From NCBI RefSeq assembly GCF_001709345.1, contig NZ_MDTQ01000001.1:2927980-2991979 (forward strand): a stretch of 64,000 nt of DNA, written 5' to 3'. The position numbers and the translations under genes were made by a program. Shown piece after piece: positions 1-64,000 of this stretch. The notes under the pieces were generated by a model. The model saw only the letters and a program-made list of their open reading frames with translations, searched no databases and was not told the DNA's origin. How positions within the stretch are numbered: the first letter of the stretch is position 1; each line of letters starts with the position of its first letter. This stretch comes from Terasakiispira papahanaumokuakeensis. GTDB lineage: Bacteria; Pseudomonadota; Gammaproteobacteria; Pseudomonadales; Halomonadaceae.

Positions 1-60
1 TGAGAGGGTATCAAACATCACGGGCAAAGGAGCCGCTCATTCGCTTGCACTTTGATGACC

Positions 61-1014
61 CTACAGAAAATGATTAAACCCTTCCTGAATCCAAGAACGG
101 CCTGATGCCAGCTTAATCCCTAGAGACTCAGTACACTCACCAATCACAACCGTTGCGGGCCAAAGGCGCGTCAAGGTCTCGAGCTGATCCGGCGCAACAG
201 CACACAAGAGCACATAATCATCGCCCCCCGAAAGGGCGGCCTCTCGCGCCTGATTTTGTCCTAACAAGATCTCAAGATCCGCTTCAATCGGCAATGAATC
301 ATCCTGAATCAAAGCACCCACACCGGAGGCTTCCAATAGATGACGACAGTCTGCCAGCAATCCATCAGACACATCAATTGCCGCATGCACACCCGGTTGA
401 GATGACCAAGCATCACGTACGGCATAGGGCGGTTCAGGCAACATATAGGCCTGCATAAGAGGAGTCCAAGACCAACGCTCTCCTCGCTGGCGGGTGTTAA
501 TCGCTTGCATTTGCTGCAGACCGCCTCGCGCGCTGCCTAAGCTTCCCGTGACCACCAGGAGATCACCGCTCTGAGCCCCATCACGACGCCAAACATGCTC
601 CGGCTGACACCACCCCATCACCTGAACCGTAGCGCTTAGCGGACCCCGTGTAGTATCACCACCAATCAGCGGACAGCCTGCTTTTTCTGATAACGATCGT
701 AAACCGGCAGAAAAATCAGCCAGCCAACAGTCTTCGACTTCAGGCAGGGTCAAAGCCAGCGTAAACCCAGAAGGCTTCGCATTCATCGCCGCCAAATCGG
801 ACAACGCAACGGCCAATGCTCGCCAACCAATAGCCCAGGGGTCAGCATCAGCCAAAAAATGTCGGCCCGCGATTGAAGTATCCACCGAAATCGCTTGCCA
901 ACAGCCGGAAGGTGGGGCCAGGAGTGCACAGTCATCCCCTACACCAAGACGAATATCACTGGCAAGAGGACCTAGTTGTGCAAAATGTCGCTGGATTAAC
1001 CCAAACTCACCCAT
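61..1014 (-). CDS. thiL: Thiamine-monophosphate kinase
   Basis: Phosphorylates thiamine monophosphate to thiamine diphosphate with ATP, the last step of thiamine cofactor synthesis, in the cytosol. The protein is about 317 residues, normal for ThiL. It has the N-terminal GVGDDCALL segment that binds Mg-ATP and the GGDTTRG segment typical of the AIR synthase/ThiL fold. I start it at the ATG at 1014 (MGEFGLIQ), which leaves 4 bp after the nusB stop; an upstream in-frame ATG at 1050 would overlap nusB. It is the last full gene of the minus-strand nrdR-ribD-ribBX-ribH-nusB-thiL block. In relatives pgpA often follows; the 60 bp left here cannot show that. Confidence 0.95.
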   Translation of the reverse strand: MGEFGLIQRHFAQLGPLASDIRLGVGDDCALLAPPSGCWQAISVDTSIAGRHFLADADPWAIGWRALAVALSDLAAMNAKPSGFTLALTLPEVEDCWLADFSAGLRSLSEKAGCPLIGGDTTRGPLSATVQVMGWCQPEHVWRRDGAQSGDLLVVTGSLGSARGGLQQMQAINTRQRGERWSWTPLMQAYMLPEPPYAVRDAWSSQPGVHAAIDVSDGLLADCRHLLEASGVGALIQDDSLPIEADLEILLGQNQAREAALSGGDDYVLLCAVAPDQLETLTRLWPATVVIGECTESLGIKLASGRSWIQEGFNHFL

Positions 1015-1018
1015 GGAC

Positions 1019-1510
1019 TTAACCTCGACGCGCCTGCACCTCTGTCGCACGCTTCGTTTTAGCCAGCTTATCTAATACGCCATTGACATACTTATGGCTA
1101 TCAGTGCCGCCAAAGCGTTTAGCCAGCTCAACCGCCTCATTAATCACTACACGATAAGGCACATCCAGGCGCTTGATCATCTCATAGCTCCCCAGACGTA
1201 GGATCGAGATTTCAATCGGATCCAGGTCATCCAGTTCACGGTCCAAATAACCACTGAATGCCTCATCCATTTCTTGGCGATAACGCACGATCCCATGGGC
1301 CAACTCATGGAAATAAGCATGGTCAGCCTGACGCACGACCTCGACGATATCTTCATGAGGCTCCAGGTTATCATCTGGCATCGCAGCACGTAGCTGAGCT
1401 TCAATATCAGCCATTGTATTGCCACTAATCTGCCACTGATACAGTGCTTGTAAAGTCAGCTGACGTGCAGCACTGCGGGCCTGACGTTTAGAAACCTGGC
1501 CTTTGCTCAT
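1019..1510 (-). CDS. nusB: Transcription antitermination factor NusB
   Basis: All-helical RNA-binding protein that pairs with NusE (S10) on boxA RNA and supports antitermination of rRNA transcription. At 163 residues it is slightly longer than the E. coli protein. It shows the family features: a basic N-terminus ([20 protein letters not shown]), the [16 protein letters not shown] stretch, and the conserved [20 protein letters not shown] helix region with a GVLDKLAK end. Its ATG overlaps the ribH stop as ATGA, so translational coupling is likely. It sits between ribH and thiL, the standard gammaproteobacterial order. Confidence 0.96.
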
Positions 1511-2001
1511 GCTTGATGCTCCCCATCCGTCTCTAGGCGTGTCAGCAAATTCACCATTTCAAGTGCCGCCATCGCTGCTTCAGCACCCTTATTCCCCATT
1601 TTGGTGCCAGAGCGCTCAATTGCTTGCTCAATGCTTTCTACGGTCAAAACACCATTGGCAATAGGCAAATCATGGCTCAACATTAAGTTTTTCAGCGCAC
1701 TGTTACACTCACCAGCAACGAACTCGAAGTGTGGTGTCCCTCCACGAATCACAGCGCCCAGCACAATGACCGCATCAACCTGACGGGTTTTCAATACACG
1801 TTGTACTGCCAAAGGCAGCTCCCAGGCTCCCGGAGCATGCACAACCTCAATCTGCTGAGGTTTAACACCGTGAGCTTTTAGTGTACCCACAGCACCAGAG
1901 ACCAGGCTATCGACCACAAAGCTGTTAAAGCGGCCTGCGACAATCGCAAAACGCGCGTTGGGGGCCGTCAAATCCCCTTCAATGACGGTCATATCTTGCA
2001 T
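1507..2001 (-). CDS. ribH: 6,7-dimethyl-8-ribityllumazine synthase
   Basis: Condenses 5-amino-6-ribitylaminouracil with 3,4-dihydroxy-2-butanone 4-phosphate to give lumazine, the direct precursor of riboflavin. The 164-residue protein carries the family motifs AGRFN near the start, [23 protein letters not shown] with the catalytic His, and [16 protein letters not shown] near the end. The start at 2001 ([10 protein letters not shown]) has an AGGA ribosome site seven bases upstream; the ORF can be read from 2046 but that stretch looks like leader. The gene overlaps nusB by four bases. The substrate aminouracil is also the entry point for F420 synthesis by CofH at 45-46.5 kb. Confidence 0.96.
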
Positions 2002-2128
2002 GGCGTTATCCTGATAACGAGATATAACAAGGCCACCGGCACACAATTTGGCCTAAGTGTCCTTTTTAATGTGACAACCCATTGATGGCACGCAAGCGCA
2101 TAATGCGCAGGACGTGAACTCTACTGGG

Positions 2129-3253
2129 TTATGACGATGTTTCTTCGCAGCCAATTGTCTCGACAATTTCCAGGTCAAACCCAGAAATACCGCCAAATTT
2201 TAATGGCGATGATAGCAGGCGCATTTTGCCTACGCCCAAATCTCTTAGAATTTGTGCCCCAGTGCCAATAGTCAAATAGGCACCACTACCATCACGTGCA
2301 CTGCCTCTAGCAGAACGCGTCAACCCTAAAAAGCGATTGAGACTCGCCGCCATATCTTGGGGTTCTGACTCCGCCAGTAAAACCAACACGCCTTCGCCAG
2401 CCTCTGCAATATGCTGCATGGCTTGACTCAGGCTCCAGCTGGAGGCTTCTGGCTGGCGAACACCCAATAAGTCTCTGACTGGATCGGCTTGGTGAACTCG
2501 GACCAGAATCGGCGTTTCAGGGTCAGGCTGCCCTTTAACTAAGGCCAGATGCGTCAATTGCTGGATATCATCCCGATAAGGGATCACCTGAAACTCACCA
2601 TAAGCAGTATCCAGAGTATGCGACGCTTCTCGCTTTACTGTGGTCTCGTTGACCAAACGATAGTGGATCAGATCTGCGATGGTGCCAATTTTCAAGTCAT
2701 GGCGCTGTGCAAAAGCTTCCAGGTCAGGGCGTCGAGCCATAGACCCATCATCATTCATCACTTCGACGATCGCAGCGGCAGACTCATAGCCAGCCATCCT
2801 AGCCAAATCGCAGCCCGCTTCGGTGTGTCCGGCCCGTTGTAATACCCCACCGGGTTGAGCACGCAAAGGAAAAATATGCCCAGGCTGTACAATGTCTTCT
2901 GGGCGCGCATCTCGCGCAACAGCGGCTTGAATAGTACGCGCACGATCCGCCGCTGAAATACCTGTCGTCACCCCTCGTGCGGCTTCAATAGACAAAGTGA
3001 AATTGGTCGAGAACTGGGCACCATTACTACGCACCATCAGGGGCAATTCCAACTGATCGCAACGTTCACTACTGAGCGTTAGACAAATCAAGCCACGGGC
3101 ATAACGGGCCATAAAATTAATATCTTCCGCCGAAACACACTCAGCGGCCATGATGAGATCACCCTCATTCTCACGATCTTCATCATCCATCAGGATGACC
3201 ATTTTCCCCTGACGGATATCATCCAGAATTTCTTCAATTGTGTTCAGTGCCAT
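2129..3253 (-). CDS. ribBX: 3,4-dihydroxy-2-butanone 4-phosphate synthase with degenerate GTP cyclohydrolase II-like domain (RibBX type)
   Basis: The N-terminal domain (about residues 1-205) makes 3,4-dihydroxy-2-butanone 4-phosphate from ribulose 5-phosphate. It has the acidic metal/substrate loop MDDEDRENEGDL and the RAGHTEAGCDLARMAG motif. The C-terminal half (about 206-374) aligns in outline to GTP cyclohydrolase II but lacks the zinc cysteines: the place where CLTGD and RCDC should be reads DLLGVRQPEASSW, and the only Cys is at the extreme C-terminus. This matches the described RibBX variant, in which the RibA-like part lost GTP cyclohydrolase activity. A separate RibA must then be encoded elsewhere. 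Start at 3253 (MALNTIEEIL); the gene overlaps ribD by 20 bp. Confidence 0.93.
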   Translation of the reverse strand: MALNTIEEILDDIRQGKMVILMDDEDRENEGDLIMAAECVSAEDINFMARYARGLICLTLSSERCDQLELPLMVRSNGAQFSTNFTLSIEAARGVTTGISAADRARTIQAAVARDARPEDIVQPGHIFPLRAQPGGVLQRAGHTEAGCDLARMAGYESAAAIVEVMNDDGSMARRPDLEAFAQRHDLKIGTIADLIHYRLVNETTVKREASHTLDTAYGEFQVIPYRDDIQQLTHLALVKGQPDPETPILVRVHQADPVRDLLGVRQPEASSWSLSQAMQHIAEAGEGVLVLLAESEPQDMAASLNRFLGLTRSARGSARDGSGAYLTIGTGAQILRDLGVGKMRLLSSPLKFGGISGFDLEIVETIGCEETSS

Positions 3254-4439
3254 ACCCTTTATCCTCAATGGTCATATCGGGTGCCACAGAGACAGGGCTA
3301 GCTTGGATTCGCCAGTCTTCACCCACAGCCCGGATATCATGAATCTTCAAATGAACCTTATCAGCCATTCGCTCAAGTCCAGGCAGATTAAATAAAGCAC
3401 GAGCAGACTGCCCCAGTAGCACGGGAGCCAAGTACAAATAAATGTCATCTAATAAGCCGGCTTGAAGACAGGCCCCCACCAAAGTGGCGCCTGCCTCAAC
3501 TAAAACTTCATTACAATCTCGTTGCTGGGCTAAATACTCAAATAGCCCTTTTAATTCAACCCGCCCTTGTGCCTGAGCAGGTAGCACAATCACTTCCGCG
3601 CCAGCTTCTTCTAGTGCCTGCTGGCGGGCCGCCATATCAAGATGGGCATGATCCTGACTGGCCACAATCAAAGTGGTCCCCGGCTGCTTCAAAATGCGAG
3701 CGCCGATAGGTGTTCTTAACCCCGAATCAACAATGACACGTAAAGGCTGACGCTGCGCAATTTCATCCGCATCAGGCAAAGTCAATTGATCCGCTCGAAC
3801 CGTTAAAGCGCAATCATCATGAATAACCGTCTCAACACCCGTCACAATCGCGCTTGAGGCCGCACGCAAACGCTGAACATCCGCACGCGCTGATGCACCG
3901 GTAATCCATTGAGACTCACCTGACCACATCGCGGTTCGGCCATCGAGGCTGGCGGCCAGTTTGGCGCACACTCGGGGACGTCCCTCTGACATGCGACGAA
4001 TAAAGCCAAGATTTAACGCCTCAGCATCGGCTTCCAGCAATCCCACTTCAACATCGACACCCGCTTCACGTAAGCGCTTAATGCCATTACCCGCAACAAG
4101 CGGGTTAGGATCCTGCATGCCCACCACAACACGTGAAACACCCGCTTGAATAAGCGCTTCAGCACAAGGAGGAGTACGCCCATGATGACTGCAGGGCTCT
4201 AAAGTGACATAAGCCGTCGCGCCATGAGCTTTACCGCCCGCTGCCTGCAAAGCATGAATTTCAGCATGGGGTTCACCGGCACGATAATGCCAGCCTTCCC
4301 CGATAATGCGCCCGGCTTTTTCCAAAACACAGCCGACACGTGGATTAGGATCTGTGGTGTAACGTCCCCGCCGCGCCAAAGAAATGGCATGCGCCATACA
4401 ACGCGCTGGCGTCCAGGGCGTTTTACGTCGACCACGCAT
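3234..4439 (-). CDS. ribD: Bifunctional diaminohydroxyphosphoribosylaminopyrimidine deaminase / 5-amino-6-(5-phosphoribosylamino)uracil reductase
   Basis: Performs the deamination and side-chain reduction steps of riboflavin synthesis. The N-terminal cytidine-deaminase-like domain (about 1-150) has the zinc motif HAE and EPCSHHGRTPPC. The C-terminal reductase domain (about 155-385) has the KLAASLDGRTAM start and the VEAGATLVGACL segment. Length 401 is slightly over the usual 360-380. It starts 11 bp after nrdR and its 3' end overlaps ribBX directly. In most relatives riboflavin synthase (ribE) lies between ribD and ribBA; here there is no room for it. Confidence 0.95.
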   Translation of the reverse strand: MRGRRKTPWTPARCMAHAISLARRGRYTTDPNPRVGCVLEKAGRIIGEGWHYRAGEPHAEIHALQAAGGKAHGATAYVTLEPCSHHGRTPPCAEALIQAGVSRVVVGMQDPNPLVAGNGIKRLREAGVDVEVGLLEADAEALNLGFIRRMSEGRPRVCAKLAASLDGRTAMWSGESQWITGASARADVQRLRAASSAIVTGVETVIHDDCALTVRADQLTLPDADEIAQRQPLRVIVDSGLRTPIGARILKQPGTTLIVASQDHAHLDMAARQQALEEAGAEVIVLPAQAQGRVELKGLFEYLAQQRDCNEVLVEAGATLVGACLQAGLLDDIYLYLAPVLLGQSARALFNLPGLERMADKVHLKIHDIRAVGEDWRIQASPVSVAPDMTIEDKGYGTEHN

Positions 4440-4450
4440 AAGTCACTCCG

Positions 4451-4942
4451 TTAATCACGGGGAGAATCGTGTGAAGAAGTTGCTGACGGCCGATCCGCTG
4501 ACAAACGATCGATTTCTTCACGAAAGGCTTCCAAGTCTTTGAACTGACGATAAACCGAAGCAAAACGAATATAAGCCACTTCATCCAGTTCGCGCAGCTG
4601 ATTCATCACGACTTCACCGACTTGTCGAGACTGGATTTCCCGCTCACCTCGTGAGCGTAGCTGTTGTCGAATGCGTTCAATCGCCGTTTCCATCGCTTCA
4701 GTACTGACAGGGCGCTTCTCAAGGGCTCGCTTCAATCCCGCTCGAAGTTTAGTTTCATCGAACGATTCTCGCGTACCATCCTGCTTTACAATCTGAGGCA
4801 TCACCAATTCGGCAGTTTCATAGGTGGTGAAGCGCTCATTACATGTCAGACACTCGCGTCGACGGCGCACTTGATCGCCCCCCGCCACCAATCTGGAGTC
4901 CGTGACTTTGGTTTCCTGTGCATTACAGAAAGGGCAGTGCAT
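4451..4942 (-). CDS. nrdR: Transcriptional repressor NrdR
   Basis: Zinc-ribbon and ATP-cone repressor of ribonucleotide reductase genes that senses ATP/dATP. From the ATG at 4942 the protein is 163 residues. It opens [17 protein letters not shown], then has a second CxxC pair (CLTCNERF) completing the zinc ribbon, followed by an ATP-cone domain ([19 protein letters not shown]). The reading frame is open further upstream to 5011, but homologues begin at MHCPFC. It is the first gene of the riboflavin/thiamine block and is followed 11 bp later by ribD. Confidence 0.96.
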
Positions 4943-5027
4943 GTTGCGATCGCCGTTTAATCTAGGTGAACAAACCGATTGCGCCTGATGATTGCAGCGC
5001 ACTGAAAACAATATTCTAACGTCAAAT

Positions 5028-5055
5028 CGCCCCCGGTGACAGGCACACGGGGGCG
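5028..5055. terminator. GC-rich hairpin between the thioesterase gene and nrdR
   Basis: Eight-base stem CGCCCCCG (5028-5035) with CGGGGGCG (5048-5055) and a 12-base loop. It lies downstream of the minus-strand gene ending at 5129. There is no clear U tract on either strand (minus continues ATTTGACG), so it may only be a transcript-end or processing hairpin. Confidence 0.35.
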
Positions 5056-5128
5056 AACTTTAAAACGAGCCTAACATCATAAGGGCAAGATCTGCACTAA
5101 AGCGTCTCTTTATCCCCCTAATGACGGC

Positions 5129-5584
5129 TCAAAGTGACATCGACCGCCCCGCATCAATGGGATCAGGTAACGGCTGGTGCGCCACCCACAAGCGGTCAAT
5201 ATGTTCGGCAACGAGCCCTGGAAAAGGCATTTCCTTACGCTCATCTAAATCGGCATTACTCAAAATTTGTTCACACGTTGCACAGACCTGTCCTTTCTCG
5301 TCTTTAAGCACTAACCAAATACGCAAACGCTTGGCATCATGCTCCAGCAACTGCAAATCAATATGCACTAGCCCCCCGGCATAAAGATCATGCCAATAGC
5401 TAATACGACTTTCCAATGTGAACAGGCTACAACGAAGGCTTTCTCGAGTACCTTTATCGAGCCCAATGCGCTCTTTCAAACGATCAACAGCTTGAGAAAA
5501 CACACTGGCAAAAGCGGCATCATTCATCCGCCCACTTACATCCGTCCAGGCTTCACTTACAGGGCATTCAAGCAACGGCGTCAT
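5129..5584 (-). CDS. Thioesterase-like hot-dog fold protein
   Basis: 151-residue protein that I read as a member of the acyl-CoA thioesterase/4HBT group. The pattern is that of a hot-dog fold: a predicted helix (FASVFSQAVDRLKERIG) followed by strands including LESRISYWHDLYAGGLVHIDLQLLEHDAKRLRIWLVL and a terminal acidic helix. Related proteins are found beside carnitine dehydrogenase or as stand-alone thioesterases, but no such partner is adjacent here. Translation starts at ATG 5584 with an AGGAG site just upstream. The catalytic residues cannot be pinned from sequence alone, so the substrate is unknown. Confidence 0.6.
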   Translation of the reverse strand: MTPLLECPVSEAWTDVSGRMNDAAFASVFSQAVDRLKERIGLDKGTRESLRCSLFTLESRISYWHDLYAGGLVHIDLQLLEHDAKRLRIWLVLKDEKGQVCATCEQILSNADLDERKEMPFPGLVAEHIDRLWVAHQPLPDPIDAGRSMSL

Positions 5585-5807
5585 AGTTTTCTCCTGTCGA
5601 AACGAAGGTGAACATACGGATATGAGTCACCCTGCATGGCACTGCGTCTTGATATCATGTTCTTACTGAACATTGTGTTTGGGTGCTGAGGATCATATTC
5701 AACCCCAGGCTGATAGATTCCCCCAGTGACCGACTTTTTTGTCGCGCCTCCAATGCAGACCACAAAAACAGAGAAAAGTCCCTTCCAAAAGCATATTTTT
5801 CAACCCA

Positions 5808-5921
5808 ATCGAGTAGGAAGGGGAGTTGCCCCCCTCATCTCACACCACCGTCCTCTCACACCTCCGTACGTACGGTTCCGTATACAGCGGTTCAAAGCGC
5901 TACGCGCCATGCCTGGAACAC
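5808..5921 (-). mobile_element. Internally deleted group IIC intron remnant
   Basis: On the minus strand, immediately after the glnA terminator U tract, the sequence begins GTGTTCCAGGCATGG, resembling the 5' end of group IIC introns. It then passes directly into a domain V-like hairpin: CGC triad, stem GTATACG, loop GAAC, CGTA, a CG two-base bulge, TAC (about 5862-5893). The 3' end has a small GC hairpin (domain VI-like) and the classic end CCTACTCGAT. Domains I-IV and the reverse transcriptase ORF are missing. Group IIC introns are known to insert downstream of Rho-independent terminators in this orientation, which fits the position. It is probably immobile unless an enzyme acts in trans. 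Called by pattern recognition only. Confidence 0.75.
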
Positions 5922-5924
5922 CAA

Positions 5925-5952
5925 TAAAAAAAGCCCCGCCTAGGCGGGGCTT
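5925..5952 (-). terminator. Rho-independent terminator of glnA
   Basis: Palindrome AAGCCCCGCC-TA-GGCGGGGCTT at 5931-5952. On the minus strand it runs into seven T residues, about 115 bases after the glnA stop. Confidence 0.9.
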
Positions 5953-6069
5953 GGGTCAAACTTTTCAATTAAGCTCTTCAATCAAGCTCTGGAGTCAAAA
6001 TAGAATCAAACTAAGTACGGTTCTATCTGCTCATTCTATTAATCTTCACTATCGACAATAAACAATCGA

Positions 6070-7476
6070 TTAAACAGAGTAATACATATCGAATTCAACC
6101 GGGTGAGTGGTCTGACGCAGACGATCGATCTCTTCCTGCTTCAATGAGATAAAGCCCTGAATCATATCTTCGGTGAAGACACCACCTTTAGTCAGGAACT
6201 CATGATCATTAGCCAGGCATTCAATAGCTTCTTCCAAGCTACTGGCCACCTGAGGAATCGCTGCAGCTTCTTCTGCAGGCAGATCATACAAGTCTTTATC
6301 AGCAGCATCGCCAGGATGAATTTTGTTCTGAATGCCGTCCAGACCAGCCATCAGCAATGCGGCAAAGCACAGGTAGGGGTTGGCAGACGGATCAGGGAAG
6401 CGTGTTTCAATACGCTTAGCTTTCGGGCTGCTGACATACGGAATACGGATAGACGCTGAACGGTTGCGAGCAGAGTAAGCCAGCATCACCGGTGCTTCAA
6501 AACCCGGGACCAAACGCTTGTAAGAGTTGGTTGAGCTGTTCGTCAGCGCATTCAGTGCCTTAGCGTGCTTGATGATACCGCCAATGTAATAAAGGGCGAT
6601 TTCAGACAGGCCGGCATAGCTATCGCCTGAGAAGAGGTTAACACCATCTTTAGACAGTGACTGGTGTACATGCATCCCAGAACCATTGTCGCCGACAACT
6701 GGCTTCGGCATAAAAGTGGCTGTCTTACCGAAGGCATGTGCCACGTTATGGATGCAATATTTCAGTACTTGGACTTCATCCGCTTTTTTGACCAGCGTAT
6801 TGAAGGCGACACCGATTTCATTCTGGTTCGCTGTCGCAACTTCATGGTGGTGAACTTCCACCTCAAGACCCATCGCAGTCATAGCGTTACACATAGCGCC
6901 ACGAATTTCATGGGAAGAGTCCACCGGCGGTACCGGGAAGTAGCCGCCTTTAACACGCGGGCGGTGCCCCATGTTACCGCCTTCGATTTTAGAATCAGAA
7001 GACCACGCAGCTTCTTCAGAATTGACTTCGTACATGGCGCCGGACATATCCTGCTTCCATTTAACGTCATCAAAAATGAAGAATTCCGGTTCTGGACCGA
7101 AGAAAGCGGTATCTGCAATGCCAGTGGACTTCAGATACTCTTCAGCGCGACGCGCGATGGAGCGCGGATCACGTTCATAACCCTGCATCGTGCTCGGCTC
7201 AATGATGTCACAACGTACAATCAACGTCGGCTCATCAGTGAACGGATCCAACACGGAACCTTCATCATCCGGCATTAGGATCATGTCGGACTCATTGATG
7301 CCTTTCCAGCCACCAATGGAAGAACCATCAAACATCTGACCTGTCTCAAAAAACTCCTCATCCACAAAACTAGCCGGGATGGTCACGTGCTGCTCTTTAC
7401 CCCGTGTATCGGTAAAACGCAGATCGACCCACTTCACGTCGTGTTCTTTGATCAGATTCAGGGTTTTATCGGACAT
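6070..7476 (-). CDS. glnA: Glutamine synthetase, type I
   Basis: Makes glutamine from glutamate, ammonia and ATP; central enzyme of nitrogen assimilation, a cytosolic dodecamer. The 468-residue protein has the beta-grasp start with [17 protein letters not shown], the [11 protein letters not shown] metal/substrate motif, the [27 protein letters not shown] active-site region, and a C-terminal [12 protein letters not shown] Tyr at residue 397 in KDLYDLP matches the adenylylation site of the E. coli enzyme, so GlnE control is expected. The start at 7476 has a GGAGG site five bases upstream. A sigma-54 promoter and an NtrC-like site lie upstream. glnL/glnG do not follow. Confidence 0.98.
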
Positions 7477-7749
7477 GATCGCCTCCATGTAATTGGCGTT
7501 GATTCTCAGACTAAGTGTCTATTCATTAAAATCTTCGAGCGTTTCAGTATCCAGCGTGCTCGTTTATTCGCCAGCTTGCCATCATCGATGCCGTCGATTC
7601 ACATTGAATGTGCTGTCGCTGACATCTGCTGTCGTTGGCCTCTACTTCAGTTGGCCTCAGTGCCAACAGGCTACCCATCGATTGAAATGCTCATCACCAT
7701 ATCAGCATTCCATTCATCAGATGTTCAAGCCTTAGGATATCAGTTCAAG

Positions 7750-7765
7750 AGCAAAGCCTGTGCCA
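7750..7765 (-). promoter_or_regulatory. Sigma-54 promoter of glnA
   Basis: On the minus strand the sequence reads TGGCACAGGCTTTGCT, with GG and GC elements exactly ten bases apart, as in the -24/-12 consensus. Predicted transcription start is near 7738, giving a leader of about 260 bases before glnA. Confidence 0.85.
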
Positions 7766-7935
7766 GAACGAGGCATCATGATCAAAATAACGCTGAAAGG
7801 CCCATCATAAGCGGCTTACAAAGATCCAAAATAAATTCCGCGACAGATTTAAACCCCATCAGCGCCCTTTAAGAGTGCAGTTTTGGTTAAAAAAATGCGG
7901 TCAGCGCACCAAAACAAAACAAAAAAGGCCCAAAA

Positions 7936-7950
7936 GCACCAAGTTAGTGC
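7936..7950. promoter_or_regulatory. Putative NtrC enhancer site upstream of glnA
   Basis: GCACC-AAGTT-AGTGC, one mismatch from the dyad GCACC-N5-GGTGC bound by NtrC, about 175 bases upstream of the sigma-54 promoter. Only one good copy was found; E. coli has two strong ones. The 474-bp region 7489-7962 otherwise holds no gene that I can support. Confidence 0.55.
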
Positions 7951-7962
7951 GAATCATGCGGG

Positions 7963-8184
7963 TTAGCAGGCCACCCTGATATAAAACTCATCATCGGTCG
8001 TCTCAATCGAGACCAACTCATGACCATGGACACGACACCAGGCCGGAATATCATGCGTCGCGCCGGGGTCAGTACAAATCACCGTTAAAACTTCCCCAGG
8101 CCCCATGCTGGCGATGGCCTGTTGCGTTTTAATCACCGGCAACGGGCATAATTTCAATCTCATATCCAATACTTGATCGGTCAT
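7963..8184 (-). CDS. tusA: TusA/SirA-family sulfur carrier protein
   Basis: Small (73-residue) sulfur-transfer protein. The family motif LCPLPVIKT carries the Cys that takes sulfane sulfur from a desulfurase; the second half (VICTDPGATHDIPAWC) completes the alpha-beta TusA fold. The start at 8184 has an AAGG site. It lies 106 bp downstream of a PP-loop enzyme on the same strand, which suggests that this carrier serves that enzyme rather than, or as well as, the classical TusBCD-MnmA relay. A family name is safe; a precise ortholog is not. Confidence 0.85.
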   Translation of the reverse strand: MTDQVLDMRLKLCPLPVIKTQQAIASMGPGEVLTVICTDPGATHDIPAWCRVHGHELVSIETTDDEFYIRVAC

Positions 8185-8263
8185 GACCTTTCTCTGCATT
8201 ATCTTAGTGCACACGAATTAAGACCTGGGCGGAATCACCCAGTACCCTGGGGTATCATTCATA

Positions 8264-8285
8264 AGAACTTGGCTAGAACTTGGCT
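8264..8285. repeat. 11-bp tandem duplication
   Basis: AGAACTTGGCT occurs twice back to back in the spacer between the PP-loop gene and tusA. No function is apparent. Confidence 0.7.
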
Positions 8286-8290
8286 ATCGT

Positions 8291-9340
8291 TTATCGATAC
8301 CAGGCTTGTGGCAGTGCATCAGCGGCCATCGGCACAACAGTGTGCATCTGGGCGGGCTGACCATGTTCGGGACAGTAACTTAAGGTGACTTCCGGCGCAC
8401 TTTTACCTTGGGTAAAGCGCGCAATGACTGAGAGTGCCAGTTCCAAATCGTCTTGCGTATCGACTCGGCCATCAATCAGCGCAAAAGGTCCACCATGGCT
8501 TTCGGGACGAACATGGGCAAACTGGCGCCGATAACCTTCCAGGTAGCGATTTTCCCCTTCTTCACGGGCAATAATCAGTTTGAAGTGCGGTTTGGGGCGA
8601 ATGTGACGACCGATTTTGAGCAGCATGATGTCATCCAGCTCATAATCACGCTCCCCTCGACTTTGCCAGAGATCCTGCATTTTTTTGGCGAAAGTCTCAT
8701 CCGTCAGAAAACAACAGCCTCCTGCCGGTTGTGCCCACTCACTAAAACCAAACTCACGCGCCAATGCAAACTGTGGTTTTCGATTACGGCCGTGGAAATC
8801 ATGCAGCTTTTCTCGATCAACCCAGCCTTCTCTTTCAGGCAAAGTTTCCGGCATATGTTTGGCACATAATGGACGCAACAAACGATCTTCCACTTCAGAT
8901 TGTCGGGCAATCAGAGGCAGGGTTTCTTTGCGTTGAGATTTGGGCCTTTGCCCCATCACCTCGCCGGTCACAACGAAGTCAAAACCGTGATCCTGCGCCC
9001 ACTGCCAAGCTCGACTGACCATATCAATCTTGCAATCAAGACAAGGGTTCAGATGCTGACCATAGCCATACTTAGGGTTCAGCACGATGTCTTTATACTC
9101 TTCCGAGATATCAATAATGTGAAGTTTAATGCCCAGCTGCTCAGCCACCCAAAGCGCATTATTGCGCTTTTGCTTTTCACGATCCTGCTTACGGATCGCC
9201 TGAGTGTGCCCTTCTACACAAAAGCCGGTATAGAAATTGATGCCTTCAACGTGAATCCCTTGGTTTTGCAGTGTGCGTACCGCCAGCATGGAATCGAGTC
9301 CACCCGATACCAGGGCTACAGCTTTACGTTCTTGTGTCAT
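8291..9340 (-). CDS. PP-loop ATPase related to tRNA thiouridine synthases (MnmA/ThiI-like), with C-terminal NFACT-R-like region
   Basis: 349-residue cytosolic enzyme. The PP-loop motif VSGGLDSMLA near the N-terminus adenylates a substrate, as in tRNA 2- and 4-thiouridine enzymes. Further features are a CLDCK pair (near residue 100), a GGCCFLTDE pair (near 205-215), and a C-terminal stretch GRHIRPKPHFKLIIAREEGEN that resembles the NFACT-R (DUF814) RNA-binding module. This architecture differs from canonical MnmA (no MnmA central and barrel domains) and from ThiI (no THUMP). The neighbour tusA supports a sulfur-transfer role. The likely substrate is a tRNA or other thiolated RNA, but the product is not known to me. 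Confidence 0.7.
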   Translation of the reverse strand: MTQERKAVALVSGGLDSMLAVRTLQNQGIHVEGINFYTGFCVEGHTQAIRKQDREKQKRNNALWVAEQLGIKLHIIDISEEYKDIVLNPKYGYGQHLNPCLDCKIDMVSRAWQWAQDHGFDFVVTGEVMGQRPKSQRKETLPLIARQSEVEDRLLRPLCAKHMPETLPEREGWVDREKLHDFHGRNRKPQFALAREFGFSEWAQPAGGCCFLTDETFAKKMQDLWQSRGERDYELDDIMLLKIGRHIRPKPHFKLIIAREEGENRYLEGYRRQFAHVRPESHGGPFALIDGRVDTQDDLELALSVIARFTQGKSAPEVTLSYCPEHGQPAQMHTVVPMAADALPQAWYR

Positions 9341-9536
9341 GACATTGTCTAGTACGTTTGCGAAAATGGAATGAGGCTCAGAAAGGCCGCGATTTTACAG
9401 GATCCGAGAGCGATGTGCAGGGACGGATTGCACTCAGATCCATCTTAGCAGTAGGCGAACCGCGAGTAGATCGCTATACTAGCGACCCTTTTCCCTTCTA
9501 ATTTGGATATGACCGGCATCGACCGGGAGAGCATAC

Positions 9537-11351
9537 GTGATCGAAAATCTTCGCAACATCGCAATTATTGCCCACGTTGACCACGGTAAGACGACCCTGG
9601 TAGATAAGCTGTTACAACAATCCGGTACGCTGGATCGCCGTAACGCCGATGCTGAGCGCATCATGGATTCTAATGACCAGGAAAAAGAACGCGGCATCAC
9701 GATTCTGGCCAAGAACACCGCGATTAACTGGCATGATTACCGCATCAACATTATTGATACGCCTGGACACGCTGACTTCGGTGGTGAAGTTGAGCGCGTA
9801 ATGTCCATGGTCGACTCCGTATTATTGCTGGTTGACGCGATGGACGGCCCCATGCCGCAGACTCGCTTCGTCACCCAGAAGGCTTTTGAACGCGGCTTAA
9901 AGCCGATTGTCGTGGTCAACAAAGTCGACCGCCCAGGCTCTCGTCCCGACTGGGTCATCGACCAGATCTTTGATCTGTTTGATAACCTGGGCGCTTCAGA
10001 AGAGCAGCTGGACTTCCCGATTATCTACGCCTCTGCACTCAACGGCGTTGCTGGGGATGACCCTGAAAATCTGGCGGATGATATGACACCGCTGTTCCAG
10101 GCTATTGTTGACCTGGTACCGCCGCCCTCGGTTGATCCTGACGCACCATTCCAAATGCAGATTTCTGCACTGGATTACTCCAGCTATGTCGGCGTTATCG
10201 GGGTTGGCCGCATTACACGCGGTAAAGCACGCCCCAATCAGCAGGTCGTCATTGAAGATCGACACGGCAACCAGCGTAAAGGCAAGATCGGTCAGGTCAT
10301 GACCTACCTAGGTCTGGAAAGGGGCGAAACCCCTGAAGGCGCCGATGCAGGGGACATCATCTGCATCACCGGGATTGATCCGCTGAGCATCTCCGATACC
10401 CTGTGTGACCCGTCTAATGTCGAAGCACTCCCGGCACTGACGGTTGACGAGCCGACCGTCACCATGACCTTCCAAGTTAACGACTCGCCCTTTGCTGGTC
10501 AGGATGGCAAATACGTAACCAGCCGCAACATTAAAGAGCGTCTGGAGCGAGAACTGGTTCACAACGTGGCTCTGCGTGTTGAAGAAACAGAAAGCCCGGA
10601 AAAATTCCGTGTTTCTGGCCGCGGCGAGCTGCACCTCTCAGTGCTGATTGAAAGCATGCGTCGAGAAGGCTACGAGCTCGGTGTTTCACGTCCTGAAGTC
10701 ATCATCCGTGAAATCGATGGCGTCAAACAAGAGCCCTATGAAGAACTGATTATTGATGTTGAAGAACAGCATCAAGGCTCAGTCATGGAAGAGTTGGGTA
10801 AACGCAAAGCGCGTATGACCAACATGAACCCGGATGGCAAAGGCCGAGTACGTCTGGACTTTATCATTCCATCACGCGGCTTGATTGGCTTCCGTGGCCT
10901 GTTCATGACCTTAACTTCAGGCTCTGGGATTCTGACCAGTATTTTCGACCACTATGGTCCGCTGGCCGAAGGCGCCATGGAACACCGTAACAACGGCGTT
11001 CTGGTGTCAATGGCGAAAGGCAAGGTTTTGGCTTATGCCCTGACGACCCTGCAGGATCGCGGCAAGCTGTTCGTTGAACCGGGTGTTGAAGTCTATGAAG
11101 GCATGGTCGTGGGGATTAACTCACGCGCCAACGATATGACCGTCAACCCGACCAAGGCGAAGAAGCTCGATAACATGCGTGCTTCAGGTAACGATGAAAC
11201 CATCCAACTGGTGCCACCGGTTCGCTTTACACTAGAACAGTCACTGGAATTCATTGACGATGACGAACTGGTCGAAGTCACGCCTCACTTTATCCGTATC
11301 CGGAAAAAGTACCTGACCGAAAACGAACGCAAGCGCGCCTCTAAAGGCTAA
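9537..11351 (+). CDS. typA: Translational GTPase TypA/BipA
   Basis: Ribosome-associated GTPase that aids 50S assembly and stress growth. 604 residues, as in the family. G1 is AHVDHGKTT, the switch I threonine lies in the ERGITI segment, G3 is DTPGH and G4 is NKVD. Domain II, EF-G-like domains III and V, and the C-terminal TypA-specific domain follow. Translation starts at GTG 9537 ([11 protein letters not shown]) with a GGGAGA site upstream. It is transcribed alone and ends in a strong terminator. Confidence 0.97.
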
Positions 11352-11385
11352 GCAACGGATTCGTTGGTCAGTCACCGTTAGACGA

Positions 11386-11413
11386 CGCCATGCCTTCGGG
11401 CATGGCGTTTTTT
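11386..11413 (+). terminator. Rho-independent terminator of typA
   Basis: Stem CGCCATGCC-TTCG-GGCATGGCG (11386-11407) followed by six T residues, 35 bases after the typA stop. Confidence 0.95.
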
Positions 11414-11444
11414 ATTCGCGTCATGTTGAGCCCGCCAAACCGAG

Positions 11445-12029
11445 CTATTCGCTCTGAACCCCTAACTGCTTCAAATACGTCATAGCCAGTTGACCCGCCT
11501 GCCGCCCCGCATCGAGTTCACCACAAACATGCGCCTGAACAATCGCACCTTCTTTAAGCAATGCCAGCGTATCCGCGCCTTGTCGCACTTGCTCTGGGGT
11601 CGCGCCAACCTGATCCAGGATGTCAGCAAAAAGTTGTTTGATCGATTGCTTATGATCGGCACACCGCTGATGAACGGGATGTTCTGGATTGGCGTACTCA
11701 CCACTGGCATGAATAAAAAAGCAACCATGAAACGGGCGCATCATAGGATCACGTTCATGAAACCAGTCATCCAGTGCCGCAAATACGCCCTGAACCGCCA
11801 ACAGGCCTTCACCAGACGCCTGTATACGCGATATTAACCAATTCTTAAACTCCTGATGACGATAAGCCACCACGGCTTCAATCAATGCGTCTTTACTTGA
11901 AAAGTGGTGATAAAGCGTTTTTTTGGCAACGCCGGCCTCCTGCAGCACTTGATTAATCCCCACCGCATGAATGCCATGGCAATAAAACAGCTCAAAAGCA
12001 CATGCCACTAGCTGCTGTCGTTTGTCCAT
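11445..12029 (-). CDS. TetR/AcrR-family transcriptional regulator
   Basis: 194-residue repressor with an N-terminal helix-turn-helix (about residues 5-50; INQVLQEAGVAKKTLYHHFSSK) and a ligand-binding helical C-terminus with several Cys (HGCFFIHASGEY, VCGELDAG). It is divergent from the HPP-domain gene at 12267. Two palindromes AGAC-N6-GTCT lie in the shared upstream region (12177-12224) and a third copy lies ahead of the tolC-like gene (20256-20271). It probably represses its own divergent neighbour and perhaps the efflux channel. The operator resembles, from memory, those of NemR-type TetR proteins; the inducer is unknown. Confidence 0.88.
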   Translation of the reverse strand: MDKRQQLVACAFELFYCHGIHAVGINQVLQEAGVAKKTLYHHFSSKDALIEAVVAYRHQEFKNWLISRIQASGEGLLAVQGVFAALDDWFHERDPMMRPFHGCFFIHASGEYANPEHPVHQRCADHKQSIKQLFADILDQVGATPEQVRQGADTLALLKEGAIVQAHVCGELDAGRQAGQLAMTYLKQLGVQSE

Positions 12030-12061
12030 GCGGTTTTCTCCTTCGCTAAACGCGGCACTCT

Positions 12062-12095
12062 CTCAAGGTCAACGCTTGCTCAAGGTCAACGCTTG
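12062..12095. repeat. Perfect 17-bp tandem duplication upstream of tetR
   Basis: CTCAAGGTCAACGCTTG is repeated twice head to tail about 35 bp upstream of the tetR start codon. It may be a recent slip duplication in the tetR promoter region. Confidence 0.85.
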
Positions 12096-12176
12096 GAATT
12101 GAAGCCTCTTGAGTGATTGAAGCCCCGACAATTCGAGGCAAGGCGTAAATTCAAGATAAGACACAGCTTGACTCAA

Positions 12177-12194
12177 GTAGACAAACTTGTCTAC
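12177..12194. promoter_or_regulatory. TetR-type operator 1
   Basis: Palindrome GTAGACAA-AC-TTGTCTAC. It sits between a likely -35 (TTGACT, 12169-12174) and -10 (TACTCT, 12192-12197) of the HPP gene, so binding would block RNA polymerase. Confidence 0.75.
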
Positions 12195-12210
12195 TCTAAC
12201 CACCCAAAGG

Positions 12211-12224
12211 AGACAGATCGGTCT
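12211..12224. promoter_or_regulatory. TetR-type operator 2
   Basis: AGAC-AGATCG-GTCT, same half-sites and spacing as operator 1, centred 32 bp downstream of it and close to the expected transcription start of the HPP gene. Confidence 0.65.
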
Positions 12225-12266
12225 ACCTTGCTTGAACGACATATTCCACACCATGAGGATCTCAAG

Positions 12267-12743
12267 ATGCCATCACTCTCATCTCCCCATATCGCCTTGA
12301 TCGCAGGCCTTGGCGCAACCGTATGTATTAGTGCCCTGGCGTTATTAAGCCAACACTCTCCTGGAGCGCTATGGCTGATGGCCCCCTTTGGCGCCACCAT
12401 GGTGATTATGTTCGCATTACCCAACAGCCCTTTGGCACATCCTCGCAATATTATAGGAGGCCACCTCCTGACCAGCCTAGTCGGGCTCTGCTTGCTCTAT
12501 GGACTAGGAGTTTCTCCACTGACACTCGGCTTAGGAGTTGGGATCGCACTCATGCTGATGATGCTCACCAAGACCACACACCCTCCCGCGGGCGCTAACC
12601 CTTTATTGATTATGTTGACGGGTCAACATTGGGACTTTCTGCTCACCCCGGTTTTGAGCGGCAGTGTCTTAATCGTTTTATTCGGTTGCCTTTATCATCG
12701 CTGGGTGAGTCACCAGCCTTATGTGGGCTTCCAAAAAACATGA
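12267..12743 (+). CDS. HPP-family integral membrane protein
   Basis: 158-residue inner-membrane protein with four predicted hydrophobic helices. The family signature THPPAGANP lies between helices three and four. Some HPP proteins of plastids and cyanobacteria transport nitrite; the role of bacterial members is not well established. The start at ATG 12267 follows a GAGGA site; the frame is open from 12117 but that stretch contains the promoter and operators. It is divergent from, and probably controlled by, the TetR gene. The next gene (DUF411) follows about 110 bp later on the same strand. Confidence 0.85.
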   Translation: MPSLSSPHIALIAGLGATVCISALALLSQHSPGALWLMAPFGATMVIMFALPNSPLAHPRNIIGGHLLTSLVGLCLLYGLGVSPLTLGLGVGIALMLMMLTKTTHPPAGANPLLIMLTGQHWDFLLTPVLSGSVLIVLFGCLYHRWVSHQPYVGFQKT

Positions 12744-12853
12744 CTCACATCAGCCTTGGGCAACCGTCATGCCCTCCGAAAGTCTCTGTGAGCAAACGAA
12801 AACGGCTATCATGGTCCACTCGCCACTACCGATCACACTAGAGGATTAAATTG

Positions 12854-13318
12854 ATGCTCATGAATCTCAACCGATCCCAAGCGTTGCGACAGCTGCTCGG
12901 GTTCATGCTGCTCGGGGCATCAAGCTCAGTCATAGCGGCGGGAGTTATCGAGATGTATAAAAGCCCTTATTGTGGCTGCTGTAGTGCTTGGGCCCAGCAT
13001 ATGGAATCCATGGGATTTGAAGTCAATAGCCACGCCATCAACGATATCAATGCCAAAAAACAACAACTTGGCATTCCGGCTCAGTTAGCCTCATGCCATA
13101 CCGCAATGATTGAAGGTTACCGAATCGAAGGCCATGTGCCCGCCCGAGAGGTGCAACGCTTGTTAGATGAACGCCCCAATATTTCAGGCCTTGCGGTTCC
13201 CGGTATGCCCCACGGGTCACCCGGCATGGAAACAGGCCGACAAGAGGCTTATACCGTCTATGCCTTTGATCTTAAACATCGTACATTAGCGCCTTATCAA
13301 CGTTATCCCAGCGAATAA
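12854..13318 (+). CDS. DUF411-family exported metal-binding protein
   Basis: About 154 residues with an N-terminal signal peptide (LLGFMLLGASSSVIAAG). The mature protein has the DUF411 signature YKSPYCGCCSAWAQHM, a thioredoxin-like CGCC motif, and a later SCHTA segment plus a His/Met-rich end (GMPHGSPGMETG). Such proteins are periplasmic and usually sit in copper or heavy-metal resistance loci, so metal (probably Cu) binding is likely by family. Start chosen at ATG 12854, eight bases after AGGA; TTG at 12851 is also possible. It may be co-transcribed with the HPP gene. Confidence 0.85.
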   Translation: MLMNLNRSQALRQLLGFMLLGASSSVIAAGVIEMYKSPYCGCCSAWAQHMESMGFEVNSHAINDINAKKQQLGIPAQLASCHTAMIEGYRIEGHVPAREVQRLLDERPNISGLAVPGMPHGSPGMETGRQEAYTVYAFDLKHRTLAPYQRYPSE

Positions 13319-13368
13319 GCCCGGGGCCGACGATTCAAAAACGCGGACATTCAAACAGGAGTACTATT

Positions 13369-14004
13369 GTGGAACTGGTCACCTGGTTGACTTATCTTGG
13401 GGTCATTACCGCCCTGATCGCTTTTCCAGGCCCGGTGGCCTTATTATGCGCCAGCCATGGCCTAAAGCATGGACACCGACGAACACTGAGTACGGTGATA
13501 GGCGGTGCATTAGCCGCGCTGATCATGATGACCTGCTCCGCTCTGGGCCTAGGCGCGATTCTGGCCACATCAGAAATGGCATTCTTAATACTCAAGTTCG
13601 TCGGCGGTGCTTACCTCATCTGGCTCGGCATTCAAAGCTGGCGGGCGCCTGCAGAAACCCCTCAGTGGACGCCGTCAGAAGAGCAGGCTGAACTACAGCC
13701 TCTCTCATCATGGTCGCTATTTAAAACGGGCTTTACGGTGGGGATCAGTAACCCCAAAGACCTCCTGTTTTTTGCTGCTTTATTTCCTGGCTTTATCGTA
13801 ATGGATCAGCCACAGCTCCCACAGTTCGCAATATTGGCAATCACTTGGCTTGTCATCGATACCACGTTAATGTCGCTCTACAGTGTACTCGGGGCCCAAG
13901 CAAGTCGCTGGTTCAGACATGCTCATCATGTCCGTTGGTTCAACCGGATTACCGGTAGCCTTTTCATTACCGCTGGAAGTGCGCTACTACGAACGAATCG
14001 ATAA
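13369..14004 (+). CDS. LysE/RhtB-family exporter
   Basis: 211-residue inner-membrane protein with about six hydrophobic segments. The family signature GPVALLCASHGLKHGHRRTLSTVIGGALA occupies the first two helices, and GISNPKDLLFFAALFPGF marks the middle. The family exports amino acids such as homoserine, threonine or lysine; the substrate here is not predictable. It starts with GTG at 13369, nine bases after a CAGGA site. It is followed by brnQ, an importer, on the same strand about 190 bp later. Confidence 0.88.
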   Translation: MELVTWLTYLGVITALIAFPGPVALLCASHGLKHGHRRTLSTVIGGALAALIMMTCSALGLGAILATSEMAFLILKFVGGAYLIWLGIQSWRAPAETPQWTPSEEQAELQPLSSWSLFKTGFTVGISNPKDLLFFAALFPGFIVMDQPQLPQFAILAITWLVIDTTLMSLYSVLGAQASRWFRHAHHVRWFNRITGSLFITAGSALLRTNR

Positions 14005-14190
14005 CTCGCCTACCAAACAGCCCATTAGCAAGCCCCGTTTACTGGAAAGTGGCTGTAAAGCAGATTATATTGCTGCCACTTTCGTATCACATGACATAGA
14101 CGGCTTCATTTTGCATCAGCCTTCGTTATGTCTTTTGGCGCTGCCTCTATGCATTGACTGTGATCCACTGACTCCAACCGTGAATGTCTC

Positions 14191-15522
14191 ATGCATCAAC
14201 TCAAACGTAGTGATCTTCTTGCCTTGGGCTTTATGACCTTTGCCCTCTTTCTCGGGGCCGGTAATATTATTTTCCCACCTGACGTTGGTCGAACCGCAGG
14301 CGAAGCTGTCTGGCCCGCGGCTTTTGGCTTTCTCAGCACTGGCGTTGGCCTACCGCTTTTGGGCGTCGTCGCCGCAGCGATTATCGGCGGAGGTTTAAGC
14401 GACATAACCCAGCCATTACCGCGCTGGGGAGCGGTTATTTTTGGCTTATCGATTTACCTCTCCATCGGACCGCTTTTTGCCATTCCACGTACCGCCACGG
14501 TCGCCTATGAAATTGGCGCAGACCCTTTTATTCCTGGAGATTCAGCGCTCGGGCTAGCCCTTTACATTGTGGTCTTTTTTACTATCAGCACTTTATTAGC
14601 GCTGTCTCCCGGCAAATTGATGGATCGTGTAGGGAAATGGATCACACCCGCGCTCATTGCAGTCCTGGCCATCATGGCCATTGCCGTCCTCGTTGACCCT
14701 CAGGGGCCCATTGGCCATCGTGATGCCGAACTGTCAGGTAGTGCCTTTGGGTTCGGTTTTCTTGAGGGTTACCAAACAATGGATACCCTGGCCTCAGTCG
14801 TGTTTGGCATTGTGATCATTCAGGCCATTCGTGATAAAGGCATCAACGAACGCGCCCAAATCACTCGCTACACGCTGATTGCAGGCTTTATTGCAGCGCT
14901 TTGCCTATCGTTGGTTTACCTACCACTGGCCTGGCTTGGCGCCACCAGCCATACCATTGCCCCTCACGTGGCCAATGGCGGTAAGATGATTGCGCTTTAT
15001 ATTCAAGGCATTTTTGGCGCCTGGGGGCAGGTCATGTTAGCCATTGTCATCTCATTAGCCTGTCTAACCACCGCCATAGGCTTATTAACCTGTTGCGGCG
15101 AATACCTCCACCAACTGATGCCGCGACTGCCCTACAAACCGACAGTGATTGTGCTGGCAATTTTCAGTGCCTTGATCGCCAACCAAGGGCTCTCCACGAT
15201 TATTCAGTTCTCAATTCCAGTGCTGGTGGCCCTTTACCCACTCACCATGGTGTTAATTGGCCTGTCACTGATTAAACCTTGGCTACGAGATCCAGAGCGG
15301 GTTTATCGCATAGCATTAGGCCTGACGCTTATCATCAGCCTCTATGATGGCCTCAAGCAGGCAGGCGTCGAGATGGGAAGCCTCGCTCACTATTACCAGC
15401 AACTGCCATTGGCCTCCGCGGGAATTGCTTGGAGCTTACCGGCAGCATTGGGGTTATTACTGGGTTTACTCATGCAGCGTCGTCACTCCAAGCTCGAGCA
15501 AGTCCAGTCATCCCAGGGATGA
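14191..15522 (+). CDS. brnQ: Branched-chain amino acid:cation symporter
   Basis: 443-residue LIVCS-family carrier with about 12 hydrophobic helices, taking up leucine, isoleucine and valine with Na+. The N-terminus FALFLGAGNIIFPPDVGRTAG is the LIVCS signature, and YLSIGPLFAIPRTATVAYEIG is the second conserved stretch. It starts at ATG 14191 and is followed by a strong bidirectional terminator shared with the convergent RND operon. Confidence 0.95.
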   Translation: MHQLKRSDLLALGFMTFALFLGAGNIIFPPDVGRTAGEAVWPAAFGFLSTGVGLPLLGVVAAAIIGGGLSDITQPLPRWGAVIFGLSIYLSIGPLFAIPRTATVAYEIGADPFIPGDSALGLALYIVVFFTISTLLALSPGKLMDRVGKWITPALIAVLAIMAIAVLVDPQGPIGHRDAELSGSAFGFGFLEGYQTMDTLASVVFGIVIIQAIRDKGINERAQITRYTLIAGFIAALCLSLVYLPLAWLGATSHTIAPHVANGGKMIALYIQGIFGAWGQVMLAIVISLACLTTAIGLLTCCGEYLHQLMPRLPYKPTVIVLAIFSALIANQGLSTIIQFSIPVLVALYPLTMVLIGLSLIKPWLRDPERVYRIALGLTLIISLYDGLKQAGVEMGSLAHYYQQLPLASAGIAWSLPAALGLLLGLLMQRRHSKLEQVQSSQG

Positions 15523-15563
15523 CCGAAAGCCGCAACTGTAGCCCAGCACAATAAGCCCCGCAT

Positions 15564-15597
15564 AAAAAAACCGGAAGCCAACGCTTCCGGTTTTTTA
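15564..15597. terminator. Bidirectional terminator between brnQ and the RND pump
   Basis: Stem AACCGGAAGC-CAAC-GCTTCCGGTT (15569-15592) with T runs on the plus side and A runs on the left, so it can stop both the plus brnQ transcript and the minus RND transcript. Confidence 0.93.
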
Positions 15598-15663
15598 TTC
15601 TGCAAGATCTAAATGCTTGGCACTCCTTAGCGCACCACACCTCTCACAAGACAAAGTTCTCGA

Positions 15664-18600
15664 TTACTCATAATCCGGCTCAACCTGATGAGGAATCTTA
15701 TTCACAATATAAGTGTAGATCGTAGGTACGACATACAACGTCAACAGTGTGCCAAAGGTCAGCCCCCCGACGATCACCCAACCAATCGCCTGACGACTTT
15801 CGGCCCCTGCACCGGTCGCTAATGCTAGCGGCACATTACCCAACACCATGGCACCCGTCGTCATTAGAATCGGGCGTAACCGCAGCACCGACCCTTCAAC
15901 AATAGATTCAAATTTATCCTGACCTTTCTCGCGGAGTTGATTAGCGAATTCAGTCATCAAAATCCCATGCTTGGTAATCAGACCGATCAGTGTGATCAAA
16001 CCAATCTGACTATAAACGTTAAGACTCCCGCCGGTGGCCAACATGGTTAAAACCGCGCCCAGAATAGCCAAAGGCACCGTTAACATAATCACCATGGGGG
16101 AACGGAAGCTCTCGAACTGCGCAGCCAACACCAAATAGATAAATCCAAGCGCCAAAACGAAAGTGACCATGAGCGTATTGCCCGATTGAATGAACTCCCG
16201 CGCCTGACCGGCATAATCAAACTGAACCCCTTGAATCCCCATCTCTTGAGCAGTCTGTTCGATGGTCTCGCGTAACCAGGTCAAGGCTTCACCTTGAGTC
16301 ATACCTGGCGCCAAACTGGCCTCAATGGTTGCAGCACGCAGTTTATTAAAGTGATTCAGCTCTTTAGGTGCGACAGTTTCTTTAATCGTCACCAAGTTCG
16401 ACAACTGAATCATTTGCCCTTGGCTGTTGCGCACATAAATTGAGTTCAACGCATTAGGCGTTGTCCGTTCGGCATCCTCAACCTTGACGATGACATCATA
16501 CTGCTCATTACCTTCGCGATAACGCGTCACCGTTTTACCCCCTAAGAGGGTTTCCAGGGTGCTGGTGATATCGGACACCTGAATCCCCACCGTCGCGGCC
16601 TTATCACGGTTAACATCAATCTCCAGCTGAGGCTTATTGAGCTTCAGATCCATATCCGGACGAATCAATTTCCCACTGGCATAGACCTTACCCATAACGG
16701 CATTCATCAGCCGCTCAAGATCTGCGAACTCGCCGGTCGACTGCACCACAAGCTCAACCGGTCGGGCCACAGGGCTTTGTCCCAAAGAAGCGGGTAACAC
16801 AGGGAATGACATAATACCGGGAATACCGGCATACATAGGCCCTGACAACTCACCTGCGATCGCTTGAGAAGAACGCGCTCGCACCTCCCAATCTTTGAGT
16901 CCGGCAAACGCAATTACATTATTTTCTGATGGGAACAAACCGGTAATGACGAAATAACGCTCAACTTCCGGCACCTTGGCAAACATGCCTTCAAGCTGTC
17001 GACTGTAAGGATCAAGAAACTCAGTCGTTGCGCCTTCTGGCCCAATCCCAAAACCGATAATGGTCCCCCGGTCTTCAGTGGGCGACAGTTCAGAGTTCAA
17101 GTGTGTGAAGGAGTATGCCATCCCGGCCAGACAGCCCACCCCCAACAACAACATTAACGGGCGCACTTTCAGTGTGGCTTTCAGGCTGCGACGATAGAGA
17201 TTACTCAACCCATCAAGAACCTTCTCACCCCATAAATAGAAGCGCCCATGTTGCTCATGTTTCAATAAGCGAGAGCACATCATGGGCGACAGCGTCAACG
17301 CCACAAAACCGGACACAATCACTGCACTGGCAAGCGTCAACGCAAACTCCGCAAACAACTTACCGGTTCGCCCTTCGGTAAACGCAATCGGCGTGAATAC
17401 CGCAGCCAACGTGATCGTCATGGCGATGACGGCAAAACCAATTTCTTTAGACCCTTTAAAAGCCGCCTGAATCGGGCTCATGCCCTCTTCGATATGCCGG
17501 TAAATGTTCTCCAGCATCACGATCGCATCATCGACCACCAGACCGATGGCCATGACCATGGCCAATAAAGTCAAGGTATTGACGGAATAGCCCAGCGCGT
17601 ACATGAAGATGAAGGCCCCCACTAACGACACCGGAATCGTCACCAAAGGCACCAGGGTGGCTCTTAATGAACGTAAGAACAGGAAAATAACCAGGATGAC
17701 CAGAATAACGGCTTCAAATACCGTGTGGTAAACCGCCTCGATCGAGCGATCGATAAAGATAGAAGAGTCATAGGCCACATTGACCTTCATACCTTCGGGC
17801 AAGATGCCTTCAATCTCAGGAATCATCTCCCGCACACCCTCTGAGACTTCTAGAGGGTTGGCGACGGATTGTTTGACCACCCCAAGCGCAACTGCGGTCT
17901 TGCCATTAAAGCGCACCGTACCGCGATCCCTTTCAGCCCCAATCCGGACTCGAGCGACATCCGACAAACGCACCAGATAGCCGTTATCGTGACGAAGAAT
18001 AATACGCTCAAACTCTTCAGGTTGTTTCAGATCGGTCTGCGATAGCACCGTGAACTCACGGTCTGACGACTTCACCGTACCCGAAGGCACTTCCAAATTT
18101 TGGCTGCGTAATGCATTGGCAACATCGGTCACGGTGACGCCATAAGCTGCCATGCGTGCCTTATCCAACCAAATCCGCATCGCATAACGCCGCTCACCAA
18201 AAATACGGACTTCAGCGACCCCTTCGACGGTTTGCAATCGATCTTTCACCAGTCGATCGGCATAGTCCGTCATTTCAAGCGGTGTATGATTGGGGCTGGA
18301 AAATGCCAAATACATGATGGGCTGAGCATTCGCCTCAACTTTAGCGACCACCGGCTCATCAATATCATCCGGCAACTGGCCGCGAACCCGGCCAACACGG
18401 TCTCGCACATCAGAGGCGGCGGTATCGGCATCACGATCTAGCTTAAAATTAATCGTGATTTGACTCTCTCCTTTTCGTGAGGAAGAGGTCATAAAATCAA
18501 TGCCTTCAATACCAGAAAGAGAATCCTCCAGCACATTGGTCACCTGAGACTCAATGATACTGGCATTGGCACCGTCATAAGTCGTTTCAACAGAAACCGT

Positions 18601-18729
18601 TGGCACATCGATATTCGGGTATTCGCGCACCGATAGCCTGTCATAAGCAATGATCCCGACTAACAGGATCAACAAGCTCATGACCGTAGCCAGCACAGGG
18701 CGCTTGATCGACAGTTCAGATAACACCAT
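15664..18729 (-). CDS. RND multidrug efflux permease (HAE1 family)
   Basis: Inner-membrane proton/drug antiporter of about 1021 residues, the AcrB/MexF type. It has twelve hydrophobic helices and two large periplasmic loops. The TM4 segment GLVVDDAIVMLENIYRHIEEG carries the paired Asp of the proton relay. The start at 18729 (MVLSELSIKRPVLATVM) has an AAGGAG site; the open frame extends upstream but overlaps the fusion-protein gene. The partner membrane fusion protein lies 13 bp upstream. The outer-membrane channel is probably the TolC-type gene at 20588. Substrate not predictable. Confidence 0.93.
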   Translation of the reverse strand: MVLSELSIKRPVLATVMSLLILLVGIIAYDRLSVREYPNIDVPTVSVETTYDGANASIIESQVTNVLEDSLSGIEGIDFMTSSSRKGESQITINFKLDRDADTAASDVRDRVGRVRGQLPDDIDEPVVAKVEANAQPIMYLAFSSPNHTPLEMTDYADRLVKDRLQTVEGVAEVRIFGERRYAMRIWLDKARMAAYGVTVTDVANALRSQNLEVPSGTVKSSDREFTVLSQTDLKQPEEFERIILRHDNGYLVRLSDVARVRIGAERDRGTVRFNGKTAVALGVVKQSVANPLEVSEGVREMIPEIEGILPEGMKVNVAYDSSIFIDRSIEAVYHTVFEAVILVILVIFLFLRSLRATLVPLVTIPVSLVGAFIFMYALGYSVNTLTLLAMVMAIGLVVDDAIVMLENIYRHIEEGMSPIQAAFKGSKEIGFAVIAMTITLAAVFTPIAFTEGRTGKLFAEFALTLASAVIVSGFVALTLSPMMCSRLLKHEQHGRFYLWGEKVLDGLSNLYRRSLKATLKVRPLMLLLGVGCLAGMAYSFTHLNSELSPTEDRGTIIGFGIGPEGATTEFLDPYSRQLEGMFAKVPEVERYFVITGLFPSENNVIAFAGLKDWEVRARSSQAIAGELSGPMYAGIPGIMSFPVLPASLGQSPVARPVELVVQSTGEFADLERLMNAVMGKVYASGKLIRPDMDLKLNKPQLEIDVNRDKAATVGIQVSDITSTLETLLGGKTVTRYREGNEQYDVIVKVEDAERTTPNALNSIYVRNSQGQMIQLSNLVTIKETVAPKELNHFNKLRAATIEASLAPGMTQGEALTWLRETIEQTAQEMGIQGVQFDYAGQAREFIQSGNTLMVTFVLALGFIYLVLAAQFESFRSPMVIMLTVPLAILGAVLTMLATGGSLNVYSQIGLITLIGLITKHGILMTEFANQLREKGQDKFESIVEGSVLRLRPILMTTGAMVLGNVPLALATGAGAESRQAIGWVIVGGLTFGTLLTLYVVPTIYTYIVNKIPHQVEPDYE

Positions 18730-18742
18730 ATTGAAGCGCTCC

Positions 18743-19816
18743 TTACTGTGAGTCAGCGGGTGCCGGCAAATTAATAGGCACCGCTGCGGCACCAGGCTGC
18801 AGCTTCATTTGTCCTGCGGTCACGATGATATCGCCTGGCGCCAAGCCTTTCACAATACGCACCTGACCCGAGCGACGCAGTCCTATTGCCACAGGCGTAA
18901 TCTCAACCTTGCCATCGACCAGTTTGTAGATCAGCTGCTGATGTCCTTCAGGCACCAACGCATCTTCCGACACCATCAACGCATCGGGAATCGTCTCCAG
19001 CGTAACGGTCACCCGAGCAAAAAGTCCCGGTTTCAATTGCCCTTCATCGTTATTCAACCGCGCTCTTACCGTGAAATTACGGCTGTTATCATCGATCGCA
19101 GGGGATAAGGCATAGACTTGCCCGGTAAAACGCTGACCCGGCAAAGCATCGAGCGTAATCGCCACCGACTGATCACGCTGGAGATCACTGACGTAAATTT
19201 CAGGCACCTGAAATTCAAGCTTAATGGGATTCACAGACACCAGCGGCGCCAAAGACTCGCCAGGGGACACGTACTGCCCAAGACTGACCTGTCGCAACCC
19301 CATCACGCCATCGAAAGGCGCCACTAAAGACATTTTATTGATACGCTCACGCGCCAGCTCAACTTCAGCCTCATCGGTGCGCAATTTAGCCAAAGCCGCA
19401 TCACGATCATTGGCGCTGCCTACATTTTTACGCAGCAGCTCATTGGCACGACGGTATTCCAATTGACTGAGTTCACGACTGGCTTCAGCTTGTTTCAGCT
19501 GAGCCCGCTCAATGGAGCTATCTAAAGAAAACAGCACATCACCGGCAGAGACCGCCTGGCCTTCATCGAAGTGGATTTCACTGACTCGACCCGCCACCTC
19601 AGGGCTGACCACGACACTTTCATTCGGTGTCAAAGAGCCCACCGCTTCAAACTGCCGCTCAATCCTTTGAGGTTTCACTACCTGAGCTTCTACGGGGAGT
19701 CCCTGCGATTCTTGTGCCGCGTAGAGGGAGGACGAAGTGGCGGCCATCATAAGTGACACAGCCAATACTCGCAGCATGGCGCGCGGCAAGCAGAAATTTT
19801 GAACTGGGCGTAACAT
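18743..19816 (-). CDS. RND efflux membrane fusion protein (periplasmic adaptor)
   Basis: 357-residue HlyD/AcrA-like adaptor that links the RND pump to an outer-membrane channel. It has a signal-type N-terminus (MLRVLAVSLMMAATSSSLYA), a lipoyl/barrel-sandwich half (VSPEVAGRVSEIHFDEGQAVSAGDVLF), a helical hairpin rich in coiled-coil heptads (about 95-150), the second lipoyl half (VAPFDGVMGLRQVSLGQYVSPGE) and a beta-barrel end. No lipobox is seen. First gene of a two-gene operon; ATG 19816 is used though it lacks a good ribosome site, and ATG 19777 is an alternative. Confidence 0.92.
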   Translation of the reverse strand: MLRPVQNFCLPRAMLRVLAVSLMMAATSSSLYAAQESQGLPVEAQVVKPQRIERQFEAVGSLTPNESVVVSPEVAGRVSEIHFDEGQAVSAGDVLFSLDSSIERAQLKQAEASRELSQLEYRRANELLRKNVGSANDRDAALAKLRTDEAEVELARERINKMSLVAPFDGVMGLRQVSLGQYVSPGESLAPLVSVNPIKLEFQVPEIYVSDLQRDQSVAITLDALPGQRFTGQVYALSPAIDDNSRNFTVRARLNNDEGQLKPGLFARVTVTLETIPDALMVSEDALVPEGHQQLIYKLVDGKVEITPVAIGLRRSGQVRIVKGLAPGDIIVTAGQMKLQPGAAAVPINLPAPADSQ

Positions 19817-19979
19817 AAAAGGGGCGTTCCTCTGCGTTATCTGGAGAACTCACATGACCGCTACGATAGCGTGAATTCGGCACTATCATTCGGCTGTTTT
19901 GCGTCTTTTTGTCGTATCGCTCGCAGGGTAATCAGCCCTCATCGAAGCTGAACAACCTGATATCGATCGGTTTACCCTT

Positions 19980-20053
19980 TATATAGGACTTTTATATAGG
20001 GTTTATTTTTAACTCTGATGACTCATCCCTAATAAAGCTCATCCCTAATAAAG
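19980..20053. repeat. Short direct repeats in the MFP/tolC intergenic region
   Basis: Region 19817-20587 separates the divergent efflux genes. It contains a near repeat TTTATATAGG (19979-20002, two copies) and a perfect 16-bp tandem duplication CTCATCCCTAATAAAG (20022-20037 and 20038-20053). Apart from the operator at 20256 I see no gene in this stretch. Confidence 0.75.
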
Positions 20054-20255
20054 CTCACCTATAGTGAAACTCATCCAAGCTTGAACATCATAAGCAGGCG
20101 ATACGGCGTCCAATGGCGCTTAACGTTCGGCAGAACGTCTTTCCCTGAACTTAGTCTCATCCTAACCAATATGACGGGCAGAAACGGGCACAAAAAATAG
20201 TTGCCTGCCTATCGATAGTGACGACAAAGTGCTGGACGCATCATCCTACCCCATG

Positions 20256-20271
20256 TAGACTGACCAGTCTA
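20256..20271. promoter_or_regulatory. TetR-type operator 3, upstream of tolC-like gene
   Basis: Perfect palindrome TAGACT-GACC-AGTCTA, with the same AGAC-N6-GTCT core as the two sites at 12177-12224. It lies about 320 bp before the tolC-like start. Confidence 0.6.
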
Positions 20272-20587
20272 ATCAGGTTCAATTCCTTGATTGAAGGCCG
20301 TGTCAATGCCCGGATCTGCGCATGGTCTGGCGTCACACCATGTTCACCGCAAATCCCGTACAATGAAGCATATGGTCATCATATCAGCGGTCATATCACC
20401 GCGATGTACTGTGGTGCAATCTCTTATTAGGTATCCCGTTTACAAGCCACCTGCTTATAAACACCAGCAAGGGAAGCCATCATGTCCATTGCAACAATGA
20501 TCACTGCAGTATTGCTGACCCATGCCCAGTCCAGGACTGACCTGAATCATCTTGACGAACGCTCAAGCGCAGAGGACGTCTACATTC

Positions 20588-21925
20588 ATGCGACGTAAAA
20601 CCCTATTAGCCAGTGCCCTGGCGTTACTGATCACCCCGGTCGCCCACGCTACAGACCTAATGGATATCTACCGTGATGCGGTCACTCAAGATACTCAACT
20701 GGCCATTGCCAAAGCACAGTTAGAACAGGTGCGTAGCCAAGCCGATCAGGCTAGCGGTAATTTGCTACCACAAATTTCGGCTTCCGGCACTTACAGTCAT
20801 AATGATGTCGATGCCGACGGTAACGACATGGATTATGAGAACCTCAACCTGAACCTTCAGGCCCAACAAATTCTGTTTGATGGCAGTGTCTGGAACAATC
20901 GTCAAGCGGCTGATGATCGCTTGAAAGCCGCCGTCTCTCAGTATCGCGATACTGAACAGAATTTATTGCTGCGCACGTCCCAAGCTTACTTCACCGTACT
21001 GCGTGCTGAAGATAGCCTGACAACGGCCCAAGCAGAAGAAGCGGCGATCAAACGCCAACTGGATCAGGTCAAAGAACAGCACGAGGTCGGCCTTGTTGCC
21101 ATTACAGGCGTGTATGAAGCCCAGGCCGCTTATGACAGTGCCCGAGCTTCTCGAATTGCAGCAGAAGGCCAACTTGTCGTCAGCTATGAAGCACTAGAAC
21201 AGCTGACCGACAAAAACTATGAAAACCTCGAAGTGCTGCAACGTGACTTCCCTATTCAGCATCCAGCCCCGCAGGATAGGACCGTCTGGGAACGTATGGC
21301 GCTCAGCAACAACCTCAGCTTGGATACCGCCCGAGATAATGTCAACGTGGCTCAAAGCAGCCTGAAAGCCAAAAAAGCAGGCCACTACCCGACATTATCA
21401 TTAGTGGCGCAGCACGACCGTAACTCTGACTCGCCCAATGGCACTGGCACAATCGAGCAAAACACAACCACCGTAGGCGTGAAGGCCAGCCTGGAAATTT
21501 ATTCTGGGGGCACCACCAGCGCCGCTATCCGCGAGGGCAGCTTTGCACTGGAAGAAGCTCAGGTGTCACTGGAACAGGCTCGCCGCAACGTACTGCAAAA
21601 TGTGCGCAGCACCTATACCCAAGTCAACACCGACATCCAAACCGTCGAGGCTCAACGTTTAACGATCAAATCCAGTCAAAGCGCCTTGGATGCCACTCGC
21701 GCAGGCTATGAGGTCGGTACCCGTAATGTCGTCGATGTACTGAATGCAGAGCGCAACCTGTACGCCGCACAACGAGATTATGACGATGCGCGTTACGACT
21801 TCATCATTGACCAGCTCAACCTGAAGCGTGCCGCTGGGAGCCTCACAGAGCAAGATATCGAAGCACTCAACCAGTGGTTATCGGATTCACCCGCACCGCA
21901 AGAAGCGCTATCATCCGATCGCTAA
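20588..21925 (+). CDS. TolC-family outer-membrane efflux channel
   Basis: 445-residue outer-membrane protein with a clear signal peptide (MRRKTLLASALALLITPVAHA) and the two repeated coiled-coil/beta halves of TolC. The first half starts DLMDIYRDAVTQDTQLAIAKAQLEQ; the second ends GYEVGTRNVVDVLNAERNLYAAQRDY, a TolC family signature. The frame is open from a TTG at 20552, but the signal peptide starts at ATG 20588. It probably docks with the RND pump divergent from it and possibly with other exporters. Confidence 0.92.
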   Translation: MRRKTLLASALALLITPVAHATDLMDIYRDAVTQDTQLAIAKAQLEQVRSQADQASGNLLPQISASGTYSHNDVDADGNDMDYENLNLNLQAQQILFDGSVWNNRQAADDRLKAAVSQYRDTEQNLLLRTSQAYFTVLRAEDSLTTAQAEEAAIKRQLDQVKEQHEVGLVAITGVYEAQAAYDSARASRIAAEGQLVVSYEALEQLTDKNYENLEVLQRDFPIQHPAPQDRTVWERMALSNNLSLDTARDNVNVAQSSLKAKKAGHYPTLSLVAQHDRNSDSPNGTGTIEQNTTTVGVKASLEIYSGGTTSAAIREGSFALEEAQVSLEQARRNVLQNVRSTYTQVNTDIQTVEAQRLTIKSSQSALDATRAGYEVGTRNVVDVLNAERNLYAAQRDYDDARYDFIIDQLNLKRAAGSLTEQDIEALNQWLSDSPAPQEALSSDR

Positions 21926-22093
21926 TGTCAGCTTAACCCCTGACTTGACCACGAACACTACTCGCGATCCCCGCGCTTATCGTCAGTATCCACAGCCCGA
22001 TTGAGACCAATCGAATGCAGTGGATACTGGCTTCAAGCGTGGGGTTTCTTATTCAACTGATCGCGGCGCCTGGAAAAAGATATAACGCAGCTC

Positions 22094-23008
22094 ATGGCTA
22101 AAACTCGCTATCCCAAATCTTATGCCCACCCCCGCTATTGGCCAACCTGGTTCACTATTGGTGCGATGCATATCATGGCCTGGCTACCGACACCTTGGCG
22201 AACTCGTCTTGGTCGTGCCCTGGGTTGGCTCGCTTGGCACTTGGCTAAACGTCGCCGACATATCACCGAAACGAATATTCGTCTAGCATTCCCGGATCTC
22301 TCATCAAAAGCGCAACAAGAACTCGCTTATGAGAGCTTTATCCAAAATGGAATTTCACTCCCGGAAACGGCTGTCGCCTGGTGCCGGGATATTCAGTTTC
22401 TACGTACCAAGACCACATTTAAAGGTCTGGAACATGTCGATAAAGCGCTACAAGAAGGCCGTGGTGCGTTATTGATGGGCGCTCATTATGCCGTACTGGA
22501 TTTGAGTGCGGCACTGGTCAATCTAGAGCGCACCGTTGATAGCACCTACCGCCCGCATGACAATCCATTGTTCAATGATTTCATGATGAAAGGCCGCGCC
22601 CGTTCATTAGAGGAGGCCTTGGACAAAAACAATCTGCGCCGAGTGCTGACCCGATTAAAACAGAACAAGCTGGTGTGGTATGCCCCCGACCAAGACTATG
22701 GGCGTAAGGTCAGTGTCTTTGCGCCATTTTTTGGGCAGTCAGCGGCTAGCATTAAAATGACCGCGCGCATTGCCAAAATGACCGGCACCGCTTGTATTCC
22801 ACTGCGAGTGCATCGCAAGCCAGATAATGAACATTATGAAATCGAATTTTATCCCCCTCTAAGCGACTTCCCCAGTGGCGATGAAATCGCCGATGCCAGG
22901 CGGGTCAACGCCGCGCTGGAGCTCATGATTGAGCAAGCGCCCGCTCAGTACATGTGGATGCATCGACGTTTCAAAACACGCCCGGAAGGAGAGGCCAGCG
23001 TTTATTGA
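22094..23008 (+). CDS. lpxL: Lipid A lauroyl/myristoyl acyltransferase, LpxL/HtrB family
   Basis: Adds a secondary acyl chain to lipid A at the inner face of the cytoplasmic membrane. 304 residues, one N-terminal hydrophobic helix, and the catalytic HX4D motif in MGAHYAVLD. Later conserved stretches are WYAPDQDYG and the end YMWMHRRFKTRPEGE. It begins at ATG 22094. Which acyl chain is used (LpxL, LpxM or LpxP type) cannot be told here. Confidence 0.9.
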   Translation: MAKTRYPKSYAHPRYWPTWFTIGAMHIMAWLPTPWRTRLGRALGWLAWHLAKRRRHITETNIRLAFPDLSSKAQQELAYESFIQNGISLPETAVAWCRDIQFLRTKTTFKGLEHVDKALQEGRGALLMGAHYAVLDLSAALVNLERTVDSTYRPHDNPLFNDFMMKGRARSLEEALDKNNLRRVLTRLKQNKLVWYAPDQDYGRKVSVFAPFFGQSAASIKMTARIAKMTGTACIPLRVHRKPDNEHYEIEFYPPLSDFPSGDEIADARRVNAALELMIEQAPAQYMWMHRRFKTRPEGEASVY

Positions 23009-23132
23009 GATTCGGCGGCAATCAGTAGGCTTAACATCGCCCGCCGCCACTTTTAGCATGATGTGTTCACAACATGATGTAATAATCAACACTTCAATCA
23101 TCGATTTGTGAGCTGATGCTCAGGAGCAGGTC

Positions 23133-24497
23133 ATGCCGACAACCGAAACCAATCGCGACTGGGTCAGTGCCGCACTGGATGCGGTTGAGGAATGGGTTGT
23201 CGTCGTCGACCAGCACGCTCAGGTCGTCTTTTTAAATCGTCCTTACCGACAATTTTTAGACGTCACCCCCGAAACGTCCTATGGCCGCCCGGTCACCGAA
23301 ATCATTGAGAATACGCGGCTCCACCTGGTATTAAAAAGCGGCATCGCAGAACAAGGACGCCTACAAGAAATTCAAGGGCGTCATATGATCGCAAACCGCT
23401 ACCCAATCCTGGAGCAAGGCCAAGTGGTCGGCGCCATTGGCACCGTACTGTTCCACGATACTCATGAGTGGCGCATGATGAATACTCAAGTACGCGCACT
23501 CATGTCAGAGTTGGATTTCTATCGCCGAGCATTAGACAATCAACAAAGCGGTGCCCGCTTTCATCTTTCTGACATCATTGGCCATAGCGCGGTCATGCGT
23601 CAGCTCAACGATAAGGTCAAGAAAATTGCCAGTGGCGATGCTGCCGTCCTGATTCGTGGAGAGTCCGGCACCGGAAAAGAGCTTTACGCTCATGCCATTC
23701 ATTTGCTGAGCGACCGATCGCACAATAGTTTCGTGAAAATTAACTGTGCGGCCATTCCAGAAAATCTGCTGGAAGCGGAGCTTTTTGGTTATGAAGAAGG
23801 GGCTTTTACCGGTGCGCGCAAAGGGGGCAAACCAGGAAAGTTCCAGCTCGCCGACGGTGGCACACTATTTCTCGATGAAGTTGGCGATATGCCTTTGGCC
23901 ATGCAAGCCAAATTATTGCGCGTCCTCCAAGACCGGGAAGTCGAAGCCATTGGTGCCACACAGCTCAAACCGGTGGACGTTCGCGTCATAGCGGCCACGC
24001 ACCAACCCCTTGAAGACAAAGTCAAAGCGGGCATGTTTCGTGAAGATCTATATTACCGAATCAAAGTGGTCCAACTTGAGCTACCTGCGTTAAGAGAGCG
24101 TCGCGAGGATATCCCTGCCCTGGCCGATCATCTGTTAGAGCGGTTAGCTCGACGCACTGGGCGCCATAAACCCAAGTTAACCGCACAGGCACTCACACGG
24201 TTATTGGAACATGACTGGCCCGGTAATGTACGAGAGCTGGAAAACTCACTGGAAGCCGCGTTCTATCTCAGTCATGGTCACAAGATTACGTTACAGTCGC
24301 TGCCAGAAACACTGACACATGCCTTGATGCCAGCACAACAGCCTGGTCATACTCTACGTGAGCGGCTAGCAGCCGCCGAATACGAGATTCTAAAAGAAGC
24401 ACTGGCAGCCTGTAATGACAACAGAATGGAAGCCGCCCATTTTCTGGGGATCGGCAAATCAACGCTATACGATAAACTCGCCAAGTATCAGCTTTAA
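23133..24497 (+). CDS. Sigma-54-dependent activator, HbcR-like (PAS, AAA+, Fis-type HTH)
   Basis: 454-residue enhancer-binding protein. An N-terminal PAS domain (about 10-115) senses a signal. The AAA+ domain (about 145-375) has Walker A GESGTGKE (176-183) and the sigma-54 contact loop GAFTGA (223-228). A C-terminal Fis-type helix-turn-helix ends it (RMEAAHFLGIGKSTLYDKL). It lies directly upstream of a DctPQM transporter and 3-hydroxybutyrate dehydrogenase. In Pseudomonas a sigma-54 activator next to bdhA controls hydroxybutyrate use, so the same role is likely here. Three palindromes TCCG-N6-CGGA in the following intergenic region are its probable targets. Confidence 0.92.
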   Translation: MPTTETNRDWVSAALDAVEEWVVVVDQHAQVVFLNRPYRQFLDVTPETSYGRPVTEIIENTRLHLVLKSGIAEQGRLQEIQGRHMIANRYPILEQGQVVGAIGTVLFHDTHEWRMMNTQVRALMSELDFYRRALDNQQSGARFHLSDIIGHSAVMRQLNDKVKKIASGDAAVLIRGESGTGKELYAHAIHLLSDRSHNSFVKINCAAIPENLLEAELFGYEEGAFTGARKGGKPGKFQLADGGTLFLDEVGDMPLAMQAKLLRVLQDREVEAIGATQLKPVDVRVIAATHQPLEDKVKAGMFREDLYYRIKVVQLELPALRERREDIPALADHLLERLARRTGRHKPKLTAQALTRLLEHDWPGNVRELENSLEAAFYLSHGHKITLQSLPETLTHALMPAQQPGHTLRERLAAAEYEILKEALAACNDNRMEAAHFLGIGKSTLYDKLAKYQL

Positions 24498-24669
24498 CGG
24501 GTAATGTCGTAACGGGCGATTATCGCCGCCCGTTGATGATCACTTTTCAAACTTGGTCTTGCTTAAACTCAGCCTTCCTCAAGTTTTATCCTATTGAAAT
24601 ACTGACGGCTTCGCTTCTATCTCGCCGAATTTACCGTTCTCCCCTGCATTCATGTCCACCGTCTAAAAT

Positions 24670-24683
24670 TCCGAAAATCCGGA
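24670..24683. promoter_or_regulatory. Enhancer-type palindrome 1 (TCCG-N6-CGGA)
   Basis: TCCGAAAATCCGGA, first of three like sites between the activator gene and dctP. Starts of sites 1 and 2 are 19 bp apart, about two helical turns. Confidence 0.7.
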
Positions 24684-24688
24684 CATAA

Positions 24689-24702
24689 TCCGAAAATTCG
24701 GA
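24689..24702. promoter_or_regulatory. Enhancer-type palindrome 2 (TCCG-N6-CGGA)
   Basis: TCCGAAAATTCGGA, perfect inverted repeat with the same half-sites as site 1. Confidence 0.7.
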
Positions 24703-24766
24703 AAGCATGAAATCCAATTTAAAACGAGGCCTTCAAAACAAAGGCTGGATTTTCACACTCCATCCT

Positions 24767-24780
24767 TCCGGATTACCGGA
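24767..24780. promoter_or_regulatory. Enhancer-type palindrome 3 (TCCG-N6-CGGA)
   Basis: Core of TTCCGG-ATTA-CCGGAA (24766-24781), 240 bp upstream of dctP. A convincing -24/-12 promoter was not found between here and 25021; the rest of 24498-25021 holds no gene. Confidence 0.65.
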
Positions 24781-25021
24781 ATAAAGGCGCATATCGCACC
24801 CCATCCGAACATTACGTTGACGTAACCGTCAATCTCAGCTATTGCTAACTTACTGAATACACTGGTGCTAATCGGTTCACGGCACACATCGTGATATCAG
24901 TCAGGCGGGCACAACCGAACCCTTCTTTAAAACCAACAACTTGGACGTATTTAAAACCAGCAATTTGAACGTAAAAAAATAGAACACCAACAGCAAAAAA
25001 CAACAATGAGCAGGAGCCTTT

Positions 25022-26065
25022 ATGTCACGTCATCTCACAAAAACCGCATGGGCTATGGTGCCCTTACTGTTATCGACCAGCGCTGTCGGCTGGGCTGACG
25101 GTCCACGTAAACTGGACGTTGCCAGTACTTTCGGCACTCAAAACTTTCTTGGTGCTGGGGCCGTACATCTGTCAGAAACACTGGAGACCGCATCATCCGG
25201 CCAGATCAAACTCAAGGTTCATGAGCCCGGCGATCTCGTTCCACCATTTGAGGTCTTTAATGCGGTGTCCACCGGTGCTGTAGATGCAGGCTGGGACTGG
25301 ATGGGGTATTGGGCCGGTACCGTCCCGGTGACCAACCTTTATGGCGCCCTCCCTTTTGGCCCCTCTCCTGAGGCCTTTATGTCGTGGATGTGGGCAGGCG
25401 AGGGGCTCGACATCATTCAAAGCGCTTATGATCCCTACAACATCAAAGTGCTGCCTTGCTTACTGTCACCCCAAGAAACAGGGGGGTGGTACAACAAAGA
25501 AATTAATACCTTGGAAGATTTCAAGGGCCTGCGTATGCGGATCTCAGGTCTTGGCGCTAAAGTACTCAACAAGCTAGGCGCCTCAACCCAGCTGATACCA
25601 GGTAATGAAATTTATCTAGCGCTTGAGCGTGGCCGCATTGATGCCACAGAGTTTTCGATCCCTCAGGTGGATCAGGCGATGGGCTTCAGTGAAATTGCCA
25701 AATACTATTACTTCCCCGGCTGGCACCAAAGCGCAAGCTGGTTCTCCTTGCTGATTAATAAAGATCGCTGGAATGCTTATAGCGATCAGCAAAAAGCCCA
25801 ATTCGAGGTCGCGTGTCGTGCGACTCAGCAGTGGGCGTTGGCTGAAGCCTCTGCTCGCCAAATGAAAATTGTGGAAGAGCTCAAAGCTCAAGGCGTTGAG
25901 GTTCGTCGCTTCCCCGACCCGGTACTACAAGGGCTGAAACAAACCTGGGCTGAAGTTCGCCAGGAAGAAATGCAACAGCATCCACTGTTCAAAAAAGCCT
26001 ATGAGTCATTAATGGCGCATGCCCAATTGGTGAATGATTGGTACAAGCTCCAGGAGACGCCCTGA
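25022..26065 (+). CDS. dctP: TRAP transporter substrate-binding protein (DctP family)
   Basis: 347-residue periplasmic receptor of a tripartite ATP-independent transporter. Signal peptide MSRHLTKTAWAMVPLLLSTSAVGWADG. The mature part has GGWYNKEINTLEDFKGLRMRI and the key substrate helix LALERGRIDATEFS, with the Arg that binds a carboxylate. It resembles the TakP subgroup that binds 2-oxo or hydroxy acids. Context with 3-hydroxybutyrate dehydrogenase suggests 3-hydroxybutyrate or a similar short hydroxy acid as substrate (inference). First gene of dctP-dctQ-dctM-bdh. Confidence 0.93.
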   Translation: MSRHLTKTAWAMVPLLLSTSAVGWADGPRKLDVASTFGTQNFLGAGAVHLSETLETASSGQIKLKVHEPGDLVPPFEVFNAVSTGAVDAGWDWMGYWAGTVPVTNLYGALPFGPSPEAFMSWMWAGEGLDIIQSAYDPYNIKVLPCLLSPQETGGWYNKEINTLEDFKGLRMRISGLGAKVLNKLGASTQLIPGNEIYLALERGRIDATEFSIPQVDQAMGFSEIAKYYYFPGWHQSASWFSLLINKDRWNAYSDQQKAQFEVACRATQQWALAEASARQMKIVEELKAQGVEVRRFPDPVLQGLKQTWAEVRQEEMQQHPLFKKAYESLMAHAQLVNDWYKLQETP

Positions 26066-26066
26066 T

Positions 26067-26708
26067 ATGCCAGATTCGCGCCCAATAGCGCGCCCGGCCG
26101 CCTTACTGGCGGCCTTGGGTGAGCGTTTGATCAAGCTCGGGGTTAAAGTGGGTCAGGTCTCTAGCTGGCTGGTGATTGGGGTGATGGTCACGGTGCTAGG
26201 AACGGTGACGATGAATGCACTCGAAGTTAATCAGCTATTCAGCTGGGACACATCCATCCCTATTTTCGGCCAGGCCTTCACAATTAATAGTATGACGGAG
26301 CTGCAGTGGCACCTGTTTGGCATTCTGACTCTGCTGGGCGGCACCTATGCGATGCACTCAGATACCCATGTGCGCGTCGACCTTGTATATCTACGTTTAT
26401 CTCCCAGAGGACGACATGCGATTGATCTGATGGGTCATCTTTTGTTGCTCATGCCTTTTTGTTTCCTGATTGCTTGGCTTTCCATTCCCTTGGTCAAAAT
26501 GAGCTTTATGTCTGGGGAGCAATCCAATTATGGCGGCCTAACCGACCGCTATTTAATCAAAGCAGCGCTCCCCATTGGGCTCAGCTTTTTGGGGCTGGCA
26601 GCCTTTGGGCAAGCCTGCTACCACTTGGCTGGCTTGATTGACCCCCGCGTTCATATCGATGAGACAACATCAATAGACTCAACCGAGGAGAATGCCCATG
26701 TGGGATGA
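26067..26708 (+). CDS. dctQ: TRAP transporter small permease (DctQ family)
   Basis: About 213 residues, four transmembrane helices, with the DctQ landmark WHLFGILTLLGGTYAMHSDTHVRVDLVY. It starts at ATG 26067, one base after the dctP stop, with a CAGGAGA site inside dctP; an in-frame ATG at 26034 lies within dctP and is less likely. It couples with the large subunit DctM, whose gene overlaps its 3' end. Confidence 0.92.
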   Translation: MPDSRPIARPAALLAALGERLIKLGVKVGQVSSWLVIGVMVTVLGTVTMNALEVNQLFSWDTSIPIFGQAFTINSMTELQWHLFGILTLLGGTYAMHSDTHVRVDLVYLRLSPRGRHAIDLMGHLLLLMPFCFLIAWLSIPLVKMSFMSGEQSNYGGLTDRYLIKAALPIGLSFLGLAAFGQACYHLAGLIDPRVHIDETTSIDSTEENAHVG

Positions 26709-28092
26709 GTACGGGCTGGCCATATTGATGGTCGTCGCACTATTAGGGGGCATCTTTTCCGGCTATCCCGTCGCCTTTTTACTGGGCGGGCTAGGGATCC
26801 TGTTTTCCTTTATCGGCGATATCCCCCTCCCCTTTCTCGGCACCGTCAGCTCACGTATTTTTGGCGGCATTATTGAGAACTGGCTATTGATGGCCATTCC
26901 GCTCTTTGTCTTTATGGGGCTAATGCTAGAAAAATCAGGCGTTGCTAAACGCTTGCTGATGACGCTACAGCGCCTGTTTGGACGGGTTCATGGCGGTCTA
27001 GCCATCTCCGTCGCTTTACTCGGTGTCATCATGGCCGCCAGTACAGGCATTATTGGCGCCTCGGTCGTGATGCTTGGGCTACTAGCCCTACCGGTGATGC
27101 TCAAACAACGTTATCGCCCAGAGATGGCCTGTGGTGTCATTGCCGCATCAGGCACCTTGGGCATTCTGATTCCACCGTCCATCATGTTGGTGCTGATGGG
27201 CTCGATATTACAGGTCTCTGTCGGCGCACTCTTTAAAGCCGCATTAGTCCCCGGTTTACTGCTCGGCGTTCTGTATATCGGCTATCTATTGGTCATGGGC
27301 TGGCTCAAGCCAGAATGGATGCCTTTACCGCAACAAACTTCAAGCAGCACGGCTGAGACTGATAATGCTGAGGGCCTAGACCTCACGTTTGAGGACGATC
27401 ATACCCCTTTACCTCTGGCGTTATTGCGCGATTTAGTGGGGCCTGCCGTATTAATGACCGCCGTACTGGGTTCGATTATGACCGGCATTGCGACGCCCAC
27501 TGAAGCCGCAGCGATAGGAGCGGCAGGCGCCTGGATTCTCGCCCTGGTGAACCGTGCCAGCCAGTGGGCAACACTGCGTGAAGTGGTCTACGACACCTCG
27601 AAAACCAGTGCCATGATTCTTTTTGTGGTGATCGGGGCGACCTGCTTTTCAGTGGTCTTTAAACGACTCGGTGGCGATGATCTGATTGAATCACTGGTCA
27701 CAGGAACGGGGCTCGGCCCTTATGGTCTATTATTATTATTGATGGGCCTTATTTTTATTCTGGGCTTCTTCCTGGAGTGGATTGAGATCAGTTACGTCAT
27801 CCTGCCGCTGCTGGTTCCCATCGTTGAACAATTGGATTTTGGCCTGGGGCTGTCGTCACAAGCACTCTTGATCTGGTTTGCCGTCTTGGTGGCGATCAAC
27901 CTACAAACCAGCTTTTTGACCCCTCCCTTTGGCTATGCCTTGTTTTACCTTAAAGGCATCACAGAAGGCCAGATTGGTATTGGCACCATTTACCGCTCAA
28001 TTCTGCCTTTCGTCCTGCTGCAACTGACGGGTCTAATCATGTGTATTCTTTTCCCAGCCTTAGCCCTATGGTTGCCGGATCTGATGCCATAA
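26698..28092 (+). CDS. dctM: TRAP transporter large permease (DctM family)
   Basis: About 464 residues, twelve or so hydrophobic helices, the ion-coupled permease subunit. Family landmarks: FAASTGIIGASVV-like segment (AASTGIIGASVVMLG), GTLGILIPPSIMLVLMG, and the C-terminal LQTSFLTPPFGYALFYLKG. Start chosen at ATG 26698 because the GAGGAG site is seven bases before it; ATG 26692 is too close to that site. It overlaps dctQ by 11 bp. An extra hydrophilic loop (about 215-240, rich in Ser/Thr/Asp) sits in the middle of the protein. Confidence 0.94.
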   Translation: MWDEYGLAILMVVALLGGIFSGYPVAFLLGGLGILFSFIGDIPLPFLGTVSSRIFGGIIENWLLMAIPLFVFMGLMLEKSGVAKRLLMTLQRLFGRVHGGLAISVALLGVIMAASTGIIGASVVMLGLLALPVMLKQRYRPEMACGVIAASGTLGILIPPSIMLVLMGSILQVSVGALFKAALVPGLLLGVLYIGYLLVMGWLKPEWMPLPQQTSSSTAETDNAEGLDLTFEDDHTPLPLALLRDLVGPAVLMTAVLGSIMTGIATPTEAAAIGAAGAWILALVNRASQWATLREVVYDTSKTSAMILFVVIGATCFSVVFKRLGGDDLIESLVTGTGLGPYGLLLLLMGLIFILGFFLEWIEISYVILPLLVPIVEQLDFGLGLSSQALLIWFAVLVAINLQTSFLTPPFGYALFYLKGITEGQIGIGTIYRSILPFVLLQLTGLIMCILFPALALWLPDLMP

Positions 28093-28117
28093 TTCATCGG
28101 ATAAAAGGAGCATTATC

Positions 28118-28891
28118 ATGTCGCAACCCTCCGTACTGATTACGGGTGCAGCCAGTGGCATCGGCTTGGAAATTGCCAAAGCTTTTGCCGCTGAGGGCGC
28201 GCGCATTGCGATTATCGACTTGAAGCAGGAAGCACTGCATCAAGCCCTCGAAACACTGGGCGGGACGAGTGGAACTCGAATCGGCATTGCCTGTGATGTC
28301 ACCGACGAACACGCTTTTACTCAAGCCATTGATCAGGTGATCGATCAATTTAACGGTCTTGATGTGCTGATCAATAACGCAGGCATTCAACATGTGGCCG
28401 CCATTGAAGATTTTCCCTCATCGCAATATCGAAAACTGCTCGACATTATGCTGATCGCGCCATTTCTCGCTATTCAGCGCGTGTTTCCGACCATGAAAAA
28501 GCAAGGCCGTGGCCGCATCATCAATATGGCCTCAATTAATGGATTAATCGGCTTTTCAGGTAAAGCGGGGTACAACAGTGCGAAACACGGTGTTATTGGT
28601 CTCACCAAGGTTGCGGCACTCGAGGGGGCCGCTGAAGGGATTACCGTCAATGCACTCTGCCCGGGCTATGTCGATACGCCATTGGTGCGTGGACAACTGG
28701 AAGACCTGGCGCAAAGCCGAGGTGTCGCACTCGATAAAGTGCTTGAAGAGGTCATTTACCCGCTGGTCCCTCAAAGGCGATTACTCGACCCTCAAGAAAT
28801 CGCTGATTACTGCCTCTTCTTGGCCAGTGATAAAGCCCGCTCAGTGACAGGGCAGGCCGTTGTCATGGATGGCGGTTATACGGCTCAATAA
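28118..28891 (+). CDS. bdhA: D-3-hydroxybutyrate dehydrogenase (SDR)
   Basis: Oxidises 3-hydroxybutyrate to acetoacetate with NAD+. 257 residues with the Rossmann motif TGAASGIG, NNAG, the catalytic YNSAK, and the strongly HBDH-specific stretches HGVIGLTKVAALEGAAEG and LCPGYVDTPLVRGQ. It follows dctM after 25 bp on the same strand. Together with the TRAP system and the sigma-54 activator it forms a hydroxybutyrate uptake and use module. Confidence 0.95.
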   Translation: MSQPSVLITGAASGIGLEIAKAFAAEGARIAIIDLKQEALHQALETLGGTSGTRIGIACDVTDEHAFTQAIDQVIDQFNGLDVLINNAGIQHVAAIEDFPSSQYRKLLDIMLIAPFLAIQRVFPTMKKQGRGRIINMASINGLIGFSGKAGYNSAKHGVIGLTKVAALEGAAEGITVNALCPGYVDTPLVRGQLEDLAQSRGVALDKVLEEVIYPLVPQRRLLDPQEIADYCLFLASDKARSVTGQAVVMDGGYTAQ

Positions 28892-28957
28892 ATCACCTTA
28901 AAACCACCTTATTCACGTACAACAATACCTTATCGTTACATTAATCTCGATCTGATC

Positions 28958-28981
28958 GACCGGTCACTGCAGTGGCCGGTC
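28958..28981. terminator. Possible terminator hairpin after bdhA
   Basis: Inverted repeat GACCGG-CACTGCAGTG-CCGGTC with one internal mismatch pair, 67 bases after the bdhA stop. There is no T tract, so function is uncertain. The rest of 28892-29350 holds no gene. Confidence 0.4.
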
Positions 28982-29283
28982 ACACGGCTTAAGATCTGAT
29001 CAACACATCCTGGCTAGACCTGACGCCCATTCAAAATCTTATTCAGAATTAGAACGCCTCCAAGCACGGTCTTCAGGCAAACCGCCCCTAGCTGAGTGCT
29101 TGAATCACAGGTTTATCTCATCGCCAGCCCCTCATTAAAGCCGTGATATCAACACCACTTTTCGCAGACTTTCAAGCGAAAAATGACTAGCAGATAAGCG
29201 TCAATGCGTAATCAACGGAAACAAATCATCACAATACTCCTTTTTTGAAGTACCCTAGCAATCGTTAGGATGAAGAGAGATTT

Positions 29284-29304
29284 CCTGTATCCTGTATCCT
29301 GTAT
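29284..29304. repeat. Three tandem copies of CCTGTAT
   Basis: Heptamer CCTGTAT repeated three times, 47 bp upstream of the chemoreceptor start. It may affect promoter spacing by slippage. Confidence 0.8.
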
Positions 29305-29350
29305 GACAAATTAAATAATTATTAATTACATAAGCGTTTTCGAGGTCGAC

Positions 29351-31231
29351 ATGCGTCTGAACTTGTCCATGAAACAATCCCTTTATCTCATACTGGGACT
29401 TGTCATCGCTGGTATGGCACTTCTATCTGCAAGTGGTTTGCATAGCTTGAACCAGCAAGCCGAGACATCAGCTAAAGCAGATGCCTTGAGCCATAGCGCC
29501 ATTCGAGTGCTTAAGCTGCAGAACGAGTTAATGAATGTCCAAAAGCATATCGACAAAGCCACACCCTCAGAGCTGGCTCGTCTACATCAAACACTGGGCG
29601 ATCTACCGAAAACCTATCAAGAAACATTGGCACCACTGGTCACACAACTAGGTTCCGAGTCGAACCAACAAGTCAAAACACTGAATCAATTGGGAACGCA
29701 ATACTTCCAAGGGATGAACACCCAACTGGAACAACGGACTCAATTAGGCCTAGATTACCAATCAGGAAAACTCGGTGAATTAGAGTCAGCGGCCAAGAAG
29801 TTTGTTGATGAAGCCGGCTTTCTCAAAACCATTGCTAACGATTTCAACACAGTACGCAGTAAGGAAAAAGCCTTTCTATTATCGCCCTCAAAAGAATTAC
29901 AGGCTCAGTGGATTAAGTCCATTCAAGACCTGGTTGACCGACTGGTCATGACCGGCTTTGACGATCAATTCCTTTCATTACTCGAAAGTTATCGTACCGT
30001 GGCTAAGCAAGTCATCGATCTTAAAAATAAAGACACCTCCACGACCGATTCTTTGAAACAACAAGAAGCAGTCGTGATGTCGAAGCTCTCTCAACTGGCC
30101 GATGAGGTTTCCGGTACTCAACTGGAAAAAGCCCGTCAGGAAGCCGACCAAGCGGCCAGCCAACAAAAAATGGTCGCCATCATTATCGGAGTTGTCGTCT
30201 CTATCGTCGCCGCTTTAATCGTTGTATTTCTGGCGCGGATGTTAACAGCGCGCGCTCATGAACTACTGACGGGGCTTGAGCAGGTGGCTGCTGGAGATCT
30301 ACGAAACCACCTGGATGAGCATAGCAGCCAAGATGAATTCTCCAGGCTGGCACGCGGCATCAACCGCATGATTGACTCCTTATCCACGCTGGTGGGGACA
30401 CTACAAAGCAATAACAAGATCCTGCAAGACACCAGTCAGCAACTGGAACAGCACGCCGAAGCACTACAAGATGATGGTCAAGTATTGAGTCAACGGAGTG
30501 ATGCCCTGGTCAGTGCTACCGAACAAATCAGCGCCGCAGCCCAAGAAATTGCCACCACCACCGAAGCAGTAGACCGAGATTCAGGAGACTCCCATGCCGC
30601 TGCAGAAGAAGGCGCTCGCGTCATTACGCAAGCCCTCCAAGCAATGGAGTCGATCGGCACGATCGTTGATGATGTCAGTCAGCATGTTGATTTATTGGGT
30701 AAACGCTCTGAAGAAATCAATGGTGTCATGGATCTGATCAGTGAAATTGCAGGGCAAACCAATCTGCTGGCGCTGAATGCAGCGATTGAAGCGGCACGCG
30801 TCGGAGAACATGGACGAGGCTTTGCCGTCGTGGCAGATGAGGTCCGTTCTTTGGCTGAACAAACGGTTAAAGCGGCTGAAGATATTAATGAACGTATCGC
30901 CGCCATCCAACAAGATACGCAATCCGTCATCAGCGGTGTTCGTCAGGCTCAGGAGCGCGTCAATGACGGGCGAGGCTTAGGCGATCAGGCTCTCGGCGCG
31001 ATCAAAGGCATCGAGAGCAGCTCAGAAAACACATCTGGCCGTATTGCGGAAGTTCGTCAGGCGATGCAAGAAGTCGCTGAAACGACCAGTGACATGGCCG
31101 TTCAAAGTGATGGGGTTGCCGAACTGATCCAACGTAATACCCAGCACAGCCAATCACTCGCCGCGGCCACCATTCAATTGCAACAGCAAGCGAAAGAGAT
31201 GGCGGAAGGGGTCAGTCGCTTCCGGTTGTGA
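29351..31231 (+). CDS. Methyl-accepting chemotaxis protein
   Basis: 626-residue inner-membrane chemoreceptor. A hydrophobic helix at about 11-30, a roughly 245-residue periplasmic sensor that looks all-helical (perhaps HBM-like), a second hydrophobic helix at about 276-297, a HAMP domain (about 298-350) and a cytoplasmic signalling domain. The hairpin tip is [35 protein letters not shown], which interacts with CheA/CheW. No CheR-binding pentapeptide at the C-terminus (ends GVSRFRL). The ligand is unknown; the neighbouring hydroxybutyrate module makes an organic acid plausible. Confidence 0.94.
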
Positions 31232-31307
31232 TAGCGTAAGACTCGATCAGCGAGACAGACAGCCTGAGCGGCGCTAACCACTCGCCTCTTTTATGATCGC
31301 ATCACCC

Positions 31308-31344
31308 TCAAAGCGCCCTGGGACTCAGTTCCAGGGCGCTTTGA
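31308..31344 (+). terminator. Transcript-end hairpin of the chemoreceptor gene
   Basis: Perfect 14-base stem TCAAAGCGCCCTGG with CCAGGGCGCTTTGA around a nine-base loop, 76 bases after the stop. Only a short T run is built into the stem end. Confidence 0.7.
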
Positions 31345-31469
31345 TATCAGCTCATGACCAACGTTGAGCCAAAGCACATCTCTGACAATACTTCCGCCAC
31401 GTTGAATGACTTGTCCCATGATTCAGCGAACACTAACCTAATACTTCATCTGCTGCTTGTTGAGGCCCC

Positions 31470-33689
31470 ATGTTCATCAATCTTCCGGAAACGGGTGTCG
31501 AGCATCGCGCGGTGCTGTGGCTATCAGGCACAGCACAGCAAACTCGAGAGCGCGCCTGTCAATTACTGCACAAGGTACCTTTCCAGGCGCCTTTAATGAC
31601 GCGACCCCATCTATGGCTTGGACGTGAGGAAGATGCCCCCGAAGGCTGGGTGACACGCCAAAATGCACAAGCCCGACAAAGCCTAGGGCAAGAATATGGC
31701 ACTCTGGTCTACGATGCTCATGAAGGATTTGATCCAGATGCCTTTGGCGCTTTAACCGGTACTGTGAAAGCAGGGGGGTGGTGTTTTTTACTCACCCCTG
31801 AGCACTGGGCCGAACATCCCGATCCAGACTACCACCGCCTAGCTGACTGGCCTCATCAACCCGAAAAAATGAGCCGCCACTTTCTTCAACATTTGAGCCA
31901 ACGCTTACACAAGCAAGCTCAAATGGGCACAATCGGGCACTGGTCTGCTGAAGCACTCGCCCCTCAGTGGCCCCGCCAACGTGCCGCCGCTCGACGAGTC
32001 GAACAACCTGATGCGCCTTACTTAACACCCGATCAGGCGATCGCAGTTCAAGCCTTAAACCAGCAGCTTCCCTACAGCAAAACGCCCTATTTGCTCACCG
32101 CTGATCGTGGCCGTGGAAAATCGGCCACACTCGGCTTAGTTGCCGGAGATTGGTTAGAGCAAGGTCATGGCGATATCCAATTAACAGCACCTCGCCCGGA
32201 ATCGATTGAAACCGTTTTGACCACTTTGACGCATTACTGGCCCCAAGCCCAACGTCAGGGACACGTGATTCAGCTCAACCAACACCGCCTACAATTTCAT
32301 GCCCCAGACGATCCAGAGCTGATCCAGTCACCCGCCAGCCTGCTCCTGGTGGATGAAGCTGCAGCGCTACCTATTCCAGTGTTATCACATCTACTGACAG
32401 CACAATCGCGGGCGATTCTCGCCACCACATTACACGGCTATGAAGGCAATGGGCGCGGCTTTGCCTTAAGGTTCCCTCACTACCTGGATCGCCATTACCC
32501 CGACTGGCAACGCCTACGTTTACGTCAGCCGATTCGCTGGCAAGCGGATGATCCCCTTGAGCAACTCACTCGGCAACTGCTGTTGCTAGACGCAGAGCCT
32601 CCCAAACCGGCGATGATTGATCAGGCCTTGAATACCTGGCCTGTGACTTATGAACGCTGGGATCCTGCCGATGATCTTGACCAACCAGAACGGTTAGCTG
32701 AATGCTTCGGGCTACTGGTCTTGGCCCACTATCGCACCACGCCATCTGACTTCCGCCAACTGCTGGATGCCTCCGATCGCCAAGTGTGGATTGCACGGGC
32801 CGGGCAAATTCCAGTAGGCCTACTACTGACACGCGATGAAGGCGGCTTTCCAGAACCACTCGTTCAGGCGATCTGTATGGGACAAAGACGACCACAAGGT
32901 CATCTGCTGGCCCAGTCGCTGGCGTTTCATGGCGGCTTTGCTTCAGCCGCACGCTATCGTTGGCGACGGATTGTCCGACTGGCCATCCATCCAAACGCTC
33001 AGCGTAGAGGGATTGGCGAAGCATTATTGCAACGAGTGATAGAAGCCACTCAGGAAGAGCAGCAAGCCCATGAAGCGTCTTTAGACGGGCTAGGCACCAG
33101 TTTTGGTGCAGAAGCGGGTCTTGTTCAATTCTGGCATCACTGCCATTTCGCCGCCGTCCGTTTAGGGCTCACACGAGAGCAATCAACAGGCGAGCATGCG
33201 CTGCAGTGGCTATATCCACTGAGTGATCGAGCGCGCACATTAACTCAACAAATGCAGACACGGTTAGCCGATCAGCTTCCCGGGATTTTGCACCACCCCA
33301 ATAATCAGCTCTCAACCACACTGATCAGCCGCTTATTACAAGCATTACCTGTTCCTCGATTAACATCACAGGATCAGATCGAATTACATTATTTTATCGA
33401 AGGCCATCGTCCCTTATTAATGACGCAGCTGGCACTCAGTCGAGCCTTACCTGGGTGGATTCAAAAGGGTCTAGACAGTCTGACGACTCAAGCCCTGATT
33501 CGCCTATGTTGGCAACAACATGATTTCAATAGCACCTGCCAGTCGCTAGGATTTACAGGACAAAAGACCCTGTTACGCTATCTCCGACAGCAACTGCGTC
33601 ATTGGCATCCGCCACTAGACCCCAGCCTCATCACGGAGCCTACGCAGCCCGATACTGACTCACAAAGCCACTCACAAAACCGATCATAG
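31470..33689 (+). CDS. tmcA: tRNA(Met) cytidine acetyltransferase TmcA
   Basis: Acetylates cytidine 34 of elongator tRNA-Met using acetyl-CoA and ATP. 739 residues, a little longer than E. coli TmcA. Domains in order: DUF1726-type N-terminus, a helicase-like ATPase with Walker A TADRGRGKSATLG (about 210) and Walker B LLVDEAAALPI, a GNAT acetyltransferase with RLAIHPNAQRRGIGEALL (about 505-525), and a C-terminal tRNA-binding tail. Start at ATG 31470, after GAGG. Confidence 0.95.
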   Translation: MFINLPETGVEHRAVLWLSGTAQQTRERACQLLHKVPFQAPLMTRPHLWLGREEDAPEGWVTRQNAQARQSLGQEYGTLVYDAHEGFDPDAFGALTGTVKAGGWCFLLTPEHWAEHPDPDYHRLADWPHQPEKMSRHFLQHLSQRLHKQAQMGTIGHWSAEALAPQWPRQRAAARRVEQPDAPYLTPDQAIAVQALNQQLPYSKTPYLLTADRGRGKSATLGLVAGDWLEQGHGDIQLTAPRPESIETVLTTLTHYWPQAQRQGHVIQLNQHRLQFHAPDDPELIQSPASLLLVDEAAALPIPVLSHLLTAQSRAILATTLHGYEGNGRGFALRFPHYLDRHYPDWQRLRLRQPIRWQADDPLEQLTRQLLLLDAEPPKPAMIDQALNTWPVTYERWDPADDLDQPERLAECFGLLVLAHYRTTPSDFRQLLDASDRQVWIARAGQIPVGLLLTRDEGGFPEPLVQAICMGQRRPQGHLLAQSLAFHGGFASAARYRWRRIVRLAIHPNAQRRGIGEALLQRVIEATQEEQQAHEASLDGLGTSFGAEAGLVQFWHHCHFAAVRLGLTREQSTGEHALQWLYPLSDRARTLTQQMQTRLADQLPGILHHPNNQLSTTLISRLLQALPVPRLTSQDQIELHYFIEGHRPLLMTQLALSRALPGWIQKGLDSLTTQALIRLCWQQHDFNSTCQSLGFTGQKTLLRYLRQQLRHWHPPLDPSLITEPTQPDTDSQSHSQNRS

Positions 33690-33878
33690 AACCAATCAAA
33701 AGCCCAATGAGTGAAAGGTGGCCACTTGCCCAGTAATTGACCCGGGGAACCGGACTGCTAAGATGCCGTCTTAATACTTTGCACCGTTCAAAGCGGTGCG
33801 GGGTAATCTGAACGAGCACTTGAAGCCATCATCTGATCATTCTGCTTTCATCTCTGACTCCATGGAGCCTGTAGGACT

Positions 33879-34355
33879 ATGCGTATTTCTCATCTTATTT
33901 TCGCCGGACTGGCCGCCTGCACCGTGACGACAGCCGCTCATGCCGAGACGATTCACAGCTTCGGGACAGATATTATTCGCCAGTTTGATAAAAATCAGGA
34001 TGAAGATGGGCTGGTGAACTTGTTCTATCAGGCCTCAGTGGGCCGTCGCAGCGCTCTTATTTTAGGGGCCGCTCAAGGCGATGAGCGCAGAATTTATGAT
34101 ATCGCTTGGAAGCGTTACAACGACAAATATCTGAACGGCAGCTTCTTCCAGTTTGGTGCCACTTACTGGGATGGCCGTGAGGAAAGTATTGAAAGTAAGT
34201 TTGGTGGTGAAGCTCGCGTCGGTTATGAGTGGCCTATCGCGACTTGGGCCACCCTATCAGGCTCGGTCAGTGCGACTTATGGTCCTGAACATCCCAGCAC
34301 AGGGGATCAGGATGTGATCTTTCTGCCCCACCTGAGCATCATGGCAAACTTTTAA
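33879..34355 (+). CDS. Exported protein of unknown function, possibly small beta-barrel
   Basis: I do not recognise this 158-residue protein. It begins with a signal peptide (MRISHLIFAGLAACTVTTAAHA). The mature part has alternating hydrophobic and aromatic residues (GSFFQFGATYWDGREE, ARVGYEWPIATWATLSGSVSATYGPE) and ends in Phe (LSIMANF), which together suggest an outer-membrane beta-barrel or lipoprotein-free envelope protein. The promoter region 33690-33878 contains a small hairpin GCACCG-N7-CGGTGC (near 33781). It stands alone and is convergent with ybaK. Confidence 0.6.
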   Translation: MRISHLIFAGLAACTVTTAAHAETIHSFGTDIIRQFDKNQDEDGLVNLFYQASVGRRSALILGAAQGDERRIYDIAWKRYNDKYLNGSFFQFGATYWDGREESIESKFGGEARVGYEWPIATWATLSGSVSATYGPEHPSTGDQDVIFLPHLSIMANF

Positions 34356-34417
34356 TCATTTTAGCTTTTAGCTTCAAAAGACTTGGCCTTTTAACCACCG
34401 CCAATGCATCATCACTG

Positions 34418-34448
34418 GCTTGCATTACACTACTGCGGTAATGCAAGC
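34418..34448. terminator. Bidirectional hairpin between convergent genes
   Basis: Perfect 11-base stem GCTTGCATTAC / GTAATGCAAGC with a nine-base loop, between the exported-protein gene (plus) and ybaK (minus). No U tract. Confidence 0.5.
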
Positions 34449-34458
34449 GGTGCACAGT

Positions 34459-34929
34459 TTAAAGACGAGCAATATCAGCCCATTGTGCCGGAGCTTGTTG
34501 GCACAGATCATCTGGCGCGAGCGCTAGTTCAAGCCCGCGCCGTCCACCACTGACATAAATCAGATCAAACTGAGCCGCAGATTGATCGATCCACTTCGCC
34601 AATCTTTTTTTCTGACCCAAAGGGCTGATCCCGCCAACGCGATACCCGGTGGCTCTTTCTGCCGCCTCCACCGGTGCCATGTGCGCCTTACGGGCACCTG
34701 CCGCTTTAGCCAAGGCTTTGAGGTCCAACTGTCCTGATACTGGCACCATGGCAACCACCAAGCGGCCATCATCTAACTCGGCTAACAAGGTTTTAAACAC
34801 CTGAGCGGGGTTAAACCCCATGACATCTGCGGCTTCAGTGCCATAACTCTCCGCTCGCGGGTCATGTTCATATTCATAAACCTGATGTTTGATTTTGGCT
34901 TTTTTCAATTGCCGAATTGCCGGTGTCAT
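34459..34929 (-). CDS. ybaK: Cys-tRNA(Pro)/Cys-tRNA(Cys) deacylase YbaK
   Basis: Removes cysteine from mischarged tRNA-Pro in trans. 156 residues with the YbaK/ProX fold: YGTEAADVMGFNPAQVFKTLL, the catalytic-region SGQLDLKALAKAAGARKAHMAP, the GGISPLGQKKRLAKWID loop, and the end GRRGLELALAPDDL. It is followed 5 bp upstream on the same strand by a thioesterase gene, with which it is probably co-transcribed. Confidence 0.94.
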   Translation of the reverse strand: MTPAIRQLKKAKIKHQVYEYEHDPRAESYGTEAADVMGFNPAQVFKTLLAELDDGRLVVAMVPVSGQLDLKALAKAAGARKAHMAPVEAAERATGYRVGGISPLGQKKRLAKWIDQSAAQFDLIYVSGGRRGLELALAPDDLCQQAPAQWADIARL

Positions 34930-34934
34930 GCCTT

Positions 34935-35339
34935 TTATCCTTCCTCTTGAGGCAATAAATGATGTGTCAACTCCGCACGAATATCATCCGGTAACGGTAC
35001 CGCCTGCTGCTCGGAAAAATCATAATGAACCAGAGTGGCTTTCCCCTGAGCAGCCAGCTCTCCCTGCTGCCACGCTTGTTGGATCACAGTGAATGAGCTG
35101 TTGCCCAAACGACCAATATAGGTCCGAATTTCAATATCGTGCCCAAAAAATAACTCCCCCAAAAAATCGACTTCAATACGCGCCAGGATGAGACGCCATT
35201 GCTGGGGATCAAGATCGGGAGTAAAGAGGCGGAAGACATCATTGCGCGCCGCCTCAAACCAACGAGGTAAGTTGGTATTGTTAATATGTCCTAACGCATC
35301 GGTATCCAGAAAGGCGGGGGTCAGTTGATAGTGCCACAT
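34935..35339 (-). CDS. Acyl-CoA thioesterase (4HBT hot-dog family)
   Basis: 134-residue cytosolic thioesterase. The N-terminal FLDTDALGHINNTNLPRWFEAAR is the 4HBT signature, with the catalytic Asp and the HINN loop. The rest forms the usual beta sheet (FLGELFFGHDIEIRTYIGRLGNSSF). It lies directly before ybaK on the minus strand. Substrate chain length cannot be told. The 229-bp stretch from 35340 to 35568 holds nothing I can name. Confidence 0.9.
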   Translation of the reverse strand: MWHYQLTPAFLDTDALGHINNTNLPRWFEAARNDVFRLFTPDLDPQQWRLILARIEVDFLGELFFGHDIEIRTYIGRLGNSSFTVIQQAWQQGELAAQGKATLVHYDFSEQQAVPLPDDIRAELTHHLLPQEEG

Positions 35340-35568
35340 AAAATACAGCTCCTAATTCGAGAAATAGCCAACAGCACGCGGCTCCATTGAGGCCCGTGCC
35401 TGCAGCAGCCTATAAAACATCGCACACGAATAAACCCTGGCCAGACACAAGCACAAGGCCGATGAACGACTCAATAGTCACGCCCAGATAGAAACCCGGG
35501 TGAAGAAAAGGGCTCGCTGGCGCCGATCTCCAGATAAAGCCCGGTCCATGCCTCCTCGATTGATCTTT

Positions 35569-36594
35569 TCAAGTCATCGACTCATCGGGCATATCGCTAT
35601 GCAAAAGGACTACTTTCCCCCGCGCCTCACCACTACTAAAACGCACATGCGCTTGCGGCGCTTGATCAAAACTAAAGAAGGTGTCATCAAGCAAGATTTT
35701 TAAAGCCCCCGCTTCGGCCATCGGTTTAACCCGGGATAAAGCGGCACGAAACACATCATATTCCTGATGGTGCAATAAAGGGGTCCCCATCATCACACCA
35801 TGCAAGGTGATGTTACGCATATAAAGCAAACTTAAATCCTGCATTGAACGACTATTGGTCGTCACCACTCGCCCACTGACACGCACCGCACGCAAGCACG
35901 AAGCCAGGACTTCGCCACCGACTGTATCCAGCACGACATCGTATCCCTTACCTTCGGTAAGCCGGGCGACATAGTTCTCCACGGTTTCTTCGGGGTATAG
36001 GATGACTTCATCGGCCCCGAGTTCACGCACCCTGGCCGCTTTATCTCTGGAAGACACCGTGACATGGACCTCGGCCCCAAGCCATTTCCCGACCTGAATA
36101 GCTAAATGCCCGACTCCCCCCGCGCCGCCTTGAATCAACAATCGCTCACCAGGCTGAATGGCTGCACGATCATACAAGGCTTCCCAAGTGACGACGAAAA
36201 CTGCGGGTAATGCCGCAGCTTCAGCAAAAGGTAGGGCACGAGGCTTATGAATCAGCGTCCTCGGGTCGGCCAACATATAATCTGCCAACGCGCCCTGATA
36301 ATGACCAAAGCCACCCGCCCAGCCAAAGACTTCATCACCAGGCTCAAACATTGAAACTTCATCCCCTACAGCATCAATGACGCCCGCCACATCGCCATGC
36401 AATACCGCCGGAAAATCCACCGGTAAGGGCAACTGTCCATTGCGAATTTTCAAATCGAAAGGGTTAATACTCGTCGCGGCCACGCGAATACGTACCTGGT
36501 TTGGGCCAGGCAGGGGCATCGGCAGTGTGATCGGGTGAATGGCTTCAGGCCCACCGAACTGATCAATCACCCAAGCTCGCATTGTCGTTTTCAT
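35569..36594 (-). CDS. NADP-dependent oxidoreductase, quinone-reductase type (MDR superfamily)
   Basis: 341 residues of the zinc-free medium-chain dehydrogenase type. N-terminal GroES-like domain with TSINPFDLKIRNGQLP, then a Rossmann domain with LIQGGAGGVGHLAIQVGKWLGAEV. No structural-zinc Cys cluster, as expected for quinone oxidoreductases. It may reduce quinones or enones using NADPH. It starts at ATG 36594 and is divergent from trmH. Confidence 0.9.
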   Translation of the reverse strand: MKTTMRAWVIDQFGGPEAIHPITLPMPLPGPNQVRIRVAATSINPFDLKIRNGQLPLPVDFPAVLHGDVAGVIDAVGDEVSMFEPGDEVFGWAGGFGHYQGALADYMLADPRTLIHKPRALPFAEAAALPAVFVVTWEALYDRAAIQPGERLLIQGGAGGVGHLAIQVGKWLGAEVHVTVSSRDKAARVRELGADEVILYPEETVENYVARLTEGKGYDVVLDTVGGEVLASCLRAVRVSGRVVTTNSRSMQDLSLLYMRNITLHGVMMGTPLLHHQEYDVFRAALSRVKPMAEAGALKILLDDTFFSFDQAPQAHVRFSSGEARGKVVLLHSDMPDESMT

Positions 36595-36919
36595 TCATCA
36601 CTCCCTGAATTGGCGGATCGAATCACGACCATACGGTCTGATGAGACTAAATTAGCAGGATTCGATCATCGAGACGATGCTACGTGCTATCAGTACGGCA
36701 TCCAAGCCACAAAACATCTTATAGGGAGGCAATCGACATAGATTAAGATAGAATCAAGCGCTTGCATCCCTTGAGCGGCTCGATCACTTCGCTCATCTAT
36801 TGGATAACATCATATCGAGACTCATTGAGACAACTCGATTCTTGATCCTGAGAAGCCGCTTCAGAAAAACTGAGCCAGAAAAACCAAACCCGAAAAACCA
36901 GTCTAGAGAAACGCAACCC

Positions 36920-37645
36920 GTGACCTTTGCCCGTGTACAACGCCTGAAAGACGTGCTGGCTCGTCGTCAGCCCGATCTGACCGTCCTCACTGATTTTGTC
37001 AATAAACCCCACAATATTGCCGCGATTCAACGCACCTGTGATGCAGTCGGTGTTCACGAACTCCATATTGCACTCGATCAAGGGGCTTTTCGGCAGGCAC
37101 GCATGACTTCAGGCGGTACTTATCGGTGGGTGCCAGTCATTCAGCACTTCAGCAGTGTCGACGCCGCCTCCCACTTACGGGGACAAGGCTTCAAACTTGT
37201 TGCGGCCCAATGGTCAGAACGCGCCATCGCTTACGATCACTATGACTTTACCCAGCCTACGGCACTGATCATGGGCGCAGAGAAACAAGGGGTTAGCCCT
37301 GAATTGACAGAGATGGCCGATGAACACCTGATGATCCCAATGCAGGGCATGGCCGCCTCATTCAATGTGTCCGTTGCCGCAGCGATTATGCTCAATGAAG
37401 CCCGTCTTCAGCGTGAACGTGCAGGATGTTATCAACGTAGCCACCTCGACCCAGAAACCTTTGAAAAGACCCTCTTCCGCTGGCTCCAGCCTAATATTGC
37501 TGACTTATGCGAACGCTTGAACGAGCCTTACCCTGAACTTGACGACGAAGGCGATCTAATCAATCCTTCAGCATGGTTTGCCCGTATTAGCCCAATGGCC
37601 CAAGCTGCCGGGCTGCCCCTGAGACACATTATGCATAAAAGTTAA
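36920..37645 (+). CDS. trmH: tRNA (guanosine(18)-2'-O)-methyltransferase TrmH
   Basis: SPOUT methyltransferase that methylates the 2'-OH of G18 in tRNA. From GTG 36920 the protein is 241 residues and starts at VTFARVQRLKDVLARRQPDL, matching the beginning of E. coli TrmH. Motifs: VNKPHNIAAIQRTCDAVGVHE with the catalytic Arg, ALIMGAEKQGVSPEL, and the knot MQGMAASFNVSVAAAIML. The frame is open from ATG 36800, but that extra 40-residue stretch is Lys/Pro-rich and low complexity and lacks counterpart. It is followed 23 bp later by an HNH gene. Confidence 0.93.
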   Translation: MTFARVQRLKDVLARRQPDLTVLTDFVNKPHNIAAIQRTCDAVGVHELHIALDQGAFRQARMTSGGTYRWVPVIQHFSSVDAASHLRGQGFKLVAAQWSERAIAYDHYDFTQPTALIMGAEKQGVSPELTEMADEHLMIPMQGMAASFNVSVAAAIMLNEARLQRERAGCYQRSHLDPETFEKTLFRWLQPNIADLCERLNEPYPELDDEGDLINPSAWFARISPMAQAAGLPLRHIMHKS

Positions 37646-37668
37646 TCAGACGGATTCGGATAGCGGCC

Positions 37669-39482
<1,814 letters not shown>

Positions 39483-39498
39483 TCATACCCAAACGCAT

Positions 39499-41010
39499 TC
39501 AGTGAGAAATCACGCCAGCTTCAGGTTCACCCTCAGGGATACTGGTAACAACGTCGGCCTGACGAGATGCGGCGATAAAGTAGATCAAGGCACCAGAAAA
39601 GGCGCCCGTAAACCAGCCGTAGTCATAAAACCAGGTCATGGTGTTCAAGGTGACCGACATCAACGTCAGCAACACGGGAATGAAAAAGGCGAGAAAACCT
39701 GCTTTATTGACCAGCGGATAACGCCCGCCCGTGTGGTAGAGAGACACGAGATCTAACCGTTGGCGTTTGATCAGGAAATAATCCACCACCATGATCCCGG
39801 CAATAGGACCCAATAGACTTGAATAGCCCAGCAGCCAATTAGAGTACATGCTTTCGACGCTGACATCAGAGACCACCCAGCCGAGTTTTTTCAATAATTC
39901 CCAGCCCATCAGCACAATGCCAATCACACCGGTCAGCAGCACCCCTCGCGTATTATTAATATACTTGGGTGCAATATTCTGGAAGTCATTCGTAGGCGAT
40001 ACGACATTGGCGGCTGTATTGGTCGATAAAGTCGCAATAATGATCAGTATCATGGCCACGATCACCCAGACGGGGCTATCAATCCGGCCAATCAAAGTCA
40101 CAGGATCAGAGATGGTTTCGCCGACCAAGGTGGCTGAGGCCGCGGTCATCACAACCCCCAAGGCCGAGAAAAAGAACATGGTCAAAGGCAAGCCAATGAT
40201 CTGGCCGACCACTTGATCACGCTGAGAACGAGCAAAGCGGCTAAAATCAGGGATATTCAGCGATAAAGTCGCCCAAAACCCAACCATCGCCGTTAAACCC
40301 GCAAAGAAATAACTCAAAAAACCAGACCCGGCCGGACGACTGGCAGGTGTACTTAACACTTCAGTTAACGAAACCTTACCGCCAGCCCACACCATTAACG
40401 CCACACCCACCGCTAACAGAAGAGGAGCCGCTAAGGTTTCCAGCCACTTGATAGACTCAGCACCGCGCAGCACGACGCCAATATTCAACGCCCAGAAAAT
40501 AAAGAAGCCAAAGACTTCACCGACAGAGCCTAAAGAAGCCCATGAGCTCGATAACTCAGACAACAATAAATGAACTGCTAACCCCCCGAACATCGTCTGA
40601 ATACCAAACCAGCCACAGGCCACCAGGCCCCGAATCAAACAAGGCACATTAGAACCTAATATGCCAAAAGAGGACCTGAGCAAGACGGGAAAAGGCAGCC
40701 CGTACTTAGTCCCAGGAAAAGCATTCAGTGTCAGCGGGACCAAGACGATAATATTGGCTAATAGAATCGTGAATAGCGCCTCCACCACTGACAGGCCGAA
40801 ATAGGCCGTTAAAACACCCCCCAAGGTATAAGTGGGGACACAGATCGCCATCCCCACCCACAAGGCCGCAATATTGCCTGCGGACCAAGTACGCTCTTTC
40901 ACCTGAGTGGGCGCTAAATCATCGTTATAGTGAATGCTATGGGTCAGATCATCCCCGACCTGTAGTTCATAAAACTCATCGACTTTCACTGCGGTGCTGT
41001 GCTTTGTCAT
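39499..41010 (-). CDS. NCS1-family nucleobase/hydantoin:cation symporter
   Basis: 503-residue inner-membrane transporter with about twelve hydrophobic helices. NCS1 hallmarks are the N-terminal WSAGNIAALWVGMAICVPTYTLGG, LLRSSFGILGSNVPCLIRGLVACGWFGIQTMFGG and STNTAANVVSPTNDFQNIAPKYI. Family members carry uracil, allantoin or benzylhydantoin (Mhp1). Position between the N-carbamoyl amidohydrolase and dihydropyrimidinase suggests pyrimidine or hydantoin uptake. Confidence 0.94.
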   Translation of the reverse strand: MTKHSTAVKVDEFYELQVGDDLTHSIHYNDDLAPTQVKERTWSAGNIAALWVGMAICVPTYTLGGVLTAYFGLSVVEALFTILLANIIVLVPLTLNAFPGTKYGLPFPVLLRSSFGILGSNVPCLIRGLVACGWFGIQTMFGGLAVHLLLSELSSSWASLGSVGEVFGFFIFWALNIGVVLRGAESIKWLETLAAPLLLAVGVALMVWAGGKVSLTEVLSTPASRPAGSGFLSYFFAGLTAMVGFWATLSLNIPDFSRFARSQRDQVVGQIIGLPLTMFFFSALGVVMTAASATLVGETISDPVTLIGRIDSPVWVIVAMILIIIATLSTNTAANVVSPTNDFQNIAPKYINNTRGVLLTGVIGIVLMGWELLKKLGWVVSDVSVESMYSNWLLGYSSLLGPIAGIMVVDYFLIKRQRLDLVSLYHTGGRYPLVNKAGFLAFFIPVLLTLMSVTLNTMTWFYDYGWFTGAFSGALIYFIAASRQADVVTSIPEGEPEAGVISH

Positions 41011-41083
41011 TGTTATGCCTCTGGCATGCAGTTAAAGAGGGATGGGCCCGATCAACCGACCAAGCCCGATAAGGCTTGGCGCT

Positions 41084-42349
41084 TCAGCACTGTGATTGAG
41101 CAATTCGAGCACTCGCTCGCAACATGGCGTGTAACAGGACATTAGCCCCTGCTTCACACTCTTCAGGCTTGGTATATTCAGCTTCGTTGTGGCTAATGCC
41201 CTTGAGGCAAGGCGTGAAGACCATACCGGTCGGCACCAAATCAGACATGTAACAAGCGTCATGTCCGGCCCCGGCATAGATATCCATATGCGAGTAGCCC
41301 AGTTGTTCGGTGGCCGCTTTGACGTCATCGGAGGCTTTAAACTCAACCGGGGCAAAGTACCAATAGTTATCCACCTCAATCACCAACTGACGTGCACTGG
41401 CCAGGACATCACAAAAAGCCACCAGCTCATCATGCATCTGTTGCAGCACGTCAGCATCGGGATTGCGTAAATCCACACTCATCTGAATTTCACCAGGAAT
41501 CACGTTGCGTGAGTTCGGATGAATATTCATAAAACCCACCGTGCCCAACCCATTAGCGTGGCGATGGGCAATGCGCTCGACTTCGGTGGTAATCAAAGCA
41601 GAGACCACCATGGTGTCTTGACGTAAATGCATCGGGGTCGTGCCTGAATGCTGTGAACGCCCTTTAATGGTCAGGTTGTACCAACGAATACCCTGCCCCA
41701 TGCGCACAACACCAATCTCCTTATCTTCATCCTCCAGAATGGGGCCCTGCTCAATATGCACCTCAAAGAAAGCGCCCATATGACGACTGCCAGGCACTTC
41801 ATCGCCTAGATAACCAATTTTCGCCAACTCATCTTTGAGCCTTAAACCATCGATATCGGTTTTGTTTAACTCGGTCTCCAGGTCAAACCGCCCGGCATAG
41901 ACCCCTGACCCCTGCATCGCTGGCTGAAAGCGTGACCCTTCTTCATTCGTCCAAACCGAAATCTCAATCGGTGTCGGTGTCTCAATCTGGTGCTCATGTA
42001 AAGTGCGTAAGACTTCAACACCGGCTAATACGCCAAAAACCCCATCAAACTTGCCTCCGGTAGGCTGTGTATCCAAATGAGAGCCTGCGCCCACCGCAGG
42101 TAAGTGGTTATCTCGGCCCGGCCGACGGGCAAACATATTCCCCATCTGATCGACACTGATGGTGCAGCCCGCAGCCTTACACCAGGACACAAATAAATCA
42201 CGGGCTTGCCCGTCTAATGCGGTCGCGGCCAATCGATTACATCCCCCTTTAGGCGTGCCACCGATATCACCCATTTCCATGAGTGAATCCCATAAGCGGG
42301 TTCCATTCACTCTCAGATCAGATGTTTTTTCTACATGACTATCACTCAT
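41084..42349 (-). CDS. M20-family N-carbamoyl amidohydrolase (beta-ureidopropionase / HyuC type)
   Basis: Hydrolyses N-carbamoyl-beta-alanine to beta-alanine, CO2 and ammonia in the reductive pyrimidine pathway (PydC role), or N-carbamoyl-amino acids. 421 residues. Metal sites are GSHLDTQPTGGKFDGVFGVLAG and NEEGSRF; substrate side HIEQGPILE and the late HNEAEYTKPEE. Start at 42349 (MSDSHVEKTS) with GAGGGGG in front; an ATG at 42370 overlaps that site. First gene of the operon, with a RutR-like box 134 bp upstream. Confidence 0.93.
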   Translation of the reverse strand: MSDSHVEKTSDLRVNGTRLWDSLMEMGDIGGTPKGGCNRLAATALDGQARDLFVSWCKAAGCTISVDQMGNMFARRPGRDNHLPAVGAGSHLDTQPTGGKFDGVFGVLAGVEVLRTLHEHQIETPTPIEISVWTNEEGSRFQPAMQGSGVYAGRFDLETELNKTDIDGLRLKDELAKIGYLGDEVPGSRHMGAFFEVHIEQGPILEDEDKEIGVVRMGQGIRWYNLTIKGRSQHSGTTPMHLRQDTMVVSALITTEVERIAHRHANGLGTVGFMNIHPNSRNVIPGEIQMSVDLRNPDADVLQQMHDELVAFCDVLASARQLVIEVDNYWYFAPVEFKASDDVKAATEQLGYSHMDIYAGAGHDACYMSDLVPTGMVFTPCLKGISHNEAEYTKPEECEAGANVLLHAMLRASARIAQSQC

Positions 42350-42454
42350 CACAACCCCCTCACTCATCAATCTTTATGTTCAACATCAATCACCAACTTA
42401 AAAACATTTCCTACTCAAACTTCTAAAAAACAATCTTTTTTAAAACTTCAAAAA

Positions 42455-42498
42455 TTCATTCACCAGCTCATTTACCCGTTCATTTACCAACTGGTCAA
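42455..42498. promoter_or_regulatory. RutR-like operator with adjoining 12-bp direct repeats
   Basis: The dyad TTTACCA-AC-TGGTCAA occupies 42483-42498, nearly the RutR consensus TTGACCA-NN-TGGTCAA as I know it. On the minus strand its right half TTGACC could be the -35 of the catabolic operon. Three near repeats GGTAAATGAACG / GGTAAATGAGCT / GGTGAATGAATT continue downstream. The rest of 42371-42924 is AT-rich with no gene; near 42795-42845 it has short GCCCATAG-type repeats. Confidence 0.65.
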
Positions 42499-42924
42499 AA
42501 TCAAAACATTAAAAAAAGCGACGATTCAACATCACTCAAAAATGATCAAACCTGGTGCCATAGAATAAAAAAATGCACCAAAACAATCATAAAATAGAGG
42601 CAACCAACATCTCATCTATGGCATATCCAATAACCAAGCATATCTTGTGCCAAAAGAGCAGAGACCGCGGTGGATCACTGACCTGATATCAAGGCTCAAA
42701 CGACTCATGAATAAGCTTTTAGAGGAAAGTCCACAGAGACACTTGGCGGATGATGACGGTGTCATCCCGATGAATACTGAATGAAAGCGTTAGACAGAAG
42801 GTTATGCCCATAGCGCCATGCCCATAGATAGCGCCATGGCCATAGAAAGGACATTCAGCTCAAGCTGTAGATATGGAATAATGAGGGTTCAGAGTCAGTG
42901 ATGACTCATCATTCAGAGGTTTGC

Positions 42925-43566
42925 ATGCGCGCAACAGGCCCCCAGGCTCACTCCACCCAACGACAAGTCATTGAGCAAAGAATTCTTAGAGCAGCAGAAG
43001 CTGCTTTTGCCCATAACGGCTTTAAGGGCACATCCATGGAGTCAGTGGCTGAAGCAGCCGGGCTGTCGAAACAAAATATGCTGTATTACTTTCGCTCTAA
43101 GCGGTTACTTTACCGGCGTGTACTGGAAAACATCCTGGATCAATGGGTTGAAAAAATGGTGTTCACAGAGAACCCTGACAGTCAACCGACAGAAGTGATT
43201 GCGCAATATATCCGAGGAAAATTAGAACTTTCACGAGACTATCCCGAAGGTTCACGTGTCTTTGCCCATGAGATCATCAACGGCGCGCCCATGCTCAAGG
43301 ACTACTTGAGCAAACGCCTCAAACCTCAGTTTGAACATGACCTCAAACTGGTGAAGCGTTGGCAACAAGCCGGACTGATTGATGAGGTTGATCCCGCGCA
43401 CTTGTTCTTCACCATTTGGGCGGCGACCCAGACTTACGCCGATTTTTCCAGCCAAATCCAACTGCTATTAGGCCATGAACCATTAGCTGACGAAGGTTTT
43501 GAACAAGCCTGCAGCACCCTTACCCACATCGTTCTCAAAGGGCTTGGCCTCTCGCCTGCCGCTTGA
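42925..43566 (+). CDS. RutR-like TetR-family regulator
   Basis: 213-residue repressor. N-terminal HTH (about 20-65; MESVAEAAGLSKQNMLYYFRSK) and a RutR-type ligand domain: IRGKLELSRDYPEGSRVF and HLFFTIWAATQTYADFSSQI align closely with E. coli RutR (KLEVSRDYPQASRLF and HLIFMIWASTQHYADF). RutR senses uracil/thymine. It lies between the pyrimidine-type catabolic operon and the F420 operon, with RutR-like boxes before both. Start at ATG 42925 (GAGG just upstream); in-frame starts at 42898 and 42901 also exist. Confidence 0.9.
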   Translation: MRATGPQAHSTQRQVIEQRILRAAEAAFAHNGFKGTSMESVAEAAGLSKQNMLYYFRSKRLLYRRVLENILDQWVEKMVFTENPDSQPTEVIAQYIRGKLELSRDYPEGSRVFAHEIINGAPMLKDYLSKRLKPQFEHDLKLVKRWQQAGLIDEVDPAHLFFTIWAATQTYADFSSQIQLLLGHEPLADEGFEQACSTLTHIVLKGLGLSPAA

Positions 43567-43877
43567 GACAACATTGAATTTCAAACCAATACGATTTTTG
43601 AAACAAGATGGTGCGCATATAAAAAATTAAGCGAATGCTCAAAGCCAATATGACTCAATTCATTCGACCCACCTTGATTTCCGTTTGACTCAAGGCTCCA
43701 AATCCTGTCCCCCACACTCTGACTCACCCCACCTAAAAATATTTTTATTTTCAATCACTCACACCACCATTATCACAGAAAAATGCCCTTCATCCCGCAC
43801 CAATATCATCAACAAAAAGATCAAAATGCCTCATAAATAAGCACACCAAGCACTAAAAATGATCACTTATTTTTTTA

Positions 43878-43893
43878 TTTACCATTAGGTAAA
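43878..43893. promoter_or_regulatory. RutR-like box 2, upstream of the F420 operon
   Basis: Perfect palindrome TTTACC-ATTA-GGTAAA. The 3' AT-rich leader 43567-44008 otherwise has no gene. Confidence 0.6.
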
Positions 43894-43911
43894 AAACGTG
43901 ATACCCATAAA

Positions 43912-43927
43912 TTGACCAAACGGTAAA
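43912..43927. promoter_or_regulatory. RutR-like box 3, upstream of the F420 operon
   Basis: TTGACC-AAAC-GGTAAA, 34 bp (about three turns) after box 2. A further half-site GGTCAA is at 43939-43944. They lie 65-130 bp before the cofG start. Confidence 0.6.
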
Positions 43928-44008
43928 AAACAAAATAACGGTCAATTGAGCACCAACAAAAACTCCAAAAAGAAAAGACAAGAACAAGCATGTGCCCGGA
44001 GTAATCTC

Positions 44009-45202
44009 ATGATTTCACGAAAAGAAGCGATCGCACTGGGTGGTATCCAAGGAAAAGAACTGGATGATCTTTGTGAATATGCCAGTCAGGTCCGAGATCA
44101 AACCTGGGGGAAGCAGCTCACCTATTCACGTAAAGTCTTTATCCCACTAACGAATATGTGCCGTGATCGCTGTGGCTACTGCACTTTTGTGAAAGGTCCA
44201 CAGTCTCCAGAAGCTCAGGTGATGACTGAGACCGCAGTGATGCATCGCGTTCAACAAGGAGAAGCGAGTGGCTGTCGTGAAGCCTTGTTCAGCTTGGGCG
44301 AGCGGCCAGAAAAGCGTTACCCACAATTGCAGCACTTTCTTGAACATCACGGCTTCCGTCGCCTGATTGACTATCTGGCGCACTGCGCTGAACAAGTATT
44401 GGCAAAGAGTACACTGCTCCCTCACTTGAACCCTGGAACTTTAACCCGCAACGAGCTGCGCCAACTTAAACCTGTCTCAGCCAGCATGGGGATGATGCTA
44501 GAAAGCGCCAGTCAACGATTATTACGCCCAGGACAAGCCCACCACCGGTGCCCAGACAAAGTGCCGAATGTCCGCCTTAAAACACTGGATGATGCGGGCC
44601 GACTGGCCATTCCATTTACCACAGGCCTGCTCATTGGCATTGGGGAAACCTGGCAAGAGCGGATCGAGGCGCTGTTACTGATTAATGCGCTCCATCAACA
44701 GCATGGCCACATTCAGGAAGTCATTATCCAGAACTTCCGAGCCAAGCCTGGCACGGCCATGGCCCATTGTCATGAGCCTGATCTGGATGACATGCGGCGT
44801 ACCTTAGCGGTTGCACGCTTATTACTTTCACCACGTATCAGCCTTCAGGCACCGCCGAATCTTCATGCGGATTATCCCGCCTATATCCGTAGCGGGCTCA
44901 ATGACTGGGGCGGTATCTCTCCCGTCACACAAGACCATATCAATCCGGAAAGGGCCTGGCCGCAAATCGATCATCTCGCGACAGCCTGCCAAGCTCAAGG
45001 CTACACACTGAAACAACGTCTGACGGTTTACCCCGATTACTTAAAGCGACCAGCCTTCATCCAGCCCCTAGGGCCAAAACTGATTGCCATGAGTAGCCAG
45101 TTAAACGCGACTGATGCGCTGAATCCGATTGATCAACTGACCCGTGGCGATGGACTCAGCCACGATCCTCATATCTCACATCCAATGGCCTGCACGGCTT
45201 AA
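44009..45202 (+). CDS. cofG: 7,8-didemethyl-8-hydroxy-5-deazariboflavin (FO) synthase subunit CofG
   Basis: Radical SAM half of FO synthase, the step that forms the deazaflavin of coenzyme F420. 397 residues from ATG 44009 (GGAG seven bases upstream; the frame also opens at TTG 43946). The cluster cysteines are C51, C55 and C58 in CRDRCGYC. Later hallmarks are NPGTLTRNELRQLKPVSASMGMMLES, QNFRAKPGTAM and NDWGGISPVTQDHINPE. It is separate from CofH, as in archaea and many Proteobacteria/cyanobacteria, unlike the fused FbiC of Actinobacteria. First gene of the F420 operon. Confidence 0.95.
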   Translation: MISRKEAIALGGIQGKELDDLCEYASQVRDQTWGKQLTYSRKVFIPLTNMCRDRCGYCTFVKGPQSPEAQVMTETAVMHRVQQGEASGCREALFSLGERPEKRYPQLQHFLEHHGFRRLIDYLAHCAEQVLAKSTLLPHLNPGTLTRNELRQLKPVSASMGMMLESASQRLLRPGQAHHRCPDKVPNVRLKTLDDAGRLAIPFTTGLLIGIGETWQERIEALLLINALHQQHGHIQEVIIQNFRAKPGTAMAHCHEPDLDDMRRTLAVARLLLSPRISLQAPPNLHADYPAYIRSGLNDWGGISPVTQDHINPERAWPQIDHLATACQAQGYTLKQRLTVYPDYLKRPAFIQPLGPKLIAMSSQLNATDALNPIDQLTRGDGLSHDPHISHPMACTA

Positions 45203-45294
45203 CCCACACAAGCACAACGCCACGAGCTCACGCAATCAGTGGTATTGCTCGCCGAAAGCCTGGCTGACCGACACCTAGAGACAGGAGCCTGATG

Positions 45295-46527
45295 ATGAAA
45301 CCGTCTAATCATCTCACTGATCATGACCTGACCCCACAGACCGATTCCAATAGCAAGGTCACGCCTCAGATCGCCGCTATTTTGCAACGTGCGCGACAAG
45401 GCATTGCGCCAAGCCGTGCCGAAGGTGAGCAACTCTTCATGGCTGAAGGTGCTGATTATTGGGCTTTGCTGACAGCCGCGGATGATGTCCGTCAACAACG
45501 CTGTGGTGAAAAAGCCAGCTTTGTCATTACACGCAATATCAACTTTACCAATGTGTGTTACATGGGGTGTCGCTTCTGTAATTTCAGCGTCAATCGCGAA
45601 GACCCCACGGCGGAGTTCTTATCGGTTGAAGAGGTGGCAGACCGCGCTCAAGAAGCCTGGGAACGAGGCGCAACAGAAGTCTGTGTGCAAGGCGGTTTAC
45701 ATCCCGATATCAACCCGAATGATTACCGCAATCTCCTTCGCGCCATTAAACAGCGTTTGCCTGACCTGCATATTCATGCCTTTTCACCCTTTGAGATCTG
45801 GTATGGGGCGAAGAAGGCACGCATGAGTGCTGAAGACTTTCTGCGTGACCTAAAGGCCTGCGGATTAGGCTCCATGCCTGGCACCGCAGCGGAAATTCTC
45901 GATGTCGAAGTGCGCCAACAACTGACCAAAAATAAATTAACCACCGATGAGTGGGTCAAGATCATCAAAGCGGCTCATCAAGTCGGTATTCGCACAACAG
46001 CGACCATCATGTATGGCCATGTGGATGCCCCTCGACATTGGGCCGAGCACCTCGACTTACTCCGCCAAATACAACAGGAAACAGGGGGATTCACTGAATT
46101 TGTGCCACTGGGTTTTATTCACTACAAAACCGCGCTGTATAACGACAATCCAGACAAGGTCCGTACCGGCCCGACCCGTGCCGAGCACTTCAAGATGCAT
46201 GCGATCGCGCGGCTGATGCTGCAAGGTCAGATCGATAACATTCAGGCCAGTTGGGTCAAAATGGGGCCAGAAACCGCCGCTCAAATGCTACGTGCGGGGG
46301 CTAATGACCTTGGCGGCACGCTCATGAACGAAAGCATCTCCACCGCAGCCGGCGGGGAGCACGGTCAAGAAGTCATGCCAGAAGATATGGTGCGCAACAT
46401 TCAACGGGCTGGTTTAACGCCGGTCCAGCGCACAACACTCTACCAAGTGAAGCAACAATTTGAGCCCACCGCTCATGACAGCCTCTATGACCTACATCGC
46501 CGTATCCGTACGGAGGCCGTCGCATGA
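45295..46527 (+). CDS. cofH: 5-amino-6-ribitylaminouracil--tyrosine 4-hydroxyphenyl transferase, FO synthase subunit CofH
   Basis: Radical SAM enzyme that joins a tyrosine fragment to 5-amino-6-ribitylaminouracil, a riboflavin-pathway intermediate, before CofG closes the ring. 410 residues; cluster cysteines C88, C92 and C95 in CYMGCRFC. Further signatures: EVCVQGGLHPDINPNDY, GSMPGTAAEILDVEVR, and GANDLGGTLMNESISTAAGG. Start at 45295 or the ATG three bases before; AGGAG sits 4-7 bases upstream. Its stop overlaps the cofD start as ATGA. Confidence 0.96.
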   Translation: MKPSNHLTDHDLTPQTDSNSKVTPQIAAILQRARQGIAPSRAEGEQLFMAEGADYWALLTAADDVRQQRCGEKASFVITRNINFTNVCYMGCRFCNFSVNREDPTAEFLSVEEVADRAQEAWERGATEVCVQGGLHPDINPNDYRNLLRAIKQRLPDLHIHAFSPFEIWYGAKKARMSAEDFLRDLKACGLGSMPGTAAEILDVEVRQQLTKNKLTTDEWVKIIKAAHQVGIRTTATIMYGHVDAPRHWAEHLDLLRQIQQETGGFTEFVPLGFIHYKTALYNDNPDKVRTGPTRAEHFKMHAIARLMLQGQIDNIQASWVKMGPETAAQMLRAGANDLGGTLMNESISTAAGGEHGQEVMPEDMVRNIQRAGLTPVQRTTLYQVKQQFEPTAHDSLYDLHRRIRTEAVA

Positions 46528-47549
46528 CTCAACGTTTGGTATTGATCGCGGGCGGCGTCGGCGGGGCCAAAGCCGCCGAAGGATTAGCTCAGGCCGCCGC
46601 TGAACGAGGCGATCACCTTCAAATCATTGGTAATGTCGCCGACGATGACACCTTCTATGGGCTCCAGGTGTCCCCCGATATTGACACGCTGCTGTATAGC
46701 TTAAGTCAAAGAGTAAATCGCTCTCAGGGCTGGGGACTGGCCGGTGATAGCAACCGACTACAGCAGCAATTGGCCCTGCTCGGTGCTTCTCACTGGATGA
46801 AGCTGGGCGACCTAGACCTCGCCACTCACCTTTATCGCACTCAGCGCCAACAACAAGGCGACCGGACCAGTGATATTACACACTCACTGGCGGTGAGTTT
46901 AGGGGTCACTACCCCGGTGCTCCTCCCCACCGATGACGATTTACGCACCTGGATTAAAACATCGGAAGGATGGTTACGGTTTCAAGAATTCTTCGTCCGT
47001 GAACGCTGCCAACCCGCGGTTGAAGCCATTGAGATTCGTGGGCTGGAGACAGCCCAAGCGACACCTGAAGCCATCGCCGCACTGGAGCAGGCTGATGTGA
47101 TTTTACTCGCCCCCAGTAACCCTTTAGTCAGTATTGACCCCATCCTGAAAGTGCCAGGAATCCAACAGGCCATCACTCGCAGTGCGGCGCGCTGTATCGC
47201 AATATCCCCTTTAATTGGTGGACAACCGATCAAAGGCCCATTGGACAAGATGCTTAAAGCCCTGCATTTACCCTGCAACAACATCGGGGTAGCCCAACAT
47301 TATCAGCAGACTTATCCAGGGCTACTGAATGCATTGGTCATTGACCACCAAGACCACATTGATCAGCAAGCCATACAGGCACAAGGGATTGTCACCTTCA
47401 TCACCGATACGTTAATGACTTGCCAAGCCGATAAAGTGCATCTGATGCAACAGTGCCTAAGGTGGATGGATCTCTTAACCACAACACCGCGCTCAATAAC
47501 CTGCTCTACACCGCCATACGCTTCACAAACGGGAGCCGCGCCATGTTGA
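46524..47549 (+). CDS. cofD: 2-phospho-L-lactate transferase CofD (FbiA)
   Basis: Transfers a phospho-C3-acid from its guanylyl donor to FO, forming F420-0 or dehydro-F420-0. 341 residues, with the N-terminal AGGVGGAKAAEGLAQ nucleotide loop, NVADDDTFYGLQVSPDIDTLLY, and APSNPLVSIDPIL with IGGQPIKGPLDKML. The C-terminal about 30 residues extend past the family core and are hydrophilic. Overlaps cofH by four bases and cofC by seven. Confidence 0.95.
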   Translation: MTQRLVLIAGGVGGAKAAEGLAQAAAERGDHLQIIGNVADDDTFYGLQVSPDIDTLLYSLSQRVNRSQGWGLAGDSNRLQQQLALLGASHWMKLGDLDLATHLYRTQRQQQGDRTSDITHSLAVSLGVTTPVLLPTDDDLRTWIKTSEGWLRFQEFFVRERCQPAVEAIEIRGLETAQATPEAIAALEQADVILLAPSNPLVSIDPILKVPGIQQAITRSAARCIAISPLIGGQPIKGPLDKMLKALHLPCNNIGVAQHYQQTYPGLLNALVIDHQDHIDQQAIQAQGIVTFITDTLMTCQADKVHLMQQCLRWMDLLTTTPRSITCSTPPYASQTGAAPC

Positions 47550-48256
47550 TCAATTCGAGACCGTCATCTCCCCCTTACAAACTGAATATCGTCATTCCAG
47601 TCAAACAGCTGAATAAAGCGAAGCAACGCCTGAGCTCACGCTATACACCGTATCAACGTCAAACCCTGGCCGACAGTCTATTACGCAATACGCTCAGCTT
47701 TTTTCAGGAATACTGTCCCCACTGGCATCGTTTGGTCGTGACCGAGTCACCTGAGGCCATGGCTCTAGCCGATCAGTATGGGGCCACAACGCTTTATCGG
47801 CGTGATCAGGACGGGCTCAACAGTGCCTTGAGTATCGCGAGTCAATGGAGCCTTGACCATGGATTTAGCCACCAGCTCATCGTACCGACCGATATCGGCC
47901 ACTGGGTCGTCGATGAAGTCAAAGCATTATTAGACTCAATCGACACACTAGCACAACAGCATCCCCGTCGCGCTTGCGCGGTGTTAGCTCAGGCGCATGA
48001 TGGTGGCACCAATGCCCTACTGATGAGCCCGCCAACGGCACTCACACCTCAGTTTGGACCGAACTCCGCATGGCATCACCAGCAACAAGCCACGGCCCGA
48101 CAGATGGCCTTTAAATCGCTATATCTGACATCTCTGAGCCAAGATCTGGATACGCCCGAAGACTTTACGCAAATCCATTGGCATCAGTGGCCGCATCAGC
48201 CTCAATGGCTCAGCCAGCAGCAACCTTCGGTCATGCAGGAGCAACGTTATGGCTAA
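47543..48256 (+). CDS. cofC: 2-phospho-L-lactate guanylyltransferase CofC (or 3PG/PEP-type)
   Basis: Activates a phosphorylated C3 acid with GTP for CofD. 237 residues from ATG 47543 (GGGAG seven bases upstream, overlapping the cofD stop). A GTA-type nucleotidyl fold: IVIPVKQLNKAKQRLS at the start, then VTESPEAMALADQYG, IVPTDIGHWVVDEVK, and LAQAHDGGTNALLMSPPTAL. The middle DIGHW segment carries the metal-site Asp. Whether it prefers phospholactate, PEP or 3-phosphoglycerate (the last is known in a Paraburkholderia CofC) cannot be read from sequence. Confidence 0.92.
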   Translation: MLINSRPSSPPYKLNIVIPVKQLNKAKQRLSSRYTPYQRQTLADSLLRNTLSFFQEYCPHWHRLVVTESPEAMALADQYGATTLYRRDQDGLNSALSIASQWSLDHGFSHQLIVPTDIGHWVVDEVKALLDSIDTLAQQHPRRACAVLAQAHDGGTNALLMSPPTALTPQFGPNSAWHHQQQATARQMAFKSLYLTSLSQDLDTPEDFTQIHWHQWPHQPQWLSQQQPSVMQEQRYG

Positions 48257-49025
48257 CCCGTTAACGGTGTTCCGGCTGGAAGGGCTACCTGACTTCCGCC
48301 CTGGCGACGATTTAGCCAATGCGATCCTGACACAGCTGGATGCGCAGCAAGCCACGCTTGAAGCGGGCGATATTCTCGTCATTGCCCACAAAGTGGTCTC
48401 CAAAACCGAAGGCGACATCATCGATATGGCGACCATTACACCCAGCGATGAAGCGCTAAAGCTGGCTCATCAGGTGAATAAGGACCCACGCAAAGTCGAG
48501 GTCATTCTCAATCAATCTCGACGACTTGTACGAGTGGTGCCACCGCGCGACAAATCGACTGAAGGCTTACTGATTGCCGAGCATCGACTGGGGTTTATCT
48601 GTGCCAATGCCGCCGTTGATGAATCCAACGCCGACCAGCCCAACCAACTCATCACATTACCCCAAGACCCGGATGCCAGTGCGCAACGACTCTGCCAAAC
48701 CTTACAAAACGCCACCGGAGTCCGCTTAGGTATTGTCATCAGCGACACCTTCGGGCGCCCATGGCGTATGGGACAAGTCAATGTCGCCATAGGTCTCGCC
48801 CAAGTGCCCGCCCAACTGGATTTGAGAGGTCAGCACGACGGTTGGGGGCAGACATTACGGGTCACCACACCGGCTTTTGCCGATGAACTGGCCGCAGCCT
48901 CTGGCCTGCTCATGGGTAAAGCAGACAAAAGCCCGGTCATTATTTTCCGTGGCCTCGACTGGCCTGTTAGCGACAGTCAGGCCAGCACTCTTGTTAGACC
49001 CCCACATGAGGATCTGTTCAGATGA
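48249..49025 (+). CDS. cofE: F420-0:gamma-glutamyl ligase CofE
   Basis: Adds gamma-linked glutamates to F420-0 with GTP. 258 residues: [20 protein letters not shown] at the start, [18 protein letters not shown], the GTP/metal stretch [22 protein letters not shown], and VIIFRGLDW near the end. No FMN-binding FbiB-type C-terminal domain is attached, so if a dehydro-F420-0 route is used its reductase must be elsewhere. Overlaps cofC by eight bases and npdG by four. Confidence 0.95.
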
Positions 49026-49693
49026 CGATTGCCATTATCGGCGGCACCGGCCCCCAGGGCAGCGGTTTAGCTTTGCGTTTTGCTCGGGCAGGCATTCCTG
49101 TCGTGATCGGTTCACGCGATGGAGAACGCGCAGCCCAACATGCACACACCTTACGCCAACAACTCCCCGATGACGCTGCGGCGTTAACCGGCACCGATAA
49201 CCTGGATGCTGCACAACAGGCGGATCAGCATGTCATTTTAGCGGTGCCCTACAGCGCCCATGCGGCGACGCTGGATGCCCTCAAACCGACACTGACGGGC
49301 AAAATTCTGATCGACATCGTCGTGCCCTTGGCCAAAGGCAACCCGAAGACGGTCGAGATGCCCCCAGAAGGCTCCGCAACAGAAGCGGCACAAGCCTTAT
49401 TAGGAGATGCAATCCCGGTTGTCGGTGCTTTACACAATGTCTCCGCCGTGACCCTCAATGCGCTGGATCATGCCATCAACTGCGACATTTTAGTCTGCGG
49501 TAATGATTTAGACGCGAAGCAAAGCGTCATGACCTTACTGTCAGCATTACAAGTGGATTGCTATAACGCCGGCCCCGCTGACAATGCCCGCTGCATTGAA
49601 GCCATCACCCCAATTCTAATCCGTTTAAACATCTCGAAAGCCGTCCCTTTCAGCCATGCCGGCATTCGTATTTGCCCACCGGATAAGCCGTAA
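49022..49693 (+). CDS. npdG: F420H2:NADP+ oxidoreductase (NADPH-dependent F420 reductase)
   Basis: Passes hydride between NADPH and F420; in this setting probably makes F420H2 from NADPH. 223 residues with a Rossmann N-terminus [22 protein letters not shown] and the NADP phosphate-binding SRDGERA, then [30 protein letters not shown] and [13 protein letters not shown]. The gene overlaps cofE by ATGA and precedes the luciferase-like oxidoreductase, so synthesis, reduction and use of F420 are in one operon. Confidence 0.93.
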
Positions 49694-49779
49694 TTCATAC
49701 ATGACGACCCCAAACCTCAAGACAGCGCCATGTCAAGAAGTGTCATTTCAAGAGAACAACAAAGAAGAGGATGATCACA

Positions 49780-50784
49780 ATGGAATTCGGTATCACATTC
49801 AAAGGCTTTGTCAGCCCCAACCGTGCCCGTAACTTGGTTCGCCAGGCTGAAGAGGCCGGATTCACCTACTGCTGGTTTTATGATTCGCACATTCTTTGGC
49901 GAGAGTCTTTCGTCGCCATGGCCATGTGCATGGAACATACCCGCAAAATGCGATTTGGCCCTTGTGTCACCAACCCGAATATTCGTGACTGGTCACTGGC
50001 AGCCAGCCTCTACGGCTCTTTGGCCTTACAAAGTGAAGGACGTTTTGATATTGGCTTGGGCCGTGGCGACTCTTCAATGCGCGTGATGGGTAAAAAGCCC
50101 GCCCCACTGGCGCGAGTAGCGGAATTCACCGAAAAAGTGAAAGCCATGGTCCGTGGCGAAGAAGTGACTTATGGCGAATGTGAATCCCCAGTCAAACTGC
50201 CTTGGGCCAACGGTTATGAACTGCCTGTTTGGATTGGGGCCTACGGCCCAAAAGCACTGGCCACAGCAGGCACTGTCGGCGATGGTGTGATTCTGCAAAT
50301 AGGCGATCCCAGCTTGGTCCAATGGTTCAAAGATCAATGTATTCAAGCCGGTGAGACAAGCGGTCGAGATATGAGTCAGTTCAAAGTTCAAGCCGCCGCC
50401 CCCGCCTACTTTGGTGATATGGCGTATTGCATTGAGAAAACCAAATGGTTCCCCGCCATGGTCGGCAACCATGTCGCAGATATCGTCGAAAAATATGGTA
50501 GTGAATCAGGATTGGTGCCTCGCAGCCTCACCGACTATATCGAGAAACGCCGAGGCTACGACTATGCCAAGCATGGTCAGAGTGATAACCCTTATCTGGA
50601 TTTTATTACAGAGGATATTGTGAAAAGTTTTTGTGTATTAGGTGAAATCGACGACCATATTCATAAATTGAAACAACTCGAAGAAGCCGGAACGACACAA
50701 TTCAATATCTACCTAGATAACGGCGATGAAGAACGCATCATCGCGGAGTATGGCAATCACATCATTCCTAAGTTTGCCCAATAG
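49780..50784 (+). CDS. F420-dependent luciferase-like (LLM) oxidoreductase
   Basis: 334-residue TIM-barrel enzyme of the bacterial luciferase-like superfamily, F420 branch. Start at ATG 49780, nine bases after AGAGG. Features: MEFGITFKGFVSPNRARNLVRQAEEAGF, YDSHILWRE, a barrel strand with the GLGRGDSS cofactor loop (as in methylene-tetrahydromethanopterin reductase), and WIGAYGPKALATAGTVGDGVIL. It may belong to the group I remember as the CPS_4043 family (not checked). Substrate unproven. As last gene of the F420 operon facing a pyrimidine catabolic operon, a pyrimidine or hydantoin ring-reduction role is my inference. Confidence 0.88.
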   Translation: MEFGITFKGFVSPNRARNLVRQAEEAGFTYCWFYDSHILWRESFVAMAMCMEHTRKMRFGPCVTNPNIRDWSLAASLYGSLALQSEGRFDIGLGRGDSSMRVMGKKPAPLARVAEFTEKVKAMVRGEEVTYGECESPVKLPWANGYELPVWIGAYGPKALATAGTVGDGVILQIGDPSLVQWFKDQCIQAGETSGRDMSQFKVQAAAPAYFGDMAYCIEKTKWFPAMVGNHVADIVEKYGSESGLVPRSLTDYIEKRRGYDYAKHGQSDNPYLDFITEDIVKSFCVLGEIDDHIHKLKQLEEAGTTQFNIYLDNGDEERIIAEYGNHIIPKFAQ

Positions 50785-50828
50785 CCTTGCGGCATCCAAT
50801 CTAAGCTCATCCCCCATAAGATCAACAG

Positions 50829-50848
50829 GCCCCGGTGAACACCGGGGC
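50829..50848. terminator. Hairpin between convergent LLM and alcohol dehydrogenase genes
   Basis: Perfect palindrome GCCCCGG-TGAACA-CCGGGGC (stem of seven). It lies just after the LLM stop; it lacks a T run on either strand. Confidence 0.5.
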
Positions 50849-50869
50849 ACTGACGGCTTTATACCCCTT

Positions 50870-50927
50870 GGGTTTATACCACACGGGTTTATACCACACT
50901 GGTTGACACCACACGGGGTTACGCCAC
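50870..50927. repeat. Four tandem copies of a 15-bp unit
   Basis: Units: GGGTTTATACCACAC (50870-50884 and 50885-50899), TGGTTGACACCACAC (50900-50914) and a degenerate GGGGTTACGCCAC (50915-50927). The last unit runs into the 3' end of the alcohol dehydrogenase gene. On the minus strand the array would code a five-residue repeat (GINPC-like), but no convincing gene uses it. Confidence 0.85.
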
Positions 50928-52121
50928 GACACCAGGCGTTCGTGCTTCCCATACCTTGCGATATAACGCCACCATTTCGTCAATCGTGGGCTGACGCGGA
51001 TTATTCGATGGGGACCCTGAAGCTTGTGCTTGTTCGGCCATCACGGTTAAATGCGACATGAAATCGGCCTCGGCAATCCCAAACTCAGCCGGAGTAGGCA
51101 CCTGAAGCTCTTCATTTAAAGCCGTCAACTCAGCGAGTAAGCGCTGGTTGGCCATATCGATGTCTTCTCCAGCTTCAGCCACGCCCATCGCCTTAGCACA
51201 ATCAGCATAGCGTTCCGCCGCTGACGGAATAGAGAATTCAGTCACTGTAGGCAATAACATGGCATTGGATAAACCATGAGGCACATGAAAAAAGGCCCCA
51301 ATCGGGCGGCTCATGCCATGCACCAAGGCGACTGAGGCATTTGAGAAGGCGACCCCAGCTAAGTGAGCGCCCAACATCATGGCCTCACGAGCGGCACGAT
51401 CCTCTGGGTGATGATAGGCCGTACGCAGATTAGGAGCGATCAAGCGCATCGCCGCCAGCGCCTGCTGATCACTATATAGATTGGCCTTACGACTGACATA
51501 AGCTTCAATCGCATGCGTAAGCGCATCAATCCCAGTATCTGCCGTGACTCGAGGCGGCACACTCATCGTGAGATCAAAATCCACCAATGCAGCCACGGGC
51601 ATAAACGCGGTGCCCGCACACAACATCTTTTCATCGGTTTGATCATCGGTAATGATCGTAAACCGCGTCACCTCAGACCCCGTTCCGGCTGTCGTCGGAA
51701 TCGCAATCAGCGGTAAACCCGCCTCACTGACATCTCGGGGCACTTTGTAATCACGCATCTGACCACCGAAACTCCCCAACACGCCTATCGCTTTGGCAGA
51801 ATCAATCGGACTCCCCCCGCCCAGCGCAATCAGACAGTCGAACTCACCACTGGACAGCCCCTGGCGCAACATCTCCACCCCCGCCATGATGGAGCTTTCA
51901 GTCGGTTCCGGCTGAGTATCAGCGAATACCGCATACTCGATACCCGCCGCCTCAAGGGGCTCGGTTAGACGGGCCACATACGCTAATTCCACCATCATCC
52001 GGTCGGTCACAATCAACGGACGATGGCAGCCCAGAGAGGCCAGCATGGGCGCAATCTGTGCAATCGCACCGGCACCAAGTTCAACTAAACGGGGTAAAAC
52101 AAGACGATGTGATGTCGGCAT
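50919..52121 (-). CDS. Iron-containing (group III) alcohol dehydrogenase
   Basis: 400 residues. NAD(P)-binding GGGSPIDSAKAIG, the substrate-side PTTAGTGSEVT, and metal ligands in DTGIDALTHAIEAYVS and HGLSNAMLLPTV. Typical group III enzymes interconvert primary alcohols and aldehydes or hydroxy/semialdehyde acids. Next to a pathway that ends in beta-alanine and malonate semialdehyde, reduction of malonate semialdehyde to 3-hydroxypropionate is a reasonable guess but unproven. A perfect 25-nt palindrome lies about 120 bp upstream. Confidence 0.93.
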   Translation of the reverse strand: MPTSHRLVLPRLVELGAGAIAQIAPMLASLGCHRPLIVTDRMMVELAYVARLTEPLEAAGIEYAVFADTQPEPTESSIMAGVEMLRQGLSSGEFDCLIALGGGSPIDSAKAIGVLGSFGGQMRDYKVPRDVSEAGLPLIAIPTTAGTGSEVTRFTIITDDQTDEKMLCAGTAFMPVAALVDFDLTMSVPPRVTADTGIDALTHAIEAYVSRKANLYSDQQALAAMRLIAPNLRTAYHHPEDRAAREAMMLGAHLAGVAFSNASVALVHGMSRPIGAFFHVPHGLSNAMLLPTVTEFSIPSAAERYADCAKAMGVAEAGEDIDMANQRLLAELTALNEELQVPTPAEFGIAEADFMSHLTVMAEQAQASGSPSNNPRQPTIDEMVALYRKVWEARTPGVVA

Positions 52122-52241
52122 AGTACGCCTCCCCTGGCGTTGTTAACCTAGTTATTGGGATAGACTCAACGAATAATCGAAGATCGAGCATGCGCTTATG
52201 CTAAGCCGTTTCGCAATATGAGCAGCCTGAACCTCACGTAA

Positions 52242-52266
52242 TCGTTTAGTTAACTTAACTAAACGA
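52242..52266. promoter_or_regulatory. Perfect 25-nt palindrome upstream of the alcohol dehydrogenase
   Basis: Arms TCGTTTAGTTAA and TTAACTAAACGA around a single central C. About 120 bp before the start of the minus-strand gene. Looks like the operator of a dimeric regulator. No match to the RutR-like boxes. Confidence 0.7.
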
Positions 52267-52404
52267 GCCGTCGCTGACTATATATCGAGAGGTATCCATT
52301 CGGCGTAGAGAAAAGCGCCAACGGCGTAAAGAAGACTGTAAATAAAGGCTTGGTCGCAACCCATCACATCGCCTTGATAAGAACAGGCATGGCCTCTGGC
52401 CGTT

Positions 52405-52433
52405 ATAAAAAAGCCCCGCCTTTTGGCGGGGCT
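52405..52433 (-). terminator. Rho-independent terminator, minus strand
   Basis: Stem AGCCCCGCC-TTTT-GGCGGGGCT (52412-52433); on the minus strand followed by six T residues. It probably ends the SDR transcript 235 bp away. Its stem is nearly the same as that of the glnA terminator. Confidence 0.85.
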
Positions 52434-52569
52434 CAACATCGCACTCACAATGGAGCAATGCTCAAATACTTCAATATGCTTAAATCACAACCTGAAAAAT
52501 ATCCCTATTGCGACTGCATGCTCTCTAGCATACGGATCATCCATTCTGCATGAGCCCCCTGAACACAAT

Positions 52570-52603
52570 CTTAAAATCTGACCTGACAAGTTAAGATTTT
52601 AAG
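52570..52603. repeat. Ten-base inverted repeat after the SDR gene
   Basis: CTTAAAATCT (52570-52579) and AGATTTTAAG (52594-52603) with a 14-base spacer. AT-rich; may be an extra transcript-end hairpin or a binding site. The 545-bp region 52122-52666 otherwise holds no gene. Confidence 0.65.
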
Positions 52604-52666
52604 CTCAGGCTTTAACACTCAGTCTTACTGCATTCAAAAGGCTCAAAACCGTTTTGATGGCGCCAA

Positions 52667-53464
52667 TTAAGATGCCATCGTATCCACAATCCCGCCTTCA
52701 ACCCGAAGGGCCGCCCCTGTTGTCGCACTGGCCTGAGGTGAGGCCGCATACACACACATATGAGCCACTTCGTCAGGATCAGCCAAACGCTGAATGATCG
52801 AAGAAGGGCGATTGTCCGCAACAAAATTCGCTTCAACCTCGGCCAATGTTTTCCCCTGCTCATCTGCCATCTGCTGCAACATTTTCACCACCCCTTCTGA
52901 ACGCGTTGGCCCGGGTAAGATGGCATTCACCGTCACTCGAGTCCCAGCCAGTACTTTGGCTAATCCCCGGGACACAGACTGCACGGCAGACTTGGTCATA
53001 CCGTAGTGCACCATCTCAGTGGGAATATTCATGGCGGACTCACTGGATAAAAAGAGCACGCGACCATAATCTCGCGTCTTCATACCGCGAGCATAGTGTC
53101 GCGATAAGCGGACAGCGCTCATTACATTCGCCTGAAAAAAACGATCCCAGGTCTCATCATCGGTTTCAAAGAAATCCTGGGGCTGAAAAATCCCCACATT
53201 GTTCACCAGGATATCCGCTTCAGGTTGCGCCTGAATCAAGGCATTACACCCTGCAGCAGTACTCAAATCAGCAGCCACACCATTGATATGAGCCCCCGGT
53301 GCAGCCTGCTGTAACGAGGCAATAGCAGACTCCACTCGCTCAGGCGTGCGCCCCGTAATGGTGACAGCAGCACCCGCTTGGGCCAAACCTTTGGCAATGG
53401 CATAACCAATGCCCGCCGTTGAACCACTGACAACCGCATGCTGACCGGACAAATCAATACGCAT
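52667..53464 (-). CDS. Short-chain dehydrogenase/reductase (SDR)
   Basis: 265 residues with the Rossmann motif SGSTAGIGYAIAKG, ITGRTPERV (NADP-type basic patch), NNVG, and the catalytic YGMTK. It resembles family members annotated as 3-oxoacyl-(ACP)-reductase-like or oxidoreductases of unknown substrate. The fourth active-site Ser lies in LFLSSESAMNIP. It sits beside the F420/pyrimidine cluster but has its own terminator and start (ATG 53464), so membership is uncertain. Confidence 0.88.
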   Translation of the reverse strand: MRIDLSGQHAVVSGSTAGIGYAIAKGLAQAGAAVTITGRTPERVESAIASLQQAAPGAHINGVAADLSTAAGCNALIQAQPEADILVNNVGIFQPQDFFETDDETWDRFFQANVMSAVRLSRHYARGMKTRDYGRVLFLSSESAMNIPTEMVHYGMTKSAVQSVSRGLAKVLAGTRVTVNAILPGPTRSEGVVKMLQQMADEQGKTLAEVEANFVADNRPSSIIQRLADPDEVAHMCVYAASPQASATTGAALRVEGGIVDTMAS

Positions 53465-53706
53465 ATCACCTCTCCTCTACGACACACACCTCAGCGGGCG
53501 TATCTCGACTATGGGTTATGGCTCAAGACTTTGAGATCATTTCGATTGAATTCAACCCCATGATCGAGAGTGGCTAGCGTAAGCATCATCGTCATGATAA
53601 AAGCGTCATCAAAAGCAGAAGGAAAAGAAGAGCTGAAAGAAGCACTGAAAGAGTAGGCACTCGGGAAATCTACCATTAAGATCCCCCGTTAGACAGGAGG
53701 CCAAGA

Positions 53707-54396
53707 ATGGGAATAGAAGGACCCCCTATGACTCGATTTGATATCGATGCAGTGCTCTGCATTAGCCTGGAAGACCGTAAAGATCGTCGTGAACAACTCG
53801 AAAAGAGTTTTCAAGCGCTAGATCATGAGATCGAATATGTATTGGTTCAACGCGATTCAGAGGACCCTGAGCGCGGCTGTTATCAATCACATCTCAAGTG
53901 TGCCGAACTGGCGCTGGAAAGAGGCTACCAACGCGTCTTGATATTAGAAGACGACGCCACCTTCTTACCGCCTAGCCCGCGTCAGTTAAAATGGATCAAC
54001 CATTTTTTGCGGTGGCGAAACCCTCAGCTTTTTCACCTCGGTGGCATTCTAGGCCGGATGTGGTTAATTCCGTTTCCGTTTGTGGTGCGAGCGCGGATGA
54101 CTGGCGCCCATGCCTATGTGCTCTCCCATAAAGCCTGCCAGCGGCTGGTCAAAGAATCGTATCAAGGCATTGCTATTGATAGTCTATTTTGCCGCTTTTT
54201 CCGCGCTTACAGCGCCTTCCCGATGCTGTCTTATCAACAACCTGAGGCCCAAGCCAGCAGCGATATCATGGCACACCGCGCCCTGACCAAAAGCCTGGAA
54301 GTCAAAGATGAAGCTTACTGGGCACACAATGAAGCCAAGCAATGGCCCGCCCTACGCCGCAATTGGATTCGCACCCTCTGCCTACGATTTTTTTAA
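53707..54396 (+). CDS. Glycosyltransferase family 25 (LPS biosynthesis type)
   Basis: 229 residues. GT25 features: AVLCISLEDRKDRREQLEKSF, CYQSHLKCAELALERGYQRVLILEDDATFLPP (with the metal-binding EDD), and MTGAHAYVLSHKACQRLV. Such enzymes add sugars to LPS or lipooligosaccharide. The start at 53707 has a strong AGGAGG seven bases upstream; a second ATG at 53728 is possible. No other LPS genes are adjacent. Confidence 0.88.
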   Translation: MGIEGPPMTRFDIDAVLCISLEDRKDRREQLEKSFQALDHEIEYVLVQRDSEDPERGCYQSHLKCAELALERGYQRVLILEDDATFLPPSPRQLKWINHFLRWRNPQLFHLGGILGRMWLIPFPFVVRARMTGAHAYVLSHKACQRLVKESYQGIAIDSLFCRFFRAYSAFPMLSYQQPEAQASSDIMAHRALTKSLEVKDEAYWAHNEAKQWPALRRNWIRTLCLRFF

Positions 54397-54411
54397 TCGC
54401 CTATACCGCCT

Positions 54412-54448
54412 AGCACTATTGCTCTCCTGTCATGAGAGCAATAGTGCT
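54412..54448 (+). terminator. Long hairpin after the GT25 gene
   Basis: Perfect 15-base stem AGCACTATTGCTCTC / GAGAGCAATAGTGCT with a seven-base loop, 16 bases after the GT25 stop; no long T run follows. Confidence 0.6.
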
Positions 54449-54520
54449 TGATGACAACTTGATGATGAATACCGACTCAACCGCGACAAACCAATAGCCA
54501 ACCGCTTGATGCCTTTAAAT

Positions 54521-54555
54521 CAAAAATCCGGGCCTATACCTATAGACCCGGATTT
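54521..54555 (-). terminator. Terminator of cysNC
   Basis: Stem AAATCCGGG (54524-54532) with CCCGGATTT (54547-54555), extended inside by CTATA/TATAG. On the minus strand it ends in a run of five T residues, about 45 bases after the cysNC stop. Confidence 0.8.
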
Positions 54556-54598
54556 AAGCGCAACACGGTGATGTGATAAGTTGAGCGGTACGGCAAGA

Positions 54599-56494
54599 TT
54601 AGTCGATGATGCCTCGATTTTTCAGTGCATCCAGGATTTTGCGTACACAGGTTTCAACACTGTCAGTACCACTATTGAGGTGGACTTCCGGCTGAGACGG
54701 TGCCTCATAAGGCGAATCAATGCCTGTAAAGTGGGTAATATCGCCCGCTCTAGCTTTCTGATAGAGACCTTTCGGATCGCGTGATTCACAGACATCCAGC
54801 GGGGTGTCGACGAAGATCTCGATAAATTCACCCGCTTCAACACGATCACGAATGCGCTGACGGTCCGCTTGGAAAGGTGAGATGAAGCTCACGAGCACCA
54901 AGAGACCGGCATCGACCATCAGACGGGCCACTTCACCGACGCGACGGATATTCTCTTCTCGGTCATTGTCATCAAAGCCCAGATCCTGACACAGACCATG
55001 GCGCACATTATCCCCATCCAACAGATAAGTACGCTGCCCCATACCAAAGAGCTGTTTCTCCAGTGCATCGGCGATGGTGGATTTACCCGCGCCTGAAAGC
55101 CCTGTGAACCAAAGAATCGCCGGTTTTTGATGGTTGCGCTCGGCTCGGCGGGCTTTATTGACGCCCATTTGATGCCAAGTAATATGGCTCTCATCGAGCA
55201 TCTGTGTGACCATGCCTGCGCCAACGGTGACATGGCTCATGGGGTCGATCACAATTAAGCTGCCTGTGGCTGGTGCCGACTGGTAGGATTCCAGTGCCAC
55301 GGGGCTCTGTACCTCAAGCTCACATAGCGCAATCCCATTGAGCGGCAATTGCTCTGCAGGCCCAGTATCCAGCGTGTTCACATCAATCTGGTGAAGAATG
55401 CGTTTAACACGGCCACGGGTGAAGGTATGACCCGTTTTGATATCATAGCGGCGACCGACTTCCAGCGGGTCTTCACTCATCCACACCAGATGCGCTTCAA
55501 ACGTATGGCCACAAACGAGCTCATCATCTTGCGCGACAATTAAGTCACCACGGGCAATATCGACTTCATCATCGAGGGTCAAGGTGATGGCCTGCCCAGG
55601 ATAAGCCGCGTCTTGTTCTCCATCCCAGGTCACAATAGAACGGACGCTAGAGGTCACCCCGGAAGGCAAGACTTTAATCGCTTGCCCTGGTTTCACAACG
55701 CCTGATGCTAAAGTGCCACTGAAACCACGGAAGTCGAGATTCGGACGATTCACATACTGAACAGGAAAACGCAGATCCGTCAGATTTTCATCATGCTCGA
55801 TATTGAGTGTTTCCAGCAATTCGAGCAGAGGCTGACCTTGATACCAGGGCGAACGTTCGCTCAATGAGGTGACGTTATCCCCTTCAAGCGCTGACATGGG
55901 CACAAAGTGAATATTCTGTACTTTGAGCTTTTCAGCAAATGCCAAATAATCGTCGCGGATACGCTCGTAAGTCGACTGATCAAAATCGACTAAGTCCATC
56001 TTATTCACCGCAATCACAAAGTGGCGGATACCGAGCAAATCACAGATATAACTGTGGCGACGTGTTTGCGTCTGCACGCCATAACGCGCATCGATCAGGA
56101 TCACAGCCAATTTGGCGGTGGAGGCACCGGTGGCCATGTTACGGGTGTACTGCTCATGCCCTGGCGTATCGGCAATAATAAACTTACGGCGATCAGTGGA
56201 AAAATAACGATAAGCCACATCAATGGTAATACCCTGCTCACGCTCAGATTGCAGGCCATCCACCAATAAGGCTAGATCCAGCTCTCCACCTCGGGTACCA
56301 CTGGTACGACTATCACGAGTTAATGCGGCCAACTGATCTTCATAGATCATTTTAGAGTCGTGCAACAAACGACCAATAAGCGTGGACTTACCATCATCCA
56401 CACTGCCACAGGTAATGAAACGCAGCAGGCCCTTATTCTCGTGCTGCTTGAGATAATCCTCGATATTGTCGAGATTGGACGTACTGGCGTTCAT
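54599..56494 (-). CDS. cysNC: Bifunctional sulfate adenylyltransferase large subunit / APS kinase
   Basis: GTPase subunit that drives APS formation, fused to the kinase that makes PAPS. 631 residues. CysN part (about 1-445): G1 [10 protein letters not shown]3 DTPGH, G4 NKMD, two beta-barrel domains. CysC part (about 455-631): Walker [10 protein letters not shown] and [16 protein letters not shown]. The fusion is common in Proteobacteria. Its start overlaps the cysD stop by one base (TAATG). Ends in its own terminator. Confidence 0.97.
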
Positions 56495-57405
56495 TAAAAG
56501 TACCCCTCGCGTTTTTTCTTCTCCATGGAACCGGACTGATCATGGTCAATCGCTCGACCTGAGCGCTCAGAAGTCGTCGCCAATAACATTTCACGAATAA
56601 TCGCGGGCAATGTATCGGCTTTAGACGGCACAGCGCCGGTTAAGGGGTAACAACCCAAGGTACGAAAACGTACCCATTTCTCTTCAGGCACTTCACCTTC
56701 AGCCAACGGCAAGCGATCATCATCCACCATGATGGTCATACCATCACGCTCAACCACCGGGCGAGGTGCGGCATAATACAAGGGCACAATAGGAATAGAC
56801 TCTAAGTAGATGTACTGCCAGATATCCAACTCGGTCCAATTCGATAAGGGAAAAACACGGATCGACTCGCCTTTATTGACCTTACCGTTATAAGTATTCC
56901 ATAACTCTGGGCGTTGATTTCGCGGATCCCAACGGTGGTGGCGATCGCGGAACGAGTACACACGCTCTTTGGCACGCGATTTTTCTTCATCCCGCCGAGC
57001 ACCACCAAAGGCCGCATCAAAACCGTACTTATCCAGCGCTTGCTTCAGCGCCTCGGTTTTCATGACATCGGTATAGTGACTCCCATGCTCAAAAGGATTA
57101 ATGCCCTGGGCTAGCCCTTCCTGGTTGGAGTGAACCAGCAACTCCATGCCTGCCTCACGCGCCATACGGTCGCGAAAAGAGATCATCTCGCGGAATTTCC
57201 AGGTGGTATTAATGTGCATCAGCGGAAAAGGCGGCGTACCCGGATAGAAGGCTTTGCGCGCTAGGTGCAACATGACAGAAGAGTCTTTCCCGATAGAATA
57301 CAGCATCACCGGATTATCAAACTCTGCCGCCACCTCACGAATGATATGAATCGACTCGGCCTCAAGCTGCTTGAGGTGAGTCATACGCTGTTCGGATACA
57401 GGCAT
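56494..57405 (-). CDS. cysD: Sulfate adenylyltransferase small subunit
   Basis: PP-loop ATP sulfurylase subunit that makes APS from sulfate and ATP with CysN. About 303 residues from ATG 57405, preceded by GGAG; the frame is open from 57435 but no ribosome site is there, and E. coli CysD is 302. Signature segments: [57 protein letters not shown] and the end [12 protein letters not shown]. Confidence 0.97.
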
Positions 57406-57612
57406 GGACAACTCCGAAACGATTTGCTTATTCATTTAAGCTATTTAAAAAGATGTTTTTAATTCCACAAAATCCAGTCGCTAAGTGTCCCCCTTTCGTC
57501 ATCAATCGGCAAGGTTTCACCCAGCCCCTTTCAGGCCAATTGGCGCTATCGATATAGCCAGGGGGCGGGATTAAAGCACTTGAGTGGAAGAGCAAAGGCA
57601 TCATGTCATACG

Positions 57613-57635
57613 AAAAAGGCCACCCGAAGGTGGCC
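57613..57635 (-). terminator. Terminator of the cystine transporter gene
   Basis: Stem GGCCACC-CGAA-GGTGGCC (57618-57635) followed on the minus strand by five T residues, about 50 bases after the gene's stop. Confidence 0.9.
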
Positions 57636-57683
57636 TCAATTCTACTCAGTAAGAACAGCGGTCAATCAACACAGCACGGGCTT

Positions 57684-59075
57684 TTAAGCCGCTTTGTGTT
57701 CACTCAAGCCGTCATCTTCACTGTCAAACACGCTCGCATCGTGCTGCTTTAATAAACGACTGGTCACGGTACCGGCCGTCATCGCGCCATTCACATTAAT
57801 CGCGGTTCGGCCCATGTCGATCAGCGGTTCAATCGAAATCAAAAGCCCTGCCAGCGCTATCGGCAGATTCAGGGTCGACAGCACAATAATCGCAGCGAAA
57901 GTCGCACCACCCCCGACCCCTGCAATACCGAATGAGCCCAGCGTCACGACTAGCACTAAGGTCCCGAGGAACTCTAACGACAAAGGATCAATCCCCACGG
58001 TCGGCGCAATCATCATCGCCAACATGGCGGGGTAAAGGCCCGCACAACCATTTTGACCGATAGTGGCCCCAAAAGAAGCCGCAAAGTTGGCAATCGCCGG
58101 TGGAACACCAATACGATCGACCTGGGCTTCAATGTTGAGCGGAATCGTTGCCGCACTGGAGCGAGAAGTAAATGCAAAGGTCAGTACTGGCCAAACTTTC
58201 TGGAAATAGCGTTTCGGGTTAACCCCTGCACCGGCTAAGAACAGTGCATGCATGACCAAAATTAACGTCAGCCCAATATAAGAGGCCACGACGAAACCGA
58301 TCAAATTGAGAATATCGTTCAGATTCGAAGTAGAAACGACTTTCGTCATCAGCGCCATCACACCATAGGGCGTCAAGCGGATCACCATACGGACTAAACG
58401 CATGATCCATTTTTGGACGACTTCAATGCCGTTAATCAGCTGATCACCCAATTCCGCATTTTCACGCTTAATGCCCAGTGCCGCAACCCCAAGGAAAGCG
58501 GCAAAAATCACAACACTGATAATCGATGTAGGGCGTGCACCCGCGAGATCTTGGAAAGGGTTCGTCGGAATAAACGACAACAGCAGTTGAGGTACCGTCA
58601 GATCCGCCAATTGCGCACTGCGGTCAATGATCGCCTGCCCCCGCTCAAGCTCACGCGCGCCCTGCACTAAGCCATCAGCGGATAAACCAAACAGCTGCGT
58701 CATGGTAATACCGATCACCGCTGAAATCGCCGTTGTGATCATCAGCATGCCCAACACACCGAAGCTAATCTTACCCAGCGCACTGGCATCATGTAAGCGC
58801 GTGACCGCAGATAAAATAGTCACCAGCACTAAAGGCATAATGATCATTTTCAACAAGTGGACATAGCCGCCGCCTACCAGATTGACCCAGTCAATCGTCC
58901 CCGTTAGAACAGCTTGATCAGAATAGCCCCATTGCATGAGCACCCCAAAAGCCACCCCAACGACCAAGCCTGCCAGCACCACCCGCGATAAACTCGCGCC
59001 CTTAAGCTGCCAGCGTGCGAGCAGCCCGGCGGCCAAGGCAAAAATCAATACATTGATTGCAACCAACCCATTCAT
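57684..59075 (-). CDS. tcyP: L-cystine:Na+/H+ symporter (TcyP/YdjN type, DAACS family)
   Basis: 463 residues, about eight to nine hydrophobic helices plus two re-entrant loops of the dicarboxylate/amino acid:cation symporter fold. TcyP-like stretches: [73 protein letters not shown] and [20 protein letters not shown]. Length and sequence match YdjN-type cystine carriers. Downstream cysD/cysNC (sulfate activation) supports a sulfur-uptake role. Confidence 0.9.
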
Positions 59076-59100
59076 GTTGATCGTCTCCCAAATGACAAAA

Positions 59101-59123
59101 GCGGCACATCATCGATGTGCCGC
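59101..59123 (-). terminator. Hairpin with T run before tcyP
   Basis: Stem GCGGCACATC-ATC-GATGTGCCGC; on the minus strand followed by TTTTG. It could end the moa operon transcript or act as an attenuator in the tcyP leader; it is 25 bp before the tcyP start. Confidence 0.65.
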
Positions 59124-59211
59124 ATAGACTAAATGCGACAGCGTTAAACTGTCGGCTAATGCTTGAGCGCTATAGTAAGGAATATCACAAGGTAATAAAA
59201 ATGGATTTTCT

Positions 59212-59239
59212 TTATAACCTAAAAACTTTTTACCTATAA
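59212..59239. promoter_or_regulatory. AT-rich inverted repeat in the tcyP promoter region
   Basis: TTATA-N3-TAAAAA-C-TTTTTA-N4-ATAA with interruptions, about 140-165 bp upstream of the tcyP start. A LysR-type (CysB) site is possible given the function but is not proven by motif. Confidence 0.4.
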
Positions 59240-59302
59240 GAGAATTAACTTATAGATAAAAAATAGCCAAAACGGCGCTACAGGCTACAAGGAACCCGAC
59301 CT

Positions 59303-60325
59303 TTAACCCCCAGTCGCATTCATGAAGCGGACAATCTGCACATCACCATCGGTAGTAAAGTGGTGGCGTTCAGGTTTTAGGTCCATAGCCTCAACAATGG
59401 TTTGCTTCAATCGCTCTTGATCACCGGGGTAGTCACGCAGCACCTGGCGCAAATCAACTGAGTGCTCATTCCCCAGACATAACAGTAAACGCCCTTCCAC
59501 AGTGACTCTGACGCGATTGCAGTCACCACAGAAGTTGTGGCTATGCGGTGAGATAAAGCCAATGCGGCTAGCATGCTCATCGGCAAAACGATAATAGCGT
59601 GAAGGGCCGCCGGTCACTTCACCACAGGGCAGCAGTTCATACTGCTGCTCAATCATCGCCCTCACCTCATCACTGGAGCAGAAGGTTTCATCACGACCAT
59701 GATCTGAAATATGGCCTAATGGCATTTCTTCAATAAAGCTAATATCGATTTCACGAGACCTGGCAAAGCGCACTAAGTCCACAACTTCATCATCATTACG
59801 ACCTTTCATAATGACCGCATTGAGCTTAATCCGCTCAAATCCAGCAGATTTGGCCGCATCAATCCCCTCAATGACCTGCTGCAGCTGCCCTGTTCGGGTA
59901 ATTCGGGTAAAACGTTCGGGGTCGAGGGAATCTAAACTGATATTGAGCCGATCCAGCCCTCCCGCTTGCAGCGTATCCGCCCACTTGGGGAGCTGGCTGC
60001 CATTGGTGGTCATGCTCAAGTCTCTCAATCCCGAGACGGATTTTAAATGACCGAGCTGACTCACCAACGAATCCACATCACGCCGCACCAATGGCTCACC
60101 ACCGGTCAGACGAATATGCTCAACCCCTAGGTCAACAAAGGCTTGAGCCACTTGCCCGATTTCCTCCAGCGTCAACACCTGCTGGCGAGGCAAAAACGTC
60201 ATCTCCTCACTCATGCAGTAGACACAACGAAAATCACAGCGATCCGTCACAGATAGGCGTACATAACGAATGGTTCGACCAAAACGATCCACCATCGCCT
60301 CTTTTTTCATGGAATCAAAACTCAT
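59303..60325 (-). CDS. moaA: GTP 3',8-cyclase MoaA
   Basis: Radical SAM enzyme of the first molybdenum-cofactor step, GTP to 3',8-cH2GTP. 340 residues. N-terminal 4Fe-4S cysteines C30, C34 and C37 in CDFRCVYC; C-terminal cluster in [10 protein letters not shown]...CLG; the terminal Gly-Gly needed for activity is present (MNATGG). Start overlaps the moaE stop (ATGA). Last gene of the mobA-mobB-moaCD-moaE-moaA series. Confidence 0.96.
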
Positions 60326-60825
60326 GAGGGCGCTCCAGCTGCATGCCAGCGATCAGCCGCTTGCGTATCACTATCCCGGGCAGACACCCAGTAATCCCCA
60401 CTGGCGGTATGCTCTTTTTTCCAGAAAGGCGCTCGGGTTTTTAGGTAATCCATTAAAAAATTACAGGCTTCAAAAGCCGCTTGGCGATGAGCAGAGGCGA
60501 CTAAGACCAATACGATCGGATCACCCGGTGTCATCTTGCCAACCCGATGAATCACCGAAATGCCATTCAAAGACCAACGTGAAATGGCTTCATCAATGAT
60601 TTGGTGCAATGCCTTTTCGGTCATGGCCGGATAATGCTCTAACGTCAGCGCCAACACATCGGGCCGCTCATTGAAATCACGGACATAACCGACAAATGTC
60701 ACGGTTGCTCCGATATCACTCCGGCCTTGAGTGAGTCGCTGCATTTCCGACTCAACACTAAAAGGCGCAGGCTGAACACGAACGTATCGCGGGCAGACGT
60801 TGTCTGGGCATAATTCATCAGACAT
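60322..60825 (-). CDS. moaE: Molybdopterin synthase catalytic subunit MoaE
   Basis: Forms the dithiolene of molybdopterin with thiocarboxylated MoaD. 167 residues from ATG 60825, which has AGGAGG five bases upstream; the frame opens further but overlaps moaCD. Motifs: [75 protein letters not shown] with the conserved Lys pair. Confidence 0.95.
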
Positions 60826-60826
60826 C

Positions 60827-61645
60827 TTAACCTCCTGTGACAGGCGGGAAAAAGGCCACTTCATCTCCCACCTGCAACGGGTGCATCGGCTTGACCATCT
60901 CCTGATTGACGGCCATCAGCAGTTGTGGCTGCTGCTGCAGAGCAGCGCGTTCGCTAGCTTGAGCCACTAACCAATTCAATAGCGCGGCAACAGTCGGTTC
61001 CGACAGCGCTTCAAGCGGCACATCACAAGCTTCCATCTGTAGTTGTTCCCGAAGCTCGGCAAAGAACCTGACATGAACGCTCGTGCCAACATCGGCTGGC
61101 ACAGTCGATGCGGACTGAGATACCGATTGCGCTACTGATAACACCTCAGTCGCTGGGGATTGATCCTCAAAAGGTCGCCAATCACCTGACTTACCGCCTG
61201 TCTTTTCCAGCACTTTGATATCGTCAATGATCATGCGCTTATCGACCGCTTTACACATATCATAAAGTGTCAGCGCCGCCACTGAAGCCGCCGTCAAGGC
61301 TTCCATCTCGACGCCTGTTCGGCCTGCCAGACGGCAGGTTGCTTCGATACGAATACCCGGCAAAGCCTCGTCAGGCGTCAATTCAACCGCCACCTTAGAC
61401 AACATCAAAGGGTGGCATAACGGGATCAGGTCAGCCGTTCTTTTAGCCGCCATAATCCCGGCAATCCGTGCGGTCGCCAGCACATCGCCTTTGGGATGTT
61501 CTCCCGCCATAATGCGCGCCAGCGTCTGCGGTTGCATGCGAATCGCCGCCGAAGCCACTGCCGTACGCGCAGTAATCTCTTTTTGACCGACATCGACCAT
61601 ATGAGCCTGCCCTCGAGCATCCAGATGTGTCAGCTCATTCATCAT
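60827..61645 (-). CDS. moaC-moaD: Fused MoaC-MoaD: cyclic pyranopterin monophosphate synthase and molybdopterin synthase sulfur carrier
   Basis: 272 residues with two domains in one frame. MoaC (about 1-160): [82 protein letters not shown] Ser/Thr/Ala-rich linker follows (about 161-188). MoaD (about 189-272) is a ubiquitin-like fold ending in PPVTGG, the Gly-Gly that receives sulfur. MoaC and MoaD act at successive steps, so fusion fits, but the carrier end must still reach MoaE and MoeB. The gene starts 23 bp after mobB and stops two bases before moaE. Confidence 0.94.
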
Positions 61646-61668
61646 TCACCTCTTTCATTTCAATGGAC

Positions 61669-62241
61669 TCATAAGGGCTGGCTTGCAATATCACCGGATG
61701 ACGCCTGCTGTCGACGTAGTTCATCGAGTACCCACGTTTCGATGGCATCCAGGTCGTTCAAATCCAAGACGGGTAAAACATTGCCTTCCGGCACTTGATT
61801 GGGAGAATCAGTGGCAATGGCAAGAATTTGAGGATCATCAGGGAAACGCCATGGCTTATCAACCGACATTCGGTGCAGCTCAAGCTTAGGGAAAGGCTCG
61901 GCTTTAAACCCTTCAACAAGCACCAAGTCCACCTCACTCGGATTAAAATGCTGCAGCATTTCATCAAGAGAAGGGGCTTCATCCCGTGGTGCTTCAACCA
62001 TTAAGGCCCAGCGTCGATCGGAGGCAATCAGCATCTGGCCAGCCCCGGCATGACGTAAGGTATGGCTATCTTTGCCTGGCTGATCCACATCAAAATCATG
62101 ATGGGCATGCTTCACACAAGCGATACGTAATCCTCGTGCTTTTAATCGGGGTAACAGAGCCTTCAATAACGTCGTTTTACCTGTACCGCTCCAAGCACTG
62201 AAACCTAATAGAGGGCGAGGAAAGGAAGCATAATGGCTCAT
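61669..62241 (-). CDS. mobB: Molybdopterin-guanine dinucleotide biosynthesis protein MobB
   Basis: GTP-binding helper for MobA. 190 residues with Walker A GFSAWSGTGKTTLLKALLP, CVKHAHHDFDVDQPGKDSHTLRHAGAGQML, and LVLVEGFKAEPFPKLELHR. Lies 62 bp downstream of mobA. In E. coli mobA-mobB form the same pair; here moaCD-moaE-moaA follow. Confidence 0.95.
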   Translation of the reverse strand: MSHYASFPRPLLGFSAWSGTGKTTLLKALLPRLKARGLRIACVKHAHHDFDVDQPGKDSHTLRHAGAGQMLIASDRRWALMVEAPRDEAPSLDEMLQHFNPSEVDLVLVEGFKAEPFPKLELHRMSVDKPWRFPDDPQILAIATDSPNQVPEGNVLPVLDLNDLDAIETWVLDELRRQQASSGDIASQPL

Positions 62242-62303
62242 ATAAGCACCTACGCAATGATCACAGCACCAATCCAGCAGACCCTATCGGAGATAGTGAT
62301 GCA

Positions 62304-62927
62304 CTAAACATCAAATCTCGCCAAGTCTTCTGGATAGTTGAGGTTAATAAAATGTCGTGCGGGAAACGTCACGGCCACATAGTGATACAAAGAAAACCAG
62401 CGATCGACCTTACGGCCGCCTTCGGCGAGAAAGCACTGTAAAGAAGCCAATAAAGCCCGTTGTAACAACACCACCGCAGGCTGCAAACGTTCGCCATCAT
62501 GCGCAACCGCGATCGGGGCTTGAGCCGACTGTGCCGCATGCCAAAGACGCTGAGCAAGATCAGGAGGTAGCTGCGGCGTATCACAAGGCACACATAACAC
62601 CCAATCTGTTTGAGCATAATGAAGTGCCGTCGCCATCCCCATCAGCGGACCTTGAAACCCTGAATCAAGATCCGTGATCACCGGGATATCCAGTGCCTGA
62701 TAACGCTCGACTGAACGATTGGCATTGATCATGAGATGGTCAACTTGCGGAGCTAAACATTGGAGCACATGATCAATGAGCGGTTGGCCTTGAAACATGA
62801 CCCAACCTTTATCCTCACCGCCCATTCGGCGACCTTGACCACCCGCCAAAACGACCCCTGTCAGTGATGGTATGGGCAAAAAGGTCTTATTAGCAGTCGT
62901 CTCTTTTGAGGACAGTGAAGCACACAT
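62304..62927 (-). CDS. mobA: Molybdenum cofactor guanylyltransferase MobA
   Basis: Attaches GMP to molybdopterin using GTP. 207 residues; nucleotide motif LAGGQGRRMGGEDKG, then NANRSVERYQALDIPVITD, GPLMGMATALHYAQ, and LCVPCDTPQLP. First gene of the molybdenum-cofactor operon on the minus strand. Confidence 0.95.
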   Translation of the reverse strand: MCASLSSKETTANKTFLPIPSLTGVVLAGGQGRRMGGEDKGWVMFQGQPLIDHVLQCLAPQVDHLMINANRSVERYQALDIPVITDLDSGFQGPLMGMATALHYAQTDWVLCVPCDTPQLPPDLAQRLWHAAQSAQAPIAVAHDGERLQPAVVLLQRALLASLQCFLAEGGRKVDRWFSLYHYVAVTFPARHFINLNYPEDLARFDV

Positions 62928-63050
62928 GAACAGCCCTTCATCATCAATACATCTAGGCCGGTATCATAACGGAATACATACGCCAACGGTATGTTATGAG
63001 CGGACAAAAATGACGTGCCGAAGACACTTTGCGCCAGGAAATTCAGTCTT

Positions 63051-63090
63051 CTACCTCAATAAGTTAGGCCAACTACTCCTTATGAGGTAG
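63051..63090. repeat. Imperfect inverted repeat before the ABC receptor gene
   Basis: CTACCTCAATAAG (63051-63063) pairs with CTTATGAGGTAG (63079-63090) with a one-base bulge and a 15-base loop. Lies between divergent mobA and the receptor gene; may be a transcript-end or regulator site. Nothing else is seen in 62928-63166. Confidence 0.6.
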
Positions 63091-63166
63091 GTCTTGCAGG
63101 ATGGACTTATCGTGTCTCCGTTGATAACGGCACTGAGTCTGAACTTGACCCCAAAAAGATATGTTA

Positions 63167-63185
63167 TATAATAACAATCATTATC
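63167..63185. promoter_or_regulatory. Fur box
   Basis: TATAATAACAATCATTATC matches 16 of 19 positions of the consensus GATAATGATAATCATTATC, 75 bp before the receptor start. Predicts iron repression. Confidence 0.85.
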
Positions 63186-63259
63186 AATTTGAATGCACCC
63201 ACTCATGACACTGCGATAAGCTAGCTTTTGCTCATTTATCGCGATAAGGAATTCTCTCA

Positions 63260-64000
63260 ATGCCGACGCTTTGCGCTTCACGCAAGAGCCAATATAAAAG
63301 GTACAAGCAACATTCACTGGCACTGGTCACTTTATTAACGGGCTTACTGACCGTAGGCACCGTCCAGGCTCAAGAGAGTTCGTTTCCTTTAACCTTGGAA
63401 AACTGCGGTCAAACACTCACCTTTGAACATCCCGTTGAACGAATTGTCACCGTCGGTCAAGCCACAACAGAAATTCTGTATGCCTTAGGTCTTGCAGATA
63501 AAGTCAAAGCGACTTCCGTTTGGTTCACTCCAGTCCAACCCAAGTACCAAACAGTCAACAGCCATATTCCCCGCCTTGCTGATAATGACCCCAGCTTCGA
63601 AAGCGTCGTCAATCAGCACCCAGATCTGGTGACCGTGCAATATGAATGGCATATCGGCGCCAACGGTATTGTGGGTACCCGCGAGCAGTTTCATGATCTG
63701 GGTATTCCGACTTATGTGATGCCGACCGACTGTGTTGGCAAAGACAACAGCACCGGCATGGATGGCACTCGTTTGCAGCTCTTCTCCACCCAATGGCTGT
63801 TCCAAAGCGTGCAGGATCTTGCCGATATCGCTGGCGTTCATCAGCGCGGCGCTGAATTGGTTGACCAACTCAAAGCCCGCGAAGACGAGGTCAAACAACG
63901 GGCACATCAACTAGACAGCGACCTCTCTGCCGTCTTTTGGTACTCCAGCGCCGATATGAATGTAGACCCCTTTGTCGCAGGCAGTCTCGGAGCACCTGCC
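63260..64000 (+). CDS. ABC transporter periplasmic substrate-binding protein (FepB/BtuF type), 3' end outside window
   Basis: Read from ATG 63260 and open to the window edge (at least 247 residues). Leader MPTLCASRKSQYKRYKQHSLALVTLLTGLLTVGTVQA is a signal-type N-terminus. The mature part has VERIVTVGQATTEILYALGLADKVKATS, the classic periplasmic binding domain of siderophore/B12 receptors, and PDLVTVQYEWH. The Fur box supports an iron-siderophore role. Expect FecCD/FecE-type permease and ATPase genes just beyond the window. Confidence 0.88.
   Translation, partial: MPTLCASRKSQYKRYKQHSLALVTLLTGLLTVGTVQAQESSFPLTLENCGQTLTFEHPVERIVTVGQATTEILYALGLADKVKATSVWFTPVQPKYQTVNSHIPRLADNDPSFESVVNQHPDLVTVQYEWHIGANGIVGTREQFHDLGIPTYVMPTDCVGKDNSTGMDGTRLQLFSTQWLFQSVQDLADIAGVHQRGAELVDQLKAREDEVKQRAHQLDSDLSAVFWYSSADMNVDPFVAGSLGAPA

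Follow-up and report, generated by a model that had tools for sequence, protein, structure and literature searches.

A candidate F420H2-dependent uracil reductase of the LLM superfamily in a pyrimidine catabolism cluster of Terasakiispira papahanaumokuakeensis

Known dihydropyrimidine dehydrogenases contain FMN and Fe-S clusters, and also FAD except in the ferredoxin form, and known uracil reductases take their electrons from NADPH, NADH or ferredoxin (excerpts of PMC7332683). RutA, an LLM superfamily member that acts on uracil with FMN and O2, has a dioxygen pocket that includes Thr105 and Asn134 (excerpts of PMC10005588). The Escherichia coli regulator RutR binds a palindrome of ~16 bp, contacts uracil through W77, Y97, W167, Q171 and Q179, and is released by uracil (excerpts of PMC10891134). 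On the F420 side, a 2021 review describes as unanswered why new producers, for example Proteobacteria, make F420, and states that no F420H2-dependent reductase had been experimentally investigated in bacteria outside Actinobacteria; zero words beginning with 'uracil' were counted in it (PMC8498797). NpsU/SSGG-03002, a putative F420/FMN oxidoreductase linked by genetics and NMR to C5-C6 reduction of a uracil moiety, is a proposed uracil-moiety reductase that gave no product in vitro (excerpts of PMC10714638). In uric acid clusters of Chloroflexota, a luciferase-family protein, a putative F420-dependent LLM, is proposed to reduce yanthine, a uracil-like ring, before hydrolytic opening (excerpts of PMC12507026). 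An F420-dependent uracil reductase in pyrimidine catabolism was not proposed in the partial texts among the matches listed from the open-licence PMC literature, and no paper was found there under the name TIGR03842.

The window (the whole 64,000-nucleotide stretch analysed, from contig NZ_MDTQ01000001.1) encodes a TIGR03842 LLM protein as the last gene of a complete F420 operon, cofGHDCE-FNO, with all genes on the plus strand. Genes for an M20 enzyme, an NCS1 transporter and a dihydropyrimidinase lie on the minus strand, divergent from the regulator and the cof-FNO-LLM genes. The features of the cluster are as follows.

38007-39452, minus strand: dihydropyrimidinase (TIGR02033, 565.7 bits, cut-off 393.25)
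39499-41010, minus strand: NCS1-family nucleobase transporter (TIGR00800, 314.2 bits, below the cut-off of 353.1)
41084-42370, minus strand: M20 carbamoyl-amidohydrolase, proposed beta-ureidopropionase (TIGR01879, 422.4 bits, cut-off 204; NF006769, 595.3 bits, cut-off 452)
42898-43566, plus strand: RutR-like TetR repressor (PF08362, YcdC/RutR-type C-terminal domain, 162.8 bits)
43946-45202, plus strand: cofG, FO synthase subunit (TIGR03550, 451.9 bits, cut-off 213.35)
45292-46527, plus strand: cofH, FO synthase subunit (TIGR03551, 506.2 bits, cut-off 374.1)
46524-47549, plus strand: cofD, 2-phospho-L-lactate transferase (TIGR01819, 264.1 bits, cut-off 257.45)
47453-48256 (longest ORF), plus strand: cofC, 2-phospho-L-lactate guanylyltransferase (TIGR03552, 128.1 bits, cut-off 105, residues 46-245)
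48249-49025, plus strand: cofE, F420-0:L-glutamate ligase (TIGR01916, 261.5 bits, cut-off 180.65)
49022-49693, plus strand: npdG/FNO, NADPH:F420 oxidoreductase, proposed F420H2 supplier, directly upstream of the LLM gene (TIGR01915, 202.8 bits, cut-off 149.8)
49780-50784, plus strand: TIGR03842 LLM oxidoreductase, proposed F420H2-dependent uracil reductase (open from ATG 49771)

The longest ORF of cofC overlaps the end of cofD, and its true start probably lies later. The LLM ORF is uninterrupted and encodes 334 amino acids from ATG 49780 or, in its longest form (49771-50784), 337. A purine-rich GAAGAGG (49764-49770) ends 9 nt before ATG 49780 and abuts ATG 49771, and the alignments of many relatives begin at MEFGI or MDFGI; ATG 49780 is therefore preferred. 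The frame given in an earlier reading from sequence alone (the sequence-only reading) is thus confirmed, and its start is the better fit to the ribosome-binding site. The protein is a member of TIGR03842 (F420_CPS_4043; 516.7 bits, cut-off 295.45, profile positions 1-329 of 329), and its sole Pfam match is Bac_luciferase (186.5 bits). It falls below both Mer equivalog models (126.8 bits, cut-off 276; 116.8 bits, cut-off 348.7), and the RutA model TIGR03612, to which E. coli RutA itself scores 726.4 bits, is absent from the list of 19 families that matched at E 0.001. No homology to NF006183 or DHO_dh was detected with Pfam and NCBIfam, so the protein is not PreA/PydA by descent. The sequence-only reading had placed it in the F420 branch on the strength of a GLGRGDSS loop (residues 95-102 in the 337-residue numbering). 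The second of the two LLM proteins in the genome is MsnO8-type (436.6 bits, cut-off 166.95), which excludes it as another uracil enzyme, and it carries a similar loop, GLGRAPGS; GLGRGDSS alone consequently proves nothing, and we dropped it as a cofactor marker.

Assignment to the F420 branch instead follows from sequence, fold and tree. A sequence search of the PDB at E 1e-3 gave 10 sequences, which included Mer (E 9e-27) and no RutA. An AlphaFold2 model built with 40 sequences (mean pLDDT 92.8, pTM 0.92) was compared with 1000 chains by VIA structure alignment, and among the best 50 entries listed, ranks 1-15 were all F420-dependent enzymes: Mer at Z 35.0-35.9 (PDB 1z69, Z 35.2, 28% identity over 311 residues), Adf at 32.9 and FGD-type proteins at 28.7-31.4. 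FMN monooxygenases began at rank 16 (Z ≤28.3), and RutA stood at rank 37 (Z 25.6, rmsd 2.7 over 281 residues), ~10 Z units under Mer. Foldseek ranks 1-19 were likewise F420 enzymes. In a 29-row tree, the TIGR03842 rows, including Streptomyces and G105 relatives, formed one group (98/94), separate from both RutA and SsuD. Because several outgroup branches are so long that they cannot be placed, and because the MsnO8 row (length 10) attaches to an archaeal group on weak support, we read the tree for the TIGR03842 groupings alone. The earlier placement nearest to the Mer/F420 branch and away from RutA is borne out on all three counts.

Positions invariant in 14 TIGR03842 rows and common to the Mer rows, though not to RutA, SsuD or MsnO8, include V66, N68, D100 and G159, whereas those specific to TIGR03842 include W226, 230-237 (MVGNHVAD), Y263-D264-Y265 and H268. 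In an alignment of low identity, T105 and N134 of the RutA dioxygen pocket fall opposite C65 and G95. Mer (PDB 1z69, 8qpl) is the nearest relative in solved fold and sequence, sharing cofactor-side residues and, as proposed, the use of F420H2 as reductant. It differs in that the LLM lies in a pyrimidine context, that the invariant MVGNHVAD and YDYxxHG blocks are not seen in Mer rows, and that Thr9 aligns with Glu6 of Mer, presumably the catalytic residue there (the title of PDB entry 8qq8 names an E6Q mutant). A shared fold alone is no proof of cofactor; fold, family and F420 genes together suggest that the LLM uses F420. A search for F420H2_quin_red as a further F420 user found 0 in this genome and likewise 0 in 14 control genomes, so the zero here carries no weight.

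The gene neighbourhood is conserved across many hosts. Genome contigs were scanned for LLM relatives and the best 80 of 266, at 75-90% identity, were used, with flanks ending at 10 kb or at contig edges and genes called by set score thresholds. Hosts of LLM loci include Marinomonas, Marinobacterium, Oceanospirillum, Halomonas, Vibrio, Alteromonas, Colwellia, Halopseudomonas, Trinickia, Leisingera and Ruegeria. Among the best 80 loci, FNO and cofE were each called in 75, cofG and the RutR-like regulator each in 69, M20 in 63, NCS1 in 43, dihydropyrimidinase in 26, an AptA-type aminotransferase in 18, MMSDH in 17 and a nitrilase-type amidase in 6. At least one RutR-like, dihydropyrimidinase, M20, nitrilase-type, MMSDH or AptA gene was present in 78, and the two loci without such partners (L019 and L052) have lost their upstream part at contig ends. 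PreA and PreT occurred in 0/80 of these loci, and E. coli RutA, RutB, RutC and RutD had no match at E 1e-10, within flanks of up to 10 kb. FNO precedes the LLM gene on the same strand in 75 of the 80 (gap between alignment ends 25-324 nt, median 63), which agrees with the earlier proposal that the LLM is fed F420H2 by FNO and is not itself an F420 reducer, the probable direction being reduction of the substrate.

Downstream functions also recur. Two loci with no dihydropyrimidinase in the flank (L029 and L038) encode an AptA-type omega-aminotransferase (683 and 701 bits, cut-off 500) adjoining the regulator and an aldehyde dehydrogenase-like frame; these aminotransferases and the MMSDH genes fit use of beta-alanine or beta-aminoisobutyrate. 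The link between LLM and pyrimidine genes might be secondary to the F420 genes, but loci without cof genes speak against this. L087 combines the LLM with M20, MMSDH (664 bits, cut-off 448.5) and NCS1, the genome (G133) encoding a fused CofGH on a different contig; L073 (19.9 kb) has dihydropyrimidinase, LLM, RutR-like, M20 and NCS1 genes; and the short L062 (5.3 kb) has the same set without NCS1. On a Streptomyces plasmid (L082, one locus), the gene directly after a dihydropyrimidinase (554 bits) encodes a 42% relative, and genes for a nitrilase-family amidase and a class III aminotransferase lie close by.

Clusters that encode PreTA, the usual dihydropyrimidine dehydrogenase, show a similar arrangement. 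All 13 over-cut-off PreA loci of a 194-genome sample of the window's order were compared, and in 8 of them a dihydropyrimidinase and a ureidopropionase-type gene lie beside PreT-PreA, 3 with M20 and a RutR-like gene and 5 with a nitrilase-type amidase. The NCS1 transporter occurs in 4/13, and 4/13 (L102, L103, L105 and L106) have none of these partners. PreTA/PydA thus resembles the LLM in the proposed reaction and, in those 8 loci, in partner genes, but it is an unrelated protein family, and the electrons of the LLM would come via F420. The families f1 (the window's own) and f37 each hold both LLM genomes and PreA genomes. A PreA or DPD elsewhere in the Terasakiispira genome was considered and rejected: the genome has a single DHO_dh-family match, a 386-residue frame, and no PreA over cut-off. 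With no PreA or RutA found in this genome, uracil reduction is a step without an enzyme unless the LLM performs it.

The 194 genomes were profile-searched for TIGR03842, cofG, PreA and dihydropyrimidinase, which were over cut-off in 10, 62, 13 and 21 genomes, respectively. Kinship ignored, cofG was found in 10/10 LLM genomes versus 52/184 others (Fisher 6.5e-6), and dihydropyrimidinase in 9/10 versus 12/184 (Fisher 3e-9); the exception, G105, encodes over-cut-off LLM and cofG and no dihydropyrimidinase that passes. The LLM and PreA sets are disjoint across the whole order sample. Among the 21 dihydropyrimidinase genomes, 9 encode the LLM, 8 PreA, 0 both and 4 neither, with a chance of 0.0024 for zero overlap (kinship ignored); the 4 with neither show that dihydropyrimidinase alone is no proof of the pathway, and 5/13 PreA genomes lack dihydropyrimidinase. 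Because the p-values are blind to kinship and five of the 10 LLM genomes belong to a single genus, that genus was examined separately. Its 48 genomes comprise 24 with LLM, 25 with dihydropyrimidinase, 25 with cofG and 0 with PreA. The cofG and dihydropyrimidinase sets are the same 25 genomes, LLM occurs in 24 of these and in 0/23 others, and cofG is present in 24/24 LLM genomes. In the 25th genome (G581), a contig starts inside cofE, so that its edge cuts off the LLM position together with FNO and the greater part of cofE, and no LLM was found elsewhere in that assembly. Two matches in the genus are incomplete: in G588 the LLM covers profile positions 27-329 and lies at the end of a contig, and in G591 the dihydropyrimidinase covers 120-454.

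Regulation appears to be shared as well. The RutR-like regulator falls below the RutR equivalog cut-offs (TIGR03613, 190.4 bits, cut-off 368; second model, 169.1 bits, cut-off 230), and its residues W83, Y104, W174, Q178 and Q186 match the five uracil contacts of E. coli RutR; each of these positions is kept in 67-69 of 70 regulator rows from the loci. The palindrome pattern TTKACC-N4-GGTMAA was noticed first in the intergenic regions of the window and tested afterwards. The window contains 3 sites, all at the F420/pyrimidine cluster, against 0.01 expected.

42483-42498, plus strand: RutR-type palindrome TTTACCAACTGGTCAA, between the divergent M20 and rutR-like genes
43878-43893, plus strand: RutR-type palindrome TTTACCATTAGGTAAA, upstream of cofG
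43912-43927, plus strand: RutR-type palindrome TTGACCAAACGGTAAA, just upstream of cofG

Across the 80 LLM loci there are 102 sites in 63 loci versus 1, 0 and 0 in three Markov-simulated sets, with 17 loci lacking the strict palindrome. A count over 90 loci gave 103 sites in 64 loci: 98 precede a cof or pyrimidine gene, 2 were scored inside the start of cofG and 3 lie downstream of the LLM gene without a scored gene. The strict palindrome is absent from the 13 PreTA loci (L094-L106) and from L082, L083, L084, L085, L086 and L087, and 2 mismatches have to be allowed before the E. coli rutR-rutA region fits the pattern. When promoters and terminators were sought with a simple scan, fewer sites turned up than in shuffles. 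The repressor would be expected to bind these palindromes and to respond to uracil as inducer. The sequence-only reading had tied the LLM to pyrimidine catabolism from its operon position, a link now strengthened by the clusters, co-occurrence, exchange with PreTA, shared RutR-type palindromes and the uracil pocket of the repressor.

Other readings of the LLM have to be weighed against these data. It could use F420H2 to reduce a different cyclic ureide or nucleobase (for example a purine-derived ring, hydantoin, or thymine only) in a similar reduce-then-hydrolyse pathway: the best model of the M20 enzyme is a subfamily named allantoate amidohydrolase, allantoin permease models hit the transporter with scores under their cut-offs, and the Chloroflexota enzyme proposed for yanthine offers a parallel, with a purine substrate, in another phylum and compared by description only (excerpts of PMC12507026). 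We consider this unlikely. The cyclic amidohydrolase passes the cut-off for dihydropyrimidinase but not the one for allantoinase (214.8 versus 357.85), the LLM swaps with PreTA in otherwise similar clusters, the repressor retains the RutR uracil contacts, and an omega-aminotransferase or MMSDH adjoins some relatives. NpsU/SSGG-03002, compared with TIGR03842 by description only, differs in being assigned to antibiotic tailoring, with a uracil moiety in uridyl peptide antibiotics as its putative target (excerpts of PMC10714638). An FMN-dependent, RutA-type monooxygenase that cleaves uracil with O2 would account for the common fold superfamily, the shared (here proposed) substrate and the RutR-like regulator. 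It is nevertheless a very improbable reading, and we rejected it: RutA lies far away in the sequence and fold comparisons above, its dioxygen-pocket residues are not kept in the low-identity alignment, RutA-RutD have no match at E 1e-10 in the 80 loci (flanks of up to 10 kb), and F420 genes accompany all ten LLM genomes of the order sample.

The remaining alternatives concern direction and relevance. Relatives of the LLM, Fgd and Adf, are F420 reducers, and F420 reactions are often reversible, so the protein might run oxidatively and feed the cell F420H2 from a pathway intermediate; this is hardly credible given that FNO already stands before the LLM gene in nearly all loci and that the pathway step lacking an enzyme is a reduction. 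That the LLM merely rides along with the F420 operon and does something unrelated finds a foothold in a Paracoccus plasmid, where the 12 kb around the cof-LLM operon are free of pyrimidine genes, but the tight genus-level co-occurrence with dihydropyrimidinase and the loci that keep the LLM with pyrimidine genes in the absence of cof genes (L073, L087 and the short L062) leave almost no room for it.

The LLM is very probably an F420H2-dependent uracil reductase, and probably also acts on thymine, as a non-homologous stand-in for PreTA/PydA. Computation supports the ring-reductase idea of the sequence-only reading through family, fold, gene context and co-occurrence, through the disjoint LLM and PreA sets of the samples, and through the palindromes and the pocket of the repressor; that reading undersold the case, as the LLM fills the exact missing step. 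From these data we infer the reaction itself, including in vivo cofactor use, substrate, direction and the positions of hydride and proton transfer. In the proposed scheme, the NCS1 transporter would bring in uracil, which would cause the RutR-like repressor to leave its operators in front of cofG and of the M20-NCS1-dihydropyrimidinase operon, and this release would jointly induce F420 synthesis, FNO, the LLM and the hydrolases. FNO would reduce F420 with NADPH, and the LLM would transfer the C5 hydride of F420H2 to uracil C6, and uracil C5 would be protonated, to give dihydrouracil. Dihydropyrimidinase could then open the ring to N-carbamoyl-beta-alanine, and the M20 enzyme could convert this to NH3, CO2 and beta-alanine.

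If so, uracil catabolism would be a specific reason for F420 in one group of proteobacteria, reductive pyrimidine degradation would have a new first-step enzyme, and a family known by its model number would have a function; a cofactor pathway would also appear to be controlled by the very compound that its cofactor helps to convert. The LLM might further offer an Fe-S-free uracil reductase, possibly relevant to fluoropyrimidine breakdown. We lean towards a broader reading in which such LLM enzymes form a further electron-donor class, patchily distributed and encoded by a whole-F420-pathway cassette that is probably horizontally transferred, with cofactor synthesis under RutR-type uracil control, so that F420 would be made when a single catabolic reaction calls for it; related cassettes, such as that of a Variovorax plasmid, may do the same for other N-heterocycles, and an F420 LLM plus a cyclic amidohydrolase would then be a general module.

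The TIGR03842 family is rare and patchy: in a phylum sample it was found in 2/398 genomes at E 1e-60, both already in the order sample. On viral contigs, 14 stretches matched a pattern and none encoded a relative. Plasmid records with a relative numbered 13 at 1e-40 and 43 at 1e-6, and the 13-kb cluster of the window matched 7 plasmid records, with 2% cover each among the 5 matches listed. On a Leisingera plasmid, the cof-LLM operon lies opposite genes for a transhydrogenase, an aminotransferase, a Zn-hydrolase and a dihydropyrimidinase, and the Variovorax plasmid encodes cof genes and FNO together with a Mer-like LLM, a cyclic amidohydrolase and a carbon-nitrogen hydrolase.

A cof cluster with another kind of LLM protein lies on a plasmid of Variovorax sp. 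PBL-E5, originating from linuron-contaminated soil. 

The Variovorax sp. PBL-E5 cluster (L114:2348-10828) combines cof genes with a distinct Mer-like LLM protein that scores 202.7 bits against the TIGR03842 profile, below the cut-off of 295.45 bits. FNO and RidA are also encoded there, along with a carbon-nitrogen hydrolase and an amidohydrolase resembling dihydropyrimidinase or allantoinase. Read from this gene content, the cluster is a predicted parallel F420 ring-reduction cassette.

A second type of cof cluster, in genome G180 (L091:28-8471), comprises a CofG/CofH-like frame, cofC, FNO and a 27% LLM relative, which is nearly equally close to the Mer model (161.8 bits) and TIGR03842 (159 bits) and falls below the cut-off for both. 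On a Croceicoccus marinus plasmid (L117:966-4528), an LLM gene is flanked by genes for a 3-keto-5-aminohexanoate cleavage protein and CofH, possibly a further F420 catabolic cassette. The cof-FNO-LLM operon of a Paracoccus alcaliphilus plasmid (L083:6587-24996) is followed by ABC transporter and formate dehydrogenase genes, and no pyrimidine genes were found within 12 kb of it. Genome G105 (L086:5927-12844) encodes a 42% LLM relative and an MMSDH (684 bits, profile score), set between genes that, judged by eye, seem to belong to an Rnf electron-transport operon. An archaeal LLM gene immediately follows hydantoinase/oxoprolinase and hydantoinase B genes on a Haloterrigena plasmid (L111:2253-7002).

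In the window, the LLM gene is convergent with the following feature:

50919-52121, minus strand, iron-containing alcohol dehydrogenase

A 65% relative of this dehydrogenase lies close to the cassette in Marinomonas aquiplantarum (L013) and genome G065 (L090). Three Alteromonas loci (L029, L030 and L058) carry a RutR-type palindrome at position 11287, 3' of LLM. The L029 palindrome lies ~116 bp upstream of a 771-aa open reading frame that, by eye, looks like a TonB receptor and is perhaps a nucleobase uptake gene belonging to the same regulon.
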